Origin: Phycisphaera sp.
GTDB lineage: Bacteria > Planctomycetota > Phycisphaerae > Phycisphaerales > Zrk34
DNA: 64,000 nt
Direction of reading: 5' to 3'
Assembly: GCA_016125285.1 (NCBI GenBank)
Contig: WGMA01000004.1
Span: 1-64,000, forward strand
Shown here: positions 1-64,000 of the stretch, in pieces
How positions within the stretch are numbered: position 1 is the stretch's first letter
How the letters are laid out: the number at the start of each line of letters is the position of its first letter
The notes under the pieces: generated by a model
Told to the model about the DNA's origin: nothing
Database searches by the model: none
The model's input: the letters and a program-made list of their open reading frames with translations, nothing else
Translations under genes and position numbers: made by a program

Positions 1-3000
1 GGCGACATCGACGTGCTCAGCGCGGAGGATTACGACAACGAAATCGCGTGGTATGAGAACGACGGGTCGCAGAGCTTCACGCCGCACTCGATCAGTACGG
101 CCGCAAGCGGCGCGACCAGCGTGTTCGCGGCGGACGTGGACAGCGACGGCGACCTGGACGTGCTCAGCGCGTCGCGAAACGACGACAAGATCGCCTGGTA
201 CGAAAACCTCGGCTACGACTTCGGCGACGCGCCGTCGCCTTACCCCACGACGCTCGCCGAGGACGGCGCACGGCACGCCGTGACGGGCCCGACGCTCGGC
301 GGGTCGCGCGACGAAGAACGGGACGGCGTCCACTCGATCAACGCCGACGCCGACGATCTGAGCGGCGACACGCCCGACGACGAGACCGGCGTGACATTCA
401 CCAGCGTCATCACGCCGGGCATGCAGGACGCCACGGTATCCGTCGTGGTCAGCGGCGGCCCGGCCAAGCTCGACGCGTGGATCGACTTCAACGGCAACGG
501 CACGTTCGACGTCGCCACCGAGCGCATCTTCAACAGCGTCGACGTCGCAGACGGCACCAACGACCTGACGTTCGACGTCCCCGCCGACGCGCTGCCGGGC
601 GCGACCTACGCGCGGTTCCGCCTCAGCACGGCGGGCGTCGCCGCGCCGTACGGCGCGGCGCCCGACGGCGAGGTGGAGGACTACGCGGTCACCGTCTCGA
701 ACCCGGGCGGCACCGGCCTGTTCGTCGATGGTGGAACGACGGCGAACACGCTCTTTGCCACTGACCTGGCCGTGGGTGACTTGAACGGGGACGGCGCCGT
801 CGACCTGTTCGTCACGCATGTCGACGATGAAGACGAGATCTGGTTGAACAACGGAAGCGGTGTATTCACCGTGTCGCAGTCACTCCCCGTGGGCGCCAGC
901 CGCGACGTTGTGCTGGGTGACCTGGACAGCGACGGCGACCTCGACGCCTACGTGATTCACGACGACGAGGGCAACCGCGTCTGGTTGAACGACGGCAGCG
1001 GGTTCTTTACCGACACCGGCCAGTCGCTGGGCACGTACAGTTCGCTGAGCGTGACGATCGGAGACATCGACGGCGATGGTGACCTGGACGTCGTCACGGG
1101 CGTCTTCGACGCGGCCAACCACGTCTGGCTCAACGACGGCACCGGCTTCTTTACCGACAGCGGCCAGATGCTGGGCAACGAAAGGACGCTGGACGTGGAG
1201 CTCGGCGACGTCGACGGCGATGGCGACCTCGACCTGGTCGAAACCTGCAATCAAGCTCCCAACCGTGTGTGGCTCAACGATGGCACAGGCGTCTTCACGG
1301 ACTCCGGCCAGGCGTTGGGGACCGGCCCAACAAGCAGGTCCGTGCGCCTCGGCGACGTGGACGGCGACGGCGATCTGGACGCGGTGATCGCCAGTTACCC
1401 CAATAGCGGTGTCTGGCTGAACGACGGATCGGGTGTATTCACCGATACCGGGCAGGTGCTGGAGGCGGGCGTTACTCCGGTTTTCGACCTCGGCGATCTG
1501 GACGGCGACGGCGACCTCGACCTCTTCAGCGTCGCCGCGAGCGGCGCGGCCGGCAACGCGTGGATCAACCAGGGCAGCGCCCAGAACGGGACGCAGGGCG
1601 TGTTCCTGACGAACGGTCAGACGCTGCCGCTTATCGCCCAGGCGCAGGCCGTCGAGCTCGCCGACGTGGACGCCGACGGCGACCTCGACGCACTGACCCT
1701 GGGCAACGGCGACCCCGGCCGCGTCGTGCTGAACGACAACCCGCCCGTCGTGGCCGACCAGATGTTTGATATCGCCGAGGGCAGCGCGATGGATGCGAGC
1801 GTCGGCGCCGTCGTCGCCAGCGACGCCGACACGCCGTCGCCGCTGACGTTCGCGATCACCGGCGGCACGGGCGCGTCGGTGTTCGACATCGACAGCGCGA
1901 CCGGCGAGCTCACCGTGCTCGACCCCGTGGCGATCGACTTCGACGTCAATACCGGCTTCACGCTCGTGGTCAGCGTGACCGACTCCGTCGGGGTGGCGGC
2001 GTCTGCGACGATGACGATCGATGTCACGAACGTCGCGCCGTCGACGCCGACCGACGCCGATGGCGCGACCAACGAGGTCTCGGAAGACGCGACGAACGGG
2101 ACGCCGGTGGGGATCACCGCGTCGTCGACCGACCCCGTCAGCGGCGACGTCTTTTACATGCTGTCGGACGACGCCGGGGGGCGGTTCCAGATCGACGAGT
2201 CGACGGGCGTGGTGACCGTGCTGGACGGCTCGCTGCTGGACTTCGATGATGTGACGAGTCACATGATCACGGTCCGCGCCCGTGACACGGCGGGGCTGTT
2301 CGACGAGGCGACCTTCACGATCGACGTGACCAACGCCGCGCCCTCAACGCCGATCGACTCCGACGGCGCGGCCAACGAGGTCTCGGAGGACGCGACGAAC
2401 GGAACGCCGGTGGGGATCACCGCGTCGGCGTCCGACCCCGTGAGCGGCGACGTCACCTATACGCTGTCCGACGACGCGGGGGGCGCGTTCGTCATCGATG
2501 GTGACACGGGCGTCGTGACGCTCGCCGACGGATCGCTGCTGAACTTCGCGTTGGCAAACAGCTTCGACATCACGGTCCGCGCCACGGATCCGCAGGGCGC
2601 GTTCAGCGAAGAGACGTTCAGCATCGACGTGCTGCGTGCGTTCGATCTCGACGTCGACGGCAACGGGACGGCGCTGCCGCTGACCGACGGGATCCTGCTC
2701 ATTCGCTTTCTCGCGGGCTTCACCGGGAACGTGCTGACCGACGGCGCGCTGGCGGGTGATGCGACCCGGACCGACCCCGTCGAGATTCTTGCGTACCTTG
2801 AGGCGGCCGCCACGCGCTTTCTTGACGTCGACGCCAACGGATCGACGCTGCCGCTGACCGACGGGATCCTGCTCATTCGTTTTCTCGCAGGCTTCACCGG
2901 GGGCGTGCTGACCGACGGCGCGCTGGCGGGCGACGCGACGCGGTCCGACCCGGCGGAGATCATCGCCTTCCTGAGCATGTTCCAGCCCGCGGATCCCCCG

Positions 3001-3285
3001 CCGCCGCTCGTCATCGAAGAGACGCCGACTGAACCCGCCCCGCTCCTCGCTGCGGACGCAGAACCCGGGCCCACCGGCGACGCCGGGCCACCCCTGTCGG
3101 CGCTCGGCCTGGTCGATCTGCTCGCTGATCGCGACGATCCACAATTGTTCGCCGACGCGTTCGCCAACCCGAAAGTTTCAGACGGAAGGCTCAGGCGACT
3201 GCTCCAGCTGGACCTGACGCCGCACGCCCTGAGCCTGCGAGACGAGGCGCTGACCGACGCCGTTCAGATCATCGGCCTAGTTTGA
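1..3285 (+). CDS. Giant secreted VCBS/FG-GAP, GEVED and cadherin-like protein with dockerin-like C-terminus (5' partial)
   Basis: The reading frame is already open at base 1, and the first residues (GDIDVLSAEDYDNEIAWYEN) match the next repeat, so the true start lies upstream. In order it shows FG-GAP/VCBS repeats (D-x-D-x-D-G-D calcium loops), a GEVED domain ending in DGEVEDYAVTV near base 690, a second block of about seven VCBS repeats (bases 760-1740), and three cadherin-like repeats (bases 1750-2630; two share the phrase NEVSEDATNGTPVGITAS). Two dockerin-like repeats follow (bases 2640-2970), each with a DxDxNG loop and the phrase LPLTDGILLIRFLAGFTG, then a Pro/Glu-rich linker and a short C-terminal segment. 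Proteins of this kind are surface or secreted adhesins or scaffold proteins in planctomycetes. No enzyme domain is visible in the part present. The role is inferred from domain types. Confidence 0.85.
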   Translation, partial: GDIDVLSAEDYDNEIAWYENDGSQSFTPHSISTAASGATSVFAADVDSDGDLDVLSASRNDDKIAWYENLGYDFGDAPSPYPTTLAEDGARHAVTGPTLGGSRDEERDGVHSINADADDLSGDTPDDETGVTFTSVITPGMQDATVSVVVSGGPAKLDAWIDFNGNGTFDVATERIFNSVDVADGTNDLTFDVPADALPGATYARFRLSTAGVAAPYGAAPDGEVEDYAVTVSNPGGTGLFVDGGTTANTLFATDLAVGDLNGDGAVDLFVTHVDDEDEIWLNNGSGVFTVSQSLPVGASRDVVLGDLDSDGDLDAYVIHDDEGNRVWLNDGSGFFTDTGQSLGTYSSLSVTIGDIDGDGDLDVVTGVFDAANHVWLNDGTGFFTDSGQMLGNERTLDVELGDVDGDGDLDLVETCNQAPNRVWLNDGTGVFTDSGQALGTGPTSRSVRLGDVDGDGDLDAVIASYPNSGVWLNDGSGVFTDTGQVLEAGVTPVFDLGDLDGDGDLDLFSVAASGAAGNAWINQGSAQNGTQGVFLTNGQTLPLIAQAQAVELADVDADGDLDALTLGNGDPGRVVLNDNPPVVADQMFDIAEGSAMDASVGAVVASDADTPSPLTFAITGGTGASVFDIDSATGELTVLDPVAIDFDVNTGFTLVVSVTDSVGVAASATMTIDVTNVAPSTPTDADGATNEVSEDATNGTPVGITASSTDPVSGDVFYMLSDDAGGRFQIDESTGVVTVLDGSLLDFDDVTSHMITVRARDTAGLFDEATFTIDVTNAAPSTPIDSDGAANEVSEDATNGTPVGITASASDPVSGDVTYTLSDDAGGAFVIDGDTGVVTLADGSLLNFALANSFDITVRATDPQGAFSEETFSIDVLRAFDLDVDGNGTALPLTDGILLIRFLAGFTGNVLTDGALAGDATRTDPVEILAYLEAAATRFLDVDANGSTLPLTDGILLIRFLAGFTGGVLTDGALAGDATRSDPAEIIAFLSMFQPADPPPPLVIEETPTEPAPLLAADAEPGPTGDAGPPLSALGLVDLLADRDDPQLFADAFANPKVSDGRLRRLLQLDLTPHALSLRDEALTDAVQIIGLV

Positions 3286-3372
3286 ATCAAGCCGCGTTTC
3301 ACGCCGACGCGTTGTGCACATGCTGGCGAAACGGGGATGAGTATTCGACAAAATACCTTAGCATGCGGGATC

Positions 3373-3401
3373 TTGACTCGACGCTTCTTATTACCAACAA
3401 T
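3373..3401 (+). promoter_or_regulatory. Candidate sigma-70 promoter for the DUF1553/DUF1501 unit
   Basis: TTGACT (3373-3378) is followed after 17 bases by AACAAT (3396-3401), in an AT-rich patch that stands out from the GC-rich surroundings. It lies about 110 bases before the chosen start at 3512. The -35 matches consensus at 5 of 6 positions and the -10 at 4 of 6. Confidence 0.4.
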
Positions 3402-3511
3402 AATTGAATGCGATGCAGCGGATGAGGCGAAACGGGCACGTTTCACGAGCGCACGTCCACCCGCAGTCGGCGTTCCTATGGCCGGCGAACACGCCAGTTG
3501 AGGATGGTCTG

Positions 3512-6500
3512 ATGAATGTTGAGCGGATTGCGCCAAGCCCGGTGACTGTCGGATTCGTCGCGGTCGCACTCTTCTTCGGTTGGACAGGTCTCGCGTATGC
3601 AGCGAACGTCCCCACGCTGCCGGCCGCGGCCGATCGCGCCGTGGACTACGCGAAAGACGTCAAGCCGATCCTCGACCAGCACTGCGCCAAGTGTCACGGG
3701 CCCGACAAGCAGAAGGGTCGCCTGCGTCTCGATCAGCACGGCGCGCTGCTGCGCGGCGGCGTGTCGGGCGAGCCAGCGGTCGTGCCCGGCAAGAGCGCCG
3801 ACAGCCACATCATTCAGCTCGTCGCGGGCTTCGAGCCCGACCGTATCATGCCGAAGGACGCCGATCCGCTGACCGCCGAGCAGATCGGCGTGCTCCGCGC
3901 GTGGGTCGACCAGGGCGTGAAGATGCCGGGCTCCGACAAGGAACTGGGGCCGCAGAAGCTGACGACGGACCACTGGTCGTTCCAGCCGATCGGCAACGTC
4001 GCCCCGCCACAATCCGACAACGCGTGGGCGGCCAATCCGATCGACGCGTTCGTGCTCGCGAAGCTGAACGACAAGGGGCTGACGCCCGCGCCGCCGGCCG
4101 ATCGGCGTACGCTCGTGCGGCGTGTCTACCTCGACATGCTCGGCCTGCTGCCGACGCCCGAGCAGGCCGCGGCGTTTGTCGACGACGAGCGGCCCGACGC
4201 GTACGTGCGCCTCGTCGACAGCGTGCTCGCCAGCCCGCACTACGGCGAGCGCTGGGCGCGGCACTGGCTCGACGTCGTGCGTTTCGCGGAGTCCAACGGC
4301 TTCGAGACGAACTACGAGCGTCCCAACGCCTACCGCTATCGCGACTACGTCATCGCGGCCTTCAACGACGACAAGCCCTACAACGCGTTCGTGTTCGAGC
4401 AGCTCGCCGGCGACTCGGTCGGCGCCGACGCGGCCACGGGCTTTCTCGTCGGCGGCGCCACAGACACCGTCCGCAGCCCCGACCCGGTGCTCACCGCGAT
4501 GCAGCGGCAGGACGAGCTGGCCGACATGATCAACACGACCGGCACGTCGTTCCTCGGCCTGACGCTCGGGTGCGCCAAGTGTCACAACCACAAGTTCGAC
4601 CCGATCACGCAGCGCGACTACTACTCGATCCAGGCGGTGTTCGCCGGCGTGCGCCACGGCGAGCGGCCGATGCAGACACCCGACACGCTCGAGAATGAGC
4701 AGAAGGCCAAGGCGCTGGACCGGCGTGTCGCGGAGCTCAACGCGAAGCTGCGCGTGTTCGAACCGACGCCCTACACGGGACAGACGGTCTTCCTCGACGA
4801 CGAGTCGGCCGGCGCGGCGCAGGTGCTGGCGACGAAGCGCGGCCACGGCATCAACCCCGCGGGCAAGCAGCGCGGCTACAAGGACGATCCCGGCGATCGC
4901 GATCGCCTGCCGAACGTCAGCGGCGGGCGGTACACGTGGTGGGACAACAAGCCGGGCGTCGACATGATGGCGTACACGCCGCGAGCCGCCGGGCGATTCC
5001 GCGTGTGGCTGTCGTGGGGATGCGGCTGGCAGACGCACACCACCGACGCGCAGTACCTGATCGACGACGACGGCGACCTGGCGACGAAGCAGGATCAGCA
5101 CGCGATCGCGACGGTGAACCAGCAACTGTTCGGCGACGGCTCGGGCAAGCCGGTGAGCACGCCGCTGTGGAGCGGGTTCCACGACGCCGGCGTGTACGAC
5201 TTCACGATCAACTCGCGCATCGTGCTGCGTGGCGGGTCGAAGGGCGAAGCGATCACCGCGGACGTCGTGGTGCTGCAGCAGGTCGTCGACGACGCCGAGA
5301 CCGCCGCGCCGCCGCGCCAGCCGCGACTGCGTCCACCGGTCGACGCGAAGATCAACGAGGAACGGTTCAACCCCGTCGCCGCGAAGTTCGTGCGGTTCAC
5401 GGCGTTCGCCACCAACAGCGGCCTCGAACCGTGCCTCGACGAGCTCGAGGTCTGGTCGACCGGCGCGAACGTCGCGAACGTCGCGCTCGCCAGCGCCGGC
5501 GCGAAGCCCACCTCGTCGGGCAACTACGCCGGCAACCCGAAGCACAAGCTCGAGCACATCAACGACGGCCAGTACAGCAACGACCGCAGCTGGATCAGCA
5601 ACGAGAACGGCAAGGGCTGGGTGCAGATCGAGCTGGCGCAGCCGACCGAGATCGACCGCATCACGTGGGGCCGCGACCGCACGCTGCGGTACACCGACCG
5701 CCTCGCCACGCGCTACGTGATCGAGGTCGCCGCGGAGCCCAACCAGTGGGTCGTCGTCGCCGACTCGAACAGCCGCATGCCGCTCGGCACGGACACCAAC
5801 GCGCTGGCGTACCGCCTGTCGAACCTCTCGGCGAAGCAGGCCGCGGAGGCCGAGCGACTGCTCAACGAGTTGAACGGCGTGGAGAAGACGCGTGCCGACC
5901 TGCGTAAGAAGCCGATGGCGTACGCCGGGCAGTTCGTGCAGCCGCCGGCGACGCACCGCCTGTACCGAGGCGACCCGATGTCGCCGCGCGAGCAGGTCGC
6001 GCCCGACGCGCTCGAAGTGATCGGCTCGCTCGGACTGAAGATCGACACGCCGGAGCAGCAACGCCGCGTCGCGCTGGCGAACTGGATCACGTCGAAGGAC
6101 AACCCGCTGACCCCGCGGGTGATGGTGAACCGGCTGTGGCAGTACCACTTCGGCCGCGGCATCGTCGCCACGCCGTCCGACTTCGGCGCGATGGGCTTCA
6201 AGCCGACGCACCCGCAGCTGCTCGACTGGCTCGCCGCGGAATTCGTCCGCTCCGGCTGGTCGGTCAAGCACATGCAGCGGCTGATCCTCATGTCGAACAC
6301 CTACCGGCAGACGAGCCGCCCGAACCCGCAGGGCCTCGCCGCCGACGCGCAGACCACGCTGCTGTGGCGCTACCCGCCCCACCGCCTCGAGGCCGAGGCG
6401 ATCCGCGACAACATCCTGCTCGTGTCCGGCTCGCTGGACCTGACGATGGGCGGGCCGAGCTTCCTGCTGTACGAACCCAACGCGAACTACGCACGCAACT

Positions 6501-6895
6501 GGATACCGAAGGACACGTTCGGCCCGGCGGACATGCGACGGATGGTCTACGCGATGAAGATCCGCATGGAGCACGACGCGGTGTTCGGCGCGTTCGACGA
6601 CCCCGACGCCGGGCAGGTCTGCCCCAAGCGGTCGCGCTCGACGACGCCGATCCAGGCGCTGAACCTGTTCAACAGCGGGTTCGTGATCGAGCAATGCGGC
6701 CGCCTCGCCGAGCGCGTGCAGCGTGAGGCTGGCGCAACGCCCGAGGCGCAGGCGACGCGGCTGTTCGAGCTGGCGTTCGGCCGCGCCCCCGACTCCGAGG
6801 AGATCACCGGCGCCGTCGACCTGATCCGGCAGCACGGCCTGCCCGCGCTGTGCCGCGCCGTATACAACGCCAATGAATTCCTGTTCATCCCGTGA
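3512..6895 (+). CDS. PSD1-type cytochrome/DUF1549/DUF1553 protein with inserted binding domains
   Basis: Exported protein of about 1,127 residues. I chose ATG 3512 because it opens a clear signal peptide (hydrophobic [20 protein letters not shown]) with AGGA about 8 bases upstream; the frame extends 36 codons further but without signal-peptide character. A PSD1 cytochrome-like domain carries heme motif CAKCHGP at residues 58-64. DUF1549 follows (about 120-400) with a second CxxCH at 354-358 ([13 protein letters not shown]). DUF1553 starts near residue 864 ([20 protein letters not shown]) and runs to the end. Between them lie a golvesin/xanthan-lyase-like beta domain and an F5/8 (discoidin)-like domain, suggesting carbohydrate binding. 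DUF1549/DUF1553 proteins are paired with DUF1501 proteins throughout planctomycetes, as here. Their reaction is not established; a role in periplasmic redox-linked polymer breakdown is an inference. Confidence 0.92.
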
Positions 6896-6905
6896 GTCAC
6901 GCACC

Positions 6906-8405
<1,500 letters not shown>

Positions 8406-8418
8406 CCGCCCCGCCGCC

Positions 8419-8424
8419 TATACT
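8419..8424 (+). promoter_or_regulatory. Possible -10 element before the esterase gene
   Basis: TATACT (5 of 6 to consensus) sits in the 91-base gap after the DUF1501 gene. No convincing -35 precedes it. It is followed by a small hairpin (GTGGC-CGTT-GCCAC). The esterase may have its own promoter or simply be the third gene of the unit. Confidence 0.25.
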
Positions 8425-8496
8425 GTGGCCGTTGCCACGGGCACGTGAAACTACCAACACCCCGCGCCGTCCCGGCGTCACCTAAGGACCGTCCTT

Positions 8497-9555
8497 ATGT
8501 CGTTCAACGCTACACCTCTGTCGTCCTGCCTCCGCTGCCTGCTCGCCGTCGCCCTGCTCGCTGTGTCGTCGCACGCACCCGCGTTTAGCGCGGACCAGCC
8601 CGACGCGACCGGCAACGGCGAGTTCGTCATCGGCCCCGACTACAAACCGGACCCCGACCTCAAGGATCGCGGCAACCCGCAGGGCAAGGGCTTTGAGTTC
8701 GCGATGCGTCTGGCCGACAGCAAGATCTTCCGCGGCGACGACAAGACGCTCGACCCGAAGAAACCCGTGCGTGAGCAGCGCAAGATCTTCGTCTACGTGC
8801 CCGCCGCGTATCAGGACGGCACGAAGGCGCCGATCCTCGTAACGCTCGACGGGCCGAGCCACTTCAACCAGGTCCGCAGCGCGCTGGACAACCTGACGAT
8901 CTCGAAGGACCCCGACCATAAACTGCCCGCGTTCATCGCCATCGCCGTGGAGAACGGCGGCAACGACTCCAAGGGCAGCGAACGTGGGCTCGAGTATGAC
9001 ACGATGTCGGACCGCTTCGCCCGGTTCATCAACGACGAGGTGCTGCCCGCCGTGCTGAACAACGCGGAGGTCAGAGCGGCGTACCCGCACATCGCCTTTA
9101 CCGACGATCCGTGGGGCAAGGCGATCATGGGCTGCAGTTCGGGCGGCGCTGCGGCGCTGACCGCCGGGTGGTTCCGCCCCGACCTGTTCCGCAGGCTGAT
9201 CTGCTACTCCGGCACGTTCGTCGATCAGCAGGACGACGACGCGCCCGAGGAGGCGAAGTTCCCCCTCGGCGCTTGGGAGTATCACTCGGGCATGAAGCTG
9301 ATCGAGAACAGCGACAAGAAGCCGCTGCGGATCTTCACGCACGTCTCCGAGCACGACCTGCGCGAGAACGACCCGGAGTCGACGAATCACAACTGGGTGA
9401 TGGCGGGCAAGCGCACCTCCGCGGCGTTGGAGGCGAAGGGCTATGACCACCGCTTCGTGTTCAGCAAGGGCACGCGGCACTGCGACGGCAAGGTGTTCGA
9501 CGCCACGCTCGCCGACACGCTCGTGTGGATCTGGCGCGGGTACTCGGCCGAGTGA
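8497..9555 (+). CDS. Secreted alpha/beta-hydrolase, esterase D/Fes-like family
   Basis: 352 residues with a signal peptide (LLAVALLAVSSHAPAFS), so it acts outside the cytoplasm. AGGA about 10 bases before ATG 8497 supports the start. The core matches the putative esterase family (PF00756): IFVYVPAAYQDGTKAPILVTLDG near residue 90, the nucleophile elbow G-C-S-S-G with Ser214, and a C-terminal GTRHCDG with His328 as probable catalytic histidine. Relatives include enterochelin esterases, feruloyl esterases and acetyl-xylan esterases. In this setting, removal of acyl or feruloyl groups from a polysaccharide is plausible, but the substrate cannot be read from the sequence. It follows the DUF1501 gene by 91 bases on the same strand. 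Confidence 0.88.
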   Translation: MSFNATPLSSCLRCLLAVALLAVSSHAPAFSADQPDATGNGEFVIGPDYKPDPDLKDRGNPQGKGFEFAMRLADSKIFRGDDKTLDPKKPVREQRKIFVYVPAAYQDGTKAPILVTLDGPSHFNQVRSALDNLTISKDPDHKLPAFIAIAVENGGNDSKGSERGLEYDTMSDRFARFINDEVLPAVLNNAEVRAAYPHIAFTDDPWGKAIMGCSSGGAAALTAGWFRPDLFRRLICYSGTFVDQQDDDAPEEAKFPLGAWEYHSGMKLIENSDKKPLRIFTHVSEHDLRENDPESTNHNWVMAGKRTSAALEAKGYDHRFVFSKGTRHCDGKVFDATLADTLVWIWRGYSAE

Positions 9556-9587
9556 TACCGGCGGCGCGATGTTGATTCCGGCACGCC

Positions 9588-12224
9588 TTACGGCGCGGAT
9601 CGCGTTGCCTGGCAGTCGGTCGCATCCGTGGCGATGACGTACGTGGCGTGCAGGCGCTGCCAGTAATCCTTCCAGTACTCGTCGTAGTAGTCCTGCGCCG
9701 CCAGATCGATGTGCGGCAGCTTCGTGACCTTCGGCGCCGTGGCGGGGTCGTACCCGGCGAGGTGCCCCTTGCCGGCGCGCTCGCGCGGCGAAACGAACCG
9801 CCACGACGAGTCGCCCATCACATCTTCGCACAGCTTGGCCAACATCGGGTCGTACGTCTTCAGCTGGGCGCGCGTGTGGATGTGATTGTGGTCGTGGTCC
9901 ATCGTCCGGTTCGTGTCGTACCACGTCTGGAATCCCTCGGCCCAGTACTCGGCCTTGTTCTTCGACGCGTAACAATCCTTCGGGCCGCCGAAGACGATCA
10001 ACACCTTGTCGTTCTTGGTCACCTCGACCAGCGCGTTCGACGGTTTGCCGTTGACGAGGATGTCGCCGCCGTCCAGGCACGCCGCGAGAAACGCACGCGG
10101 CTGATCGGGGAACGACTCGGCCAGCGCGTCCAGCAGCAGCACCGGCGTTTCGCTCGTGACCCGCCGGAAGCGCTGCGCCGCGTAGCCGTCGTTCCACGTG
10201 CCGCTCTTCTTGACGTTTTCAAACGCCTCGGTGAGACGCTTGCGCAGCGCGTCATCGAAACCGGCGCCCGCGACAACGTGGCCGAACTCGTGGATCAGGA
10301 TGCTCTCGATCTGCATGCCGCCCTCGTACTCCATCACGTCTTCCTCGGCGAACAGCACGGTCGGGTGGCCGTTCTTGTCCATGTTGAGGAAGCCGCGATT
10401 CCGCCAGTTGTAGAAGTCGCGTTCCTTGCCGGTCTTGTCGGTGTGGAACTGCGGCAGTTCGGACAGCTGTTCGGCGTGGCCGATGATGATGCAGAGCACC
10501 TTGCGGTCGCGGATCCGCTGCGCGATCTCGGGTTTGAGGTCACTGAGCATCTTGTCGAACAGATACGCCGCCTCGAGGTGCGTGAAGTCGGGCACCTTGT
10601 CCGACGTGGCGATGAGGATGTTCTGCACGAGCGTGGCCTTCTTGTAGAAGGCCTTGTCCAGGGTGTATTCCTTCGCCTGTTCATCGGACAGCGGCTTGAC
10701 CTCGACCGGCGCCTCCGCGGCCACGGGGTCCGGCACCTCGTTGACCGTGTAGTACGCGTCGTGGTGCACCAGGTCTTCGCCGTCGCGCGACCGCAACGCC
10801 CCGAGGTGGAACTCGTGGACGTGGCCCAGCGTGATCTTGTCCAGCGCGATCACCGCTTCCATGCCGTCGGCGGACAGCTTCACGGACTTCACCGTCGGCG
10901 TCGTCTGATCAACCTCCGGCCCGCCGTACGCCGCGTGATAAATGTGCGTGAACGTCGACATCTTGTACGACGCCGGGTCGCCGCCCGTCGCCGCGTCGAC
11001 CGCCTTCGTAAACCGGATCCGGAAACCGTCCGGCTCGATCGTGATCCGCTGGATCTCGAACGGCATCACGCCGGTCCACTCCAGCCGCTCCAGCGCGAAC
11101 GGCTTGATGCCGCGCACCGGCCAGCCGCGGTTCGTGCCGCCGCACAGCAGGTTGCCCTCCGGCGTGAACCGCACGTTGAGGATGCCCGTCGACAACCCCT
11201 CGCGGAACGGGTAGCACGCGCCCTGCCACACGCCCTTCACCTGCTCGGTCGTCGCACGCATGATGATCGACTGCGTGTAGTCGCCCATGAACATCTGGTC
11301 TTCGAACGGCCCGAACTTCCCGTGCGTGCGGTTGACGGTGTAACCCGTAATCGAACGCCCCATGCGGATGTACGGGAAGATCACCGCGTAAGGCGCCAAC
11401 TGCTTGATATGTTCCTTCTCGATGATGATCCGCGAGCCGGTTTCCGGTTCCTCCGGCGTCGGTCCCATGTTTGGCGCGTACTTGTACCAGTTGAAGCTCG
11501 CGGGGTGCCCTTCGAAGCAACCCGGCGTGACAGCCTTGAGGCTGCACGCCGTATTCCACGGGCCCTGGCTCTCGATGTAGAACATCGCGCCGTGCTCGTT
11601 GGGGCCGATGCCGCCCGGGCTGCGCAGGCCGCTGGCGATCGGGATCGTCTTGCCGTCCGGCGTGACCTTCATGATCCAGCCGCGGAACAACGCCCTGGAG
11701 TAGTACGAGTAGGAAAGACCGAGTGCGACGTAGATGTTGCCCTCTTTGTCGATGGGCGAGCCGAACGCGTACTCGTGATAGTTCGCGTATCCCCACGTGT
11801 CGGACAGCGTCTCGAAGCGGTCCGCCTTGCCGTCGCCGTTGGTGTCGGTGATGCGGGTCAGCTCGCAGCTCTGCGTAACATAGAACGCGCCGTCCTTGTA
11901 GGACAGCCCGAAGATCTCGTCGAGCCCGGTGGCGAACAGCTCGTACCTGGGCGAAGGCTTTTCCGCGTCGACGCCGGTGAGCAGGAAGATGTCGCCGTGG
12001 CGTGTGCCAACGGCGATCCGGCCGTCGGGCAGCGTCGTGAACGCCCCGGCCTCGATCACCTCGCCCTTCGGGATCGGGATGTCCATGATCCGGTAATACG
12101 CGCGTTCGCGCTCGGCGGTGTTCCAGCGGTCGCCGACGTCTTCGGCGCGCGCCGACAGGTGCGCCAGCGCGACCACCATCAGCACGGCCGTCAGGCCGCG
12201 GCGATTTTTAGTTGAGTAGCTCAT
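9588..12224 (-). CDS. Beta-propeller (PQQ/sorbosone dehydrogenase-like) fused to a HEFGH zinc-peptidase-like domain
   Basis: 878 residues with a signal peptide (TAVLMVVALAHLSARA). Residues about 30-400 form a six-bladed propeller of the glucose/sorbosone or membrane-bound dehydrogenase type (GAFTTLPDGRIAVGTRHGDI, YVTQSCELTRITDTNGDGKAD, LRSPGGIGPNEHG). A short beta-rich segment to about 500 resembles the Ig-like domain that follows such propellers. The C-terminal part is unrelated: HEFGH at 645-649 with Glu759 or Glu763 in EYWAEGF, a layout like zincins of the anthrax lethal factor (M34) type. It overlaps the upstream pentaheme cytochrome gene by 17 bases, so the two are translationally coupled and probably partner: the propeller could oxidise a substrate and pass electrons to the cytochrome. 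The protease assignment is inference from the motif spacing. Confidence 0.85.
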   Translation of the reverse strand: MSYSTKNRRGLTAVLMVVALAHLSARAEDVGDRWNTAERERAYYRIMDIPIPKGEVIEAGAFTTLPDGRIAVGTRHGDIFLLTGVDAEKPSPRYELFATGLDEIFGLSYKDGAFYVTQSCELTRITDTNGDGKADRFETLSDTWGYANYHEYAFGSPIDKEGNIYVALGLSYSYYSRALFRGWIMKVTPDGKTIPIASGLRSPGGIGPNEHGAMFYIESQGPWNTACSLKAVTPGCFEGHPASFNWYKYAPNMGPTPEEPETGSRIIIEKEHIKQLAPYAVIFPYIRMGRSITGYTVNRTHGKFGPFEDQMFMGDYTQSIIMRATTEQVKGVWQGACYPFREGLSTGILNVRFTPEGNLLCGGTNRGWPVRGIKPFALERLEWTGVMPFEIQRITIEPDGFRIRFTKAVDAATGGDPASYKMSTFTHIYHAAYGGPEVDQTTPTVKSVKLSADGMEAVIALDKITLGHVHEFHLGALRSRDGEDLVHHDAYYTVNEVPDPVAAEAPVEVKPLSDEQAKEYTLDKAFYKKATLVQNILIATSDKVPDFTHLEAAYLFDKMLSDLKPEIAQRIRDRKVLCIIIGHAEQLSELPQFHTDKTGKERDFYNWRNRGFLNMDKNGHPTVLFAEEDVMEYEGGMQIESILIHEFGHVVAGAGFDDALRKRLTEAFENVKKSGTWNDGYAAQRFRRVTSETPVLLLDALAESFPDQPRAFLAACLDGGDILVNGKPSNALVEVTKNDKVLIVFGGPKDCYASKNKAEYWAEGFQTWYDTNRTMDHDHNHIHTRAQLKTYDPMLAKLCEDVMGDSSWRFVSPRERAGKGHLAGYDPATAPKVTKLPHIDLAAQDYYDEYWKDYWQRLHATYVIATDATDCQATRSAP

Positions 12225-14559
12225 ATTCGATCGTCACCGTGGACTGACCCTTGGGGATTGAAAGCTTGAGCAGCAGTTCCTTGTCGTTCTTCTCGTCGCC
12301 GCTCGCGCGGAGCAGGACCGGCGTGTCGGGGACACGCAGCCGCACGTCGCGCGTCGCGTACTGCTGCGGCGACTCCGCCTGCACGCCGCCCGTCAGTACG
12401 CGGAACCACACGACCTGATCGCTCGGCGAGGTAAAACGAATGACGCGCTTGAGCACGGCGTGCTCGCTCGACGTGTCGGCCATCGAGCGGTCCTCGATCT
12501 CGACGTCGCCTGTGCGGTACATGAACGTGGGGATCGACTTGTCGTCGAAGTAATAGCCCTTGAACTGATAGCCGCGGTTCTTCGGGTACAGCGGGTCGGG
12601 ATTCACCGGGTGTTCCTTATCCATCTTCGGCAGCAGGGGCCACGGCTCGTCGTCGGACGCAAGCCGATAGAGCGACAGGTCCTGCGGCAGCGTCACCGCG
12701 CGCGCCGCCGGGTTGAAGTCGCCCGCGCCCTGGCCGCCCCAGCTGACATTGACGAAGTCGCCGCGCCACAGGGCCGAGATCGCGCCAGTCTCGGCGTCGA
12801 ACGCGTAGCTGAGTCCACCGGGGAAGCCCACGGCGACGCCGCGGAATCCCGCGACCCGGCTCCGCCCGCGATAGGTGCGCGTCGTGTCGGTCACTTCGAG
12901 TTTCGTGCCGACCGAGTGAATGCCGGAAGGATCACGTGCCGATCGACCGAGCGTCAGGTAGTACCAGATCGCCTGGATCTGAGTGTCGGTGTTGCCGTTG
13001 AGGATGTCCGTCCGCGCCGCATGCCCGTCGGGCCAGAAGCTCGGCATCACGATCCGGCCGCGGAAAGACAGCGGCGAGCGCAGGAAGCGATAGAACCAGC
13101 TCGGATTCAGCCGCTCCGTGGTGGTGATCAGATCCAGGCCTTTGAAGCCGGGCGACGCGTTGGTGTTGAAGTTGTGACACGCGATGCAGTTCAGGCCCTT
13201 GTCGCCGACGAGCAGCTGCCCCGCGGCGCGGTACGCCTTCTCCGTGTCGCCCTCCGGCGTCGTGAACGCGACCGGGTCGATGCGGTCGACGCCGGCGAGC
13301 AGGTCCGGCAGGCGGCCGAGGTTGCCTTCGCCAAACTGCGGCATGCGTGTGTGCATGTAGGGGCGAACGCTCTGCCCGTCGAACAACACCTTGCGCATCC
13401 ACAGCGTCTGCAGCTTCGCCCCCGCGAGCGTCAGCTGAGGCGGGAGGCGTGCCTCGTCACCCAGTTCCTTCTCGTCGGAAACGAAGTACCGGTCACGCGC
13501 CGCCGACACGCCGCCGTAGTCGTCGCGCGCGTGACAACCGATGCAGTTGAACGCGACGAGCGTGACATCGATTTTCGCCTTGTCGGTGAGCGTCACCGAC
13601 TTCGCAGCGATGAACTCACGCAGCGCCAGCCGCTGCTCGTCGCTGAGGTGGAAGCGCGGCGCGGCGCCCGGCTTGTCCGACAGGCAACCCGACTCCGACG
13701 CGAGCGCGTCGCGCGCCTTGGCCTGCGCGGGCGCCGCCGTGCCGTCGATCGCGTGGCACGCGGTGCAGTTGAACTGCTGGAAGTACCGCCTGCCGAGCGT
13801 GGCGAGATCACCCTGCACGGCCAGCGCCGCCGCGTGCGTGCCGTTGGCGCCGATCAGGTAACCAGCGATCGCGCGCGACTCATCTTTCGTCAGCTTCATG
13901 TCCGGCATCCGTCCCGACGGACGGACACGTGTGGGCTGAAACAGGAACGCCGACAGCGAATCGACGCTGTACTTCGCCGACACTTGCGACAGCGTCACGG
14001 AACTCTCGGCCATCGCCTCGCGCCCGTTTTCGTCACGCGGTGAGTGACACGCGACGCAGCCGATGTCGTGGAACAACGCGCGGCCCGCGGCGATGTCCCT
14101 CTCCGCGACCGCGTCGGCGTGAAACCCACGAGTCGAACGCTGAACGAGGTAGTGCGTGATCGCGGTGGCGATCTCGGCGCGCCGCTCGGGCGACTGCGAC
14201 GCGAGCACGTCCGGCATCATCGTGCCCGCGTGCGTCGACGAGGGGTTCGCGATGAACCGCTGGAGGTAATCCGGCGCGACGCGCGCACCGACCTCGGACA
14301 GATCGGGCGCCGATCTCATCGCGATCGGCGTGACGTCGGGCCCCGCGTGACACGCGCCGCATCGCAGCTCGTTCCACAGCAGAGCGCCCGTCTGAATCCG
14401 GGGCAGCGGATGCTTGTTGGATAACCCCGGGATCACCGGCGGCGAGGTCTCCGCCGCGGCGAGCGCGACATGCGAAGAACAAATCGACGCAACGATCACG
14501 ACGACGAAGCGCAATACCCGCTGACTGCTGGACAAGACCAGGCCGTTGTAGATACGCAA
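12208..14559 (-). CDS. Pentaheme c-type cytochrome with DUF6797-like C-terminal domain
   Basis: About 783 residues. Start chosen at TTG 14559: AGGAG lies 7 bases upstream and the first residues make a signal peptide (VLRFVVVIVASICSSHVALA); longer in-frame starts lack both. Five CxxCH heme motifs occur at residues 67 (CGACH), 168 (CVACH), 265 (CTACH), 339 (CIGCH) and 458 (CIACH). The C-terminal 250 residues form a beta-rich domain (GLSYAFDAETGAISALWRGD) typical of the DUF6797 region found with planctomycete and verrucomicrobial cytochromes. It is periplasmic and very likely accepts electrons from the propeller protein encoded immediately downstream, whose start overlaps this stop. The terminal acceptor is not encoded here. 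Confidence 0.88.
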   Translation of the reverse strand: MRIYNGLVLSSSQRVLRFVVVIVASICSSHVALAAAETSPPVIPGLSNKHPLPRIQTGALLWNELRCGACHAGPDVTPIAMRSAPDLSEVGARVAPDYLQRFIANPSSTHAGTMMPDVLASQSPERRAEIATAITHYLVQRSTRGFHADAVAERDIAAGRALFHDIGCVACHSPRDENGREAMAESSVTLSQVSAKYSVDSLSAFLFQPTRVRPSGRMPDMKLTKDESRAIAGYLIGANGTHAAALAVQGDLATLGRRYFQQFNCTACHAIDGTAAPAQAKARDALASESGCLSDKPGAAPRFHLSDEQRLALREFIAAKSVTLTDKAKIDVTLVAFNCIGCHARDDYGGVSAARDRYFVSDEKELGDEARLPPQLTLAGAKLQTLWMRKVLFDGQSVRPYMHTRMPQFGEGNLGRLPDLLAGVDRIDPVAFTTPEGDTEKAYRAAGQLLVGDKGLNCIACHNFNTNASPGFKGLDLITTTERLNPSWFYRFLRSPLSFRGRIVMPSFWPDGHAARTDILNGNTDTQIQAIWYYLTLGRSARDPSGIHSVGTKLEVTDTTRTYRGRSRVAGFRGVAVGFPGGLSYAFDAETGAISALWRGDFVNVSWGGQGAGDFNPAARAVTLPQDLSLYRLASDDEPWPLLPKMDKEHPVNPDPLYPKNRGYQFKGYYFDDKSIPTFMYRTGDVEIEDRSMADTSSEHAVLKRVIRFTSPSDQVVWFRVLTGGVQAESPQQYATRDVRLRVPDTPVLLRASGDEKNDKELLLKLSIPKGQSTVTIEYELLN

Positions 14560-14726
14560 ACGGATGCTCCTGGGTGACGGCACACCATGCCCGGCGCGCA
14601 ACAGTCACGTTGGGTGGCCATCGTATTCTAGCCGATCAAAGCGCGTGATCGAGGCAAATGATCAGCGATATGAGGCAATCGATTCAACGCGCGATCCGTC
14701 TCGCGCATGCCGCCCCGCCCGGTTCC

Positions 14727-16199
14727 TTATTCTGACTTGTTTCGTTTCCTGCCCGGTTTCTTCGCGGACGGCTTGCCGTACGTCGCGGCCATGACCTCGT
14801 CCACGACCGCCCGATCGTCGCGGTACTGAAAGGCCTTCAGCATCGGGTCGTTCGTCTTGACCATCCAGGCTTCGAGTTGCTTGCGCTTCTCGGCGATCAC
14901 CGCCTTGTACTTCGGGTCGTCGATCAGATTGTTCAGGCAGTTCGGGTCCTTCTCGAGGTCGTAGAACTCCTCGGGCACGCGATAGCGGAACAGTTGCACC
15001 CGCGCGGCGATCTTCGGATCGTCCTTCGCGGCCTCCTCCATCGCCTTCATCGTCAGGCCTTCGTTGTTGTTGCGATACCAGTGCTTGCCGTCACTGAACG
15101 GGTTGTAGATGTAACCGAACTTCGGGTCCTGCACGCAGCGCATCGGCACCGCGTCGCCGCCCGCCTTTTTATCGATCTGCGTGAACGCGAGGTCGCGGCC
15201 CTCCTGCGTCTGCCCCTTGAGCAGCGACAGGACGGAACGACCGTCGAGCCGGTCCGGACCTTTGACGCCGGTGAGTTCGAGGAACGTCGGCATGAGGTCG
15301 ACCGGCGAGATGTAGTGCGTATCGTCGCGCATGCCGGGCTTCGTCAGGCCGGGCATGCGGAAGATCATCGGCGTGTGCGTCGCGTGGAACCACGTGTTGC
15401 ACTTGGCGAACGGGATCGCGATGCCGTTGTCCGACATGAACACGACCAGCGTCTTGTCCGCCAACCCCGACTCGTCCAGCGCCTGCATCACCTTGCCGAA
15501 CGTGTCGTCGAGACGGCGTGTCGAGTTCTGGTACATCGCCAGTTCCTGCCGCACGCCGGGCAGGTCGGGCACGAAGCCCGGCACCTCGACGTCTTCGGGC
15601 TTGTAGATCTTGCTCGGCATCTCGGCGCCGGGCAGGAGCTTCTCAGGATTGCAGTACGGCCGGTGCGGGTCGTGCGAGTTGACCATGAAGTAGAACGGCT
15701 TGTTCTCGCTCTTGCACTGATCGAGGAACGTTTTGACGCGCTGGTAGTAGATCGTCGGGCTGCGGCCGTTGCCCAGGTCCTTCTGATCGAAAACGTAGTC
15801 CCACTTCGTTCCGGCGACCGGCGTGGAGTGACCGACCTTGCCCAGGATACCGCAGCGATACCCCCCGGCCTGCATGACGCTGACGATTGTCGGCAGGCCG
15901 TCCTTCGCGGGGATGAAGCCCATCGCGCCGGAGTTGTGGCTGAGCAGACCGGTCGCGATCACCGCGCGGCACGGCGCGCAGATCGCCACGTTCACGTGCG
16001 CCTTGTCGAAGATCATCCCCGTCTGTGCGAAGCGGTCGAGGTTCGGCGTCAGCCCCACGACCTTGCCGCCGTACGTCTGCAGCGACTCGCAATGCAGGTC
16101 GTCCGCCGTGAACAGCAGGACGTTGAGTCGATCCGCGGCGTGAGACACCGAGCCGGCCAGCAAGATCACGATGAACGACAATCCAGTCAAAATCTTCAT
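14727..16199 (-). CDS. Secreted formylglycine-dependent sulfatase
   Basis: About 490 residues. ATG 16199 opens a signal peptide (ILTGLSFIVILLAGSVSHA); the frame runs 55 codons further upstream but that part looks non-coding. Sulfatase family S1: LNVLLFTADDLHCES binds the metal with its paired Asp residues, and the nucleophile Cys74 sits in C-A-P-C-R (CxPxR form), to be converted to formylglycine by a maturase not present in this window. Further motifs are GKVGHST, FYFMVNSHDPHRPY and VVFMSDNGIAIPF. The C-terminus ends in a basic tail (KKPGRKRNKSE). It would release sulfate from a carbohydrate ester outside the cytoplasm. It lies upstream of the pentaheme cytochrome on the same strand, separated by about 170 bases. 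Confidence 0.92.
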   Translation of the reverse strand: MKILTGLSFIVILLAGSVSHAADRLNVLLFTADDLHCESLQTYGGKVVGLTPNLDRFAQTGMIFDKAHVNVAICAPCRAVIATGLLSHNSGAMGFIPAKDGLPTIVSVMQAGGYRCGILGKVGHSTPVAGTKWDYVFDQKDLGNGRSPTIYYQRVKTFLDQCKSENKPFYFMVNSHDPHRPYCNPEKLLPGAEMPSKIYKPEDVEVPGFVPDLPGVRQELAMYQNSTRRLDDTFGKVMQALDESGLADKTLVVFMSDNGIAIPFAKCNTWFHATHTPMIFRMPGLTKPGMRDDTHYISPVDLMPTFLELTGVKGPDRLDGRSVLSLLKGQTQEGRDLAFTQIDKKAGGDAVPMRCVQDPKFGYIYNPFSDGKHWYRNNNEGLTMKAMEEAAKDDPKIAARVQLFRYRVPEEFYDLEKDPNCLNNLIDDPKYKAVIAEKRKQLEAWMVKTNDPMLKAFQYRDDRAVVDEVMAATYGKPSAKKPGRKRNKSE

Positions 16200-16810
16200 T
16201 TGCTGCACGTACCCTCTCTGGTTTTGCTCCGTAATCTCAATACAACGCACAAGTATCGTTTTTATTCCCCCGACTTCGAATGGCGTATGGTCGGGCGCAC
16301 CACGCTTCAAACTCTCTTCCGCGACAGAGCGAACGGGCCTCGATTGGGAAGAATACCGCCGCACAGTCGGCCCGCACGCGGCATATCCGCAGCGCCGCCA
16401 TCGACACGTAACTCATTTATTTGCAGCTGTCTAGATGATGCCCAAAGCGGCGAGCAAGCCTGCGTCGCCCGCGTCGGATCACGCTCGACTGCGGCGGACC
16501 CTACGGCGAGTTGAGTTGATCACCCGCGTTAGCCCAGGCCGTCGGCAAGGTGTTGAAGACGACATTTCCGGAGCGGATCACCCCTCCCTGAATCCGCATA
16601 AATTATGCCTGATCCTGCGCCTTCCTGAACAATAGGATCGATGCAAGTGCGGCCCCGACTTCGGTCAACGCGAAACCGGTTGATCGAATCGAGCAATAGA
16701 CGCCTGGATCGCCCGCGGCGCCGCGCCACAGTGAACGATGAATGGGTTGGCCCCATGACTCGTGACGGGCCTGGGCAGCAAGTCACGGACATGCCGGAGC
16801 GAAAGTCGTG
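16200..16810. other. 611-base divergent intergenic region between sulfatase and module B
   Basis: No credible gene. It must hold the promoters for the minus-strand sulfatase and the plus-strand DUF1592/DUF1552 pair. A perfect 13-base palindrome, GCATAAATTATGC, lies at 16596-16608 in an AT-rich patch and is a possible operator or promoter core for the plus-strand unit. No clear -35/-10 pair stands out. Confidence 0.5.
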
Positions 16811-19800
16811 ATGCGGAATCTTTTTTTCTTCGTGAGCGTCACGCTCGCCGCCGCAGCGATCGCCTCGGCGGCCGATCCCTTCGCGGTGTCGAAGGACGCG
16901 TCGGCTGTCGTGACGCAATACTGCGTGCGCTGCCACGGCCCCGAGAAGCAGAAGGGCCACGTGCGGCTCGACAAGATGGCGACGCTTCAGGACGACACGC
17001 GGTTTGACCTGCTCAACAAGATGCAGGAAGAGCTTCGATTCGAAGAGATGCCGCCCGAAGACGAGAAGCAGCCGACCGCTGCCGAACGGAAGCTGCTCGA
17101 TCATTGGATCAGCGGCGTGCTCAACGCGGCCAACGCGGCGAAGTTCGAAGAGAAGCTCAAGAAGCCGGAGTACGGCAACTACGTGAATCACGAGCAGCTG
17201 TTCTCGGGTGAATACAAGGACCTGCCGGGGTTCACTTACGACCGGCGCTGGCTGATCAGCGAATACATCTTCGACGCGAAGTTCCAGCGGATCCTGCAGA
17301 TCCGCGCCACCGCCAGGGTCGACGGAAAGAACGTCCCGGTCCTCGGGAGCCACGAGTTCAAACAGGTCGGCCTGACGAATCCCTTCCTGCTGCCCAACCG
17401 CTCCGGTGTGCGATACTACGCGGACACCGACTTCACGGGCGGGCACCTGTCGAGCATGCTGACGAACGCGCAGAAGGCGTCACAGTACATCACCGGTTAC
17501 CTGGTAAAGCGCAACAAGACCTACCTGCCCGCCATCAATCAGATCATGGCGCTGGAGGACGAGCAGCAGGCCACGCTCGCGTCGCGACGGGCGTTCCTCG
17601 AGCAGTTCATCGCGAAGCTCTGCGACGAATACTACGGCAGCCGGAACGAGTCGATGCTGCCGAAGTTCGTCGAGGTCGAACTCAAGGAGGCCAAGCCGGC
17701 CGAGGGCGACAAATACAAGAAGGCGCCGTTCCACGTCGCTCAGAACATGCTCAAGGCGTTGGACGGCGAGGACGTCGTCTACCAGATGCTGCTTAGCCCC
17801 ACGAACAAGGGTAAATCGGACGACGAGATCCGGGAGATGTGCGAGCGCACCTGGTTCTACTTCGGGGACTTCGAGCGAACGATCCAGGGACGCATGGCGC
17901 TGCTCCGCGATTATCTTCCCGATTTTCGAAAGAATCTGAACGACAACAGCCGCAAGTTCAAGCTGCTCGAATACAAGCCGCTGAGCAACGCGGAGATGGC
18001 GGTGATCCACGACACGATCCTCAAGCATCGTCAGGCGGGTGATCATTACAACGCCGTGATCGACAAGTGCATGGCGGACTGGGAGCAGCAGTTCAAGCAG
18101 GCGCGGATCGACGCGGGACCGCCGTCGGACAAGCTGCTGTCGGAGCTGATCGAGCAGTTATTTACGGAGATTCTGGAACGTTCTCCCACGCCGGACGAAG
18201 CCGAGCAATACGTCGCCCTGTCGAGGAACTACGTCGACAAGCTCGGCAATCTCAAAGCCATCCAGAAACTCATCGAAACGGTGATCCTGACGAGCGAGTT
18301 TGTCTATCGCCAGGAATTCGGAACCGGCGAGCCGGACCAATACGGCCGGCGGATGCTCTCTCCGCGTGAGGCCAGCTACGCCATCGCCTACGCGTTGACG
18401 GATCAGAGCCCCGACGAGGAACTGGTTCAGGCGGCGGAGAGCGGCAGGCTGAACACGCGAGAGGACTACAAGCGAGAAGTCACGCGGATCTTGAAAAAGC
18501 GAGATGTGTATTACATCGTCGACAAGATCCTCGAAGACAAGAGCTACCGGGACAACACCACCAACACGGCGATACGGAAGCTGCGGTTCTTCCGCGAGTT
18601 TTTCGGTTACCCCGAAGCGATCACGATCTTCAAGGACGAGAAGCGATTCGGCGGAGACCGGCTCGCCAACGCGACGGCGCGTCTGCTCAGCGAGGCCGAT
18701 CGGGTCGTCGCCTACATCCTGGAGAAGGATCAGCACGTCTTCGAGGAGTTGCTCACCACCGACAAGTTCTACGTCTATCACGACGGCGACAACGAGCACA
18801 TGCAGGAGGCCTCGGACAGGATCAAGCGGATCTATGACCACTTCAAGGACACGGACTGGCAGAACTTCAAGAAGGAAGACCTGCTCAAGCACAAGGACTT
18901 CCTGAAGGAAGTCAAGATGCGCAGCGTTGACCCGGACAAGCTGGACGCGAAGAACCGGCAGGGCTCGACGATCCAGCTGTTCAAGAAGTCGATGTCGACG
19001 ATCACCGCGCGCCTGGACAAGGGCCAGAAGGAGGCGGCGCCGTTCGACCTGTACCGGGGTTACGGCAACGACTTCATGCCCGGCTACAACGTGTCCAAGT
19101 TCTTCAACTACAGCCTGGATAACTGGGACTATCAAACAACGCAGCCGGCGAAGGTGCCGAATCGGATGGGGATGCTGACCCATCCGGCGTGGCTGGTCGC
19201 CTTCGCGAAGAATACCGAGACGGATCCGGTGACCCGCGGCAAGTGGATACGCGAAAAGCTGCTGGCGGGCACGATCCCCGACGTGCCGATCACGGTCGAC
19301 GCCGTCATCCCCGAAGACCACAACAAGACCCTGCGCACGCGGCTCGCCAGCGCGACCGAGGTGGAGTATTGCTGGAAGTGCCACAAGCAGATGAATCCGC
19401 TGGGCTATGCGTTCGAGGAATACGACGACTTCGGCCGCTTCCGCCGGGACGAGCCGCTGGAGTATCCCGAGAACATCGTCAAGAAGGGCCCGGACAACGC
19501 CGAGTTCATCGTTGACACGCGCGACACCTACAAGACCCTGCCCGTCGATTCGACGGGATACCTCAAGGGCACGGGCGACGCGTCGCTGGATGGCGAAGTC
19601 AAGGACGCGATGGACCTCATCGAGCGTCTCAGCAAGTCGCAGCGGGTGCGTCAGTCCATCATCCGTCACGCCTTCCGATACTTCCTGGGCCGCAACGAAC
19701 GCCTCTCCGATTCGAAGACACTGATAGACGCCGAACAGGCGTATGTCGACAGCGGGGGCAGCTTCGACGCCGTGATCGTCTCGCTGCTGACTTCAGATTC

Positions 19801-19831
19801 ATTTATTTATCGCAAAGCGATAGAGGAATAG
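16811..19831 (+). CDS. PSD1-type cytochrome protein with DUF1592, DUF1588 and DUF1585 domains
   Basis: About 1,006 residues. ATG 16811 is preferred over the adjacent GTG 16808; GGAG lies 10 bases upstream, and a signal peptide follows (LFFFVSVTLAAAAIASA). An N-terminal cytochrome-like domain has CVRCHGP at residues 38-44. The middle contains DUF1592 (PDEAEQYVALSRNYVDKLGN near 460). DUF1588 (RMGMLTHPAWLVAFAKNTET) contains a second CxxCH, CWKCH at 854-858, followed by KQMNPLGYAFEEYD. DUF1585 is at the C-terminus (RQSIIRHAFRYFLGRNERLS). This is the usual partner of DUF1552 proteins, which is the next gene, 2 bases downstream. Probably periplasmic and heme-bearing; the reaction is unknown. The acidic/basic middle section (560-760) is long and has no recognised domain. 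Confidence 0.92.
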   Translation: MRNLFFFVSVTLAAAAIASAADPFAVSKDASAVVTQYCVRCHGPEKQKGHVRLDKMATLQDDTRFDLLNKMQEELRFEEMPPEDEKQPTAAERKLLDHWISGVLNAANAAKFEEKLKKPEYGNYVNHEQLFSGEYKDLPGFTYDRRWLISEYIFDAKFQRILQIRATARVDGKNVPVLGSHEFKQVGLTNPFLLPNRSGVRYYADTDFTGGHLSSMLTNAQKASQYITGYLVKRNKTYLPAINQIMALEDEQQATLASRRAFLEQFIAKLCDEYYGSRNESMLPKFVEVELKEAKPAEGDKYKKAPFHVAQNMLKALDGEDVVYQMLLSPTNKGKSDDEIREMCERTWFYFGDFERTIQGRMALLRDYLPDFRKNLNDNSRKFKLLEYKPLSNAEMAVIHDTILKHRQAGDHYNAVIDKCMADWEQQFKQARIDAGPPSDKLLSELIEQLFTEILERSPTPDEAEQYVALSRNYVDKLGNLKAIQKLIETVILTSEFVYRQEFGTGEPDQYGRRMLSPREASYAIAYALTDQSPDEELVQAAESGRLNTREDYKREVTRILKKRDVYYIVDKILEDKSYRDNTTNTAIRKLRFFREFFGYPEAITIFKDEKRFGGDRLANATARLLSEADRVVAYILEKDQHVFEELLTTDKFYVYHDGDNEHMQEASDRIKRIYDHFKDTDWQNFKKEDLLKHKDFLKEVKMRSVDPDKLDAKNRQGSTIQLFKKSMSTITARLDKGQKEAAPFDLYRGYGNDFMPGYNVSKFFNYSLDNWDYQTTQPAKVPNRMGMLTHPAWLVAFAKNTETDPVTRGKWIREKLLAGTIPDVPITVDAVIPEDHNKTLRTRLASATEVEYCWKCHKQMNPLGYAFEEYDDFGRFRRDEPLEYPENIVKKGPDNAEFIVDTRDTYKTLPVDSTGYLKGTGDASLDGEVKDAMDLIERLSKSQRVRQSIIRHAFRYFLGRNERLSDSKTLIDAEQAYVDSGGSFDAVIVSLLTSDSFIYRKAIEE

Positions 19832-19833
19832 CC

Positions 19834-21219
19834 ATGAACGCCAACCGACGACAGTTTCTGCAGACGACCGCACTGGGCGCCGGTGTGCTGGCGCTCGCGC
19901 CTTCGCTCGACCCGCTCGTCGCGGCGATCGCGAGCGAGATGGGGCCCCGTCGCTTCGTCTTCATCCGCAAGTCGAGCGGCATCCGCCCGCTCGAAACCGC
20001 CCTCCTCGACTTCTCGGACCGCGACAAGGCGCTCGACGAGAAGAAGGAGCCGATCGAGGTCGACCTGGACAAGCACGAGCTGCCCAAGTGGCTTCGTGGC
20101 CTGGATGATCACAAAGCACACATGACCATCCTGCAGGGACTCTCGGCCAAGATGAGCGAGAACGTGCACTGGTCGTTCTCGTCGGTCATGGGTTGTTTCA
20201 AGTCGCAGCGCAATACCCTCAGCGCGATCAAGCGCACCACGATCGATTTTGAGTTGGCGAAGCTGTTCCCGTCGCCGTTCGGCCACGTCGAACTGTCGTT
20301 CGCGCAGGGCCGGACAGGCATCGTGGACGGCTACTCCGCGCCCGCGCCGCAGACGCGCAACTACTGCTACGCCGACCCGGAGACCGCGCGGAACGAACTG
20401 TTCAAGTCGGTGCTCAACCCGGAAGCGGTCACCTCGGACAACGACATGCTGTCGTTCCTGCAGAGCCGCGAGGGGCTGGCGCTCGTCGGCATCAAGGGCC
20501 ATGAAAAGCAGCGTCAGACGATGCACGTCGACTCCATCGACGCCATACGCGAACGCAACAGGCAACTGGTCAAGATGGCCGGCTCGCTTGCCAAGTTCGT
20601 GCCCGAGCTCGCACCGATCCACGCGGACGGCGGGCCGAACGCCAGCACGCCCGAGAAAGAGGCCGCCATGACCGACATCCTGGTCGCGGCGCTGGTGTCC
20701 GGCCTAACCAACGTGGTGACCTATACGATCGACGACCTCGGCACGCCCATCACGGGCCTGCCCGGCAACGAGACCGATCGCGTGGGCATTCACCCCCTCG
20801 GCCACGACGAAGCCTTCGGCGGCGTACCCGCGTGGAAGACCCGCGAGCAGATCCGCATCAGCCACGTCAAACAGATCAAGACGATCGTCGAACGGCTCAA
20901 GCAGGTCCCCGAGGGCAAGGGCACGATGTTCGACAACACGATGATCATGTACTTCCCGGAGAACGGCGAAACGCACCACGGCATCGGCATCGAGTCGCCG
21001 TTCGTCATCCTGGCCGGTGACAACTGCAAGCTGAACATCTCCGGGCGCTACATCCGCCTGCCGTTCCACGCCACGGAAGGACACAAGACGCTCGGCAACT
21101 GGTACACGACGCTGCTCAACGCCCACGGCAACCCGATCGAGCACTACGGCGACCTCGACGTCGAGATGGCGCGCAAGAAGCTCGATCAGACGGGCGCTAT
21201 CCAACAGTTCATGTCGTAG
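19834..21219 (+). CDS. DUF1552 protein, Tat-exported
   Basis: 461 residues. The start at ATG 19834 follows AGAGGA by a suitable distance and lies 2 bases after the previous stop. A twin-arginine motif (NRRQFLQTTALGAG) directs export. The body matches DUF1552, a distant relative of DUF1501 and the sulfatase/phosphatase superfamily: RRFVFIRKSSGIRP near residue 35, DHKAHMTILQGLSAKMSENVH, and ENGETHHGIGIESPFVILAG near 370. DUF1552 genes almost always sit beside DUF1592-type cytochrome genes in planctomycetes and verrucomicrobia, as here. Translation is probably coupled to the upstream gene. No formylglycine motif is present, and the substrate is unknown. Confidence 0.92.
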   Translation: MNANRRQFLQTTALGAGVLALAPSLDPLVAAIASEMGPRRFVFIRKSSGIRPLETALLDFSDRDKALDEKKEPIEVDLDKHELPKWLRGLDDHKAHMTILQGLSAKMSENVHWSFSSVMGCFKSQRNTLSAIKRTTIDFELAKLFPSPFGHVELSFAQGRTGIVDGYSAPAPQTRNYCYADPETARNELFKSVLNPEAVTSDNDMLSFLQSREGLALVGIKGHEKQRQTMHVDSIDAIRERNRQLVKMAGSLAKFVPELAPIHADGGPNASTPEKEAAMTDILVAALVSGLTNVVTYTIDDLGTPITGLPGNETDRVGIHPLGHDEAFGGVPAWKTREQIRISHVKQIKTIVERLKQVPEGKGTMFDNTMIMYFPENGETHHGIGIESPFVILAGDNCKLNISGRYIRLPFHATEGHKTLGNWYTTLLNAHGNPIEHYGDLDVEMARKKLDQTGAIQQFMS

Positions 21220-21290
21220 AGGGCGCGAGGGCCGTCGCGCGACGTTTGCTCCAGACCGCTGCTCAGTCGGATCGAACGGCGTGGTGTGCG

Positions 21291-24137
21291 CTACCAGGCC
21301 AGGTGGACGTCGAGGCGGTCGGCAACCGTCACATCGATCGGCCGTTCGAGCACGAGCTCAACGCGGCGGCCGCTGGTCACCCGCTCGCAAGCCAAGGGAC
21401 GCCCCGCGAGGGTAACGGTCGCGTCGGACAACCGCACCGCTTCGGCCGTGTGTAAGACGACGCGCTTCACACGCAGCGTGCCGTCGCGCATGTCGATCGT
21501 CGCCCGGAGTGACCGATCGCCACGCTGCTGAGCGTACACGCCGAACCCCGACGCAACGGTAAAGAACGAGCGGTGGTCGTCCGGCTTCCAGACAGGGTCA
21601 AACCCGATGACCCCGGCGGGTCCGTCGTAGATGTAGCCTTGGGCCGCGAGCAGCAGCGACCACGAGCTCTGCGCGCGGGCGTACCACTTGCCCGACTCGT
21701 CATCGCCGAACGGGTTGCCGCTGTAACCCCAGGCCGACTTGTGCAGGCCGGTGCGGAGGCGTCCGTCGTATCGATCGCTGACCGTCTTGACGACGGTGAA
21801 GCCCTCGCGGAGCAGGCCGGCGCGGATCATCGCGGCGGCGGCGGCGTATTCGAGTCCGCTGAGCGTGCAGTTGTTGTAGCCGAGGATCTTTTTGCCTTTG
21901 AGGCGCGGGTCGGGCCCGTGCGGCATCGTCAGGATCACCATGCCGCCATCGCCGGGATCGATCCATGGCACACGTGCGCCCTCGAATTCGCGGAAGTTCG
22001 GAAAGTAGTTGTAGCGATACACCGCCCGCAGCGCCGTCCGCACCGTGTCCGGATCGTAAAGTGATCCGAGGTCCAGTTGATCGGCCCACCACTGCCCGAG
22101 CAATTGGTCCGTCAAGCAGCCGTCGTAGTAGTTCTGCCCGCCGATGTACGCCGGATTCGTCCGCTTCTGGGGGCGCAGGCCGTTGTCCGTGTAATAGTCA
22201 CGTAGTTGGTCGGGGTCGCCTTCGATGTGCTGGGCGAAATATTCGCCGTTGAAGAGGGTCTGCTGCTGCACACGCGAACCGGAGCGCTGAATCGCGCCGT
22301 ACCGCGCTGCCGTGGCGTCATCGCCGACCGTCGTGGCCATGCGCTCGCACGCCCGCAGAGCCGCCAGATACATCGAGCCCAGCCACGACGTCGACCCGCC
22401 GACCTTGCAGTCGAGCGTCGTGTGCTGGATGCCGCTGAGCGCGCCGTCGCCGTCGGCGTCCCAGACGTCGATCACGAACTGCATCGCGCTGCGGGTGGAT
22501 GGCCAGACCTTCTTCAGCCACGCGTCGTCGCCGCTCATCAGATACTCGCGGTACGTACCGAGGATGACGCCGAGCTGACCGTCGGTCGCGGGGATCGTCA
22601 TGCCGGCCGGGTCGCACGACGCGCTGGGCTGACGAAAAGGCAGTCCGCCGTCCGGTCGCGGATGCGCGTAATCCTGTTGACGCATGATTCGGCCGAGCTC
22701 GGGGAACAGCCGGGCGTAGGTCTGCGCGTATTGCCAGACGTGCGAGCAGTTACCCGGACAGCTGCCCGCGCCGGCGTCCATGCCTTCCCACCCGCCAAAG
22801 TAGCCGTTGCCCGCCCACCAGACCGTGCGCGTGCGGATCGGGGTGACCTGCGAGCTGATCCGTTGCAGGAACCAATACGGCAGATTCGACTCGTACAGCG
22901 CACGCTGATAAGCGAGCGTGCGCGACTCGAGCTGGCTATACCGCGCCAGCACGTCGTCGGCGACGGCGCGGGCGCTGGACCACCAGTTGGCGTACTGGTT
23001 GCCGACGCCCTCCCACACACCCAGATGCTCGTTCGTCTTGCCGTCGCCGGCGTGCCTTGCGTTCGGGAAGTACCAGCTCAGCACAAACGTGACCGTGCGC
23101 TTCGCGCCGGGTTCGAGCGTCACGGACCTCGCGATCGCGCCGTTAACCGTGCCCTTGGACGTCGGTCCCGCGGTCTCGACACCGTCGAGCCGTCCATCGT
23201 CGGCGAAGTCCGCGTAGAGTCGCTGCGGCTCGTACCACGCGGCGTTGGATGTGGTGTCCGACGAATCGGTCGCCAGGGCCAGGTCGCCGTAGCCTTCGTT
23301 TGTCTTGTCGATGCTGCTGGTCATGTGCAGCGTCGTCGCGCCGTGATCGCGGACGACCCGATTGATCTGACCCGACGGCCCGCCGCTGTTCACCCCGTTG
23401 ATCGTGCGGCCAACGCCGGTGAACCCGACGGCGTTCTGCTGCGTCGCGAGCACGGCCACCTCGAGCGGCGCGTCCGTCGGATTCTCGAGCGTGATGTTGT
23501 AAATCGCGCAGGGAATCGACGAATCTTTCAGATCGTCGGGGATCAGCGGATTCCAGACACGCATCGATACTTTCGCTGCGAGGTCGTCGTCGTGGAACGT
23601 GTACCACGCCAGCGGATACGCGGCCCGGATCGTCAGATCGCCAACCGGCGCGAAGGGCCCCTCCGCGACCGTCTGCAGCACGCGCACCATCGCTTTGCCA
23701 CCCGGCCGCGCGACGCGAACCGCGAAGTAGCTGTCGGGCACGTACGACATGTACCACGGCAACACCTTCGGCTCGTCACGCGGGACACGCTCGTTGGCGC
23801 GTACAAAGTAGTTCGATCGGACGAGCGGCTTGTCCGGCGGGACACACCCGCCCCAGTAGCGTGAGAAGATCATCCAGCTGTGTCGGACGCCGCGACCGTC
23901 GATGTGGACCGCGCCTGATCCGACGCCGCCGACCGGAAAACTGATCGCCTCCAGGTGCTCTCCCGAGTAATCGACCATCTGGCCGCGATCGAACAGCTCC
24001 GCGTCAGAGTAGGGATAAGCCGCCGGTTCCGCGCCCGTCGCGGCGCCGGTGACGCACGCCACAAGCGTGGCGTGAACGACCCATCGCCAGATCCCAGCGA
24101 CAGACCACGTATAAGCATTGTTTGTCATAACGTTCAC
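21291..24137 (-). CDS. GH116-like glycoside hydrolase (beta-glucosidase/DUF608 type), secreted
   Basis: 948 residues. Start taken at GTG 24137, which forms a GTGA overlap with the stop of the upstream sulfatase, implying coupled translation; ATG 24128 is the alternative. A signal peptide follows (VVHATLVACVTGAATGA). The N-terminal half is the beta-sandwich GH116 domain (SGEHLEAISFPVGGVGSGAV) and the C-terminal half the (alpha/alpha)6 barrel. By comparison with GH116 beta-glucosidases I infer Glu451 (in GGWEGMD) as nucleophile and Asp576 (in HTTLDCKVGG) as acid/base. The Cys-rich GSCPGNCSHVW motif belongs to the bacterial subgroup. Family members cleave beta-glucosides, beta-xylosides or GlcNAc; the linkage here is unknown. 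Joint transcription with a sulfatase suggests a sulfated glycan. Confidence 0.85.
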   Translation of the reverse strand: MNVMTNNAYTWSVAGIWRWVVHATLVACVTGAATGAEPAAYPYSDAELFDRGQMVDYSGEHLEAISFPVGGVGSGAVHIDGRGVRHSWMIFSRYWGGCVPPDKPLVRSNYFVRANERVPRDEPKVLPWYMSYVPDSYFAVRVARPGGKAMVRVLQTVAEGPFAPVGDLTIRAAYPLAWYTFHDDDLAAKVSMRVWNPLIPDDLKDSSIPCAIYNITLENPTDAPLEVAVLATQQNAVGFTGVGRTINGVNSGGPSGQINRVVRDHGATTLHMTSSIDKTNEGYGDLALATDSSDTTSNAAWYEPQRLYADFADDGRLDGVETAGPTSKGTVNGAIARSVTLEPGAKRTVTFVLSWYFPNARHAGDGKTNEHLGVWEGVGNQYANWWSSARAVADDVLARYSQLESRTLAYQRALYESNLPYWFLQRISSQVTPIRTRTVWWAGNGYFGGWEGMDAGAGSCPGNCSHVWQYAQTYARLFPELGRIMRQQDYAHPRPDGGLPFRQPSASCDPAGMTIPATDGQLGVILGTYREYLMSGDDAWLKKVWPSTRSAMQFVIDVWDADGDGALSGIQHTTLDCKVGGSTSWLGSMYLAALRACERMATTVGDDATAARYGAIQRSGSRVQQQTLFNGEYFAQHIEGDPDQLRDYYTDNGLRPQKRTNPAYIGGQNYYDGCLTDQLLGQWWADQLDLGSLYDPDTVRTALRAVYRYNYFPNFREFEGARVPWIDPGDGGMVILTMPHGPDPRLKGKKILGYNNCTLSGLEYAAAAAMIRAGLLREGFTVVKTVSDRYDGRLRTGLHKSAWGYSGNPFGDDESGKWYARAQSSWSLLLAAQGYIYDGPAGVIGFDPVWKPDDHRSFFTVASGFGVYAQQRGDRSLRATIDMRDGTLRVKRVVLHTAEAVRLSDATVTLAGRPLACERVTSGRRVELVLERPIDVTVADRLDVHLAW

Positions 24138-25768
24138 GGCAGTTCGATCCCTGTGGCGTATTCAACCTCGCTGCGCCAGCGTTTGTACGAGTTGTCACTG
24201 TAAGGCAGGCGATCGCGTTGCGTTTCGACGGTCTCGGCGACCCACGCCGCGTAGTCCTGCGCCATGCGGTTGATCCGCTCGGGGTGCTTGCTGGCGACGT
24301 CGTGCTGCTCCGTCGGGTCGGTGTCCAGGTCGAACAGCATCCAGCCGTGGTTGCCGGCACGGATGGCCTTCCATTGCCCGTCGCGCACGCTCGCCGAGCC
24401 GCGCAGGAAGCCGAACCACGTCGGCGGCTCGGGGCGCGGCTCGCCTTTGAAGATCGGCACGAGGCTGCGCCCGATGAGCTTCGGCAGCGGCTTGCCCTGG
24501 AACTGAGGCGGATAGTCGACGCCCGCGAGGTCGATGCACGTCGCAAGCACGTCCATCACGTGACCGCGCTGCCCGGTGATCGATCCGGGCTTGATCACGC
24601 CCGGCCAGCACGCGACGCACGGAGACTCGAGCCCGCCCTCCCACTGGTCGCCCTTCGTGCCGCGAAACGGGAAGTTGCTGACCCCGGCCCACCCCGCTCC
24701 GATCGGGCGGTAGCTGTCGATCGGCCCGGCGTCGGCGCCCTTCGTGGTCGAGTAGTCAAACTCGCCATCGCCCGCGCCGTTGTCGGAGAAGAACAGGATC
24801 AGCGTGTTGTCGAGCTTGCCGAGGTCGTCGAGCGACCTGAGCAGGCGGCCGATGTTCTGATCCATCGAGTCGACCATCGCGGCGTACACGGCCATGCGGT
24901 TCGCCTCGAATCGCCGCTGCTCGTCGGTGAGCGCGTCCCAAGCCGGGACACCGGTGTTGCGCGGTGCACACACCGTGTCGGCGCTGAGCAGGCCGAGCTC
25001 GATCAGGCGCTTGTGCCGCTGCTGGCGGATCACGTCCCAGCCGACCTTGTACGTGTCACGGTACCTGTCGATGTCGCGCGGCCGGGCCTGAAGCGGGAAG
25101 TGCGGCGCGGTGTACGCGACGTAGAGCAGGAACGGCCTGTCCTCATCGCGATAGGTACGCAGGTAGTCGATCGCGTAGTCGGTGAACGCGTCGGTCGTGT
25201 AGTAGTCCGGATCCTTCGGAACGTACGGATGGACCGGCTTGTCGTCGATGGCCCAACGGCGGACCTTGATCTTGTAGGCGGGCTTCGGCTCGCCCGGCCG
25301 CGCCTCGCCGCCGGGATTGAAGAAATTGCAGCAGCCATCGGTCAGGCCGTAGTAGCGATCGAACCCTCGGTTGAACGGCAGTTCGCCGGCGTGCCACTTG
25401 CCCACCATCAGCGTCCGGTAGCCGCCCTGCCGCGCCAGCTCCGCGAACGTCGGCGCGGCGTAGGGCAACGCGGGGCTGTGGTTGACGCACTGGATCGGCA
25501 GCCCCGTCAGCAACGCCGCCCGCGTCGCCTCGCACTTGCCGCAGTTGTAGAACTGTTTGAACCGCAACCCCTGCTGCGCGAGCCGGTCGAGGTTCGGCGT
25601 GTGGATCTCCGCGCCGTAGCAGCCGATGTCGCTGTAGCCCAGGTCATCGGCCATGATCACCACGATGTTGGGGCGCGACGGCGGCGCGGCGACGGTCGAC
25701 ACGCGTGGCGCGGCGACCATCATCAGAGCGACGGTTGTGACCAGCAGCGTGCGTTGACGACCCACCAC
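24134..25768 (-). CDS. Secreted arylsulfatase-like formylglycine sulfatase
   Basis: 544 residues. GTG 25768 (second GTG 25765 equally possible) lies 5-8 bases after AGGAG. A signal peptide (LLVTTVALMMVAAPRVSTVA) is followed by the S1 sulfatase core: NIVVIMADDLGYSDIGCYG with the metal-binding Asp pair, nucleophile Cys79 in C-E-A-T-R (CxAxR form), MVGKWHAGELPFNRGFD with the catalytic Lys/His, and LILFFSDNGAGDGE. The motif differs from the C-A-P-C-R form of the other sulfatase in this window, so the two are from different subfamilies. The downstream GH116 gene overlaps by 4 bases (GTGA), so both are made together and probably act on the same glycan in the periplasm. Confidence 0.92.
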   Translation of the reverse strand: MVGRQRTLLVTTVALMMVAAPRVSTVAAPPSRPNIVVIMADDLGYSDIGCYGAEIHTPNLDRLAQQGLRFKQFYNCGKCEATRAALLTGLPIQCVNHSPALPYAAPTFAELARQGGYRTLMVGKWHAGELPFNRGFDRYYGLTDGCCNFFNPGGEARPGEPKPAYKIKVRRWAIDDKPVHPYVPKDPDYYTTDAFTDYAIDYLRTYRDEDRPFLLYVAYTAPHFPLQARPRDIDRYRDTYKVGWDVIRQQRHKRLIELGLLSADTVCAPRNTGVPAWDALTDEQRRFEANRMAVYAAMVDSMDQNIGRLLRSLDDLGKLDNTLILFFSDNGAGDGEFDYSTTKGADAGPIDSYRPIGAGWAGVSNFPFRGTKGDQWEGGLESPCVACWPGVIKPGSITGQRGHVMDVLATCIDLAGVDYPPQFQGKPLPKLIGRSLVPIFKGEPRPEPPTWFGFLRGSASVRDGQWKAIRAGNHGWMLFDLDTDPTEQHDVASKHPERINRMAQDYAAWVAETVETQRDRLPYSDNSYKRWRSEVEYATGIELP

Positions 25769-25859
25769 GGCGACTCCTGTGATACAAGCTGACGAGCGGC
25801 TATACGGGTAAAGGGCGTCAATCGCAGAATCTCGACACGCACCGCAAGAAAAACGCGCC

Positions 25860-25882
25860 CGACGATTTGATTATGATCGTCG
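25860..25882. promoter_or_regulatory. Inverted repeat in the sigma-factor/sulfatase divergent promoter region
   Basis: CGACGAT (25860-25866) and ATCGTCG (25876-25882) form a perfect 7-base inverted repeat around an AT-rich 9-base centre. It sits between the divergent sulfatase and ECF sigma genes, where an operator would be expected. Confidence 0.35.
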
Positions 25883-25914
25883 TGTAGTAATCGGCCGTCT
25901 GTCCGCCATTACAT

Positions 25915-25934
25915 GTTGCAACAGGTGTTGCAAC
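25915..25934 (+). promoter_or_regulatory. Two GTTGCAAC palindromes before the ECF sigma gene
   Basis: Two copies of the self-complementary octamer GTTGCAAC (25915-25922 and 25927-25934) are separated by AGGT. As DNA they could be a double operator; as RNA they can pair to an 8-bp hairpin with an AGGT loop 10-25 bases before the start codon. Confidence 0.4.
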
Positions 25935-25946
25935 GCCGCCCCCGGA

Positions 25947-26489
25947 GTGCGCGACCACGTGGACAAGTCCCGCGAGCAACAGTTCGTCCAATCGCTGACC
26001 TCCTGCCAGGGCGGGCTTTACGCGTACATCCTCGTACTGCTACCGAACCATCACGCGGCGGAGGACGTGCTCCAGGAGACGAACGTCACGCTGTGGGACA
26101 ACGCCGAGCGGTACCAGCCCGGCACCGACTTCATGGCGTGGGCGTGCCGGGTGGCGTACTTCCAGGTGCTGACCTACCGCAAGAAGCGCTCGCGGAGCCG
26201 GCTGCTGTTCAGCGACGCGATGCTCCAGGCGGTCGCCGAACACATCGACCGCCACGCCGGGGAACTCCCCGAACGCCTCAGCGCCCTTCGCCAGTGCATG
26301 AGCAGCCTGCCCGAACGCCAGCAGAAGATCCTCGAACAACGCTACATGGGCAGCGGGTCCGTCTCCGCCATCGCCGACCGCTGGGGCATGCCCGTCAAGA
26401 CGATCTACCAGAACCTCTACCGCCTGCGTCGGGCGTTGGCCGAGTGCATCCAGCGCCGCCTCAGCCCGGATACCGGAGGTGAGGCGTGA
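25947..26489 (+). CDS. ECF RNA polymerase sigma factor, Rhodopirellula/Verrucomicrobium-type
   Basis: 180 residues from GTG 25947; GTG 25959 is an alternative with GGAG at 25944-25947 upstream, and an exact start cannot be decided. Sigma region 2 spans about 15-85 (LYAYILVLLPNHHAAEDVLQ, then NVTLWDNAERYQPGTDFMAW) and region 4 about 115-170 (LPERQQKILEQRYMGSGSVS, then a helix-turn-helix with MPVKTIYQNLYRLRRALAEC). Such sigma factors are strongly expanded in planctomycetes and usually pair with a membrane anti-sigma/FecR protein. The downstream FecR-like gene overlaps by 4 bases (GTGA). It probably controls the neighbouring sulfatase and glycosidase genes, which is an inference from position. 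Confidence 0.9.
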   Translation: MRDHVDKSREQQFVQSLTSCQGGLYAYILVLLPNHHAAEDVLQETNVTLWDNAERYQPGTDFMAWACRVAYFQVLTYRKKRSRSRLLFSDAMLQAVAEHIDRHAGELPERLSALRQCMSSLPERQQKILEQRYMGSGSVSAIADRWGMPVKTIYQNLYRLRRALAECIQRRLSPDTGGEA

Positions 26490-27901
26490 GTGACATCAAG
26501 GCTCAGTTCCAACAGCTGCTCACCGACCTGATCGATCGGCACGACGACGAGGCGGCCGCGAAGCTCGAACTGTTGTTGACCGAACAGCCGCAGCTGATGG
26601 CCGAGTACATCGACTACGTGGCCGTCGACGGGCTGCTGCACCACGACATGAGCAATCGGCCGTTCGACATGATCGCGCCGGCGATTCCCCACGGGAGGTC
26701 GCGTCCATGGAAGCCGGCGCTATTGGCGGCGGCGACGATAGCGCTGGCCGTGTCGTTGTGGTGGATTTTCCGCGAGCCGCCCGTCACGCCCGGCCCCACG
26801 CCGCGCGTTTCGCAGCAGCCCGTCGCGCTGCTCGTCGGGGCGGCCGATGCGACGTGGGACAGCGGCTCGGCCGTCGACGCGATGACCCTGCCCGGCGCCG
26901 AGCTCGGACGATCGACGCTCGATCTGGCCTCCGGCATCACCGAGGTGCTGTTCAACAGCGGCGCGGTCGTCCGCTTCCAGGGTCCCGGGCGGCTCGAACT
27001 GACCGGCCCCAACTCGGCGCACCTGCACCGCGGCAGCGTGCTGGCGTACGTGCCGCCGCGCGCGCGAAACTTCTCGCTCACCGCGCCGGGCTCGCGTGTC
27101 GTCGACCTCGGCACCGAGTTCGCCATGCGGGTCACGCCCGACAAGCAGACCGTCGTGCAGGTGTTCACCGGCCGCGTGCAGCTATACGCGGCGGACCGCG
27201 TGATGGCGCTGACCGAATCGCAGGCCGCACGCGTCGAACCCGACGGCAACATGCAGTCGTCCGCGTGGGACGACGGCCTGTTTCAGGAACTCCGCGTGCA
27301 CAAGCTCACGGCGTTGATCAACGGGAGCTTCGAGACCAGCCAGACCATCGCCGACATCCCCGGGAAACCGGGTGTCTGGGGCGGCGACATGACGCGCATC
27401 GTCGAGGCCGAGCAGGGCATCGCTCCCTTCGAGGGCCGCCGCATGCTCCGCTTCGAACACACCACCGCCGAGGGAGCGAGTGACAGCTCCACGTCGGACG
27501 CGATCCAGATCATCGACATCAGCGACCTGTACCCCAGGATCGACGCGGGGCGCGTGCACATCGACGCGTCCGCGTACGTCAATCGCATCGCGGGCGATCA
27601 GGACACGGCCACGAAGTTCGGCATCTACATCCAGGCCGAGGGCGACCGACAGCCCGGGGAGAAACGCGTCGGCCTCGATCGCACCAAGTCGCTGCTCGAG
27701 TCCGACGACAACCCATCCACATGGGAACGGATCAGCACGACGATGCTGCTTCCCAAGGGCACGCGGATGGTCGTCGTGCGTGTCGCGGCGATCGAGAAGG
27801 TCAACCGCACCACGGGCGTCGAGTTCGAAGGGCATTACGCGGACGGCGTCGACGTCGAGATCAAGATCGACCCTCCGGCCGCGGGCAAGCCCGCCGACTG
27901 A
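26486..27901 (+). CDS. FecR-like transmembrane regulator (probable anti-sigma) with beta-sandwich C-terminus
   Basis: 471 residues starting at GTG 26486 inside the sigma-factor stop. The cytoplasmic N-terminus (about 75 residues, helical, with repeated Glu/Leu) would hold the sigma factor; a single membrane helix lies at about 77-95 (WKPALLAAATIALAVSLWWIF). A FecR domain follows (about 150-240; RSTLDLASGITEVLFNSGAV, then APGSRVVDLGTEFAMRVTPD). The last 190 residues look like a carbohydrate-binding beta-sandwich (NGSFETSQTIADIPGKPGVW). FecR domains sense or transmit periplasmic signals; a sugar-binding end would fit direct sensing of glycan, but this is inference. Confidence 0.85.
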   Translation: MSDIKAQFQQLLTDLIDRHDDEAAAKLELLLTEQPQLMAEYIDYVAVDGLLHHDMSNRPFDMIAPAIPHGRSRPWKPALLAAATIALAVSLWWIFREPPVTPGPTPRVSQQPVALLVGAADATWDSGSAVDAMTLPGAELGRSTLDLASGITEVLFNSGAVVRFQGPGRLELTGPNSAHLHRGSVLAYVPPRARNFSLTAPGSRVVDLGTEFAMRVTPDKQTVVQVFTGRVQLYAADRVMALTESQAARVEPDGNMQSSAWDDGLFQELRVHKLTALINGSFETSQTIADIPGKPGVWGGDMTRIVEAEQGIAPFEGRRMLRFEHTTAEGASDSSTSDAIQIIDISDLYPRIDAGRVHIDASAYVNRIAGDQDTATKFGIYIQAEGDRQPGEKRVGLDRTKSLLESDDNPSTWERISTTMLLPKGTRMVVVRVAAIEKVNRTTGVEFEGHYADGVDVEIKIDPPAAGKPAD

Positions 27902-27920
27902 AGCATTCGCGCCAACCGCG

Positions 27921-29622
27921 TCAAGGCCACAGCCGCCGGACGATCGCCTCGAGATCCGCCTGCGCCTGGTGGACCGCCTTGCCGTACTTGCCGACGTTGC
28001 CCTTGATCGAGATGCCCGCGAGGATCGCGTCGAGTTCCTGCAAGCCCTGCTTACCCGCGTCGCCCATCGCCAGCAGCTTCTCACGCACGATGCGGACCTT
28101 CTCGTAATCCTCGAAACCCTCGCGCAGACGTTCGAAGCGCACGGAGCTGCGCGGGCCTGGATACATCAGGAAGAAGTCGCCCGCGGCGGGCGCGTTCTTG
28201 GCTTCGTGGCTGGTCGTCACGAACGGATCGGACACGTCCTGCCATCGGCACAGCGCCCAGCGCAGGAAACCGTCGTACCGCTGCGACGCGGTGTACCAGC
28301 CGAGCCATGTCGCCTGGTCCGGCCCGCTCCACGTGAACGTGTTGGGCTGCCCCGGATACGCGCATACATAGAACGTCGTGAACTTACCCGCGGCGGTACG
28401 CTCGATGTTGCGCTGCGGGTTGTCCGACCGCCCGAAGATGAAGCTGAAATCGTCGGTGCGATCGATCGCCTTTTCGAGCCCGCCCTTGCTCGCCGCGACG
28501 CCGATCTTCAACTGCGGATCAACGCTGTCGACCAACGCGATCAACGCCTGCAGTTCGCCCGGGCTCGGCTCGTCGAGGTGCACGTTCGCCTTGTCGAACC
28601 ACCCCTTGCTGCGCAGGTGCTGATCGAGGTCGGTAAGGTAGTGCTTCAGCGGGTCGGTGAACGCCCCGTCGCTGAAGTTCACGTCGATCGTCACCTGCTC
28701 GCCCTTTACCTCGTCGAAGTACCGGAACTGACCCCGCGAGCCGGGAATCATGCACTTGATCTCGCGGTTCAACCCGCACGCCATCGCGAGTTCGACGTAG
28801 CGATCGAAGTTGCCGTAGTCGAACGACCACGAACCGTCTTTCCTGTGCGTGACCGGCACGAGCGTCCACGCGCGCGTCTGGAGGAACACCATCAGGCAGT
28901 TGTCGCCCATGTCGGCGGCGAAGGCGAGCACCTTCTTCAGCTCCGCCCAGTGCTCGTCGGACCACATCTCCACGTGATGCGCCGTCGCGACTCCCCACGG
29001 GTCGGGCCAGATGTCCACCACGATCGACCAGTCGGCAACGGGCGGCAGCGTCGCCGGCAGGACTTCGAGCGACAGCTCGAACGCCGCCGCGCGCCCACCT
29101 TCCGCCGTGACGTTCAGCGTGCCCTTGTACACGCCAGGCGCTGCGTCCCGCGGGACGTTGATGCTCAGCCAGATCGGCCGCGTCGTCTCCGCAGGAACGT
29201 CGATGGGCGTGCTCGGCTCGAGGATGTCGCCGACCAGCGGCCCGGTTTTGCCGCCGAGCACGTACCGCACCCAGCTGGGAACGAGCCGCTCGGCGGCGAT
29301 CGTCTGCCCGGCGTCGGTCTTGAGGTCGGTCACCGACAGCTTCGCGTTGGTCAGACCCTGGCCGGTCCAGATGACGAACTGTCCGCTGACACGCCGTGGC
29401 CGACCACGCCGTGTCGCCCGGCTTGAGGCGCGGCATCGCGTCGCGGGGGTAATGCACATCGATCAACCCCGTCGCCGCGCGGATGTCGATCTCCGCCGCG
29501 GACTTCGACCAGGGCTTCTTCGATTCATCCGATGGCTCTTTCAGCGGATCGCCAAGGACGGCAGCGCTCGAACCGAGCAACACCAGCACGTAAACAACAC
29601 AACAATTCAATCGAAAATTCAT
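27921..29622 (-). CDS. DUF4091 glycosidase-like secreted protein, interrupted by a frameshift
   Basis: The 5' part begins at ATG 29622 with GAGAGG upstream and encodes a signal peptide (VVYVLVLLGSSAAVLG) and the first 75 or so residues, ending in LKPGDTAWSAT. The rest lies in another frame, open from about 29,459 to the stop at 27921 (RVSGQFVIWTGQGLTNAKLS onward). The two parts join naturally if one base near 29,390-29,400 is skipped, giving about 567 residues. The large part matches proteins with a C-terminal DUF4091 domain (VLPATLPPVADWSIVVDIWP, IKCMIPGSRGQFRY, VHLDEPSPGELQALIALVDS, FVCAYPG-like repeats, FFLMYPGPRSSVRFERLREG). Such proteins are thought to be glycoside hydrolases. The shift may be a true mutation or a sequencing or assembly error. 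Confidence 0.8.
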
Positions 29623-29808
29623 CGGCGCCTCTCTACTCTTGGATCAACTTCGTTGCGACCACTCCAAAGAATGGCTCGGTACGGGACGTTTTCGCGCGAC
29701 GCGACTGAATATTCTTCAACTTTTTGCGAGATCCCCCGCGTAACGATGTCGAAATCGTCGCCGTCAATGCCCTTTCTATCGTCCGTATGCAACGAAGGAG
29801 TGACCGCC

Positions 29809-32241
29809 TTGCACCGATCCGCCAGAATCATCGCATCACACCGGATCGTCGCGCTCGTGGCGATCGCATCGGCTATGTCCGCGACGTGGCGCTCAGCAAC
29901 GGCGGCGCAGGTTGTCGAGGATCACGTCGACTGGCCGGCCTTCATGGCGCGGCACGACCTGGTGTGGGCCACGCTGCCGACGAAGTGGCAGGACGGCGCG
30001 TTCCTCGGCAACGGCCAACTCGGCCTGATGATCTATCAGCCGTCCCAGCCGCACGGCGGCAGCATCTTCGGGTTCACACATCGCAAGGAAGAGGAGAACG
30101 CGTTGCGTCTGGACCTCGGACGCAGCGACGTGCTCGACCACCGCGGCCGCGACGTGCTGATGGAGCGGGCGCGGCTGCCGATCGGCCACTTTCTTCTCAT
30201 GCCCGTCGGCAAGATCACCGGCGGCGACATGCGCCTCGATTTGTGGAACGCCGAGGCGCGCGGCACGCTGGTCACCGACCGAGGCGCGATCCGCTGGCGC
30301 GCCTTCATCCCCGCGCAGCTCGACGCGATCGTCGTCGAGTACGACGCCGACGAGCCCGAGCGCGGCTGCAAGTGGGAATACGTCGCCGAGATCTCCGAGT
30401 CACCGCGTGTCTACCGCGGAAAGACCGACGGCTACGGGAAGGATCGCCCGCAGGACAAGTACCCCGCCAACCCACCCGCCGAGCGGTCGACGCAGGGCTC
30501 GCTGCAACTCGCGCGCCAACCCATGCTCGCCGGGGGTGACTACACCACCGCCTGGAAGATCAACAACGCGAGCCCGACTCAACGGCGCATCGTGATCGCG
30601 ATCGGCTACAACACGCAGGGCTCCAGCGCCGACGAAGCCGCCGACGCCGTCGCTCGCGTCGAGGGCGCGTCGTTCGACAAGATCGAATCCGATCACCGCC
30701 GGTGGTGGCACGACTACCTGCAACAGAGCTTCGTCAGCCTCCCCGACACGCGGCTGGAGAGCTTTTACTGGATCCAGATGTACAAGCTCGGCGCGGCGAC
30801 GCGCGCCGATCGCCCCGCGATCGACCTGTTGGGACCGTGGTACCGCAGCACGATCTGGCCGGGGATGTGGTGGAACCTGAACCTGCAGCTGACCTACTAC
30901 CCGGTGTACACCGGCAACCACCTCGAGATCGGCGCGTCGATGACACACATGATCGACGACAACGCGCAGAACCTCATCGACAACGCGCCGCGCGGCAAGC
31001 CGACCGGCGGCGCGTTCAAGGGGGTCGACTTCGACGCCTTCGAGGGCGACATGGCCTGGGTGGCGCGCGTCACCGCGTCGGGCGACCTGGCCGGGGGCAT
31101 GTACAAGGGCCAGCGCGGCACGGTCGAGATGGGCAACCTGCCGTGGGCGATGCACAACTACTGGCGTCAGTGTCGCTACGCGGCGGACGACACGCGCATG
31201 CGCGACAAGATGCTGCCGATGCTCCGGGCGGCGATCAACTTCTACCGGCCGATGCTCGAACGCGACGACGCCGGAACTTTCCACCTGCGACCGACCTACT
31301 CGCCCGAGCTGTCGTACGGCCCGGACTGCAACTACGACCTGGCCGTGCTGCGATGGGGACTGCGGACGCTGATCGCCGAGTCGAAGCGCCTAGGCGTCGA
31401 CGACCCGCTCATGCCCACGTGGCGTGACATCCTCGCACACCTCACGGACTACCCGGTCGACGACAACGGCTTCATGGTCGCACGCGGTGAGACGTTCAAG
31501 GGCGGCCACCGCCACTACTCGCACCTGCTGATGATCTACCCGCTGTATCAGGTCAACTGGGACCAGCCCGACAAGCGCGAGCTGATTCAGCAATCCGTTG
31601 ACCACTGGGCGGACGGCGCGAAGGCATTCGCGGGCTACTCGTACAGCGGCGCCGCGTCGATGTATGCGTCGATGGGTCAGGGCGACAAGGCGGCGTGGTA
31701 TCTCAACCAGATGATCGACCGGTCGATGACGCCGAACACGATGTACATGGAGGCCGACAGCCCGGTGATCGAGTCGCCGCTGTCCGGCGCGGCGTCGGTG
31801 CAGGACATGCTGCTGCAGAGTTGGAGCACGTGGCAAGAGGATGCCGAATCGCCCTCTTGGGTGTCGACGATTCGCGTGTTTCCCGGCGTGCCGGACGCCT
31901 GGTCCGAAGTTGCGTTCAAGGACCTGCGGGCGGAGAACGCGTTCCTCGTCAGCGCCGCGCGACACGCGGGGCGGACGCAGTGGGTCGCGGTGAAGAGCCT
32001 GGCCGGCAAGCCCTGCCGCATCAAATCCGGATTCGACGGCGCCCCAGTGTCGGCAGACCCGGCCCAGACCAACGAGATTCACCCGCTCGGCGACGGCGTC
32101 TACGAGTTGCGTCTGCAGCGCGGTGAAACGATCGTCCTGCACAGCGGCGACACGCCCGTTCCCAGCGCGAGCGTCACCGCCCCGGAAGCGCCGCAAGCCG
32201 CGTGCAACTACTTCGGGTCGCGCGCCGCCAACGCAAAGTGA
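29809..32241 (+). CDS. GH95-like secreted glycoside hydrolase
   Basis: About 810 residues. Start chosen at TTG 29809, because AAGGAG lies exactly 8 bases upstream and a signal peptide follows (SHRIVALVAIASAMSATWRS); ATG 29767 and 29746 are in frame but lack a ribosome site. The N-terminal beta-sandwich (WATLPTKWQDGAFLGNGQLG) and the helical barrel (about 300-680; FYWIQMYKLGAATRADRPAI, then ETFKGGHRHYSHLLMIYPLY) match GH95-type alpha-fucosidases and relatives, with a C-terminal beta domain (FPGVPDAWSEVAFKDLRAEN). The precise sugar is uncertain. It is divergent from the broken DUF4091 gene and belongs to the same glycan locus. Confidence 0.82.
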   Translation: MHRSARIIASHRIVALVAIASAMSATWRSATAAQVVEDHVDWPAFMARHDLVWATLPTKWQDGAFLGNGQLGLMIYQPSQPHGGSIFGFTHRKEEENALRLDLGRSDVLDHRGRDVLMERARLPIGHFLLMPVGKITGGDMRLDLWNAEARGTLVTDRGAIRWRAFIPAQLDAIVVEYDADEPERGCKWEYVAEISESPRVYRGKTDGYGKDRPQDKYPANPPAERSTQGSLQLARQPMLAGGDYTTAWKINNASPTQRRIVIAIGYNTQGSSADEAADAVARVEGASFDKIESDHRRWWHDYLQQSFVSLPDTRLESFYWIQMYKLGAATRADRPAIDLLGPWYRSTIWPGMWWNLNLQLTYYPVYTGNHLEIGASMTHMIDDNAQNLIDNAPRGKPTGGAFKGVDFDAFEGDMAWVARVTASGDLAGGMYKGQRGTVEMGNLPWAMHNYWRQCRYAADDTRMRDKMLPMLRAAINFYRPMLERDDAGTFHLRPTYSPELSYGPDCNYDLAVLRWGLRTLIAESKRLGVDDPLMPTWRDILAHLTDYPVDDNGFMVARGETFKGGHRHYSHLLMIYPLYQVNWDQPDKRELIQQSVDHWADGAKAFAGYSYSGAASMYASMGQGDKAAWYLNQMIDRSMTPNTMYMEADSPVIESPLSGAASVQDMLLQSWSTWQEDAESPSWVSTIRVFPGVPDAWSEVAFKDLRAENAFLVSAARHAGRTQWVAVKSLAGKPCRIKSGFDGAPVSADPAQTNEIHPLGDGVYELRLQRGETIVLHSGDTPVPSASVTAPEAPQAACNYFGSRAANAK

Positions 32242-32313
32242 TCCCCGCGGTCAGACACTCCCGCACGAAACCCGTGGCTTCATCTGAATATCCGAGCGCC
32301 CGTGTCGCCCCGC

Positions 32314-34461
32314 TCACTCGGTCGGCTGAAAATCCTTGTGCCCGGTCTGCCAGAGCAGGAACGTGGTCTGAGCGGCGAAGTTGTGGAATGTCACGCTCTT
32401 TTCTTCGGTGAAATGGCCGTTGTCGTAGTTGACTTTGAGCAGGACGGGCCGGTCGGACGCGGTGGCGTTCTGCAGCGCGGCGACGAATTTGCCGGGTTCC
32501 CACGGCGCGACGCGCGGGTCGTTCCAGCCGGTGACGCCGAGCACAGCGGGGTAGGCGACACCCTTCTTGACGTGGGCGACGCCGTCCATCTCGTAAAGCG
32601 CCCGGCATTCCACGGGATCTTCGACGGTGCCGAACTCGGGGACGTTGACCGGGCCGTTGGGCGAGAACTCCATCCGCATGGTGTTCGCGCAGCCGACGTT
32701 GCAGACGGCCGCGCGGAACAGGTCCGGACGCTCCGTGATGGCGCGGCTGATGAGGATGCCACCGGCGCTGGTCCCCGTGCCGGCCAGCTTGCCCGGACTG
32801 GTGTATCCCTTGTCGACCAGGTACTGGCCGCACGCGATGAAGTCTTTCCACGTGTTCGGCTTGGTGGTCTTGAAACCCGCCTTGTACCAGGCCTCGCCCT
32901 TTTCACTGCCGCCGCGCACGTGGGCATACGCCAGCACCACGCCGCGCAGCGCCACCGATGTCATCACATCGAAATAGGGCGTGTAGCTGTCGCCGTACGC
33001 GCCGTAGCCCTCGAGGATGCAGCAGTTGGACCCGTCGAGCTTGATGTCCTTCCGGTGGATGATCGACAGCGGCACCATGACCCCGTCGTGGCTCGGCGCC
33101 TGCACCTCCTCGACCACGAGGTCCTCAAACCCGGGGTAGCTCGCCTCGGAATAGAACGTGCTCACCTTGAAGCGATCGCTGCCCGGGTCGTAGTCGTACC
33201 GCACGCCGGGCGTCGTCCACGTCTCGACCACGACATGACACAGGTCCGACTTCCAGTCGGGGCAGCTGATACCCACCGTGCCGGAAGCCGGGAGCGGGAC
33301 CGCGCTAATCTTGCCGGTCGCGAATTCGTACTTCGTGATCCGCCCGTCGATCCCGTTGGAATAGACGACGAAAAGGTAGTCCTTGCTGCTGGTGATGTAC
33401 TCGACCGTATCGGCGACCTCGGGGAACACCGTCTCCGCGTGCTCCCAGTCGGGTCTGTCCAGCCGCGTGCGAACGACCTTGTAATGCGGCGCGCCGGTGT
33501 GCGTCACGGCGTAGATGTACGGCCCCTTGACGACGTAGCCGCGCACGATGTTGTCCGACAGATTGAAGACCGGTTGCCAGTGCACCTTGCCGGTCCTGAT
33601 TTCGCTCGACGGCGCGTAGAACAGACGCGACTCGGCCTGCACCGTCTCCACATCGCCGAACACGTATTCCGGACACGACTCGTCGATGTATGCGCCGGGC
33701 ATCTCCTCGGGCGTGATGTTCAGCTGCGGGCAGCTCTCGTTGCTGAAGAGATCGACATCACCGCTCACCTTGTCGCCCAGCTTGTGAATGCGGGACTTGC
33801 GGTTGAGCTCGATGTCCATGCTCCTGATGTCGGTCACCTTGCCGGCGTCATAGAAGAAGGACGCGTTGTCGGGCAGCCATCCCGTGGCTCCATAAGATGG
33901 GTAGATGGAGTCCGGGAGGAGCGTCGCGGTATCGACATCCAGCACGCGTAACTCCGAGTACTCCGCCCCGCCTGCCGACAGCCCGATCACGACATGTCTG
34001 CCGTCCCACGAAGGAACAAAGCTCTCGATGACCGAGTTGCCTTCCTTCGTGTAGGTGCGGGGATCAAACAGGAGTTTCTCCGCGCCGGTCTCGCCCTGCC
34101 TGTAATAAAGCTTGCCGACGTTCTCGCTGCCCAGGAACTTCTTGTAGAAGACACGGCCGCTCTCGAAGACGATATCGCCGTAGGCGGCCTGCTTGCGCTT
34201 GTCCAACTCCAGCCACTCGTTGGCCAGCCGTTCACATCCCGGAATCCTGGCCAACACGCCATCGGTGAGCGTCGCCTGAGCTCTGAACCACGCCTCGACG
34301 TCCTTCGCCTTCAGGTTCTCCAGCCACCGGTAAGGGTCGGCGTATGTCTTGCCAAAATACGTGTCGGCGGCGTCGACGGTCTTGGTCGGCGGGTATTGCC
34401 ACTGCGCCTCGGCGACGGTTGGGATCGACCAGACCAAAATGACCAGAATCAATCGTTTCAT
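32314..34461 (-). CDS. Secreted prolyl oligopeptidase, family S9A
   Basis: 715 residues. ATG 34461 has GAGG 8 bases upstream and a signal peptide (LILVILVWSIPTVAEA). Residues about 25-430 form the seven-bladed propeller typical of S9A (YPPTKTVDAADTYFGKTYAD, then DPYRWLENL near residue 45). The hydrolase domain carries a complete triad: Ser565 in GTSAGG, Asp648 in GWNDPRV and His683 in DNGHF. Prolyl oligopeptidases cut short peptides after proline. This copy is full length for the family. It is convergent with the GH95-like gene and has no operon partner; its peptide substrates are unknown. Confidence 0.93.
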   Translation of the reverse strand: MKRLILVILVWSIPTVAEAQWQYPPTKTVDAADTYFGKTYADPYRWLENLKAKDVEAWFRAQATLTDGVLARIPGCERLANEWLELDKRKQAAYGDIVFESGRVFYKKFLGSENVGKLYYRQGETGAEKLLFDPRTYTKEGNSVIESFVPSWDGRHVVIGLSAGGAEYSELRVLDVDTATLLPDSIYPSYGATGWLPDNASFFYDAGKVTDIRSMDIELNRKSRIHKLGDKVSGDVDLFSNESCPQLNITPEEMPGAYIDESCPEYVFGDVETVQAESRLFYAPSSEIRTGKVHWQPVFNLSDNIVRGYVVKGPYIYAVTHTGAPHYKVVRTRLDRPDWEHAETVFPEVADTVEYITSSKDYLFVVYSNGIDGRITKYEFATGKISAVPLPASGTVGISCPDWKSDLCHVVVETWTTPGVRYDYDPGSDRFKVSTFYSEASYPGFEDLVVEEVQAPSHDGVMVPLSIIHRKDIKLDGSNCCILEGYGAYGDSYTPYFDVMTSVALRGVVLAYAHVRGGSEKGEAWYKAGFKTTKPNTWKDFIACGQYLVDKGYTSPGKLAGTGTSAGGILISRAITERPDLFRAAVCNVGCANTMRMEFSPNGPVNVPEFGTVEDPVECRALYEMDGVAHVKKGVAYPAVLGVTGWNDPRVAPWEPGKFVAALQNATASDRPVLLKVNYDNGHFTEEKSVTFHNFAAQTTFLLWQTGHKDFQPTE

Positions 34462-34729
34462 GATGGCACCTCGCCGGACATTGTATTCACTCGCACGCGC
34501 GTCGGGGTTGGTCGGCGACGCGACGCCGCCGAAATGCTTCCCGACCGCTCGCAGGAATCGAGGGAACGAGTATCACCGGGCTGATTCCGTTGAGCGCCTT
34601 GCCGACCCGAAGACTGGCCAGAACTGCCGCGAAGCGCGCCACCCCGCGCCGGACATGCACGCCAGGCGGCATGCGACAGCGGGTTGGCGACGCTTTCGCG
34701 TACGGGAGGCGGGCGAACAAGTCTTCGCG

Positions 34730-37700
34730 TCAGATGAGGCTGACGAGTGGCACACCGTTCAGCGTGACGCCGCTGACCCGTTGCAGCTTCAACAGGCGGG
34801 CGCCGTTGTCGATGGTCCACGTGGCGTCCGAAAGCGGGCCGCGGATCAGGGCGAGGCCGAGCGCGGGGTCGCTCGATCCGTCTCCGCTGAGCAGCAGGTC
34901 CGCCTGGAACGCGCCGGTCGAGCCGCGACGGCTGAAGCCCGTCGACTCCAGCGCGTTCAGCACGCTCGCGGCGATGACATCGGGCGTGCTGTTGACGTCG
35001 TACCACGCGATCACCCGCACCAGCGACAGCGGCATGTCTGAGTTGAACGACGCGTCGACGACGACCCCGGCGCGGAACGCCAACGACCGGCCGGGGTTCG
35101 TCGGGTCGTTGCCGATCATGATGCTCTGCTGCCCGCCGCCGTGGATGTCGCCGACGATCAGCGAAGACAGTCCGTTCTCGATGGTCAGGTCGCCGGTGAT
35201 GTTCATGCGCCGGGCGTTGATCGAGCCGAACCTGCCGGTGATGTCGAAGTTGTGGACGTTGATTGCGCCGTCGCCGCCGCGTGTCTTGACCGCGAGCATG
35301 GCGTTGGCCGAGGTCGACGTAATCGCCAGCGACCTGACGTAGACACCGCCGGTCGCGGTGATGTACATCTTGCCGCGTCGCGTGGTGACGCCGATGCCGT
35401 CGCCCTGAACGGTCGCGGTGGCGGTGGCGCCGACAAGCGTCATGGCGACGCGGGTGCCGTCGGGATCGACGTAGAAGACCTTGCGTGCCGGAGCGTCGGC
35501 GCCGAATTCGATCAACTGGCCGTTCGGCGACACGTGCACCGTCACCGTGGCCGTGTCCAGCCCGCCCGCGCCGTCGCTGAGTGTGTACACGAACGAATCG
35601 TCGCCAACGAACTTCCCATCGGGGGTGTAGGTGACGGTGCCGTCGTTGTTGATGACGGCGGCGCCGTGCGCCGGGTCGGTCACCGACGCGACGCTCAACG
35701 GATCGCCGTCCGGGTCGCTGTCGTTGTCGAGCACGTCGATCTGAATCGGCGTGTCCTGATCGGTGGACGCCTCGTCCGCCACGGCCACCGCGGGATCATT
35801 CTCGATCAGCGTGCCCGGCGAGCCGGTCTCCGTGCCATCATCCGCAAGAAAGGCCCCGTTGAATCCGGCGACGCTGAGCTGAGAAATTGCGGTGTTGCTC
35901 AGACCGGCGGTGTTGTCGAAGGTGAAGCCGGTGGTCGACGAGCCGAAGGTGACGCCCGTGACCTTGTTTCCTTCCGAGTCGAAGAGGTTGACCGCGTCGC
36001 CCCCGGTGCTCAGGCCGATGCCCGAGCCGGTGTAGGCGCCGATGGTGAAGCCGATCGGGACGTTGTCGCCGAACCACGCGCTCTCGAACGCGCTGACGGT
36101 CGCGGCGTCGCCCTCGATGAAGACGACCGCCTGGCCGGGCGCGATGTCGGTCACGCCGAGCAGCGCGACCGACTTGGTGAAGTCATCGGAGCCGTCGTCG
36201 TAGCGCCATCCGGTGATGTCGACGGCTTCGGTGCCGACGTTGGAGACTTCGAACCAGTCCGCCCCGTAGGGGCTGTTGCCGCTGGACCACGGCGAGACCT
36301 CGGAGACGATGAGCCTGCCGACGTGGCCGATGCCCGGCGAGCCGATCTCGGTCGCGTCGTTGGCGGCGGTGAACGCGCCGAAGAATCCGATCTCGCTGAG
36401 GTTCGATACGGTGGGAAGCGGGAGGGTCGTGCTCCCCAGGCCGTTGTGGTTGTCGAAGGACTTGGCTGCCGGGTCTGTCGTGGCGGCGCCGAAGGAGATG
36501 CCGGCGACACGGTTGCCCGCGGCGTCGAAGAGATTGACCGAATCGCCGTTGCCGCTGAGGCCCACGCCCGAGCCCGAGTATCCGCCGATCTGGAAGCCGG
36601 CGGGCGCGCTGCCGCCAAACCACAGGTCGATGAACGCGGCGCTGGTCGTCGCCAGGTCGGTCGTCTCGATGAAGATCACCGCCTCGCCGGGCGCGATGCT
36701 GCTGATGCCCGTGAGGGCGACCGCGTTGGCGTAGGCGTTGGAGTTGTCGTCATACTTCCAGCCGGTGATGTCGATGGTGGCGTTGCTGGCGTTGGTGACT
36801 TCGAACCAGTCGGCGCCGAGCGGGCTGTTCGAACTGCTCCACGGCGCGACCTCGGAGATCACGATCGCTCCCGGCGCCACCGACGGCGTGATCATCAGCG
36901 TAAAGTTCGCGCTGGCGTCCGGGTTGGCGCCGACCGTCGCGTCGTCGACGTCGACCGTCACGTCGTAGCTGGCCTTCGCGGCGTTGCTCAGCGACGTGCC
37001 GGCCTTGAGGTAGAGCGACGAGCCGATGATCTCGAAGAACGCCGCGTCGACGCCGCTGACACTCAGATCGTTGGTCCCCTGCCCGTCGTCGGTCACGGCG
37101 ATGTCCGCCACGCGCACGTCGCTCGACGTGTCCGTCGCTTCCGACAACTCGGTCACCGTGTTGGTCAGCACGACGCCGGTCGGCGCCTGGTTGGCGGCGT
37201 CGTCGTCCTCGATCGTCACGGTGGCGCTGCCGGAGACGCCCACGTCGTAGCTGCCGGTGTCGAACAGGTTCAGGGTCAGGAACTCGGCGCCCTCGGCGGT
37301 CATGTCGTCCACCGGCGTGATCGTGATGTCGACGAACGCGTCGCCGGCCCCGATCATCACCGACCCGGTGAGCGTCGGCGTGTAGTCGTCAGGGGTGGCC
37401 TGGCCGGCGCCGGTCGTGATCGTGTAGTTCACCGTCAGCGACGACACCACGCTGCCGCTGCGCGTGATGCGGAAGGCGCCCGGGTCGCTGCCGGCCTCCG
37501 CGGCGAGATCGTCCGTGGCGGTGATGTTGATGATCGGCGTCGCGCCGGAACCGATCGTGCCCGGCGAGCCGATCTCATCGGCGTCGTTCAGCGCCACAAA
37601 CGCGCCGTAGACGCCCACGACGCTGAGGCCGGAGATCTCCGCGTTGCTCAGGCCCGCGGTGTTGTCGAAGGTCGCGTACGGTGTGCCGGCCGGGACCGAC

Positions 37701-40477
37701 GGGAAGCTGATGTTGGCCTGCAGGATGCCCGCGTTGTCAAAGAGGTTGACCGAGTCGCCGCCCGTGCTCAGACCCACACCGGAGCCCGAATAGCTGCCGA
37801 TCTGCAGGCCGGCCGGGGCCGTGCCGTTGAACCAGAGGTCGATGAACGCCGTGGCTTGCGCGGCCAGGTCGCCGGGCGCGCCCGTCTCGATGAAGATCAC
37901 CGATTCACCGGGATCGATGCTGGTGATGCCGTTGAGCGCCACGGACACCGCGAACGAGTTGGAGTTGTCGTCCATCGTCCAGCCGACGAGGCTCACCGCG
38001 TCGACGCCGAAGTTCGTGACCTCGAACCAGTCAGAACCGAGCGGGCTGTTGCCGCTCGACCACGGCGCCGCTTCCGTGATCGCCAGGTTGGTCGATCCGC
38101 CCGACGCCGCGGTGATGGTCAGCGTGTACGGCGTGGTCGCGTCCGGCATGCCGCCGACGGTCGCGTCGTCCACATCGATGTTGATGCTGAAGCTCGACTT
38201 GATCGTGGCGTTGAGCGACGTGCCGGCCTTGAGGAACAGCGCCGTGCCGATGATCTCGAACGACGCGGCGTCCGCGCCGGACAGCGACAGCGTGTTGTCG
38301 CCGATGCCGTCGTCCGTGACCAGGATGCTGGCCAGCTTGACGGCCGACGCGGTGTTGGTGTTCTCCGGGATCGACGTCGCGGCGCCGGTCAACTCGATCG
38401 CCGTGGGCGCCGCGTTGGCCGTCGTGGCCGGGGCGTACACCCACAGCTGCGGATGGTCGGCGTCGTTCCCGCCGTTCTCGTTGACGATGTAGAGGTAACC
38501 GTCGCGGTCCATGGCGACGCCTTCCATCGTCATGTCCGGCACCGACAGCGTGTCGCTGACGTCGGCGACGATCGTCAGCGTATGAAGCACCGTGCCGGAA
38601 CGGTCGACCTGAACGACCTGGCCCGACTCCTGGCTGATGATCAGCAGCTGGTCGTACACCGACTGGCCGGCCAGCGACGGCAGGAGCGACAACGCGAAGA
38701 TGTCGGAGAAATCCAGCGTGTTCACCAGCGACGGATCGAACAGGTCCGTGGAGTTCACCGTCGTCGGCGATCCGTTGGTCGCGGCGCCGCCGGCAAAGTC
38801 GATGTCCGTCTGGAAGATGGACCTCGGGTCGGTCTCCTTGACGAAGATGAAGCCGCCGGTCGCCGGGTCGTAGGTCACGCCCTCGAGGCCGATGTTGCCG
38901 ATGCTGGTGCCGAGCTTGACGGTGAGCACGTCGCTCCGGTTCAACGTCGTGCCCGGGACATAGGTGAACATGTTCGCCTGGCGATCGCGTTCCTCGGTCA
39001 TGACGAACATGCCGCCGCCGACGTAGGTGATGCCCTCGGTGTCGTAGAACTCCGTGCCCTGCGGGCTGCCGCCGGCGGCGAGCGTCATCGAGTCGATCAG
39101 CTCACCGGTCTTCGACACCTGCACGATCGACGTGCCGCCGTCGCCGACGACGAACAGCGTGTCGGTGTCCCAGTTGTACGTCACCGACGACGCCTCCTGC
39201 GCCAGCAGGCTGACCCCGTCGGGCGGGGTCGTCCGCGTCGGCTCGGGCAGGTCGTAGCGCGCCACGCGGACGTAGTTCGCCAGGTTCACCGTCGACACGG
39301 CGATCGCGCCGGGCGAGCCGGTCTCCACGCCGTCGGCCGCGAGGAGCGCGCCATGGGTCGGCACGGCGCTGAGCTGTGACACGACGCCCTCCAGCCCCGC
39401 GGCGTTGTCGAACGTGAAACCCGTCGTCGAAGCGCCGAAGCTGATGCCGGTGATGTGGTTGCCCGACGCGTCGAAGAGGTTGACGCCGTCGCCGCCGGTG
39501 CTCAGGCCGATGCCCGATCCGCTGTACGTGCCGATGGTGAACCCGGCCGGGACGCTGCCGCCGAACCACGCCGTCTCGAAGTTGGCGACGGTCGTGGCGT
39601 CGCCCTCGATGAACACGACCGACTGCCCCGCCGCGATGCTCGTCACCCCGTTCAGCGCGACCGCGCTGGCGAACGCGTTGGAGCTGTCGTCGTATTTCCA
39701 ACCGGTGATGTCCACCGCGGCGTTGCCGACGTTCGTGACTTCGAACCAGTCGGCGCCGTACGACGCGTCGCCGCTGGACCACGGCGAGGCCTCGGAGATG
39801 ATGAGCCGTCCGACGTTGCCGATGCCCGGCGAGCCGACCTCGTCGCCGCTGGCGGATCGGAACCCGCCGTGGGTTCCCACGGAGCTCAGCTGCGAAACCG
39901 CGGCGCCGTCCACGCCGTCCGTGTTGTCGAACGTGAATCCGGACTTGCTGGCGGCGAAGGAAACGTTCGCCTGCAGCGTGCCGCCGGCATCATAGAGGTT
40001 GACCGCGTCGCCGTTGCTGCTGAGGCCCACGCCCGATCCGCCGTACACGCCGATCGGCACGTCGGCCGGCGGCGTGGCGCTGCCGAACCAGGCCATCGAA
40101 AACGCCGCGATGACCGCCGCGTCGGTCGTGCCGGTGGCGTCGCCCTCCAGGAAGATCGCCGACTGCCCCGCGGGGATGCTCGTCAGGCCACGCAGCGCCA
40201 CCGAGTTGGCGAACAGGCTCGACCCGTCGTCCATCCGCCAGCCGGTGATGTCCAGGGCGCTGCCACCGGAATTGGTGACTTCAAACCAATCGGCGCCGTA
40301 GCCGCGGCTGCTGCCGGTCGGGTCCACCTCGGTGATCAGCGTCGTGCCCGACAGCAACACGCGCGATTCCAGTTCCTGAAACACCGGCAAGCACTTGCTC
40401 CGACGCCGACGCTTCCTCTCGGCGAGACGGCCATCGACCAGAAACGACAGCTTACGAGCGACAGTGGAGAACAGCAT
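34730..40477 (-). CDS. Giant surface protein: LEPR-XLL-type N-terminus, five lamin-tail domains, SdiA-regulated, Calx-beta and cadherin-like domains
   Basis: About 1,915 residues from ATG 40477, with AGAGGA about 8 bases upstream. The N-terminus is basic (ERKRRRRSK) and leads into FQELESRVLLSG at residues 33-44, the LEPR-XLL-type motif of planctomycete secreted giants. Five lamin-tail repeats follow the pattern YGADWFEVTN, then DITGWRYDD, then GQAVVFIEGDA, and are interleaved with other domains. Between the second and third lies an SdiA-regulated/esterase-like propeller (about 400-700; QGTEFYDTEGITYVGGGMFV). There are two cadherin-like repeats, a Calx-beta domain (AEGAEFLTLNLFDTG), a bacterial cadherin-like repeat (VLDNDSDPDGDPLSVASVTD) and a C-terminal dockerin-like segment. 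Probably a cell-surface or secreted structural protein. No enzymatic role can be assigned with confidence. Confidence 0.88.
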   Translation of the reverse strand: MLFSTVARKLSFLVDGRLAERKRRRRSKCLPVFQELESRVLLSGTTLITEVDPTGSSRGYGADWFEVTNSGGSALDITGWRMDDGSSLFANSVALRGLTSIPAGQSAIFLEGDATGTTDAAVIAAFSMAWFGSATPPADVPIGVYGGSGVGLSSNGDAVNLYDAGGTLQANVSFAASKSGFTFDNTDGVDGAAVSQLSSVGTHGGFRSASGDEVGSPGIGNVGRLIISEASPWSSGDASYGADWFEVTNVGNAAVDITGWKYDDSSNAFASAVALNGVTSIAAGQSVVFIEGDATTVANFETAWFGGSVPAGFTIGTYSGSGIGLSTGGDGVNLFDASGNHITGISFGASTTGFTFDNAAGLEGVVSQLSAVPTHGALLAADGVETGSPGAIAVSTVNLANYVRVARYDLPEPTRTTPPDGVSLLAQEASSVTYNWDTDTLFVVGDGGTSIVQVSKTGELIDSMTLAAGGSPQGTEFYDTEGITYVGGGMFVMTEERDRQANMFTYVPGTTLNRSDVLTVKLGTSIGNIGLEGVTYDPATGGFIFVKETDPRSIFQTDIDFAGGAATNGSPTTVNSTDLFDPSLVNTLDFSDIFALSLLPSLAGQSVYDQLLIISQESGQVVQVDRSGTVLHTLTIVADVSDTLSVPDMTMEGVAMDRDGYLYIVNENGGNDADHPQLWVYAPATTANAAPTAIELTGAATSIPENTNTASAVKLASILVTDDGIGDNTLSLSGADAASFEIIGTALFLKAGTSLNATIKSSFSINIDVDDATVGGMPDATTPYTLTITAASGGSTNLAITEAAPWSSGNSPLGSDWFEVTNFGVDAVSLVGWTMDDNSNSFAVSVALNGITSIDPGESVIFIETGAPGDLAAQATAFIDLWFNGTAPAGLQIGSYSGSGVGLSTGGDSVNLFDNAGILQANISFPSVPAGTPYATFDNTAGLSNAEISGLSVVGVYGAFVALNDADEIGSPGTIGSGATPIINITATDDLAAEAGSDPGAFRITRSGSVVSSLTVNYTITTGAGQATPDDYTPTLTGSVMIGAGDAFVDITITPVDDMTAEGAEFLTLNLFDTGSYDVGVSGSATVTIEDDDAANQAPTGVVLTNTVTELSEATDTSSDVRVADIAVTDDGQGTNDLSVSGVDAAFFEIIGSSLYLKAGTSLSNAAKASYDVTVDVDDATVGANPDASANFTLMITPSVAPGAIVISEVAPWSSSNSPLGADWFEVTNASNATIDITGWKYDDNSNAYANAVALTGISSIAPGEAVIFIETTDLATTSAAFIDLWFGGSAPAGFQIGGYSGSGVGLSGNGDSVNLFDAAGNRVAGISFGAATTDPAAKSFDNHNGLGSTTLPLPTVSNLSEIGFFGAFTAANDATEIGSPGIGHVGRLIVSEVSPWSSGNSPYGADWFEVSNVGTEAVDITGWRYDDGSDDFTKSVALLGVTDIAPGQAVVFIEGDAATVSAFESAWFGDNVPIGFTIGAYTGSGIGLSTGGDAVNLFDSEGNKVTGVTFGSSTTGFTFDNTAGLSNTAISQLSVAGFNGAFLADDGTETGSPGTLIENDPAVAVADEASTDQDTPIQIDVLDNDSDPDGDPLSVASVTDPAHGAAVINNDGTVTYTPDGKFVGDDSFVYTLSDGAGGLDTATVTVHVSPNGQLIEFGADAPARKVFYVDPDGTRVAMTLVGATATATVQGDGIGVTTRRGKMYITATGGVYVRSLAITSTSANAMLAVKTRGGDGAINVHNFDITGRFGSINARRMNITGDLTIENGLSSLIVGDIHGGGQQSIMIGNDPTNPGRSLAFRAGVVVDASFNSDMPLSLVRVIAWYDVNSTPDVIAASVLNALESTGFSRRGSTGAFQADLLLSGDGSSDPALGLALIRGPLSDATWTIDNGARLLKLQRVSGVTLNGVPLVSLI

Positions 40478-40929
40478 GGGGATTTCCTCTCTAGCGATAG
40501 ACCACCACAATCACCGCAACCGATTCGGCATCGGCAACGACGCCGAGTTCGAGCATCTGGAACGGGAGGAGAATCGGGAGATAACGATTGAGCTCGCGCT
40601 CAATCCGCTTGCGACTCTCTCGTAGCCATGCACCTATCGATCAATTCGCTGCGCAAACCATGGCGGAACGAATCCGAACTATGCAGCGCGGTCAATCTAG
40701 TACTGCTCGCCGAAAAGCCTGCTAAGAACCTGCGAGGATTTGATGATGAACCCCGGGCCCCTGCACAGAACGTGAATGGACGCGTTTCACCACCCTGCCG
40801 CCCGCGGAATCCTCCGCCCCTTCGGTGATAACGCTGAGAGCAACACCTGGCCTCGAACTGCAAGACAACTGAACGCCGACCCCATTACGCGGGCGTTCGA
40901 CCAGGCTCTTGTAAAGTCCCCCACCATGC
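40478..40929. other. Non-coding stretch between tRNA-Asp terminator and the giant gene
   Basis: About 450 bases without a convincing gene. A short minus-strand frame ending near 40,495 (with the phrase MLELGVVADAESVAVIVVVY) is open but has no good start or ribosome site, and I do not call it. The promoter of the giant gene should lie here but I cannot point to it. Confidence 0.4.
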
Positions 40930-40963
40930 AAAAACCCCGCTCGCGATGTCACGAGCGGGGTTT
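40930..40963 (-). terminator. Rho-independent terminator of tRNA-Asp
   Basis: Perfect 12-bp inverted repeat (40932-40943 with 40952-40963), GC-rich core CCCCGCTCG, 8-base loop, followed on the minus strand by a run of T. It starts 9 bases after the tRNA 3' end. Confidence 0.9.
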
Positions 40964-40971
40964 CATTTGAA

Positions 40972-41045
40972 CGAGGGCGACGGGGATCGAACCCGCAACC
41001 TCCGGATCGACAGTCCGGTGCTCTAACCAATTGAGCTACGCCCCC
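40972..41045 (-). tRNA. tRNA-Asp (anticodon GTC)
   Basis: A 74-base cloverleaf reads on the minus strand: acceptor GGGGGCG pairing with CGCCCTC (one G-U pair), D arm GCTC/GAGC, anticodon stem CCGGA/TCCGG with loop CTGTCGA giving anticodon GTC, T arm GCGGG/CCCGT with TTCGATC loop, and discriminator G, as expected for Asp. CCA is not encoded. It has its own promoter and terminator and is a single-gene transcript. Confidence 0.97.
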
Positions 41046-41074
41046 AAAGGGGTCTGCCTCAGCAGAGGCGAGAC

Positions 41075-41102
41075 ATAATAGCTCGAATCTAACGAGTGTC
41101 AA
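41075..41102 (-). promoter_or_regulatory. sigma-70 promoter of tRNA-Asp
   Basis: Perfect -35 TTGACA (41102-41097) and -10 TATTAT (41080-41075) with a 16-base spacer, 30 bases before the tRNA 5' end. This is the best promoter in the window and shows that the housekeeping sigma factor uses standard consensus boxes. Confidence 0.85.
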
Positions 41103-41172
41103 ACCTCGCCGGACCGCGTGGAGGCCGCGGCGGGCGTGCCGGATGCGGCGATCGGCGGCGTGTGGATCGCCG

Positions 41173-42009
41173 TCAGGCGGAGGCGAGCGGGTCGGGGTCT
41201 TCGGGGTAGCGGATCCACTCGAGGCACAGGCCGTGCGCGGGCAGCGTGGGGCCGGCGAGGGCGCGGTTGGTGGTCTTGAGGATCTCGTTCATGTGGTCGG
41301 CGTTGAAGCGTCCGCGGCCGACCTCGACGAGCGTGCCGGCGATGATGCGGACCATGTTGTAGAGGAAGCCGTTGCCCGACACGACGATGTGCACCTGCGG
41401 GGCGCGGGTGAACATCGTGTCGGTCTGCGGGTCCGGCCGATGCGCCTCGACCTTGCAGCGGAAGATGCGCCGGACGGTCGTTTCGCGGCCGTGGCTCGCG
41501 GCGGCGAACCCCGCGAAGTCGTGCTCGCCCTCGAGCCGCGCCGCGGCGTAGTTCATCTCGGTCACGTCCAGCTCGTGCCAGCAGTGATAGAACATGTGCC
41601 GCAGCATCAGCGGTCGGCGGCGCGCGGTCCAGATGCGGTAGCGGTACTGCTTGGACACCGCGTCGCTCGTCGCGTCGAAGTCCGGGCGCGTCTCGCGGAT
41701 GTCGAGCACCTCCACGTCGCGCGGCAGCCGCGAGTTGATCGCCATCGCCAGCCGATCGAGCGGGATGTACGTGTCGCACTCGAAGTGCGCCACCTGCCCC
41801 AGCGCGTGCACGCCCGCGTCCGTGCGCGACGCGCCCTGCACGTGCAGCCGCTGCGCCATCGTCCGCCACATCGCCTCCATCAGCACCGCCTGCACCGTGC
41901 GCAGCGGCGTCGCGTCCGGCGGGGCGTCCTCCGGCAGGTTCTGCGCCTGCCAGCCGTGGTAGTCCCACCCGTCGTACGCGATCGTCATTCTGTAACGCTT
42001 GAATGCCAA
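41173..42009 (-). CDS. truA: tRNA pseudouridine(38-40) synthase TruA
   Basis: 278 residues from TTG 42009; ATG 41988 is the next start but would remove the FKRYR segment that normally leads into the first strand (MTIAYDGWDYHGWQAQN). Catalytic Asp64 lies in GASRTDAGVHALGQ, the hallmark of TruA. Other family motifs are QYRYRIWTARRRPLMLRHMF and VSGNGFLYNMVRIIAGTLVE. The enzyme converts uridines 38-40 of the tRNA anticodon arm to pseudouridine in the cytoplasm. No ribosome site is visible before either start. Confidence 0.95.
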   Translation of the reverse strand: MAFKRYRMTIAYDGWDYHGWQAQNLPEDAPPDATPLRTVQAVLMEAMWRTMAQRLHVQGASRTDAGVHALGQVAHFECDTYIPLDRLAMAINSRLPRDVEVLDIRETRPDFDATSDAVSKQYRYRIWTARRRPLMLRHMFYHCWHELDVTEMNYAAARLEGEHDFAGFAAASHGRETTVRRIFRCKVEAHRPDPQTDTMFTRAPQVHIVVSGNGFLYNMVRIIAGTLVEVGRGRFNADHMNEILKTTNRALAGPTLPAHGLCLEWIRYPEDPDPLASA

Positions 42010-42014
42010 GGGAT

Positions 42015-42056
42015 GGGGCTCGGGGTTGGGGGCTCGGGGTTGGGGGCTCGGGGTTG
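42015..42056. repeat. Three perfect tandem copies of a 14-base G-rich unit
   Basis: GGGGCTCGGGGTTG is repeated exactly three times (42015-42028, 42029-42042, 42043-42056), 6 bases before the truA start. The plus strand has several G4 tracts and could form a G-quadruplex; the truA transcript leader would be C-rich. Confidence 0.9.
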
Positions 42057-42122
42057 GCGTAGCGACAGCCGCTGCGCGCTACGACGAAATGATACGTGAT
42101 GCGTGGGGCGACGTGCGATCGA

Positions 42123-42638
42123 TCAGTAGCCGAAGCCGTCGTCACGCAAATGGATGGCGACCTCGCCCTCGCCGACGATGCCCGCCTCGCGGATCTGGCC
42201 GACGTACAGGTCGTGGTCACCATCGATGTCGATGTGCCGGATCAGCTGGCAGTCCATGTACGTCTGGGCCCGCATCAGCACGGGCGCCCCGGTGACGCGC
42301 TGCTTGAGGTCGATCGCCTGCAGCAGGTCGCCGTCGGTCACCTGGTCGTGGCTGAACTTCTTGACGATCAGGCGGTCGTGCGGATCGATCTGGCTCAGGC
42401 CGAACGCGTGCGACTCGTGGATCAGCGGCACGATCTGCATGCCCTTCCGCAGCGACACCAGCACGTACGGCGGCTCGAACGACACCTGCTGCACGAAGCT
42501 GACCATGATGCCGCACATGCGACCCTCGTACGACGCGGTCATCACGAACAGCCCCTGCGGGATGCGCCCGAGGATCTGCGACCACGCGCGCCGCACCTTC
42601 GGGTCGATAACCGGTTCGCTGTCACGCTTTTCTGCCAT
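42123..42638 (-). CDS. Flavin reductase-like domain protein
   Basis: 171 residues from ATG 42638. The fold motifs of the flavin reductase/FMN-binding split-barrel family (PF01613) are visible: IPQGLFVMTASYEGRMCGIM near residue 26, SFVQQVSFEPPYVLVSLRKG near 47 and HESHAFGLSQIDP near 73, then a C-terminal HDLYVGQIREAGIVGEGE. Members bind FMN and reduce flavin with NAD(P)H, or are components of monooxygenases or diiron systems. The partner is unknown. It lies between truA and a nucleosidase gene on the same strand, separated from each by roughly 80-115 bases. Confidence 0.85.
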   Translation of the reverse strand: MAEKRDSEPVIDPKVRRAWSQILGRIPQGLFVMTASYEGRMCGIMVSFVQQVSFEPPYVLVSLRKGMQIVPLIHESHAFGLSQIDPHDRLIVKKFSHDQVTDGDLLQAIDLKQRVTGAPVLMRAQTYMDCQLIRHIDIDGDHDLYVGQIREAGIVGEGEVAIHLRDDGFGY

Positions 42639-42720
42639 GTAGCTTCACCCCAGTGTGAGACCGCCGACAAGAATACCCGTGGCGGCGCGTGTTGGCAAAG
42701 CAAATCGCGCCCGATGCAGA

Positions 42721-43446
42721 TCAACTGCACAATCCCGCAACGCGATCCGCCAGCTTTACCGCGGCGATCGACGTGTTCCGCCCGAGCCGCGACAGCCCGG
42801 GGATGCGGTGCGGATGCGTCAGCGCGTAAACGATCGCCGCGGAAAGGTTCGCCCGCCCGTCGGGGCGCACGAGCCGCTCGACGCCGGGCGGCAGCGTGTC
42901 GTTCGCCGCGTCGCTGATCGCGCGCACGCACGTCCACGCCAGCCCGCGCTGCTGACACACGCGCGCGATCGCCGCGCTCTCCATGTCGACCAGGTCCGCG
43001 CCGGTGCGCTGTCGCAGCGCCGCCTTCGCGTCGGGCGTCGCGGCGACCGCGGCGACGGTCACGAGCGTGCGCCCGTCGTTCGCGTCGGCGTCCGCGCCGC
43101 CCCCCGCCGCGCCGCTCGACGCGAATACCTCGCCGGTCGCGTCATCGATCACGCGCGTCGCGGTGACCACGTCGCCGACCTTCATCGCCGGGTCGAGCGC
43201 GCCGGACACGCCGACGATCAGCACCGGTCGCGGCTCGATCGCCGACAGCGCCCACTCGATGCCCGACGTCGCCATCGCCGCGCCCATGCCGGTCACGCAC
43301 AGGATCACCCGCCCCCTGCGGTGCAGCACGCTCGCCCCGCCGAACCCGCGCACGCCGAACCGCTCGGCCTGGAGCTCCAGCCGCCGGATGATCGGGTCCG
43401 CCTCGGCGCGAACGGCGGTCATGATGAGCAGTTCGGTATCGGCCAT
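42721..43446 (-). CDS. Nucleoside phosphorylase/nucleosidase family protein (MTA/SAH nucleosidase-like)
   Basis: 241 residues from ATG 43446; the frame extends far upstream but that part is opposite other genes. The PNP/UDP phosphorylase fold (PF01048) is shown by the first strand LLIMTAVRAEADPIIRRLEL, VGVSGALDPAMKVGDVVTAT near residue 77 and DMESAAIARVCQQRG near 155, where the Glu binds the ribose. The family includes 5'-methylthioadenosine/S-adenosylhomocysteine nucleosidase, futalosine hydrolase and hopanoid-associated phosphorylase; the sequence alone does not decide between them. No neighbouring menaquinone or hopanoid gene helps. Confidence 0.82.
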   Translation of the reverse strand: MADTELLIMTAVRAEADPIIRRLELQAERFGVRGFGGASVLHRRGRVILCVTGMGAAMATSGIEWALSAIEPRPVLIVGVSGALDPAMKVGDVVTATRVIDDATGEVFASSGAAGGGADADANDGRTLVTVAAVAATPDAKAALRQRTGADLVDMESAAIARVCQQRGLAWTCVRAISDAANDTLPPGVERLVRPDGRANLSAAIVYALTHPHRIPGLSRLGRNTSIAAVKLADRVAGLCS

Positions 43447-43590
43447 GCGTGTTGTGAAGTTAGCCGAATTCGGGGATAAATGCAGCAACAGTTTGGCGTT
43501 CCGACGCGGCGAATCGCGGGGTGCGCCAGCACGGCACGGACGGTCATCCCCGTGCCGCCACCACGTTTTTGTCGAACTGCGAGGCGAACG

Positions 43591-43962
43591 ATGAGCGTAT
43601 ACCACATGGTGTGGATCAAGTTTCACGACGGGGTCAGCGACGAGCGCATCAGCGAACACCTCGAGAACCTGCGCAGCATGCCCGAGAAGATCGACAACAT
43701 CTGGGACGTCCGCGTCGGGCCCAACTTCACCGACCGCGCCAGGGGCTTCACGCACGGGCTGATCGTCACCGTCGGCAACCGCGAGGCGCTGACCGAGTAC
43801 CTCGAACACCCGCACCACGTCGCCATCGCCACGCCGCTCAAGGCCGACGCCGAGCTCATGGCCATGGACTTCGAGACCGAGAGCTACGCCGACGACGACG
43901 CCGTCGATGACGACGACTACGACGGCGACAGCGACGACAACCTCGACGACGCCGACGCCTGA
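43591..43962 (+). CDS. Dabb (stress-responsive alpha/beta-barrel) domain protein with acidic tail
   Basis: 123 residues from ATG 43591 with GAGG upstream. Residues 1-98 match the Dabb family: MSVYHMVWIKFHDGVSDERI, FTHGLIVTVGNREALTEYLE and HPHHVAIATPL. Dabb proteins form dimeric ferredoxin-like barrels; in bacteria they are small, often stress-linked, with unknown activity. The last 22 residues are almost only Asp (YADDDAVDDDDYDGDSDDNL), a tail not typical of the family and possibly a binding or solubility segment. The next gene starts 33 bases downstream. Confidence 0.85.
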   Translation: MSVYHMVWIKFHDGVSDERISEHLENLRSMPEKIDNIWDVRVGPNFTDRARGFTHGLIVTVGNREALTEYLEHPHHVAIATPLKADAELMAMDFETESYADDDAVDDDDYDGDSDDNLDDADA

Positions 43963-43995
43963 CGACCGATCCCCGGATCCTGACACCTGTCTCCC

Positions 43996-45096
43996 ATGAC
44001 CACGCTCGCCGTCATCCTGCTCGCGCTCGCGTTCGCCATCGCCTGTCCGATGACGGCGGTGATGCGCGCCGCGGCGCACAAGTGGGGACAGCTCGATCAC
44101 CCCGGCGAACGCAAGATCCACGATCGGCCGATCCCCGCGACCGGCGGCGTGGCGATCTACCTCGGCATCGCCCTGCCGCTGCTCGCGGGCATGATCGCCG
44201 CGTGGGTCCTGCCCGAATCCTTCTGGAGCGGCGTCGCGCCATCCATCGTCGAGCACCTGCCCGGCCTTCGCCATCAGACCCCCATGGGCGTCACCCTCCT
44301 CGGCTGCCTCACCGCCCTGCACGTCATGGGCCTCGTCGACGACCGCCAGAACCTCGGCCCCGTCGTCAAGCTCGTCGTCCAGCTCGTCGCCGCGGGCGTC
44401 CTCGCCGCGTTCTTCGACGTGCGACTCATGGAGATGCTCGGGCCGACCGGCTCGATCATCGCCACCATCCTCTGGTTCGGCGTCATCACCAACGCCTTCA
44501 ACTTCCTCGACAACATGGACGGCCTCAGCGGCGGCGTCGCGGCGATCTGCGGCACCATCTTCCTCGCCTCCGCCCTGATCGGCGGGCAGTGGTTCGTCGC
44601 CGCCGCAGCCGCCCTGCTCGTCGGCGCCGTGCTCGGCTTCCTCGTGTTCAACTATCCCCCCGCGTCCATCTTCATGGGCGACGGCGGATCGCTCGTGCTC
44701 GGCTTCCTCATCGCCTTCATCTCCGTACGCATCACCTACGTCCCCACCGAGCTGACCTCCGCCACATCGCCCGGCTGGTGGGCCACGCTCACCCCTGTCG
44801 TCGTCCTCGCCATACCGCTCTACGACATCACCAGCGTCACGCTCATCCGCATCGCCCAGGGCCGCAGCCCCCTCGTCGGCGACACGCAGCACTTCTCGCA
44901 CCGCCTCGTCCGCAAGGGCCTGTCCCGCCGCGCCGCCGTCGGCGTCATCTACGCCTGCACCCTCGCCACCGGCCTCGGCGGCGTCATCCTCGCCCGACTC
45001 ACCGGCGCACAGGCCGCGCTCGTGTTCATCCAGACCGCCATGATCCTCGTCGTCATCGCCCTGCTCGAACGCACACGCAATCACAACGAACTGTGA
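43996..45096 (+). CDS. Undecaprenyl-phosphate sugar-1-phosphate transferase (WecA/TagO family)
   Basis: 366 residues with about ten membrane helices. The MraY/WecA family motifs are present: HPGERKIHDRPIPATGG near residue 34, GLVDDRQNLGPVVKL near 113 (DD binds Mg), TNAFNFLDNMDGLSGG near 158, IFMGDGGSLVLGFLIAF near 225, and QHFSHRLVRKGLS near 298. It moves GlcNAc-1-phosphate or a similar sugar phosphate from UDP-sugar to the lipid carrier at the inner face of the cytoplasmic membrane, starting O-antigen or other exopolysaccharide. An O-antigen ligase-like gene follows after a repeat-rich gap, which fits that pathway. Confidence 0.92.
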   Translation: MTTLAVILLALAFAIACPMTAVMRAAAHKWGQLDHPGERKIHDRPIPATGGVAIYLGIALPLLAGMIAAWVLPESFWSGVAPSIVEHLPGLRHQTPMGVTLLGCLTALHVMGLVDDRQNLGPVVKLVVQLVAAGVLAAFFDVRLMEMLGPTGSIIATILWFGVITNAFNFLDNMDGLSGGVAAICGTIFLASALIGGQWFVAAAAALLVGAVLGFLVFNYPPASIFMGDGGSLVLGFLIAFISVRITYVPTELTSATSPGWWATLTPVVVLAIPLYDITSVTLIRIAQGRSPLVGDTQHFSHRLVRKGLSRRAAVGVIYACTLATGLGGVILARLTGAQAALVFIQTAMILVVIALLERTRNHNEL

Positions 45097-45136
45097 TCCA
45101 GGTCTGGTTGGCGCCGACCAACACACTTCGGGGTGG

Positions 45137-45168
45137 CACTGACAAGCGAGTCCGCGAGCTTGTCAGTG
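45137..45168. repeat. Inverted repeat with arms CACTGACAAGC
   Basis: Perfect 11-bp arms (45137-45147 and 45158-45168) with a 10-base loop, 41 bases after the WecA/TagO-type gene stop. It may end that transcript, although no T run follows. Confidence 0.8.
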
Positions 45169-45319
45169 GCGGAGGGCAGCGATCACGCGATGTCGGCACG
45201 CGTTCGGCTGTCCGGTTGCCTTCGAGCCGCAGGGGTCTGCGATCCTTGCGCGACCCCGCTTCACGTCGTCGCGCTCGACGCGACCCGCACGCCCCCGCGC
45301 GTTCGATCGCATGTCCCAC

Positions 45320-45355
45320 CCCGAAACGCCCCGGCTCTGGCGAGGGCGTTTCGGG
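45320..45355. repeat. Inverted repeat with arms CCCGAAACGCCC
   Basis: Perfect 12-bp arms (45320-45331 and 45344-45355) around a 12-base loop. Its sequence differs from the other palindromes in the gap. Confidence 0.8.
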
Positions 45356-45433
45356 ATAGGACATGCTGGTGAGATGGAGGTCGGCGCACGATCGTCTGCG
45401 CCGGCTCGCGTGTCGGTAGACGCGATCCGAGAA

Positions 45434-45468
45434 CCCCTCTCCCTTGAGGGAGAGGGCAGGGGTGAGGG
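45434..45468. repeat. REP-like element, family CCCCTCTCC (copy 1)
   Basis: Runs CCCCTCTCCC-TTGA-GGGAGAGGG then CAGGGGTGAGGG. The core is a palindrome. It aligns with the copy inside the ligase gene at 46981-47018 and with a reverse-strand copy at 45514-45540. Confidence 0.75.
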
Positions 45469-45513
45469 TGAAGCCTTCGAATACACCCCATGTTTCCCGC
45501 GCGGAACACCGTG

Positions 45514-45540
45514 ACCCCCTCGCCCAACCTCTCCCCACCT
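45514..45540 (-). repeat. REP-like element, family CCCCTCTCC (copy 2, reverse strand)
   Basis: On the minus strand it reads AGGTGGGGAGAGGTTGGGCG and then AGGGGGT, closely matching the second half of the copy at 46981-47018 (AGGTGGGGGACAGGCCGGGT, then GAGGGGG). Confidence 0.65.
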
Positions 45541-45615
45541 CGGCGCGATGGGTTTTGGGATAGCCTCAAGACGCAGCCCCATCACCGCGCGCGCCACGAC
45601 GTATGCGGGGGTCGC

Positions 45616-45638
45616 GCAGGGGGCGGCCAGCCCCCTGC
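45616..45638. repeat. Inverted repeat with arms GCAGGGGGC
   Basis: Perfect 9-bp arms (45616-45624 and 45630-45638) with loop GGCCA, 70 bases before the ligase start. Confidence 0.75.
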
Positions 45639-45710
45639 GGGTCGACGCGCGTCATCAAACCACCCCAGCACACCACCGCACACACCTCATATGGATGTAA
45701 GATTGCACCC

Positions 45711-48374
45711 ATGACCGCCCCCGCGAAACGCCGCACGCAAGACGCCCCGCCCGCGCCGCCCGCGGCCGGGTGGCTGACGCTCATCGCGACGCTCGGCGTG
45801 ATCGCGCTGGCGGGCGTGCGCATCGTCACCACGTTCCTGCCCGACGCGTACATGGCCGGGGACCCGCGCGCCGACACGCTGCCGGCGATCGGGTTCGGCC
45901 CGGCCGGGGCGGCGGTGATCGACTGGCTGTGCGTCGTCGCGCTCGCGCTGGCGGTGATCGACGCCCGCCTCCGCCGCGCCGCAGGCGGACGGACGCGCTG
46001 CGTCATGCTCGCCCTCTGGCTGATCGGCGCGGTGTTCGCCGTGTGCGCCGGCGGGCGCGACTTCGAGTCGATGCGCATCGGCGGACACTGGCTCGGCGCG
46101 CTGGCGCTGGGGATCGCGGCGACGCACGTGGCGCAGGTCGAATCGATCCGCCGCTTCATGATCGCCGCGTGCCTCGGCCTGCTGATCCCGCTCGCGGCGC
46201 AGGGCCTGTTCCAGGTCACGATCTCGCACGCCGAGACCGTCGCCAACTACAAGAAAGACCCCGAGGCGGTGCTGCGCACCCAGGGCATCGTGCCCGGCTC
46301 GACCAACCAGCGCAAGTTCGAGGAACGCCTGTACCAGGTCGAGGCGACCGGGCAGTTCGGCTTCTCCAACATCTACGGCTCGATGACGATGGCGCTGTCG
46401 CTGCTCGGCGCGGGCGTCGCGGCGGGGATGCTGTTCGGCGGCCGACGCGGCGCGACGATGTGGCTGGCGATCGCGGTGACCGCGCTCGGCGTCGTCGCGC
46501 TCGGCCTGAGCTTCTCGAAGGGCGCGACGCTGGCGTGCGGCGCGACGGTCGCGGCCACGGCGGTCACGTGGCTGATCGCGCGACGCCTGCGCTGGGGCGC
46601 GGCCTGGTGGCGCACCGCCGCGTACGGCGCGGTCGCACTCGGGCTCGCCGCGGTGCTCGCCCGCGGCGCGATCGGCGAACCCGACACCGCCGCCGGCGAA
46701 CGCTCGCTGATGTTCCGCTACCAATACCTCCAGGCCGCGTCACGCATGATCGCCGAGCACCCGGTCATCGGCGTCGGCCCGGGGCTGTTCAAGGCACGCT
46801 ACCTGACCACGAAAAACCCGCTGAGCCCCGAAGACGTCGCCGACCCGCACAGCATCTTCGCGTCGTACCTCGCGACGCTCGGGATCGGCGGCGCGGCGTG
46901 GTGCGTGCTGCTGCTGACGCTGCTCTGGCACGCCGGTCGCGCCGCGGCGTTGCACTGCGACACGCAACGCGCCGCAAAAACCCCTCTCCACCAGGTGGGG
47001 GACAGGCCGGGTGAGGGGGGCGATTCTTCGACCAAGGCGCGTCGCGCGAGCGACAGTCTCAACACACATGACGCCCCACCGTTCGGCCCGCTCGGCGTCA
47101 CCCCCGCCCGACTCGCCATCGCCATCGCCGTCGTCGTGTTCGCCACCGAGTACGCCGCGCAGTATGCGCCGGCCACCGGGTTCGTCGGCCTCGTCATCGG
47201 CGCCGGCGCGGGCTTCGTCATGCTGCTCGGCACGCGCGTGATCCTCACCGGCTTCGACCGCAAAGACAACGACGATAACGACGACCGCGACGACCGCGAC
47301 GGCGCGACCGGCACGACCCCGGCCGAGAAGGCGATCGGCGTGGCGATGTGGTGCGTCGCCGGCGCGGTGGCCGTGGGCATGTTCCCGTTGATCGGCGTGT
47401 GGGTCGTCGGCACGGGCGGGTTCATCGCGGTGACCGTCGCGCTCGCCGCGGCGCTGCGCGACGACCGCGTCGCCGCGTGGGCGTCGCTCGGCCTGTTCGC
47501 CGCCGCCGTCGGACTCATGCTGCACAGTCAGATCGAGATGACCCTCGTTCAGCCCACCAGCGCCCCGCTCGCGCTGGCCATGCTCGGCCTCGCCGCCGCG
47601 TGGCGCGCACGCACCGCCGACAAACCGACAACCGACGGCGGTGACGACCGCAACAGCGATGACCGCGACGCGCGCGCCGACGACGACAAGCCGTCGCCCC
47701 TGCCGATGATCATCACCGCATGCGTTGCGGCCGTGGTCGTCGTCGCGCTCGGTGTGACGCACCTGCGGCCCGTGCTCGCGCACGAGTCGCTCGTCGCCAC
47801 CGCCGCGGCCGACCTCAAGCGCGGCAACCTCGACGGCGCGATCGGCGATCTGTCGCGTGCCGCCCTCGGTGACGCCGGCTCGCTGCCGCCCGACGACAGC
47901 CTCGCCCGCGACGCGGCGCGCTACATGTACGAGCGCGGCCGGTTCGACGACGCGATGAAGCTGCTCGACGACGCCCGCGCGTTCGGCAATCGCCCCGCCC
48001 AGATGTACGCCGCCCAGGCGCGCCTCGCCGAGGCCTACTACCGCACCACACGCGACCCCAAGGCGCTCGCCCGCGCCCTCGACGCGGCCATCGCCGGACT
48101 CCCATACGCCCCGTACGACATGGACATGACCCAGAACGCCGCGGACCTCGCCTGGGCCGCGGGCCGACGCGACGACGCCCGCCGCTACTACACCCGCCTG
48201 CTCGAGCTCAGCGACCAGGCGTACCTCGACCCCGAGAAGCCCCTTCGCGACGACGCGCTCGCCGCCGTCAAGCAGCGCCTCGCCACGCTCGACGCCGCAC
48301 CGTCCACCCCGACGCCCGCGCCCGCTCCGGCGACGGTTCCGACCCCATCCGCGCCCCCCGCGCGCCCCAACTGA
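45711..48374 (+). CDS. O-antigen ligase/polymerase-like membrane protein with TPR-like C-terminus
   Basis: 887 residues from ATG 45711. There is no ribosome site, but TAAGAT lies 7 bases before the ATG, so a leaderless transcript is likely. About a dozen membrane helices surround the Wzy_C/O-antigen ligase motif near residues 340-410 (MFRYQYLQAASRMIAEHPVI, then GVGPGLFKARYL and ADPHSIFASYLATLGIGGAA). A Pro/Lys-rich loop around residues 423-460 is encoded by a repeat element. The last 200 residues are soluble and helical, TPR-like (LKRGNLDGAIGDLSRAALGD), ending in a Pro/Ala/Thr-rich tail. The family joins or polymerises lipid-linked glycans in the periplasm. The upstream WecA/TagO-type gene supports a role in surface polysaccharide. 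Confidence 0.82.
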   Translation: MTAPAKRRTQDAPPAPPAAGWLTLIATLGVIALAGVRIVTTFLPDAYMAGDPRADTLPAIGFGPAGAAVIDWLCVVALALAVIDARLRRAAGGRTRCVMLALWLIGAVFAVCAGGRDFESMRIGGHWLGALALGIAATHVAQVESIRRFMIAACLGLLIPLAAQGLFQVTISHAETVANYKKDPEAVLRTQGIVPGSTNQRKFEERLYQVEATGQFGFSNIYGSMTMALSLLGAGVAAGMLFGGRRGATMWLAIAVTALGVVALGLSFSKGATLACGATVAATAVTWLIARRLRWGAAWWRTAAYGAVALGLAAVLARGAIGEPDTAAGERSLMFRYQYLQAASRMIAEHPVIGVGPGLFKARYLTTKNPLSPEDVADPHSIFASYLATLGIGGAAWCVLLLTLLWHAGRAAALHCDTQRAAKTPLHQVGDRPGEGGDSSTKARRASDSLNTHDAPPFGPLGVTPARLAIAIAVVVFATEYAAQYAPATGFVGLVIGAGAGFVMLLGTRVILTGFDRKDNDDNDDRDDRDGATGTTPAEKAIGVAMWCVAGAVAVGMFPLIGVWVVGTGGFIAVTVALAAALRDDRVAAWASLGLFAAAVGLMLHSQIEMTLVQPTSAPLALAMLGLAAAWRARTADKPTTDGGDDRNSDDRDARADDDKPSPLPMIITACVAAVVVVALGVTHLRPVLAHESLVATAAADLKRGNLDGAIGDLSRAALGDAGSLPPDDSLARDAARYMYERGRFDDAMKLLDDARAFGNRPAQMYAAQARLAEAYYRTTRDPKALARALDAAIAGLPYAPYDMDMTQNAADLAWAAGRRDDARRYYTRLLELSDQAYLDPEKPLRDDALAAVKQRLATLDAAPSTPTPAPAPATVPTPSAPPARPN
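46981..47018. repeat. REP-like element inside the ligase coding sequence (copy 3)
   Basis: CCCCTCTCCACCAGGTGGGG followed by GACAGGCCGGGTGAGGGG is the same repeat family as at 45434-45468. It lies in frame in the ligase-like gene and encodes part of a hydrophilic loop (TPLHQVGDRPGEGG). Confidence 0.8.
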
Positions 48375-48807
48375 CCCCATCCGCGCCCCACCTCCGCGTG
48401 CGCACCGACGCGCATGCAATCCCCCGTCAGCGCCATTTCGTCACAAAAAGGTCATCGCCCGCTGCGGCCCCGGCTTATACGCGCCGCCCGCCCGCGTCGC
48501 GACGCCCCCGTGCGCACCTGCGCGTCGCGTGAGCCTTATATAGGAGGACATCGCGACATGACTCACCCGTACCCCACCCACCGTGCGCGCCGACCGGCGG
48601 AATTAACGTCCAATAAGCCGACGGGCGTCGCACACGTCGACACCCCCCTCCCCCCACCCCGTTATCGGGCTGCGCCTCACCGGCTTCACACTGCCGTACT
48701 ATGCCTGTCCCGCGCAAGGATTTACACCGCCCCGCCCCCGCAAAATCCGACACGCGCCCCATTTGGCCCTTTTCAACGCCCCGGCGCGGCGGGTACCATG
48801 TGGACCT
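48375..48807. other. 433-base gap with an isolated Shine-Dalgarno and short open frame
   Basis: Contains TATATA directly followed by AGGAGG (48537-48547) and an ATG at 48558. The frame behind it (MTHPYPTHRARRPAELTSNK) is proline/arginine-rich and runs on as a shadow of the next gene, so I do not call it. The end of the gap has TACCAT (48794-48799), 8 bases before the amidohydrolase ATG. Confidence 0.4.
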
Positions 48808-49737
48808 ATGATCGTGGACACGCACACGCATATCTGGCAGAGCCCCGACCAGCTCGGCCCGCAGCTCAGCGCCCGGCTCCGCCAGCGCTTCGCCGGGCCG
48901 ACCCGCCGGGCCGACGCCAGCCAGCAGGATCACGCCGCGGCCATGGAGCCGGCCGACGCCTGCCTGGTCCTCGGCCTGCGCAGCCGACTGCTCGGCGTCG
49001 ACATCCCCACCAGCCTCATCAGCGGGTACATCGCCACGAAGCCCAGCAAGCTGATCGGCTTCGCGGGCATCGACCCGATGGACCCCGCGTGCCTCGATCA
49101 GATCGCCGCCCTGCCCGGTCAGCGGATCAGCGGCGTGGTGATCAGCCCCTGCGACCAGGGCTTCCATCCGATGCACACCAGCGCCCTGCTGGTCTACGAC
49201 CGCTGCCAGGCGATGGGCCTGCCGATCGTCGTGCACATGGGCGCCGACCTCGCCCGCGACGCGGTCATGCAGTACGCCCAGCCGTACCTGCTCGACGAGG
49301 TCGCCCGCGCGTTCCCGCAGCTCAAGCTGCTGCTGACGCAGTGCGGCCACCCGTGGGTCGATCAGACCATCGCCCTCGTCGCCAAGCACCGCAACGTCTA
49401 TACGGAGCTGGCCAACGTCGTCACCCGCCCGTGGCAGCTCTACCAGGTGCTGCTGCAGGCCCACCAGATGGACGTGACCGACCGCGTGCTGTTCGGCTCC
49501 GACTTCCCGTACTGCCTGCCCGACCAGGCCATCGAGGCCATCTACTCCATCAACCGCTTCGCGCAGGGATCGGCCATGCCCAGCGTGCCGCGCGAGAAGC
49601 TCCAGGCCATCGTCGAGCGCGACGCGCTGACGTGCCTCGGGCTCAAGCGCGGCGCCACACCCACCGCCGACGCCAACAACACCGAGGCCCGCGCTCAGCA
49701 GAAGCCCGTCCACGAGACACAGGAAGGCGCCACGTGA
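48808..49737 (+). CDS. Amidohydrolase-family TIM-barrel metal-dependent hydrolase
   Basis: 309 residues. ATG 48808 is chosen because the family starts right at the metal site IVDTHTHIW; no ribosome site precedes it but TACCAT stands 8 bases upstream. Amidohydrolase-2 (PF04909) motifs: HTHIW (first metal pair), IVVHMGADLARDAVMQ near 145, TQCGHPWVDQTI near 180 and VLFGSDFPYCLPDQAIEAIY near 230 with the conserved Asp. Members include decarboxylases and lactonases; the substrate is unknown. The stop overlaps the next gene's ATG by one base, so it is translationally coupled with a lipoprotein. Confidence 0.88.
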   Translation: MIVDTHTHIWQSPDQLGPQLSARLRQRFAGPTRRADASQQDHAAAMEPADACLVLGLRSRLLGVDIPTSLISGYIATKPSKLIGFAGIDPMDPACLDQIAALPGQRISGVVISPCDQGFHPMHTSALLVYDRCQAMGLPIVVHMGADLARDAVMQYAQPYLLDEVARAFPQLKLLLTQCGHPWVDQTIALVAKHRNVYTELANVVTRPWQLYQVLLQAHQMDVTDRVLFGSDFPYCLPDQAIEAIYSINRFAQGSAMPSVPREKLQAIVERDALTCLGLKRGATPTADANNTEARAQQKPVHETQEGAT

Positions 49738-50378
49738 TGATCCGTATGCCAGCAGTTCCGGCCCGTCGCCTCAACCCCATCCACCGCGCCACGCGCCTCA
49801 CGACGATCATCGCCCTGCTCGCCGTCGCGATGCTCACCCTCGGCGGATGCAGCGCGTTCGGGGGCGGCGGCAGCCTCGACATCCGCACCGACAGCGACAA
49901 CGCGCCCGCCGTGTTCACCGGCTCGTTCTCCACCGCCGTCTACAGCGCGATGGACGAGAACGACGTCGACATCATCCTGATCGAGGGCTCCGAGGACGCG
50001 CCGAAGCAGGCCATGCACATCCGCATGCACTGGATGCCCCGCGCCGGACGCACGCCCGTCGACGACCGCGCCACCAACGCCACCGTCCGCCTCGTCGTCT
50101 TCCAGGAGAACGGCGCGGCGGTGTACAGCGGCGCCGGGTTCCTGTTCCCGCACTCCACGCCCGGCGCGTCCAACTTCACCGCGAATCTTCGCTCGACGGC
50201 GCTGCGGCTGATCGACTCGACGCCCGGCTTCAGCGACGCGCTCGGCGCCGCCAATGCCACCGGCGCCGTCTCCGCCGTCCGCGACGACGACGCCACGCTA
50301 CGCATCCACCGCGCCATCGAGACCGCCCTCGCCGCGAAGCTCGGCTACCCGCGGTTCGTGCTTAACGACAAGCCCTGA
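49737..50378 (+). CDS. Predicted lipoprotein of unknown function
   Basis: 213 residues from ATG 49737, which shares one base with the previous stop; AGGAAGG lies about 9 bases upstream. A basic N-terminus (RRLNPIHRATR), a hydrophobic segment (LTTIIALLAVAMLTLGG) and the lipobox LGGC predict a lipoprotein, cleaved before Cys35 or so. The mature part (FTGSFSTAVYSAMDENDVDI, then MRLVVFQE-type strands and AGFLFPHSTPGASNFTANLR) does not match a domain I recognise. Coupling to the amidohydrolase is clear, but a shared job is only a guess. Confidence 0.8.
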   Translation: MIRMPAVPARRLNPIHRATRLTTIIALLAVAMLTLGGCSAFGGGGSLDIRTDSDNAPAVFTGSFSTAVYSAMDENDVDIILIEGSEDAPKQAMHIRMHWMPRAGRTPVDDRATNATVRLVVFQENGAAVYSGAGFLFPHSTPGASNFTANLRSTALRLIDSTPGFSDALGAANATGAVSAVRDDDATLRIHRAIETALAAKLGYPRFVLNDKP

Positions 50379-50424
50379 CCGACGCGACACCCCACCGTTG
50401 CACCGCACGCGCCCCGGTCATAAC

Positions 50425-50459
50425 CTTTAAGCCGTTCGACGTTCCACGATCACTTAAAG
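50425..50459. promoter_or_regulatory. Inverted repeat CTTTAAG/CTTAAAG before the symporter gene
   Basis: CTTTAAG (50425-50431) and CTTAAAG (50453-50459) are perfect 7-base inverted arms spaced 21 bases apart, AT-rich in a GC-rich context, ending 13 bases before the ATG. Could be an operator. Confidence 0.3.
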
Positions 50460-50472
50460 CAGGTCAGCCGAC

Positions 50473-52254
50473 ATGAATCGCTACGCGCCGAGTCAACGGG
50501 GTCCGCACCGTCGCTACGCCACGCTCCTCGCCGCGACCGCCGCGACGCTCCTGACGCTGCTGCTCACCGCGACCTTCACCGCCGCGCAGGCGCCCGCCGC
50601 CGACACCGCCGCGCCGACCGCCACCCCCGCGCCCGTCGCGCAACCGGCCGACGCCAACGCGACCGCGGCAAAACCCGCCGACGCCGCGACGCCCGACGCC
50701 AAAGCGTCCGACACCGCCGCACCCGCCGACACGCCCGCCGCGACCGACGAGGCCGACGCGCCGAAGACCGGCATGGCCGCCGTTCAGGACAAGATCGACA
50801 AATTCTTCAAGGACCTCGTCGGCTGGATCGCGCCGATCCTCTTCGTCAACGTCGGCGTCAAGTACAACATCCCGCTCATCGTCGTCGTGCTCGTGTGCGG
50901 CGGCATCTTCTTCACGCTGTTCTACGGCTTCATCAACGTCCGCCTGTTCGGGCATTCGATCCGCGTCATCCGCGGCCACTACGACAGCCCCGACGACCAC
51001 GGCGAGATCACGCACTTCCAGGCGCTGACCTCCGCGTTGTCGGCGACGGTCGGGCTCGGCAACATCGCCGGCGTCGCCGTCGCGATCACCGCCGGCGGAC
51101 CCGGCGCCGTGTTCTGGATGTGGCTCGTGGCGTTCTTCGGCATGTCGATGAAGTTCTCCAGCTGCACGCTCGCCCAGATGTACCGCCGCGTCGGGCCCGA
51201 AGAGGAAGACGCGATCAAGCCAAGCGAGCACGTGCTCGGCGGACCGTTCCTCTACCTCGACCGCGGCCTGCGCGAGACCATCGGCGGCGGCTTCGGCGCG
51301 GCGCTCGGCAAGATCTTCGCCGTGCTGTTCGCGCTCTTCGCCATCGGCGGCTCCATCGGCGGCGGCAACATGTTCCAGGGCAATCAGACGTTCAAGGTCA
51401 TCAGCGAAGCGACCGGCCTGTCGCACGACTGGGCCTGGGCCGGCGGACTGGTGATGGCCGTGCTCGTCGGCGTCGTGATCATCGGCGGCATCCGCCGCAT
51501 CGGCGAGGTGACCAGCAAGCTCGTCCCCGCGATGTGCGTGTTCTACAGCACGGTCTGCGCGATCATCATCCTCGCCAACGTCGACAAGGTCCCCGCGATG
51601 TTCGCCGACATCTTCCACCAGGCGTTCTCGCCGCAGGCCGTCTACGCCGGCGGGCTCGTCGGCGTGCTGATCCAAGGCGCCAAGCGAGCGTCGTTCAGCA
51701 ACGAGGCCGGCCTCGGCTCCGCCGCGATCGCCCACTCCGCCGCTAAGACCGACGAGCCCGTCCGCGAAGGCATCGTCGCGATGATCGGACCGTTCATCGA
51801 CACCCACGTTGTGTGCACCATGACCGCGCTGGCGATCCTCATCACCGGCTCGCAGCTCGACCCCAGCGGCCAGCCGTGGGCCGACATCAAGGGCGTCACC
51901 ATCACGACCAACGCCTTCGCCTCGCTCGCATCCTGGCTGCCCTACCTGCTCATGATCGCCGTGTTCGTCTTCGCCTACTCGACGATGATCTCGTGGAGCT
52001 ACTACGGCGAGCGCGCCGCCGAATATCTGTTCGGAAAGGGCGCGATCGTGCCCTACCGCGTCATCTACCTCGGCTTCGTCATGATCGGCCCGATGGTCTC
52101 GCTGACCAATCTCATGGACTTCACCGATCTGCTGATCCTCTCGATGGCGTATCCGAACATCATCGGCATGCTCATCCTCGCGCCGAAGGTCCGCGCCGCT
52201 GCGCGGGACTACGCCGCCCGACTCAGGTCCGGCGAGATGAAGCCCGAGCGGTAA
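50473..52254 (+). CDS. AGCS-family amino acid (alanine/glycine):cation symporter
   Basis: 593 residues. AGGT 8 bases upstream supports ATG 50473. The family core starts near residue 120 with about ten membrane helices: VGVKYNIPLIVVVLVCGGIF, GEITHFQALTSALSATVGLG, AGVAVAITAGGPGAVFWMW, GGNMFQGNQTFKVI, KRASFSNEAGLGSAAIAHSA and STMISWSYYGERAAEYLFGK. The AGCS family takes up alanine or glycine with sodium or protons through the cytoplasmic membrane. The first 100 residues are unusual: a signal-peptide-like segment (LLAATAATLLTLLLTATFTA) and an Ala/Pro/Thr/Asp-rich linker, absent from typical members of about 450-480 residues. Confidence 0.92.
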   Translation: MNRYAPSQRGPHRRYATLLAATAATLLTLLLTATFTAAQAPAADTAAPTATPAPVAQPADANATAAKPADAATPDAKASDTAAPADTPAATDEADAPKTGMAAVQDKIDKFFKDLVGWIAPILFVNVGVKYNIPLIVVVLVCGGIFFTLFYGFINVRLFGHSIRVIRGHYDSPDDHGEITHFQALTSALSATVGLGNIAGVAVAITAGGPGAVFWMWLVAFFGMSMKFSSCTLAQMYRRVGPEEEDAIKPSEHVLGGPFLYLDRGLRETIGGGFGAALGKIFAVLFALFAIGGSIGGGNMFQGNQTFKVISEATGLSHDWAWAGGLVMAVLVGVVIIGGIRRIGEVTSKLVPAMCVFYSTVCAIIILANVDKVPAMFADIFHQAFSPQAVYAGGLVGVLIQGAKRASFSNEAGLGSAAIAHSAAKTDEPVREGIVAMIGPFIDTHVVCTMTALAILITGSQLDPSGQPWADIKGVTITTNAFASLASWLPYLLMIAVFVFAYSTMISWSYYGERAAEYLFGKGAIVPYRVIYLGFVMIGPMVSLTNLMDFTDLLILSMAYPNIIGMLILAPKVRAAARDYAARLRSGEMKPER

Positions 52255-52417
52255 GCGCGTCGCGCACACCGGGGCTCACGCACGCTGCGCTCAGCAAATC
52301 CCTTATTTTGCAATGTTTTTCACGATGTAGAACGTGCGGCGCGCCCTACGTAGCATGATCTAGATGAATTGCACGGCGCCACACGCCCACACCTCACGCA
52401 CGGGAGAAGACAACGCC

Positions 52418-52855
52418 ATGGAAAACGTACGCCAGCTACTCGACGACAAGGGTGACCAGGTATTCACCATCCGCGCCAGCGACTCGGTCTGGGACGCGAT
52501 CCGCCTCATGAACGATAACCACATCGGCGCGCTCGTAGTCGTCCGCGGCGGAACGGTCTGCGGCATGTTCACCGAGCGCGACGTGCTGCGCCGCGTCGTC
52601 GGCGAGCGACGCTCGCCGGAGCACACCGCCGTCAGCGACGTGATGACCGACAACGTCCTGGCGTGCGCGCTCGACACGCCGCTCAACGTCGTCCGCTCGC
52701 TCATGATGAACCGCCGCGTGCGCCACATCCCGGTCGTTAACGAGTCCGGCGCGCTGCTCGGCCTCGTGTCGATCGGCGACCTCAACGCGTGGTCCATCGA
52801 GAAGAAGGACGCCGAGATCGTCTACATGGAAAGCTACATCCACGGACGCGCGTGA
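52418..52855 (+). CDS. CBS-domain pair protein
   Basis: 145 residues from ATG 52418 (GGGAGA upstream). ATG 52364 is in frame, adds 18 residues without domain character, and has TAGCAT exactly 7 bases before it, so the transcript probably starts there even if translation starts later. Two CBS motifs are seen: VFTIRASDSVWDAIRLMNDN, then GTVCGMFTERDVLRRVVGE, and LNVVRSLMMNRRVRHIPVVN, then LLGLVSIGDLNAW. CBS pairs bind adenosine nucleotides and act as energy or redox sensors, usually as partners of other proteins. No partner is obvious. A long hairpin follows the stop. Confidence 0.85.
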   Translation: MENVRQLLDDKGDQVFTIRASDSVWDAIRLMNDNHIGALVVVRGGTVCGMFTERDVLRRVVGERRSPEHTAVSDVMTDNVLACALDTPLNVVRSLMMNRRVRHIPVVNESGALLGLVSIGDLNAWSIEKKDAEIVYMESYIHGRA

Positions 52856-52857
52856 GG

Positions 52858-52981
52858 CGATTTCGGATCGCGGATTTCGGATTTCGGATTGGCCGAACAA
52901 CAACACGGCGCGCCGCACAGATGCGGCGCGCCGTGTTTGTTCGTTTCTAAATCCGAAATCCGAAATCGCAAATCCGAAATC
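52858..52981. repeat. Large inverted repeat, family GATTTCGGATT, with bidirectional terminator core
   Basis: The left arm contains GATTTCGGATT units (52859-52890) and the right arm their complements (52951-52981). The centre is a perfect 15-bp hairpin (52903-52917 with 52922-52936, arms ACACGGCGCGCCGCA) with a 4-base loop and T-rich flank. It lies between the convergent CBS and peroxiredoxin genes, where a two-way terminator is needed. Confidence 0.85.
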
Positions 52982-52986
52982 CAGCG

Positions 52987-53457
52987 TCACGCAGACTTCA
53001 GTTCCGCCAGAACTTCGCGGACGCGCTCGGCGTGGCCCTTCGCCTTGACGGTCTTCCAGCGGTGGGCGACGTTCCCGGCGGGGTCGATGATCACCGTCGA
53101 GCGGATCGTGCCGATGATCGTCTTGCCGTAGTTTTTCTTCTCGCCCCAGGCTTCGTACTTTTCCATCACCTTCTTGTCGGGGTCGGACAGCAGGTCGATC
53201 CGCAGCTTGTATTTCGTGATGAACTTGCGGTGCGACTCGGTGGAGTCGGGGCTGCAACCTAGCACGACGGCGTCGAGGTCTTCGAGGCCCTTGATGCCCG
53301 CGCTGAACTCGCACGCCTCGACCGTGCAGCCCGGCGTGTCGTCCTTCGGGTAGAAATACAGCACGACCCACTTGCCCTTGAGGTCGCTCAGTTTCACCTT
53401 CTGGTCGTGCTGATCCATCAACGCAAACGCGGGGGCCTTTTTGCCAACCTCAATCAT
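52987..53457 (-). CDS. bcp: Thioredoxin-dependent peroxiredoxin, BCP/PrxQ type (cytoplasmic)
   Basis: 156 residues. ATG 53457 has GGAG 7 bases upstream and is the correct start (MIEVGKKAPAFALMDQHDQK); the frame extends only 16 codons more. The peroxidatic Cys lies in DDTPGCTVEAC with a second Cys 5 residues later, the BCP arrangement. Other motifs: WVVLYFYPKDDTPGC and GCSPDSTESHRKFITKYKLR. It reduces hydrogen peroxide and organic peroxides in the cytoplasm using thioredoxin. An exported paralogue is encoded just upstream on the same strand, separated by an inverted-repeat element. Confidence 0.95.
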   Translation of the reverse strand: MIEVGKKAPAFALMDQHDQKVKLSDLKGKWVVLYFYPKDDTPGCTVEACEFSAGIKGLEDLDAVVLGCSPDSTESHRKFITKYKLRIDLLSDPDKKVMEKYEAWGEKKNYGKTIIGTIRSTVIIDPAGNVAHRWKTVKAKGHAERVREVLAELKSA

Positions 53458-53487
53458 CGAGATTCTCCAACAGCTAAAGCAATGAAA

Positions 53488-53590
53488 GGAATGACCAATG
53501 ACCAAATCCCAATGACCAATGCCCGTGATGCGTCGGGACCTGGTCGTGAGATTCTGTCATTGGTCATTGGTGCTTGGACATTGGTCATTT
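53488..53590. repeat. Inverted repeat of AATGACCAATGACC units between the two peroxiredoxin genes
   Basis: Left arm 53488-53521 (AATGACCAATGACCAAATCC, then CAATGACCAATG) is complementary to right arm 53558-53590 (CATTGGTCATTGG, then CATTGGTCATT) with a 36-base spacer. The right arm touches the stop codon of the exported peroxiredoxin. Confidence 0.85.
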
Positions 53591-54147
53591 ACTTTTTGAG
53601 TTCTTCCAGCTTCGCCTTCACTTCCGCGGCGTGGCCCTTCGGGGCGACCTTCGGCCAGTGGAACGCGACCTTGCCTTCGGGATTGATGATGACGGTGGAG
53701 CGGACGACCTTCTTGCCGTCGAACGCGCCGTAGGTGGTCATCGTTTCGCGTTTCGGATCGGAAAGCAGGTCGATCTTCAGGTCGTGCTTCTTGATGAAGG
53801 CGCGGTGGGACTCGGTGGAGTCGGGGCTGCAGCCGAGCACCTTGGCGTCGAGCTTTTCGAAGGACTTGACGCCGTCGGTGAAGTCGCAGGCCTCGATGGT
53901 GCAGCCGGGCGTGTCGTCCTTCGGGTAGAAGTAGAGCACGACCCACTTGCCCTTGAGATCGGCGAGCGCGACCTTCGTATCGTCCTGGATGGGCAGCGTG
54001 AAGGCGGGCGCGGGCTGGCCGACGGCGACCTTCGCGTCGTCGGCGGCGCGGGCGGTGTCGGGCGATGCCGATGCGATCGCGAAGAGGCAAGCACACAGAA
54101 GGGTCGCGGCCATCGTCGACTTGTGAAGCTGATACAATCCGCGGGTC

Positions 54148-54149
<2 letters not shown>
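53589..54149 (-). CDS. Exported peroxiredoxin, BCP/PrxQ type
   Basis: 186 residues from ATG 54149, supported by AGGAG 8 bases upstream; ATG 54113 is a weaker alternative. A signal peptide precedes the fold (MAATLLCACLFAIASASPDT, cleavage after ARA), so it acts outside the cytoplasm, unlike its neighbour. The peroxidatic Cys is in DDTPGCTIEAC with a second Cys 5 residues on. GCSPDSTESHRAFIKKHDLK is almost the same as in the cytoplasmic paralogue, so the two arose by duplication. Its start codon overlaps that of polA on the other strand. The periplasmic reductant is not known. Confidence 0.92.
54130..54138 (+). promoter_or_regulatory. Extended -10 element for leaderless polA
   Basis: TGATACAAT has the extended -10 layout TGn-TANNNT. 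It ends 9 bases before the polA ATG at 54148, so transcription would begin at or next to the start codon. No ribosome site is visible. It lies inside the coding region of the divergent peroxiredoxin. Confidence 0.5.
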
Positions 54150-57030
<2,881 letters not shown>

Positions 57031-57043
57031 GGCCGCTTGGGGC

Positions 57044-57080
57044 TTAGCGGAGCACGCCCCTGCGGGGCGTCGCTAAACAT
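57044..57080. repeat. Bulged hairpin repeat after polA (copy 1)
   Basis: Bases 57050-57080 are identical to 58191-58221 (31 of 31). The core is ACGCCCC-TGC-GGGGCGT; in this copy TTAGCG (57044-57049) and CGCTAA (57071-57076) extend the stem around a bulge. It lies between the convergent polA and peroxidase genes. Confidence 0.9.
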
Positions 57081-57093
57081 CCGTTCCATCACA

Positions 57094-58113
57094 TCACTTC
57101 GGTAAAGTTGGTTCCTCGATGTACTCCGCGTTCGCCTTGCCGGTGAGGCTGCGGAGGAAGTCGACGATGAGTGCGAGGTCTTCGTCGGACGGGGTCTGGC
57201 CGAGCTCGTACCACGCCATCTTGCGGACGGCTTCGTCGAGGGTCAGCGCGGAGCTGTCGTGGAAGTAGGGCCAGGTGCGTTCGACGTTGCGCAGGGACGC
57301 GACCTTGAACATCATCCTGTCGGCGGCGGCGCGGGTGACGGCGAAGCGGCCCTCGTCGCGCGGGTTGGGCCAGGGATGGACGACGCCGACCTTCTGCAGC
57401 ATCTGCCCGCCGATGCTCGGGCCGGTGTGGCAGGACGAGCAACCGGCGGACTGGAAGCGGATGAGGCCTTCGAGTTGCTTGTCGGTCAACGCGGTGTCGT
57501 CGCCCTTGAGGAAGCGGTCGAAGGGCGCGGGCGTGACGAGGCCGCGCTCGAACGCGGCGAGCGCGGCGGTGAGGTGGTCGAACGTGACGGGGTCCTTGTC
57601 ATCGGGGAACGCGGCGGCGAATAGCGTGCGGTAGCCGGGCACGGCGTTGACGCGTTCGAGCACGGCGGCCTCGCTGGGCATGGCCATCTCGAGCGGGTTG
57701 AGCAGCGCGGCGGCGGCCTGGTGTTCGATGGTATCGACGCGGCTGTCCCAGTACTGGGCGTACTGGATCGCGGCGTTGTAGACGCTGGGGATCTTGCGCG
57801 GCAGCTTGCGCACGGCGGCGACGCGGCGACGGCCCGAGATCGTCGGCACGCCGTAACGGCTCAGCGCGTGGCACGCGTTGCAGGACAGGTCGCGGTCGGC
57901 GGAGAGGCGATCGTCGAAGTAGAGCGTGCGGCCGAGGTCGACGAGCGCGGGCGCGGCGGGCTTGTCGCCGATGCGATCGGGCAGCGGTTTGACGTAAGGG
58001 TCGAGCGCGGCGCGGGCGCGGGCGGCGAGAGATGGCGGCGCATCGTCGGCGGCGCGGCACGGCGTGACCACCGTGGCGACGATTGCAACAGCAATGACCC
58101 ACATCGTACGCAT
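57094..58113 (-). CDS. Diheme cytochrome c peroxidase (MauG/CcpA family)
   Basis: 339 residues. ATG 58113 opens a signal peptide (WVIAVAIVATVVTPCRA); no ribosome site, but TACGCT lies 6 bases before the ATG. The two heme sites are CNACH (near residue 79; SCNACHALSRYGV) and CSSCH (near 230; SAGCSSCHTGPSIGG), typical of bacterial diheme peroxidases. Other family motifs: LGRTLYFDDRLSADRDLSC, RKIPSVYNAAIQYAQYWDSR and FHDSSALTLDEAVRKMAWYE. It would reduce hydrogen peroxide in the periplasm with electrons from a small cytochrome. It complements the two peroxiredoxins encoded nearby, making a local peroxide-defence cluster. Confidence 0.93.
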   Translation of the reverse strand: MRTMWVIAVAIVATVVTPCRAADDAPPSLAARARAALDPYVKPLPDRIGDKPAAPALVDLGRTLYFDDRLSADRDLSCNACHALSRYGVPTISGRRRVAAVRKLPRKIPSVYNAAIQYAQYWDSRVDTIEHQAAAALLNPLEMAMPSEAAVLERVNAVPGYRTLFAAAFPDDKDPVTFDHLTAALAAFERGLVTPAPFDRFLKGDDTALTDKQLEGLIRFQSAGCSSCHTGPSIGGQMLQKVGVVHPWPNPRDEGRFAVTRAAADRMMFKVASLRNVERTWPYFHDSSALTLDEAVRKMAWYELGQTPSDEDLALIVDFLRSLTGKANAEYIEEPTLPK

Positions 58114-58190
58114 GGCCAAAGCGTACCAGCGCGGCGGCCGTTGGGCGTATGGGGGATCGACCGAGTTTGAGACGGCGCGCGGGGCGCGGA

Positions 58191-58221
58191 GAGCACGCCC
58201 CTGCGGGGCGTCGCTAAACAT
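58191..58221. repeat. Bulged hairpin repeat before the peroxidase (copy 2)
   Basis: Exact 31-base copy of 57050-57080, 4 bases from the stop of the monooxygenase-like gene. The outer TTAGCG arm is not conserved here. Confidence 0.9.
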
Positions 58222-58225
58222 TTCG

Positions 58226-58531
58226 TTATGCCTTGTCGCTGATCATCGTCCAGGTGGTGACGATGGGCGGCGAGACGCAGAGTTCGGCGGCGAACTCCTT
58301 GACGCGTGCGATGTACGGCTGAGCGCCGTGGAAGGCGAACGCTTCGGCGTCGGCGAAGTTCTCGTAGAAGACGAACTCGGCGGGGTTGGCCGGGCTCTGG
58401 TGCAGGTCGTAGTTGATGCAGCCGGGCTCGGCGCGGGTGAGCGGGACGAGGGCGAGCAGTTCGGCCTTGAGCTTGTCGATGCGGTCGGGCCTGGCGGTGA
58501 ATCGCGCGACGACGGAAACCTGGTCGGACAT
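58226..58531 (-). CDS. ABM-domain quinol monooxygenase-like protein
   Basis: 101 residues from ATG 58531 with GGAG 7 bases upstream. Antibiotic biosynthesis monooxygenase fold (dimeric ferredoxin-like barrel): SVVARFTARPDRIDKLKAEL, LVPLTRAEPGCINYDLHQSP, and FVFYENFADAEAFAFHGAQP. The closest well-known relatives are YgiN-type quinol monooxygenases and related small enzymes. The reaction cannot be fixed from the sequence. It lies between the peroxidase gene (same strand) and a divergent glycosyltransferase. Confidence 0.85.
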   Translation of the reverse strand: MSDQVSVVARFTARPDRIDKLKAELLALVPLTRAEPGCINYDLHQSPANPAEFVFYENFADAEAFAFHGAQPYIARVKEFAAELCVSPPIVTTWTMISDKA

Positions 58532-58594
58532 GGGTGAACTCCGCGTGGGTGGTGATTGAAGGGCCGCATGATAACGGATCGCGCGGGGATGGTT

Positions 58595-58600
58595 TACAAT
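58595..58600 (+). promoter_or_regulatory. -10 element for leaderless glycosyltransferase gene
   Basis: TACAAT ends 8 bases before ATG 58609, and no ribosome site separates them. The same hexamer precedes polA at nearly the same distance. Confidence 0.45.
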
Positions 58601-58608
58601 CGGGGCAG

Positions 58609-59766
58609 ATGAGAATCCTCCACATCATTACGCGGCTGATTCTCGGGGGGGCGCAGGAGAACACGGTGTTGTCGTGCGAGGGGCTGGCGCGGCAGAAGGG
58701 TCACGAGGTGATCCTGGCGTACGGGCCGATCTACGGGCCGGAGGGTTCGCTGGAGGAGCGTGCGCAGAGCGGCGGATACGAGCTGGTGGAGATCCCGGAC
58801 ATGATCCGCGCGATCCGTCCGCTGCGGGATCGGCGGTGTTACCGGCAGTGTCGCGAGCTGATCCGGCAGGTGAAGCCGGACGTGGTGCACACACACTCGT
58901 CGAAGGCGGGCGTGCTGGGACGCGCCGCGGCTTGGGCGGAGAAGGTTCCGGCGGTGGTGCACACGGTGCACGGGCTGGCGTTTCATCCGTACCAGGGCTG
59001 GTGGCTGAACAAGCCTTACATCATGGCTGAGCGTTGGGCGGCGAAGCGGTGTCACAAGATCGTGTGTGTGGCGGACGCGATGACGCGTCAGGCGCTGGCG
59101 GCGGGGATCGGCACGTCGGGGCTGTACGAGACGGTGCACAGCGGCATGGAGGTCGATCAGTTCCTCGATGCGCCCGACGACCGCGCGGCGACGCGGGCGG
59201 AGTACGGCGTCGCCGACGACGAGGTGATCGTCGGCACGGTGGCGCGGCTGGCGGAGCTGAAGGGTCACGACGACCTGCTCGACGGGCTGGGCGCGTGGCT
59301 GGCGGCGCACCCGAAGGTGAAGCTGATGTGGGTGGGCGACGGTTGGTGGCGTGAAAGGCTGGAACAAAGGGTGCGGTCTGCGCGTCTACAGGAGAGGGTC
59401 GTGATCACGGGGATGGTGCCGCCGAGCGAGGTGCCGCGGATGATCCGTGCGATGGACATACTGGTTCACCCGAGCTACCGCGAGGGTCTGGCGCGGGCGT
59501 TGCCGCAGGCGTTGCTGTGTGGGGTGCCGGTGGTGTCCTATGATTGTGACGGCGCGGGCGAGGTGTGCCTCGACGGACAGACCGGGCGGCTGGTTCCGAC
59601 GGGCAACGTCACGAAGCTGGCCGAGGCGGTGGAGTGGATGGTCGGGCGCCCGGCGGAGCGTGCGGCGATGGGCGAGGCGGGCCGAACGCTTTGCCGCGAG
59701 CGGTTCGACTGGCGGGTGATGGTCGACAAGCTCGACGCGCTGTACCGGCGGCTGCTGGACAAGTAG
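58609..59766 (+). CDS. GT4-family glycosyltransferase
   Basis: 385 residues from ATG 58609 (the frame extends 25 codons upstream, but the TACAAT box and family comparison favour this start). GT-B fold, GT4 family: N-terminal RILHIITRLILGGAQENTVL, DVVHTHSSKAGVLGRAAAW near 95, VHGLAFHPYQGWW, and the C-terminal donor site with GTVARLAELKGHDDLL near 208 and HPSYREGLARALPQALLCGV near 290. The usual EX7E motif is EX7Q here (Glu in REGL, Gln in LPQ), as in several GT4 subgroups. It probably adds a sugar to surface polysaccharide or lipid-linked glycan in the cytoplasm; donor and acceptor are unknown. The neighbours give no clear pathway. Confidence 0.9.
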   Translation: MRILHIITRLILGGAQENTVLSCEGLARQKGHEVILAYGPIYGPEGSLEERAQSGGYELVEIPDMIRAIRPLRDRRCYRQCRELIRQVKPDVVHTHSSKAGVLGRAAAWAEKVPAVVHTVHGLAFHPYQGWWLNKPYIMAERWAAKRCHKIVCVADAMTRQALAAGIGTSGLYETVHSGMEVDQFLDAPDDRAATRAEYGVADDEVIVGTVARLAELKGHDDLLDGLGAWLAAHPKVKLMWVGDGWWRERLEQRVRSARLQERVVITGMVPPSEVPRMIRAMDILVHPSYREGLARALPQALLCGVPVVSYDCDGAGEVCLDGQTGRLVPTGNVTKLAEAVEWMVGRPAERAAMGEAGRTLCRERFDWRVMVDKLDALYRRLLDK

Positions 59767-59802
59767 CAGAGATTCCGGGGAATCAAAGGGACGGAGGCGC
59801 GG

Positions 59803-62016
59803 ATGCGGACGATGACGCGGGACGTGGCGACGGCGGCGATGCTGGCGGCGGTGTGCCTGACGCTGGCCCTGCCGCACCGAGCCGACGCCGCGCCGCCTCC
59901 GCCGAAGCCGCAGCCCACCGCCGCACCGGACTACAACTACGTTCACTTCCGCATCGCCGAGCTCGAGCGTCAGATCGCCGAACGGATCGCGCAGAGCGGC
60001 GACGCGAACGAGGTCGATCGTCAGGTCTTCGGGGCGCAGATCAACTACCGGATCGTGGCGCGGTCGCTGCTGAAGGCGGGCCGCGAGAAGGGTCCCGACG
60101 GCGCGGTGGCGATCCTGTACGGGCACACGCTGGCGGATCACGCGGCGGAGGCGGACGAGCTGTTCGCGCGGCTGTCGGGGTTCACGACGGTCGTGCGCGA
60201 CCTGAGTCGCAAGTCGGACGATCCGCAGGTGGAGGCGGGCCGGCGATTCAAGGTGGCGATGGACGACTTCGCGGAGGCGACGCAGGCCGCGGCCGACGAG
60301 CTGAGCAGCGCGAGCCCGGACGCGGTGGATCGCTACCTGCAGAAGATGCTGGCGTCGATGACGGTGGCGCACAGCGCGGCGGGTGGTGACGAGCTGCGGT
60401 CGACCTGGCCGCGCGCCGTGGGCGCGACCGGCCCGACGCTGGAGCTGGCGGACGTGCAGCAGATCATCGCGCTGCACAAGGAGATCGCCGACCTGTCGAT
60501 CCCCGCGCGGACGAAGAAGGAGATGCAGCAGATCGTCGCGATGATGCAGCAGGGCTGGCCGCACCCGGAGATCCGCCCGCACGTGGTGAAGTTCTACGAC
60601 CTGATGGAGCAGGCGGCGATGGTGGCGCGGGCGTTCGGCGAAGCGTCGGGCTGGCTGGGGCAGCAGACGTCGGACGAGCTGCTCGATCAGCTGCACATGG
60701 CGGTGCTGCTGGTGAAGGACCCGCGGACGCGCGAGGCGGGGGTCGAGCGGTTCGACACGCTCAGCCGCGACCTCGCGGTGATGGACCGGCTCGCGGAGCT
60801 CGACCGGCAGGCGGTGCCGATCCACAACATGCGTGCGGCGTTCCTCAAGGCGCACGAGCTGCGGGTCAAGAGCTCGGACCTGCGCACGGCCGAGGCGCTG
60901 ACGCGGCTGATCGAACGCGCGACCGCGCCGATGCTCGCCTACCGCGCGATGCTCGGCGGGGAGACGCACGCGACGCTCAAGCGCACGGTGTTGCAGCTCG
61001 GCGCGGCGTACCAGAAGGAGGAGCTGCGGCTGATCAACGCGATGGGCGCGCTGACGACCGCGCCGCAGCAGGTGCACGACCCGCAGTGGTCCGAGCAGAT
61101 CGACGGGCTCGTCGAGAAGCTCAACCGCTTCCGCCGCGTGCAGACGATCCCGAAGTGGGTCGACGTGATGAACGAGTTCAAGCCGCGCCCGGCGGGCGGG
61201 CTGTTCCGGCGGCTGACGGCGATGGCCAACGATCTGTCAAACCAGGACCCCGACACCGCGGCCACGGCCAACGACGCGTTGCGTCGCCTCGACGAGCAGG
61301 CCGAGCTGTTCCTCACGCTGCCGTACACCGAGCACCTGATCCGCGGCGACGAGCCCGTGCAGGAGGTCACCGGCGGCGCGTACTCGCTGATCCTCGACCA
61401 GATCGACCGACAGCGGCAGCTGCTGGCCACGGCGTGGGCGACGGGCGACGACGCCACCGCCAACGCCGAGAACCTCCGCAAGCTCAAGCGGCTGCTGCGG
61501 GCGATCCACCTGACGCTGTCGGTGCAGCGCGCCACCGACCTGGGCGATCGACTCAACCGCTGGGCGGCGTGGGAGGTGGCGCCGACCGCGGTGCATCCGC
61601 TGATGGGCGTGCTGCCGGACCGCGTCAAGCAGGCGTGCCGCTTCGCCGCGGTCGCCAACTTCCCCGACCTCGAAACGCAGCTGGCGAAGATCGAGCGCGA
61701 CTCCGCCCTGCCGCTGCTGATCGCCCGTCTCGCCGAAGACCTCGGCCCGGCGCTGCCGCAGCTGCCCGACAAGCTCGGCGGCGCGCTGAGCCAGTGCCTG
61801 TACCCGCCGACCGACACGGACTACGCCGCGAGCCGCCGCGCCGAGCTGGCGCAGATCAGCGTGTACCTGATGGAGGCCGAGCACGCCCGCATCTCCGGCA
61901 ACGCCGCGCAGTTCACCGAGGTGCTCAATTACGTCGCCGACCTCGCCATGCACACCCTCAACGCTCTCGACGCGACGCCCGCCGTTGAAGTCGTGATCCC
62001 CATGAAGGCGCAGTAG
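59803..62016 (+). CDS. Large secreted alpha-helical protein of unknown function
   Basis: 737 residues from ATG 59803, with GGAGG a few bases upstream and 36 bases after the glycosyltransferase stop, so probably co-transcribed. A signal peptide (AAMLAAVCLTLALPHRADA) and a short Pro-rich stretch (PPPPKPQPTAAP) are followed by about 690 residues predicted helical by eye: many Leu/Ala heptads, few Gly, no Cys, no transmembrane helix. I recognise no domain, catalytic motif or repeat family. It looks like a lineage-specific periplasmic or exported helical scaffold. Confidence 0.7.
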   Translation: MRTMTRDVATAAMLAAVCLTLALPHRADAAPPPPKPQPTAAPDYNYVHFRIAELERQIAERIAQSGDANEVDRQVFGAQINYRIVARSLLKAGREKGPDGAVAILYGHTLADHAAEADELFARLSGFTTVVRDLSRKSDDPQVEAGRRFKVAMDDFAEATQAAADELSSASPDAVDRYLQKMLASMTVAHSAAGGDELRSTWPRAVGATGPTLELADVQQIIALHKEIADLSIPARTKKEMQQIVAMMQQGWPHPEIRPHVVKFYDLMEQAAMVARAFGEASGWLGQQTSDELLDQLHMAVLLVKDPRTREAGVERFDTLSRDLAVMDRLAELDRQAVPIHNMRAAFLKAHELRVKSSDLRTAEALTRLIERATAPMLAYRAMLGGETHATLKRTVLQLGAAYQKEELRLINAMGALTTAPQQVHDPQWSEQIDGLVEKLNRFRRVQTIPKWVDVMNEFKPRPAGGLFRRLTAMANDLSNQDPDTAATANDALRRLDEQAELFLTLPYTEHLIRGDEPVQEVTGGAYSLILDQIDRQRQLLATAWATGDDATANAENLRKLKRLLRAIHLTLSVQRATDLGDRLNRWAAWEVAPTAVHPLMGVLPDRVKQACRFAAVANFPDLETQLAKIERDSALPLLIARLAEDLGPALPQLPDKLGGALSQCLYPPTDTDYAASRRAELAQISVYLMEAEHARISGNAAQFTEVLNYVADLAMHTLNALDATPAVEVVIPMKAQ

Positions 62017-62057
62017 TCACCCGTGACGCGCGGCCGCCGACGCCTTACCCTACCGGC

Positions 62058-62699
62058 ATGCTGGACCCCCGCCGCGCACACCGGCTGATCGTCTACGGAG
62101 GCAGCTTCGATCCGCCGCACCGCGCGCACATCGAGCTGCCGCGCCAGGTCGCCGACGCGATCGGCGCCGACGGCGTGCTGTACGTGCCCGCGGGTCAGCC
62201 GCCGCACAAGTCACGCTCGCTGACCGACGCCACGCACCGCCTCGCCATGCTGCGCGCCGCCCTGCGGGACGTCGACCGCGTGGCGATCGACACCGTCGAG
62301 ATCGATCGCCACGACGTGACCTACACCGTCGAGACGCTGCAGCATCTGCGTGACACGCTGGGGGATGACATCGACCTGCGGCTGCTGATCGGCGCGGACA
62401 TGGCCGCGTCTTTTTACGACTGGCGGGAGCCCCGCCGGATCCTGCGGCTCGCGGAGGTGGTCGTGGCGATGCGCCCGCCGTGGACGATGGCGAGCCTGCT
62501 CGTCGAGTTGCCGGACGACCTGACGGACGACGAGCGGCGGGCGTGGTCCGAGCGGATCGTCGACACGCACGTCATCGACGTGTCGAGCACCGCCCTCCGC
62601 ACGGCGCTGCGCGCGGGCGACTACGACGCGGCGACGATCCGAGACCACCTCGACCCCGCCGTGCTGGCCTACATCCGTGCGAACAATCTGTATAAGTGA
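62058..62699 (+). CDS. nadD: Nicotinate-nucleotide adenylyltransferase
   Basis: 213 residues from ATG 62058; TACCCT lies 6 bases upstream and no ribosome site. The nucleotidyltransferase signature GGSFDPPHRAH at residues 14-24 and the C-terminal VIDVSSTALR (ISSTxIR type) define NadD. YVPAGQPPHKS and LLIGADMAASFYDW are also family motifs. It makes nicotinic acid adenine dinucleotide from ATP and nicotinate mononucleotide, the key step of NAD synthesis in the cytoplasm. The length fits the family. Confidence 0.95.
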   Translation: MLDPRRAHRLIVYGGSFDPPHRAHIELPRQVADAIGADGVLYVPAGQPPHKSRSLTDATHRLAMLRAALRDVDRVAIDTVEIDRHDVTYTVETLQHLRDTLGDDIDLRLLIGADMAASFYDWREPRRILRLAEVVVAMRPPWTMASLLVELPDDLTDDERRAWSERIVDTHVIDVSSTALRTALRAGDYDAATIRDHLDPAVLAYIRANNLYK

Positions 62700-62770
62700 T
62701 TTCGGATTACGGACCAGATTACGCCGTCAACAGCCTCAATCCGCAATCCGAAATCGCCAATCCGAAATCG
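62698..62770. repeat. Inverted repeat, family GATTTCGGATT (copy 2)
   Basis: The left arm GATTTCGGATTACGG starts in the nadD stop codon, and the right arm CAATCCGCAATCCGAAATCG and further CCAATCCGAAATCG (62737-62770) is complementary. It lies between the convergent nadD and tRNA-Arg genes, the same arrangement as at 52858-52981. Confidence 0.85.
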
Positions 62771-62773
62771 AAA

Positions 62774-62847
62774 TACGCCCGGCAGGACTCGAACCTGCAA
62801 CCTCCGGTTCCGAAGACCGGAGCTCTATCCAATTGAGCTACGGACGC
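62774..62847 (-). tRNA. tRNA-Arg (anticodon TCG)
   Basis: A 74-base cloverleaf on the minus strand: acceptor GCGTCCG pairing with CGGGCGT (one G-U and one U-G pair), D arm GCTC/GAGC, anticodon stem CCGGT/ACCGG with loop CTTCGGA giving anticodon TCG (reads CGA and possibly other CGN codons), T arm GCAGG/CCTGC with TTCGAGT loop, and discriminator A. CCA is not encoded. Confidence 0.96.
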
Positions 62848-62872
62848 AGCTGCCCCGCATCGCGGGTGCGGC

Positions 62873-62878
62873 ATTATA
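62873..62878 (-). promoter_or_regulatory. -10 element of tRNA-Arg
   Basis: Perfect TATAAT on the minus strand, 25 bases before the tRNA 5' end. No good -35 is seen at 16-18 bases. Confidence 0.7.
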
Positions 62879-63132
62879 GCGATTGGTTCCACGCTCGCAT
62901 CACCCCGCAGCCGGCAAGGTCAGAACCACCATTCTGCGTGTCAGAATGATTGGTCGCCGCACCTGAGCACTCAAATTGAGAGGCTCGGCGCTGTTTTCAC
63001 CGCGTCTATTGATGATTGCGTGCGTTGAACGCGGGTGTCGTCGCGTCGTGATCCATCTGGCACGGCCGTTGCGTTAAGTCCTCTCGAACCAAACGAAACA
63101 ACCGGCCAACGCCACCACCTTGGAGCAGCACG

Positions 63133-63531
63133 ATGATCCTTCTCGCAATCAATGATCCCGACACGCAAGCCATGCTGTACCGCGAGCTCGGCGACGCGGG
63201 CATCAACGTCTGGAACGTCAACGACGGCGAAGACCTGTGCAACGTGGCGCAGGACCTGAGCGGGCTCGTGGAGGTGGTCGTGGTCGACGCGCGGCTCTCG
63301 TCGCTCTGCGGCGCGGCGGTGGTCGCGAAGCTGCGCGCGGCGGGCCTGAACATGCCGGTGGTCGTGGTGATTCCCCAGAGCGAGTTGACGTTGCTCCGCG
63401 AGGCGCACCACGTGATCAGCGCCGGCGACCGACGCACGTTCTTTGTCGGCGAGCCCAACCGGCGCGGCGTCGGGCTGCAGTCGATCACGGCGATCATCCT
63501 CGGCGCCACGACCCTGCCCCGCAACAACTGA
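63133..63531 (+). CDS. Small receiver-like (CheY-fold) protein
   Basis: 132 residues from ATG 63133, with GGAG upstream. The alternating strand/helix pattern and acidic residues resemble a response-regulator receiver: MILLAINDPDTQAMLYRELG with Asp8 and Asp10, then VEVVVVDARLSSLCG with Asp52 in the phosphorylation-site position, and LRAAGLNMPVVVVIPQ. The usual Lys of the last strand is missing, so ordinary phosphorylation may not occur. No output domain and no histidine kinase are nearby. Function is unknown. Confidence 0.7.
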   Translation: MILLAINDPDTQAMLYRELGDAGINVWNVNDGEDLCNVAQDLSGLVEVVVVDARLSSLCGAAVVAKLRAAGLNMPVVVVIPQSELTLLREAHHVISAGDRRTFFVGEPNRRGVGLQSITAIILGATTLPRNN

Positions 63532-63585
63532 CCGAACGACCAATTCCCGGGCGACTCATCCGCCCGTCATGCCTACCCTTATCGG

Positions 63586-63621
63586 CCACACGCCGCCCGC
63601 CACCCCTCGGGCGGCGTGTGG
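63586..63621 (+). terminator. Strong hairpin after the receiver-like gene
   Basis: Perfect 14-bp inverted repeat (CCACACGCCGCCCG at 63586-63599, complement at 63608-63621) with an 8-base loop, about 55 bases after the stop. No T run follows, so termination may need Rho or the hairpin alone. Confidence 0.6.
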
Positions 63622-63681
63622 CTTGAGACGCTCAAAACACCGATGCAACAATCCCCCTTCCGCCGCGTTGACTACGGGACG

Positions 63682-63709
63682 TGGACGAAAAGAACAGGCC
63701 GCCTACAAT
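63682..63709 (+). promoter_or_regulatory. Candidate promoter of the last gene
   Basis: TGGACG (63682-63687; 4 of 6 to the -35 consensus) and TACAAT (63704-63709) are 16 bases apart, about 83 bases before the ATG at 63792. TACAAT is the -10 form also seen before polA and the GT4 gene. Confidence 0.4.
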
Positions 63710-63791
63710 AGATGCGTCGCGGCGGTGGGCACAACCGCGGCAGGCACGTGTTCAGGTTTGGAATCCATTCGGAGCGAGAGGTACCCCCGTG

Positions 63792-64000
63792 ATGAATACG
63801 CAGACGCGTTCGCCGCGTTGGCTTGTGTCGTTGTGTCCCTGCCTGATCGCCATCGCGGTGTGTCTGGCGCCGTCGCTGAACGCGACCGCCCGCGCCGCGA
63901 CCCCCGATGAAACCGCCAAGCAGATCCTCGCCGACACCGGCGTCAGGGGCGGCTTTGTGGTGCACGTCGGCTGCGGCGACGGCAAGCTGACCGCGGCGCT
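63792..64000 (+). CDS. Secreted class I methyltransferase-like protein, probably with a PQQ-type propeller (3' partial)
   Basis: The first 69 codons are present; the gene runs off the window. GAGAGG lies 10 bases before ATG 63792 (GTG 63789 is also possible). A signal peptide (CPCLIAIAVCLAPSLNATA) is followed by AKQILADTGVRGGFVVHVGC and GDGKLTAA, the glycine-rich SAM-binding loop of class I methyltransferases. In planctomycetes this start typically belongs to secreted proteins that join a methyltransferase-like domain to a PQQ-binding-like beta-propeller. That the propeller follows here is inferred from known relatives, not seen. Confidence 0.7.
   Translation, partial: MNTQTRSPRWLVSLCPCLIAIAVCLAPSLNATARAATPDETAKQILADTGVRGGFVVHVGCGDGKLTAA

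Follow-up and report, generated by a model that had tools for sequence, protein, structure and literature searches.

Does a repeat that lies between genes in a Phycisphaera sp. genome also lie within one, and is it translated there as part of the host protein? The locus that raises this question is an O-antigen-ligase-like open reading frame at 45603–48374 on the forward strand of the window, by which we mean the whole 64,000-nucleotide stretch of DNA that was analyzed. In its longest form the frame encodes 923 residues, with an alternative start at 45711, and residues 292–432 match the Pfam family Wzy_C (PF04932; E = 2e-15). The initial annotation had proposed that a repeat element was inserted in frame at 46981–47060. 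With a probability of roughly 0.87, we conclude that 46979–47062 is half of a palindromic element of ~130 bp, inserted into a ligase loop between two putative membrane helices and predicted to be translated in frame.

Half of a palindromic element in the ligase gene

A full copy of the element precedes the ligase gene, at 45434–45554 on the forward strand, and runs from A to B (profile positions 4–137; E = 9.8e-22). Its A end (45435–45468, forward strand) reads CCCTCTCCC TTGA GGGAGAGGG CAG GGGTGAGGG and fits the published TM/PIT consensus exactly, and its B end (45514–45540, minus strand) is reversed and degenerate. The two intergenic stretches to which the ligase repeat had originally been likened, 45434–45468 and 45514–45540, are indeed its kin and prove to be the ends of this one full element. 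Across the family, ends of type A (CCCTCTCCC-TTGA-GGGAGAGGG-NNN-GGGTGAGGG) and type B (CCCTCTCCCCCAGGTGGGGGAGAGG-NN-GGGTGAGGG) stand in inverted order around a middle of ~60 bp, usually giving ~130 bp per element. Judged by sequence, the element consists of two GC-rich PIT/TM motifs, of the putative intrastrand-triplex type, in inverted orientation. Beside the intergenic copy, window positions 45309–45366 hold a separate inverted repeat with 23-nt arms that are 91% complementary and 12 nt apart.

A pattern with flexible spacing returned 120 matches in the 6.09-Mb genome (66 and 54 on the two strands) and none when run backwards as a control. From 31 two-ended doublets, with the ligase copy left out, we built a profile of 138 positions, which gave 128 distinct hits in 880,149 bases fetched around known copies; this copy set may miss a few of the 120 pattern matches. 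Terminal inverted repeats, a trait of MITEs, are present, as many copies match the profile on both strands. One B-half copy elsewhere in the genome (L088, G000:C23:109433–109503) apparently ends beside a possible start codon.

Within the ligase gene, downstream of the Wzy_C match, nhmmer aligned the profile to 46979–47062 on the minus strand (profile 137–54; 49.8 bits; E = 2e-13 in the 880 kb searched), close to the extent first annotated. The match comprises the B end and part of the interior; the A half is gone from the gene or beyond recognition, profile positions 54–137 being those covered. The B end itself, at 46982–47017 on the forward strand, reads CCCTCTCCACCAGGTGGGGGACAGGCCGGGTGAGGG, which bears out the repeat first placed at 46981–47018. 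Its first stem is worn and its second loop has two bases; it does not fit the strict PIT/TM(ECO) consensus pattern, and in a test of single-strand base pairing it folded no better than shuffles. Rfam gave no match in window positions 45000–48500. The half element is in frame and free of stops, and the ligase frame stays open through it, with frame c (described below) read as KTPLHQVGDRPGEGGDSSTKARRASDSLN, in agreement with the predicted translation that was initially proposed.

We compared this region with ligase relatives (60 searched, 53 with a match, best 29 aligned). Between two anchor columns our ligase has 56 residues, against 14–46 in the best 29 of 53 and 23 and 20 in the two closest, and the TPLHQVGDRPGEGG peptide occurs in 0/29 of these relatives. 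The DAPP that flanks the insert is alignable with the closest relative, and by eye the insert falls between two hydrophobic stretches. The annotation expected a loop of about 35 residues to be missing from some orthologues. All 29 aligned relatives have a shorter loop that lacks the peptide, and none of them shares it with different DNA; alignment to the closest relatives puts the size of the extra loop at about 31–33 residues. No close relative of the ligase was found in contigs of named genomes.

Because this loop is variable, its length alone would not settle insertion; the DNA match does. The variation in loop length across the order (14–46 residues in 29 relatives) and the GC-richness of the window would both suit a loop of ancestral coding DNA that resembles the repeat merely through shared GC-richness. 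Such a resemblance is extremely unlikely, given a match of E = 2e-13 over 84 bases, the empty backwards control, and a peptide that recurs in unrelated proteins and is missing from the 29 relatives.

In-frame copies in conserved genes and in a second genus

Codon scores on both flanks were obtained for 127 copies, the 128th being unscored at a contig edge. Fifteen had coding flanks of the same strand and phase, 11 of the same strand and another phase, and 8 of opposing strands; in 63 only one flank scored as coding, and in 30 neither did. Three of the 15 were dropped for stops in or beside the element (C27:15030, C63:156054 and C74:86821), which leaves 12 of the 127 scored copies within coding DNA with matching phase and no stop, namely those in the ligase and eleven further frames. 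A copy at C14:22084 passes a looser phase test but may lie ahead of the true start and was left out, and a 13th in-gene half copy, at C12:32561–32601, is read from the other strand only and stands outside the frame count. At C74:86821 (L139, 4601–5683), the element, in the motif's stop frame, apparently supplies the stop codon of a gene that is presumably TruB-like.

The hosts were named from NCBIfam, Pfam or solved homologues. In addition to the half copy in the ligase-like Wzy_C protein (contig C67), in-frame copies lie in HpnE (C5), a polyketide/fatty-acid-synthase-like protein with a FabA-like end (C12:32877), MnmG (C12:86782), a heavy-metal P-type ATPase (C13), DNA polymerase III alpha (DnaE; C21), a ThiF/MoeB-type enzyme (C61) and valyl-tRNA synthetase (ValS, ValRS; C90:48459). 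The copy in a PMT_2 protein (C30:160094) has a changed motif, and that in a PAP2 protein (C90:23240) a short right arm. Two further hosts, a heptose-kinase-like/HAD protein (C63) and a YpdA-like reductase (C74), score below the curated NCBIfam cut-off.

The inserts interrupt conserved families, among them ValS, DNA polymerase III alpha, MnmG, ThiF/MoeB, P-type ATPase, YpdA-like and HpnE. Alignment to solved homologues placed 43 residues against 2 in the YpdA-like reductase (query 360 to 404, chain 234 to 237), 72 against 5 in DnaE (query 662 to 735, chain 636 to 642) and 74 against 13 in ValRS (query 468 to 543, chain 295 to 309); in the ThiF/MoeB-type enzyme, query 223 to 252 corresponds to chain 173 to 171. 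The DnaE insert is missing from 11/11 aligned relatives, up to 74% identical (12 were found, and a fragment from genome G008, L289, was left out). In-gene peptides such as TPLPQVGERLGEGDGS are predicted to adjoin ValRS, DnaE or YpdA-like residues directly and, since the frames are unbroken, each host protein is predicted to have an additional flexible loop encoded by its part of the repeat. A second repeat, translated as NPKSEIQNPKS / RNPKS, occurs within the polyketide-like, ValRS and DnaE frames (L071, L156 and L083), in some frames close to the first.

PIT/TM motifs are present in many bacteria; of 150 genomes of the class, our own included, 43 contain the motif pattern. In G004, from another genus of the same family, we examined 62 copies and found the element read in the sense direction in two coding frames, encoding UvrA and an ArnT-like protein, and carried from the other strand in two more, encoding HemW and an unassigned membrane-like protein. 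Two in-phase flags in this genome were dropped, L176 as a 10-residue frame and L178 because the element precedes the likely start. By contrast, G178 and G083, from another family, had no in-gene copies among 32 and 35 examined (30 loci each), so spread into genes does not characterize the motif in general. The copies in DnaE, ValRS, MnmG and UvrA are insertions relative to orthologues, which indicates that the elements move and are not mere marks of unstable sites. The further in-gene copies that the annotation suggested seeking therefore exist: eleven more in the same genome, all in frame, together with the 13th half copy on the other strand and four in the second genus.

Two other accounts of these genes bear on this evidence. 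If genes that carry the element were dead or dying, an open frame would be a passing stage of decay; the element does lie mostly outside genes, and 115 of the 127 scored copies are not among the 12 in-frame cases. The hosts nonetheless include DnaE, ValRS and MnmG, which are expected to be essential or near-essential, and no stop interrupts their frames anywhere along the protein, with coding scores on both sides. For DnaE, a paralogous polymerase of the error-prone type is present, but no second full-length match was seen in the genome. We consider decay unlikely. An assembly artefact or chimeric contig might be suspected in a genome of 90 contigs, several of which end in an IS inside the repeat family, but at each of twelve junctions the coding sequences on the two sides share one phase, and comparable cases recur in the independently assembled genus represented by G004, leaving this scarcely credible.

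A single frame in the predicted translations

Sense reading of the motif GGGTGAGGG meets a stop codon in frame a, and frames b (GTG AGG) and c (GGT GAG GG) are possible. All 14 sense-read in-gene copies are in frame c (12/12 in our genome and 2/2 in G004). For C30:160094, C90:23240 and the two G004 copies the frame was assigned by visual inspection of the peptides, and the G004 calls were confirmed by a second analysis. Among 63 intergenic full copies in one orientation, frame b is open in 41 and frame c in 40; among 56 in the other, each of the two frames is open in 42. At even odds, 14/14 would have a probability of 2^-14, about 6e-5, for a rule that was noticed in the same data.

The two frames differ in the peptides they specify. 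Net charge was +3.9 and +5.3 in frame b and -0.2 and +0.6 in frame c; for the ten of 12 in-gene peptides included in this comparison the mean charge was -1.8, and loop-type residues made up 69%, versus 57–60% in intergenic frame c. The frame that is used is neutral and loop-like, and the frame that is avoided is basic. Mean hydropathy, which was also considered as the cause of frame choice, did not clearly differ between frames b and c and was rejected.

The frame bias also bears on whether the encoded stretch reaches the protein. Some in-gene elements elsewhere are known to be removed, and removal, whether by splicing of the RNA or the protein or by ribosome bypassing, would yield proteins without the stretch. 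We regard this as very improbable here: the frame runs through the element, nothing in the DNA requires removal, and a bias toward one frame would be pointless were the peptide never made.

For the copies within genes, the most likely course of events is the following. The doublet would move into many sites, by an enzyme or by a replication or repair event, and most insertions into genes would be lost. Those that survive would have a total length that is a multiple of three and would be read in frame c (GGT GAG GG), which gives a neutral linker rich in Gly, Pro, Ser and Glu, the alternative being basic and containing Trp and Cys. Such a linker may be tolerated as a soluble surface loop.

Spread of the element and its relation to known palindromes

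In 75 full copies, no target-site duplication was detected, no offset or length standing clearly above shuffled pairings. Within the stretches fetched, the element lies near none of the 4 Y1_Tnp places in the genome. A RAYT was considered as mobilizer and rejected, as the best Y1 gene (L061, G000:C22:84910–85251) is flanked by a different palindrome, inverted copies of CAGGGCTTGCGCCCTTCG. The initial suggestion that the element can spread into coding DNA thus stands as far as the in-frame copies go, but the ligase holds only half an element, and neither a transposase nor a mechanism was found.

The genome holds a separate mobile element, bounded on each side by GCAGGATATTGC, in 16 places, many of them near contig ends. 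It starts a few bases after the CCCTCNCCC arm (15 fetched, L157–L171, plus G000:C41:167102), and in all 16 cases the start point is inside the hairpin loop of a PIT-type repeat. This element seems to be an IS that uses the PIT-type repeat as a landing site.

Published elements resemble the one described here in part. Holder et al. (2015; PMC4666352) give the PIT/TM(ECO) consensus as CCCTCNCCC N3-6 GGGNGAGGG N3 GGGNGAGGG, describe the E. coli motif as also forming inverted pairs in which type A is joined with type B, and report the E. coli K-12 copies as always intergenic; the 262 genomes that they list for TMECO are proteobacterial. Our element shares with these the A end, which fits the consensus, and the inverted A/B pairing; it differs in that its doublet of ~130 bp lies in frame in coding genes and in a B end that deviates, with a second loop of two bases. 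As a review describes it (PMC10969869), the Rickettsia RPE is a palindromic element of ~150 bp found in frame in many unrelated genes and encoding a conserved peptide. In-frame insertion into unrelated genes is common to both (here 12 copies in our genome and 4 in G004), as is a one-frame peptide conserved across in-gene copies (14/14 in frame c), whereas the sequence family and the host are different.

Intragenic GTAG/CGTC REPs, which are short palindromes or their dimers, are likewise translated as part of genes, and Di Nocera et al. (2013; PMC3733652) name uvrA, DnaE, tRNA synthetases and truB among the hosts. These are the same kinds of host gene as for our element, but its ends carry, by eye, no GTAG/CGTC tag in their consensus, and no linked RAYT was found. 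The enterobacterial RU-1, RU-2 and RU-3, units of 127, 168 and 103 bp, are small MITE-like sequences with open reading frames fused into genes, as described by Delihas (2007; PMC2759123); they are set apart from our element, on that description, by their sequences. In the open-access literature we found no report of PIT/TM motifs in coding genes or of in-frame palindromes in Planctomycetes. In-frame palindromes are already known; what is new is that PIT elements form inserts predicted to code for protein, with a single frame translated.

More tentatively, and with considerable doubt, PIT elements might in this bacterial family act as a self-spreading protein insert, with DNA shaped so that one frame encodes a harmless disordered linker and coding DNA, which makes up most of the genome, is opened as a landing site. 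If this reading is true, the element would join the Rickettsia RPEs as another protein-coding palindrome, unrelated to them, and the two would have converged on similar hosts (DnaE, UvrA and a tRNA synthetase). The copies in DnaE, ValRS, MnmG and UvrA offer a natural experiment on how a linker of 30–45 residues enters a core protein, and the frame bias makes directly testable the old question of whether a protein-coding palindrome is tolerated by its host or favored by selection.
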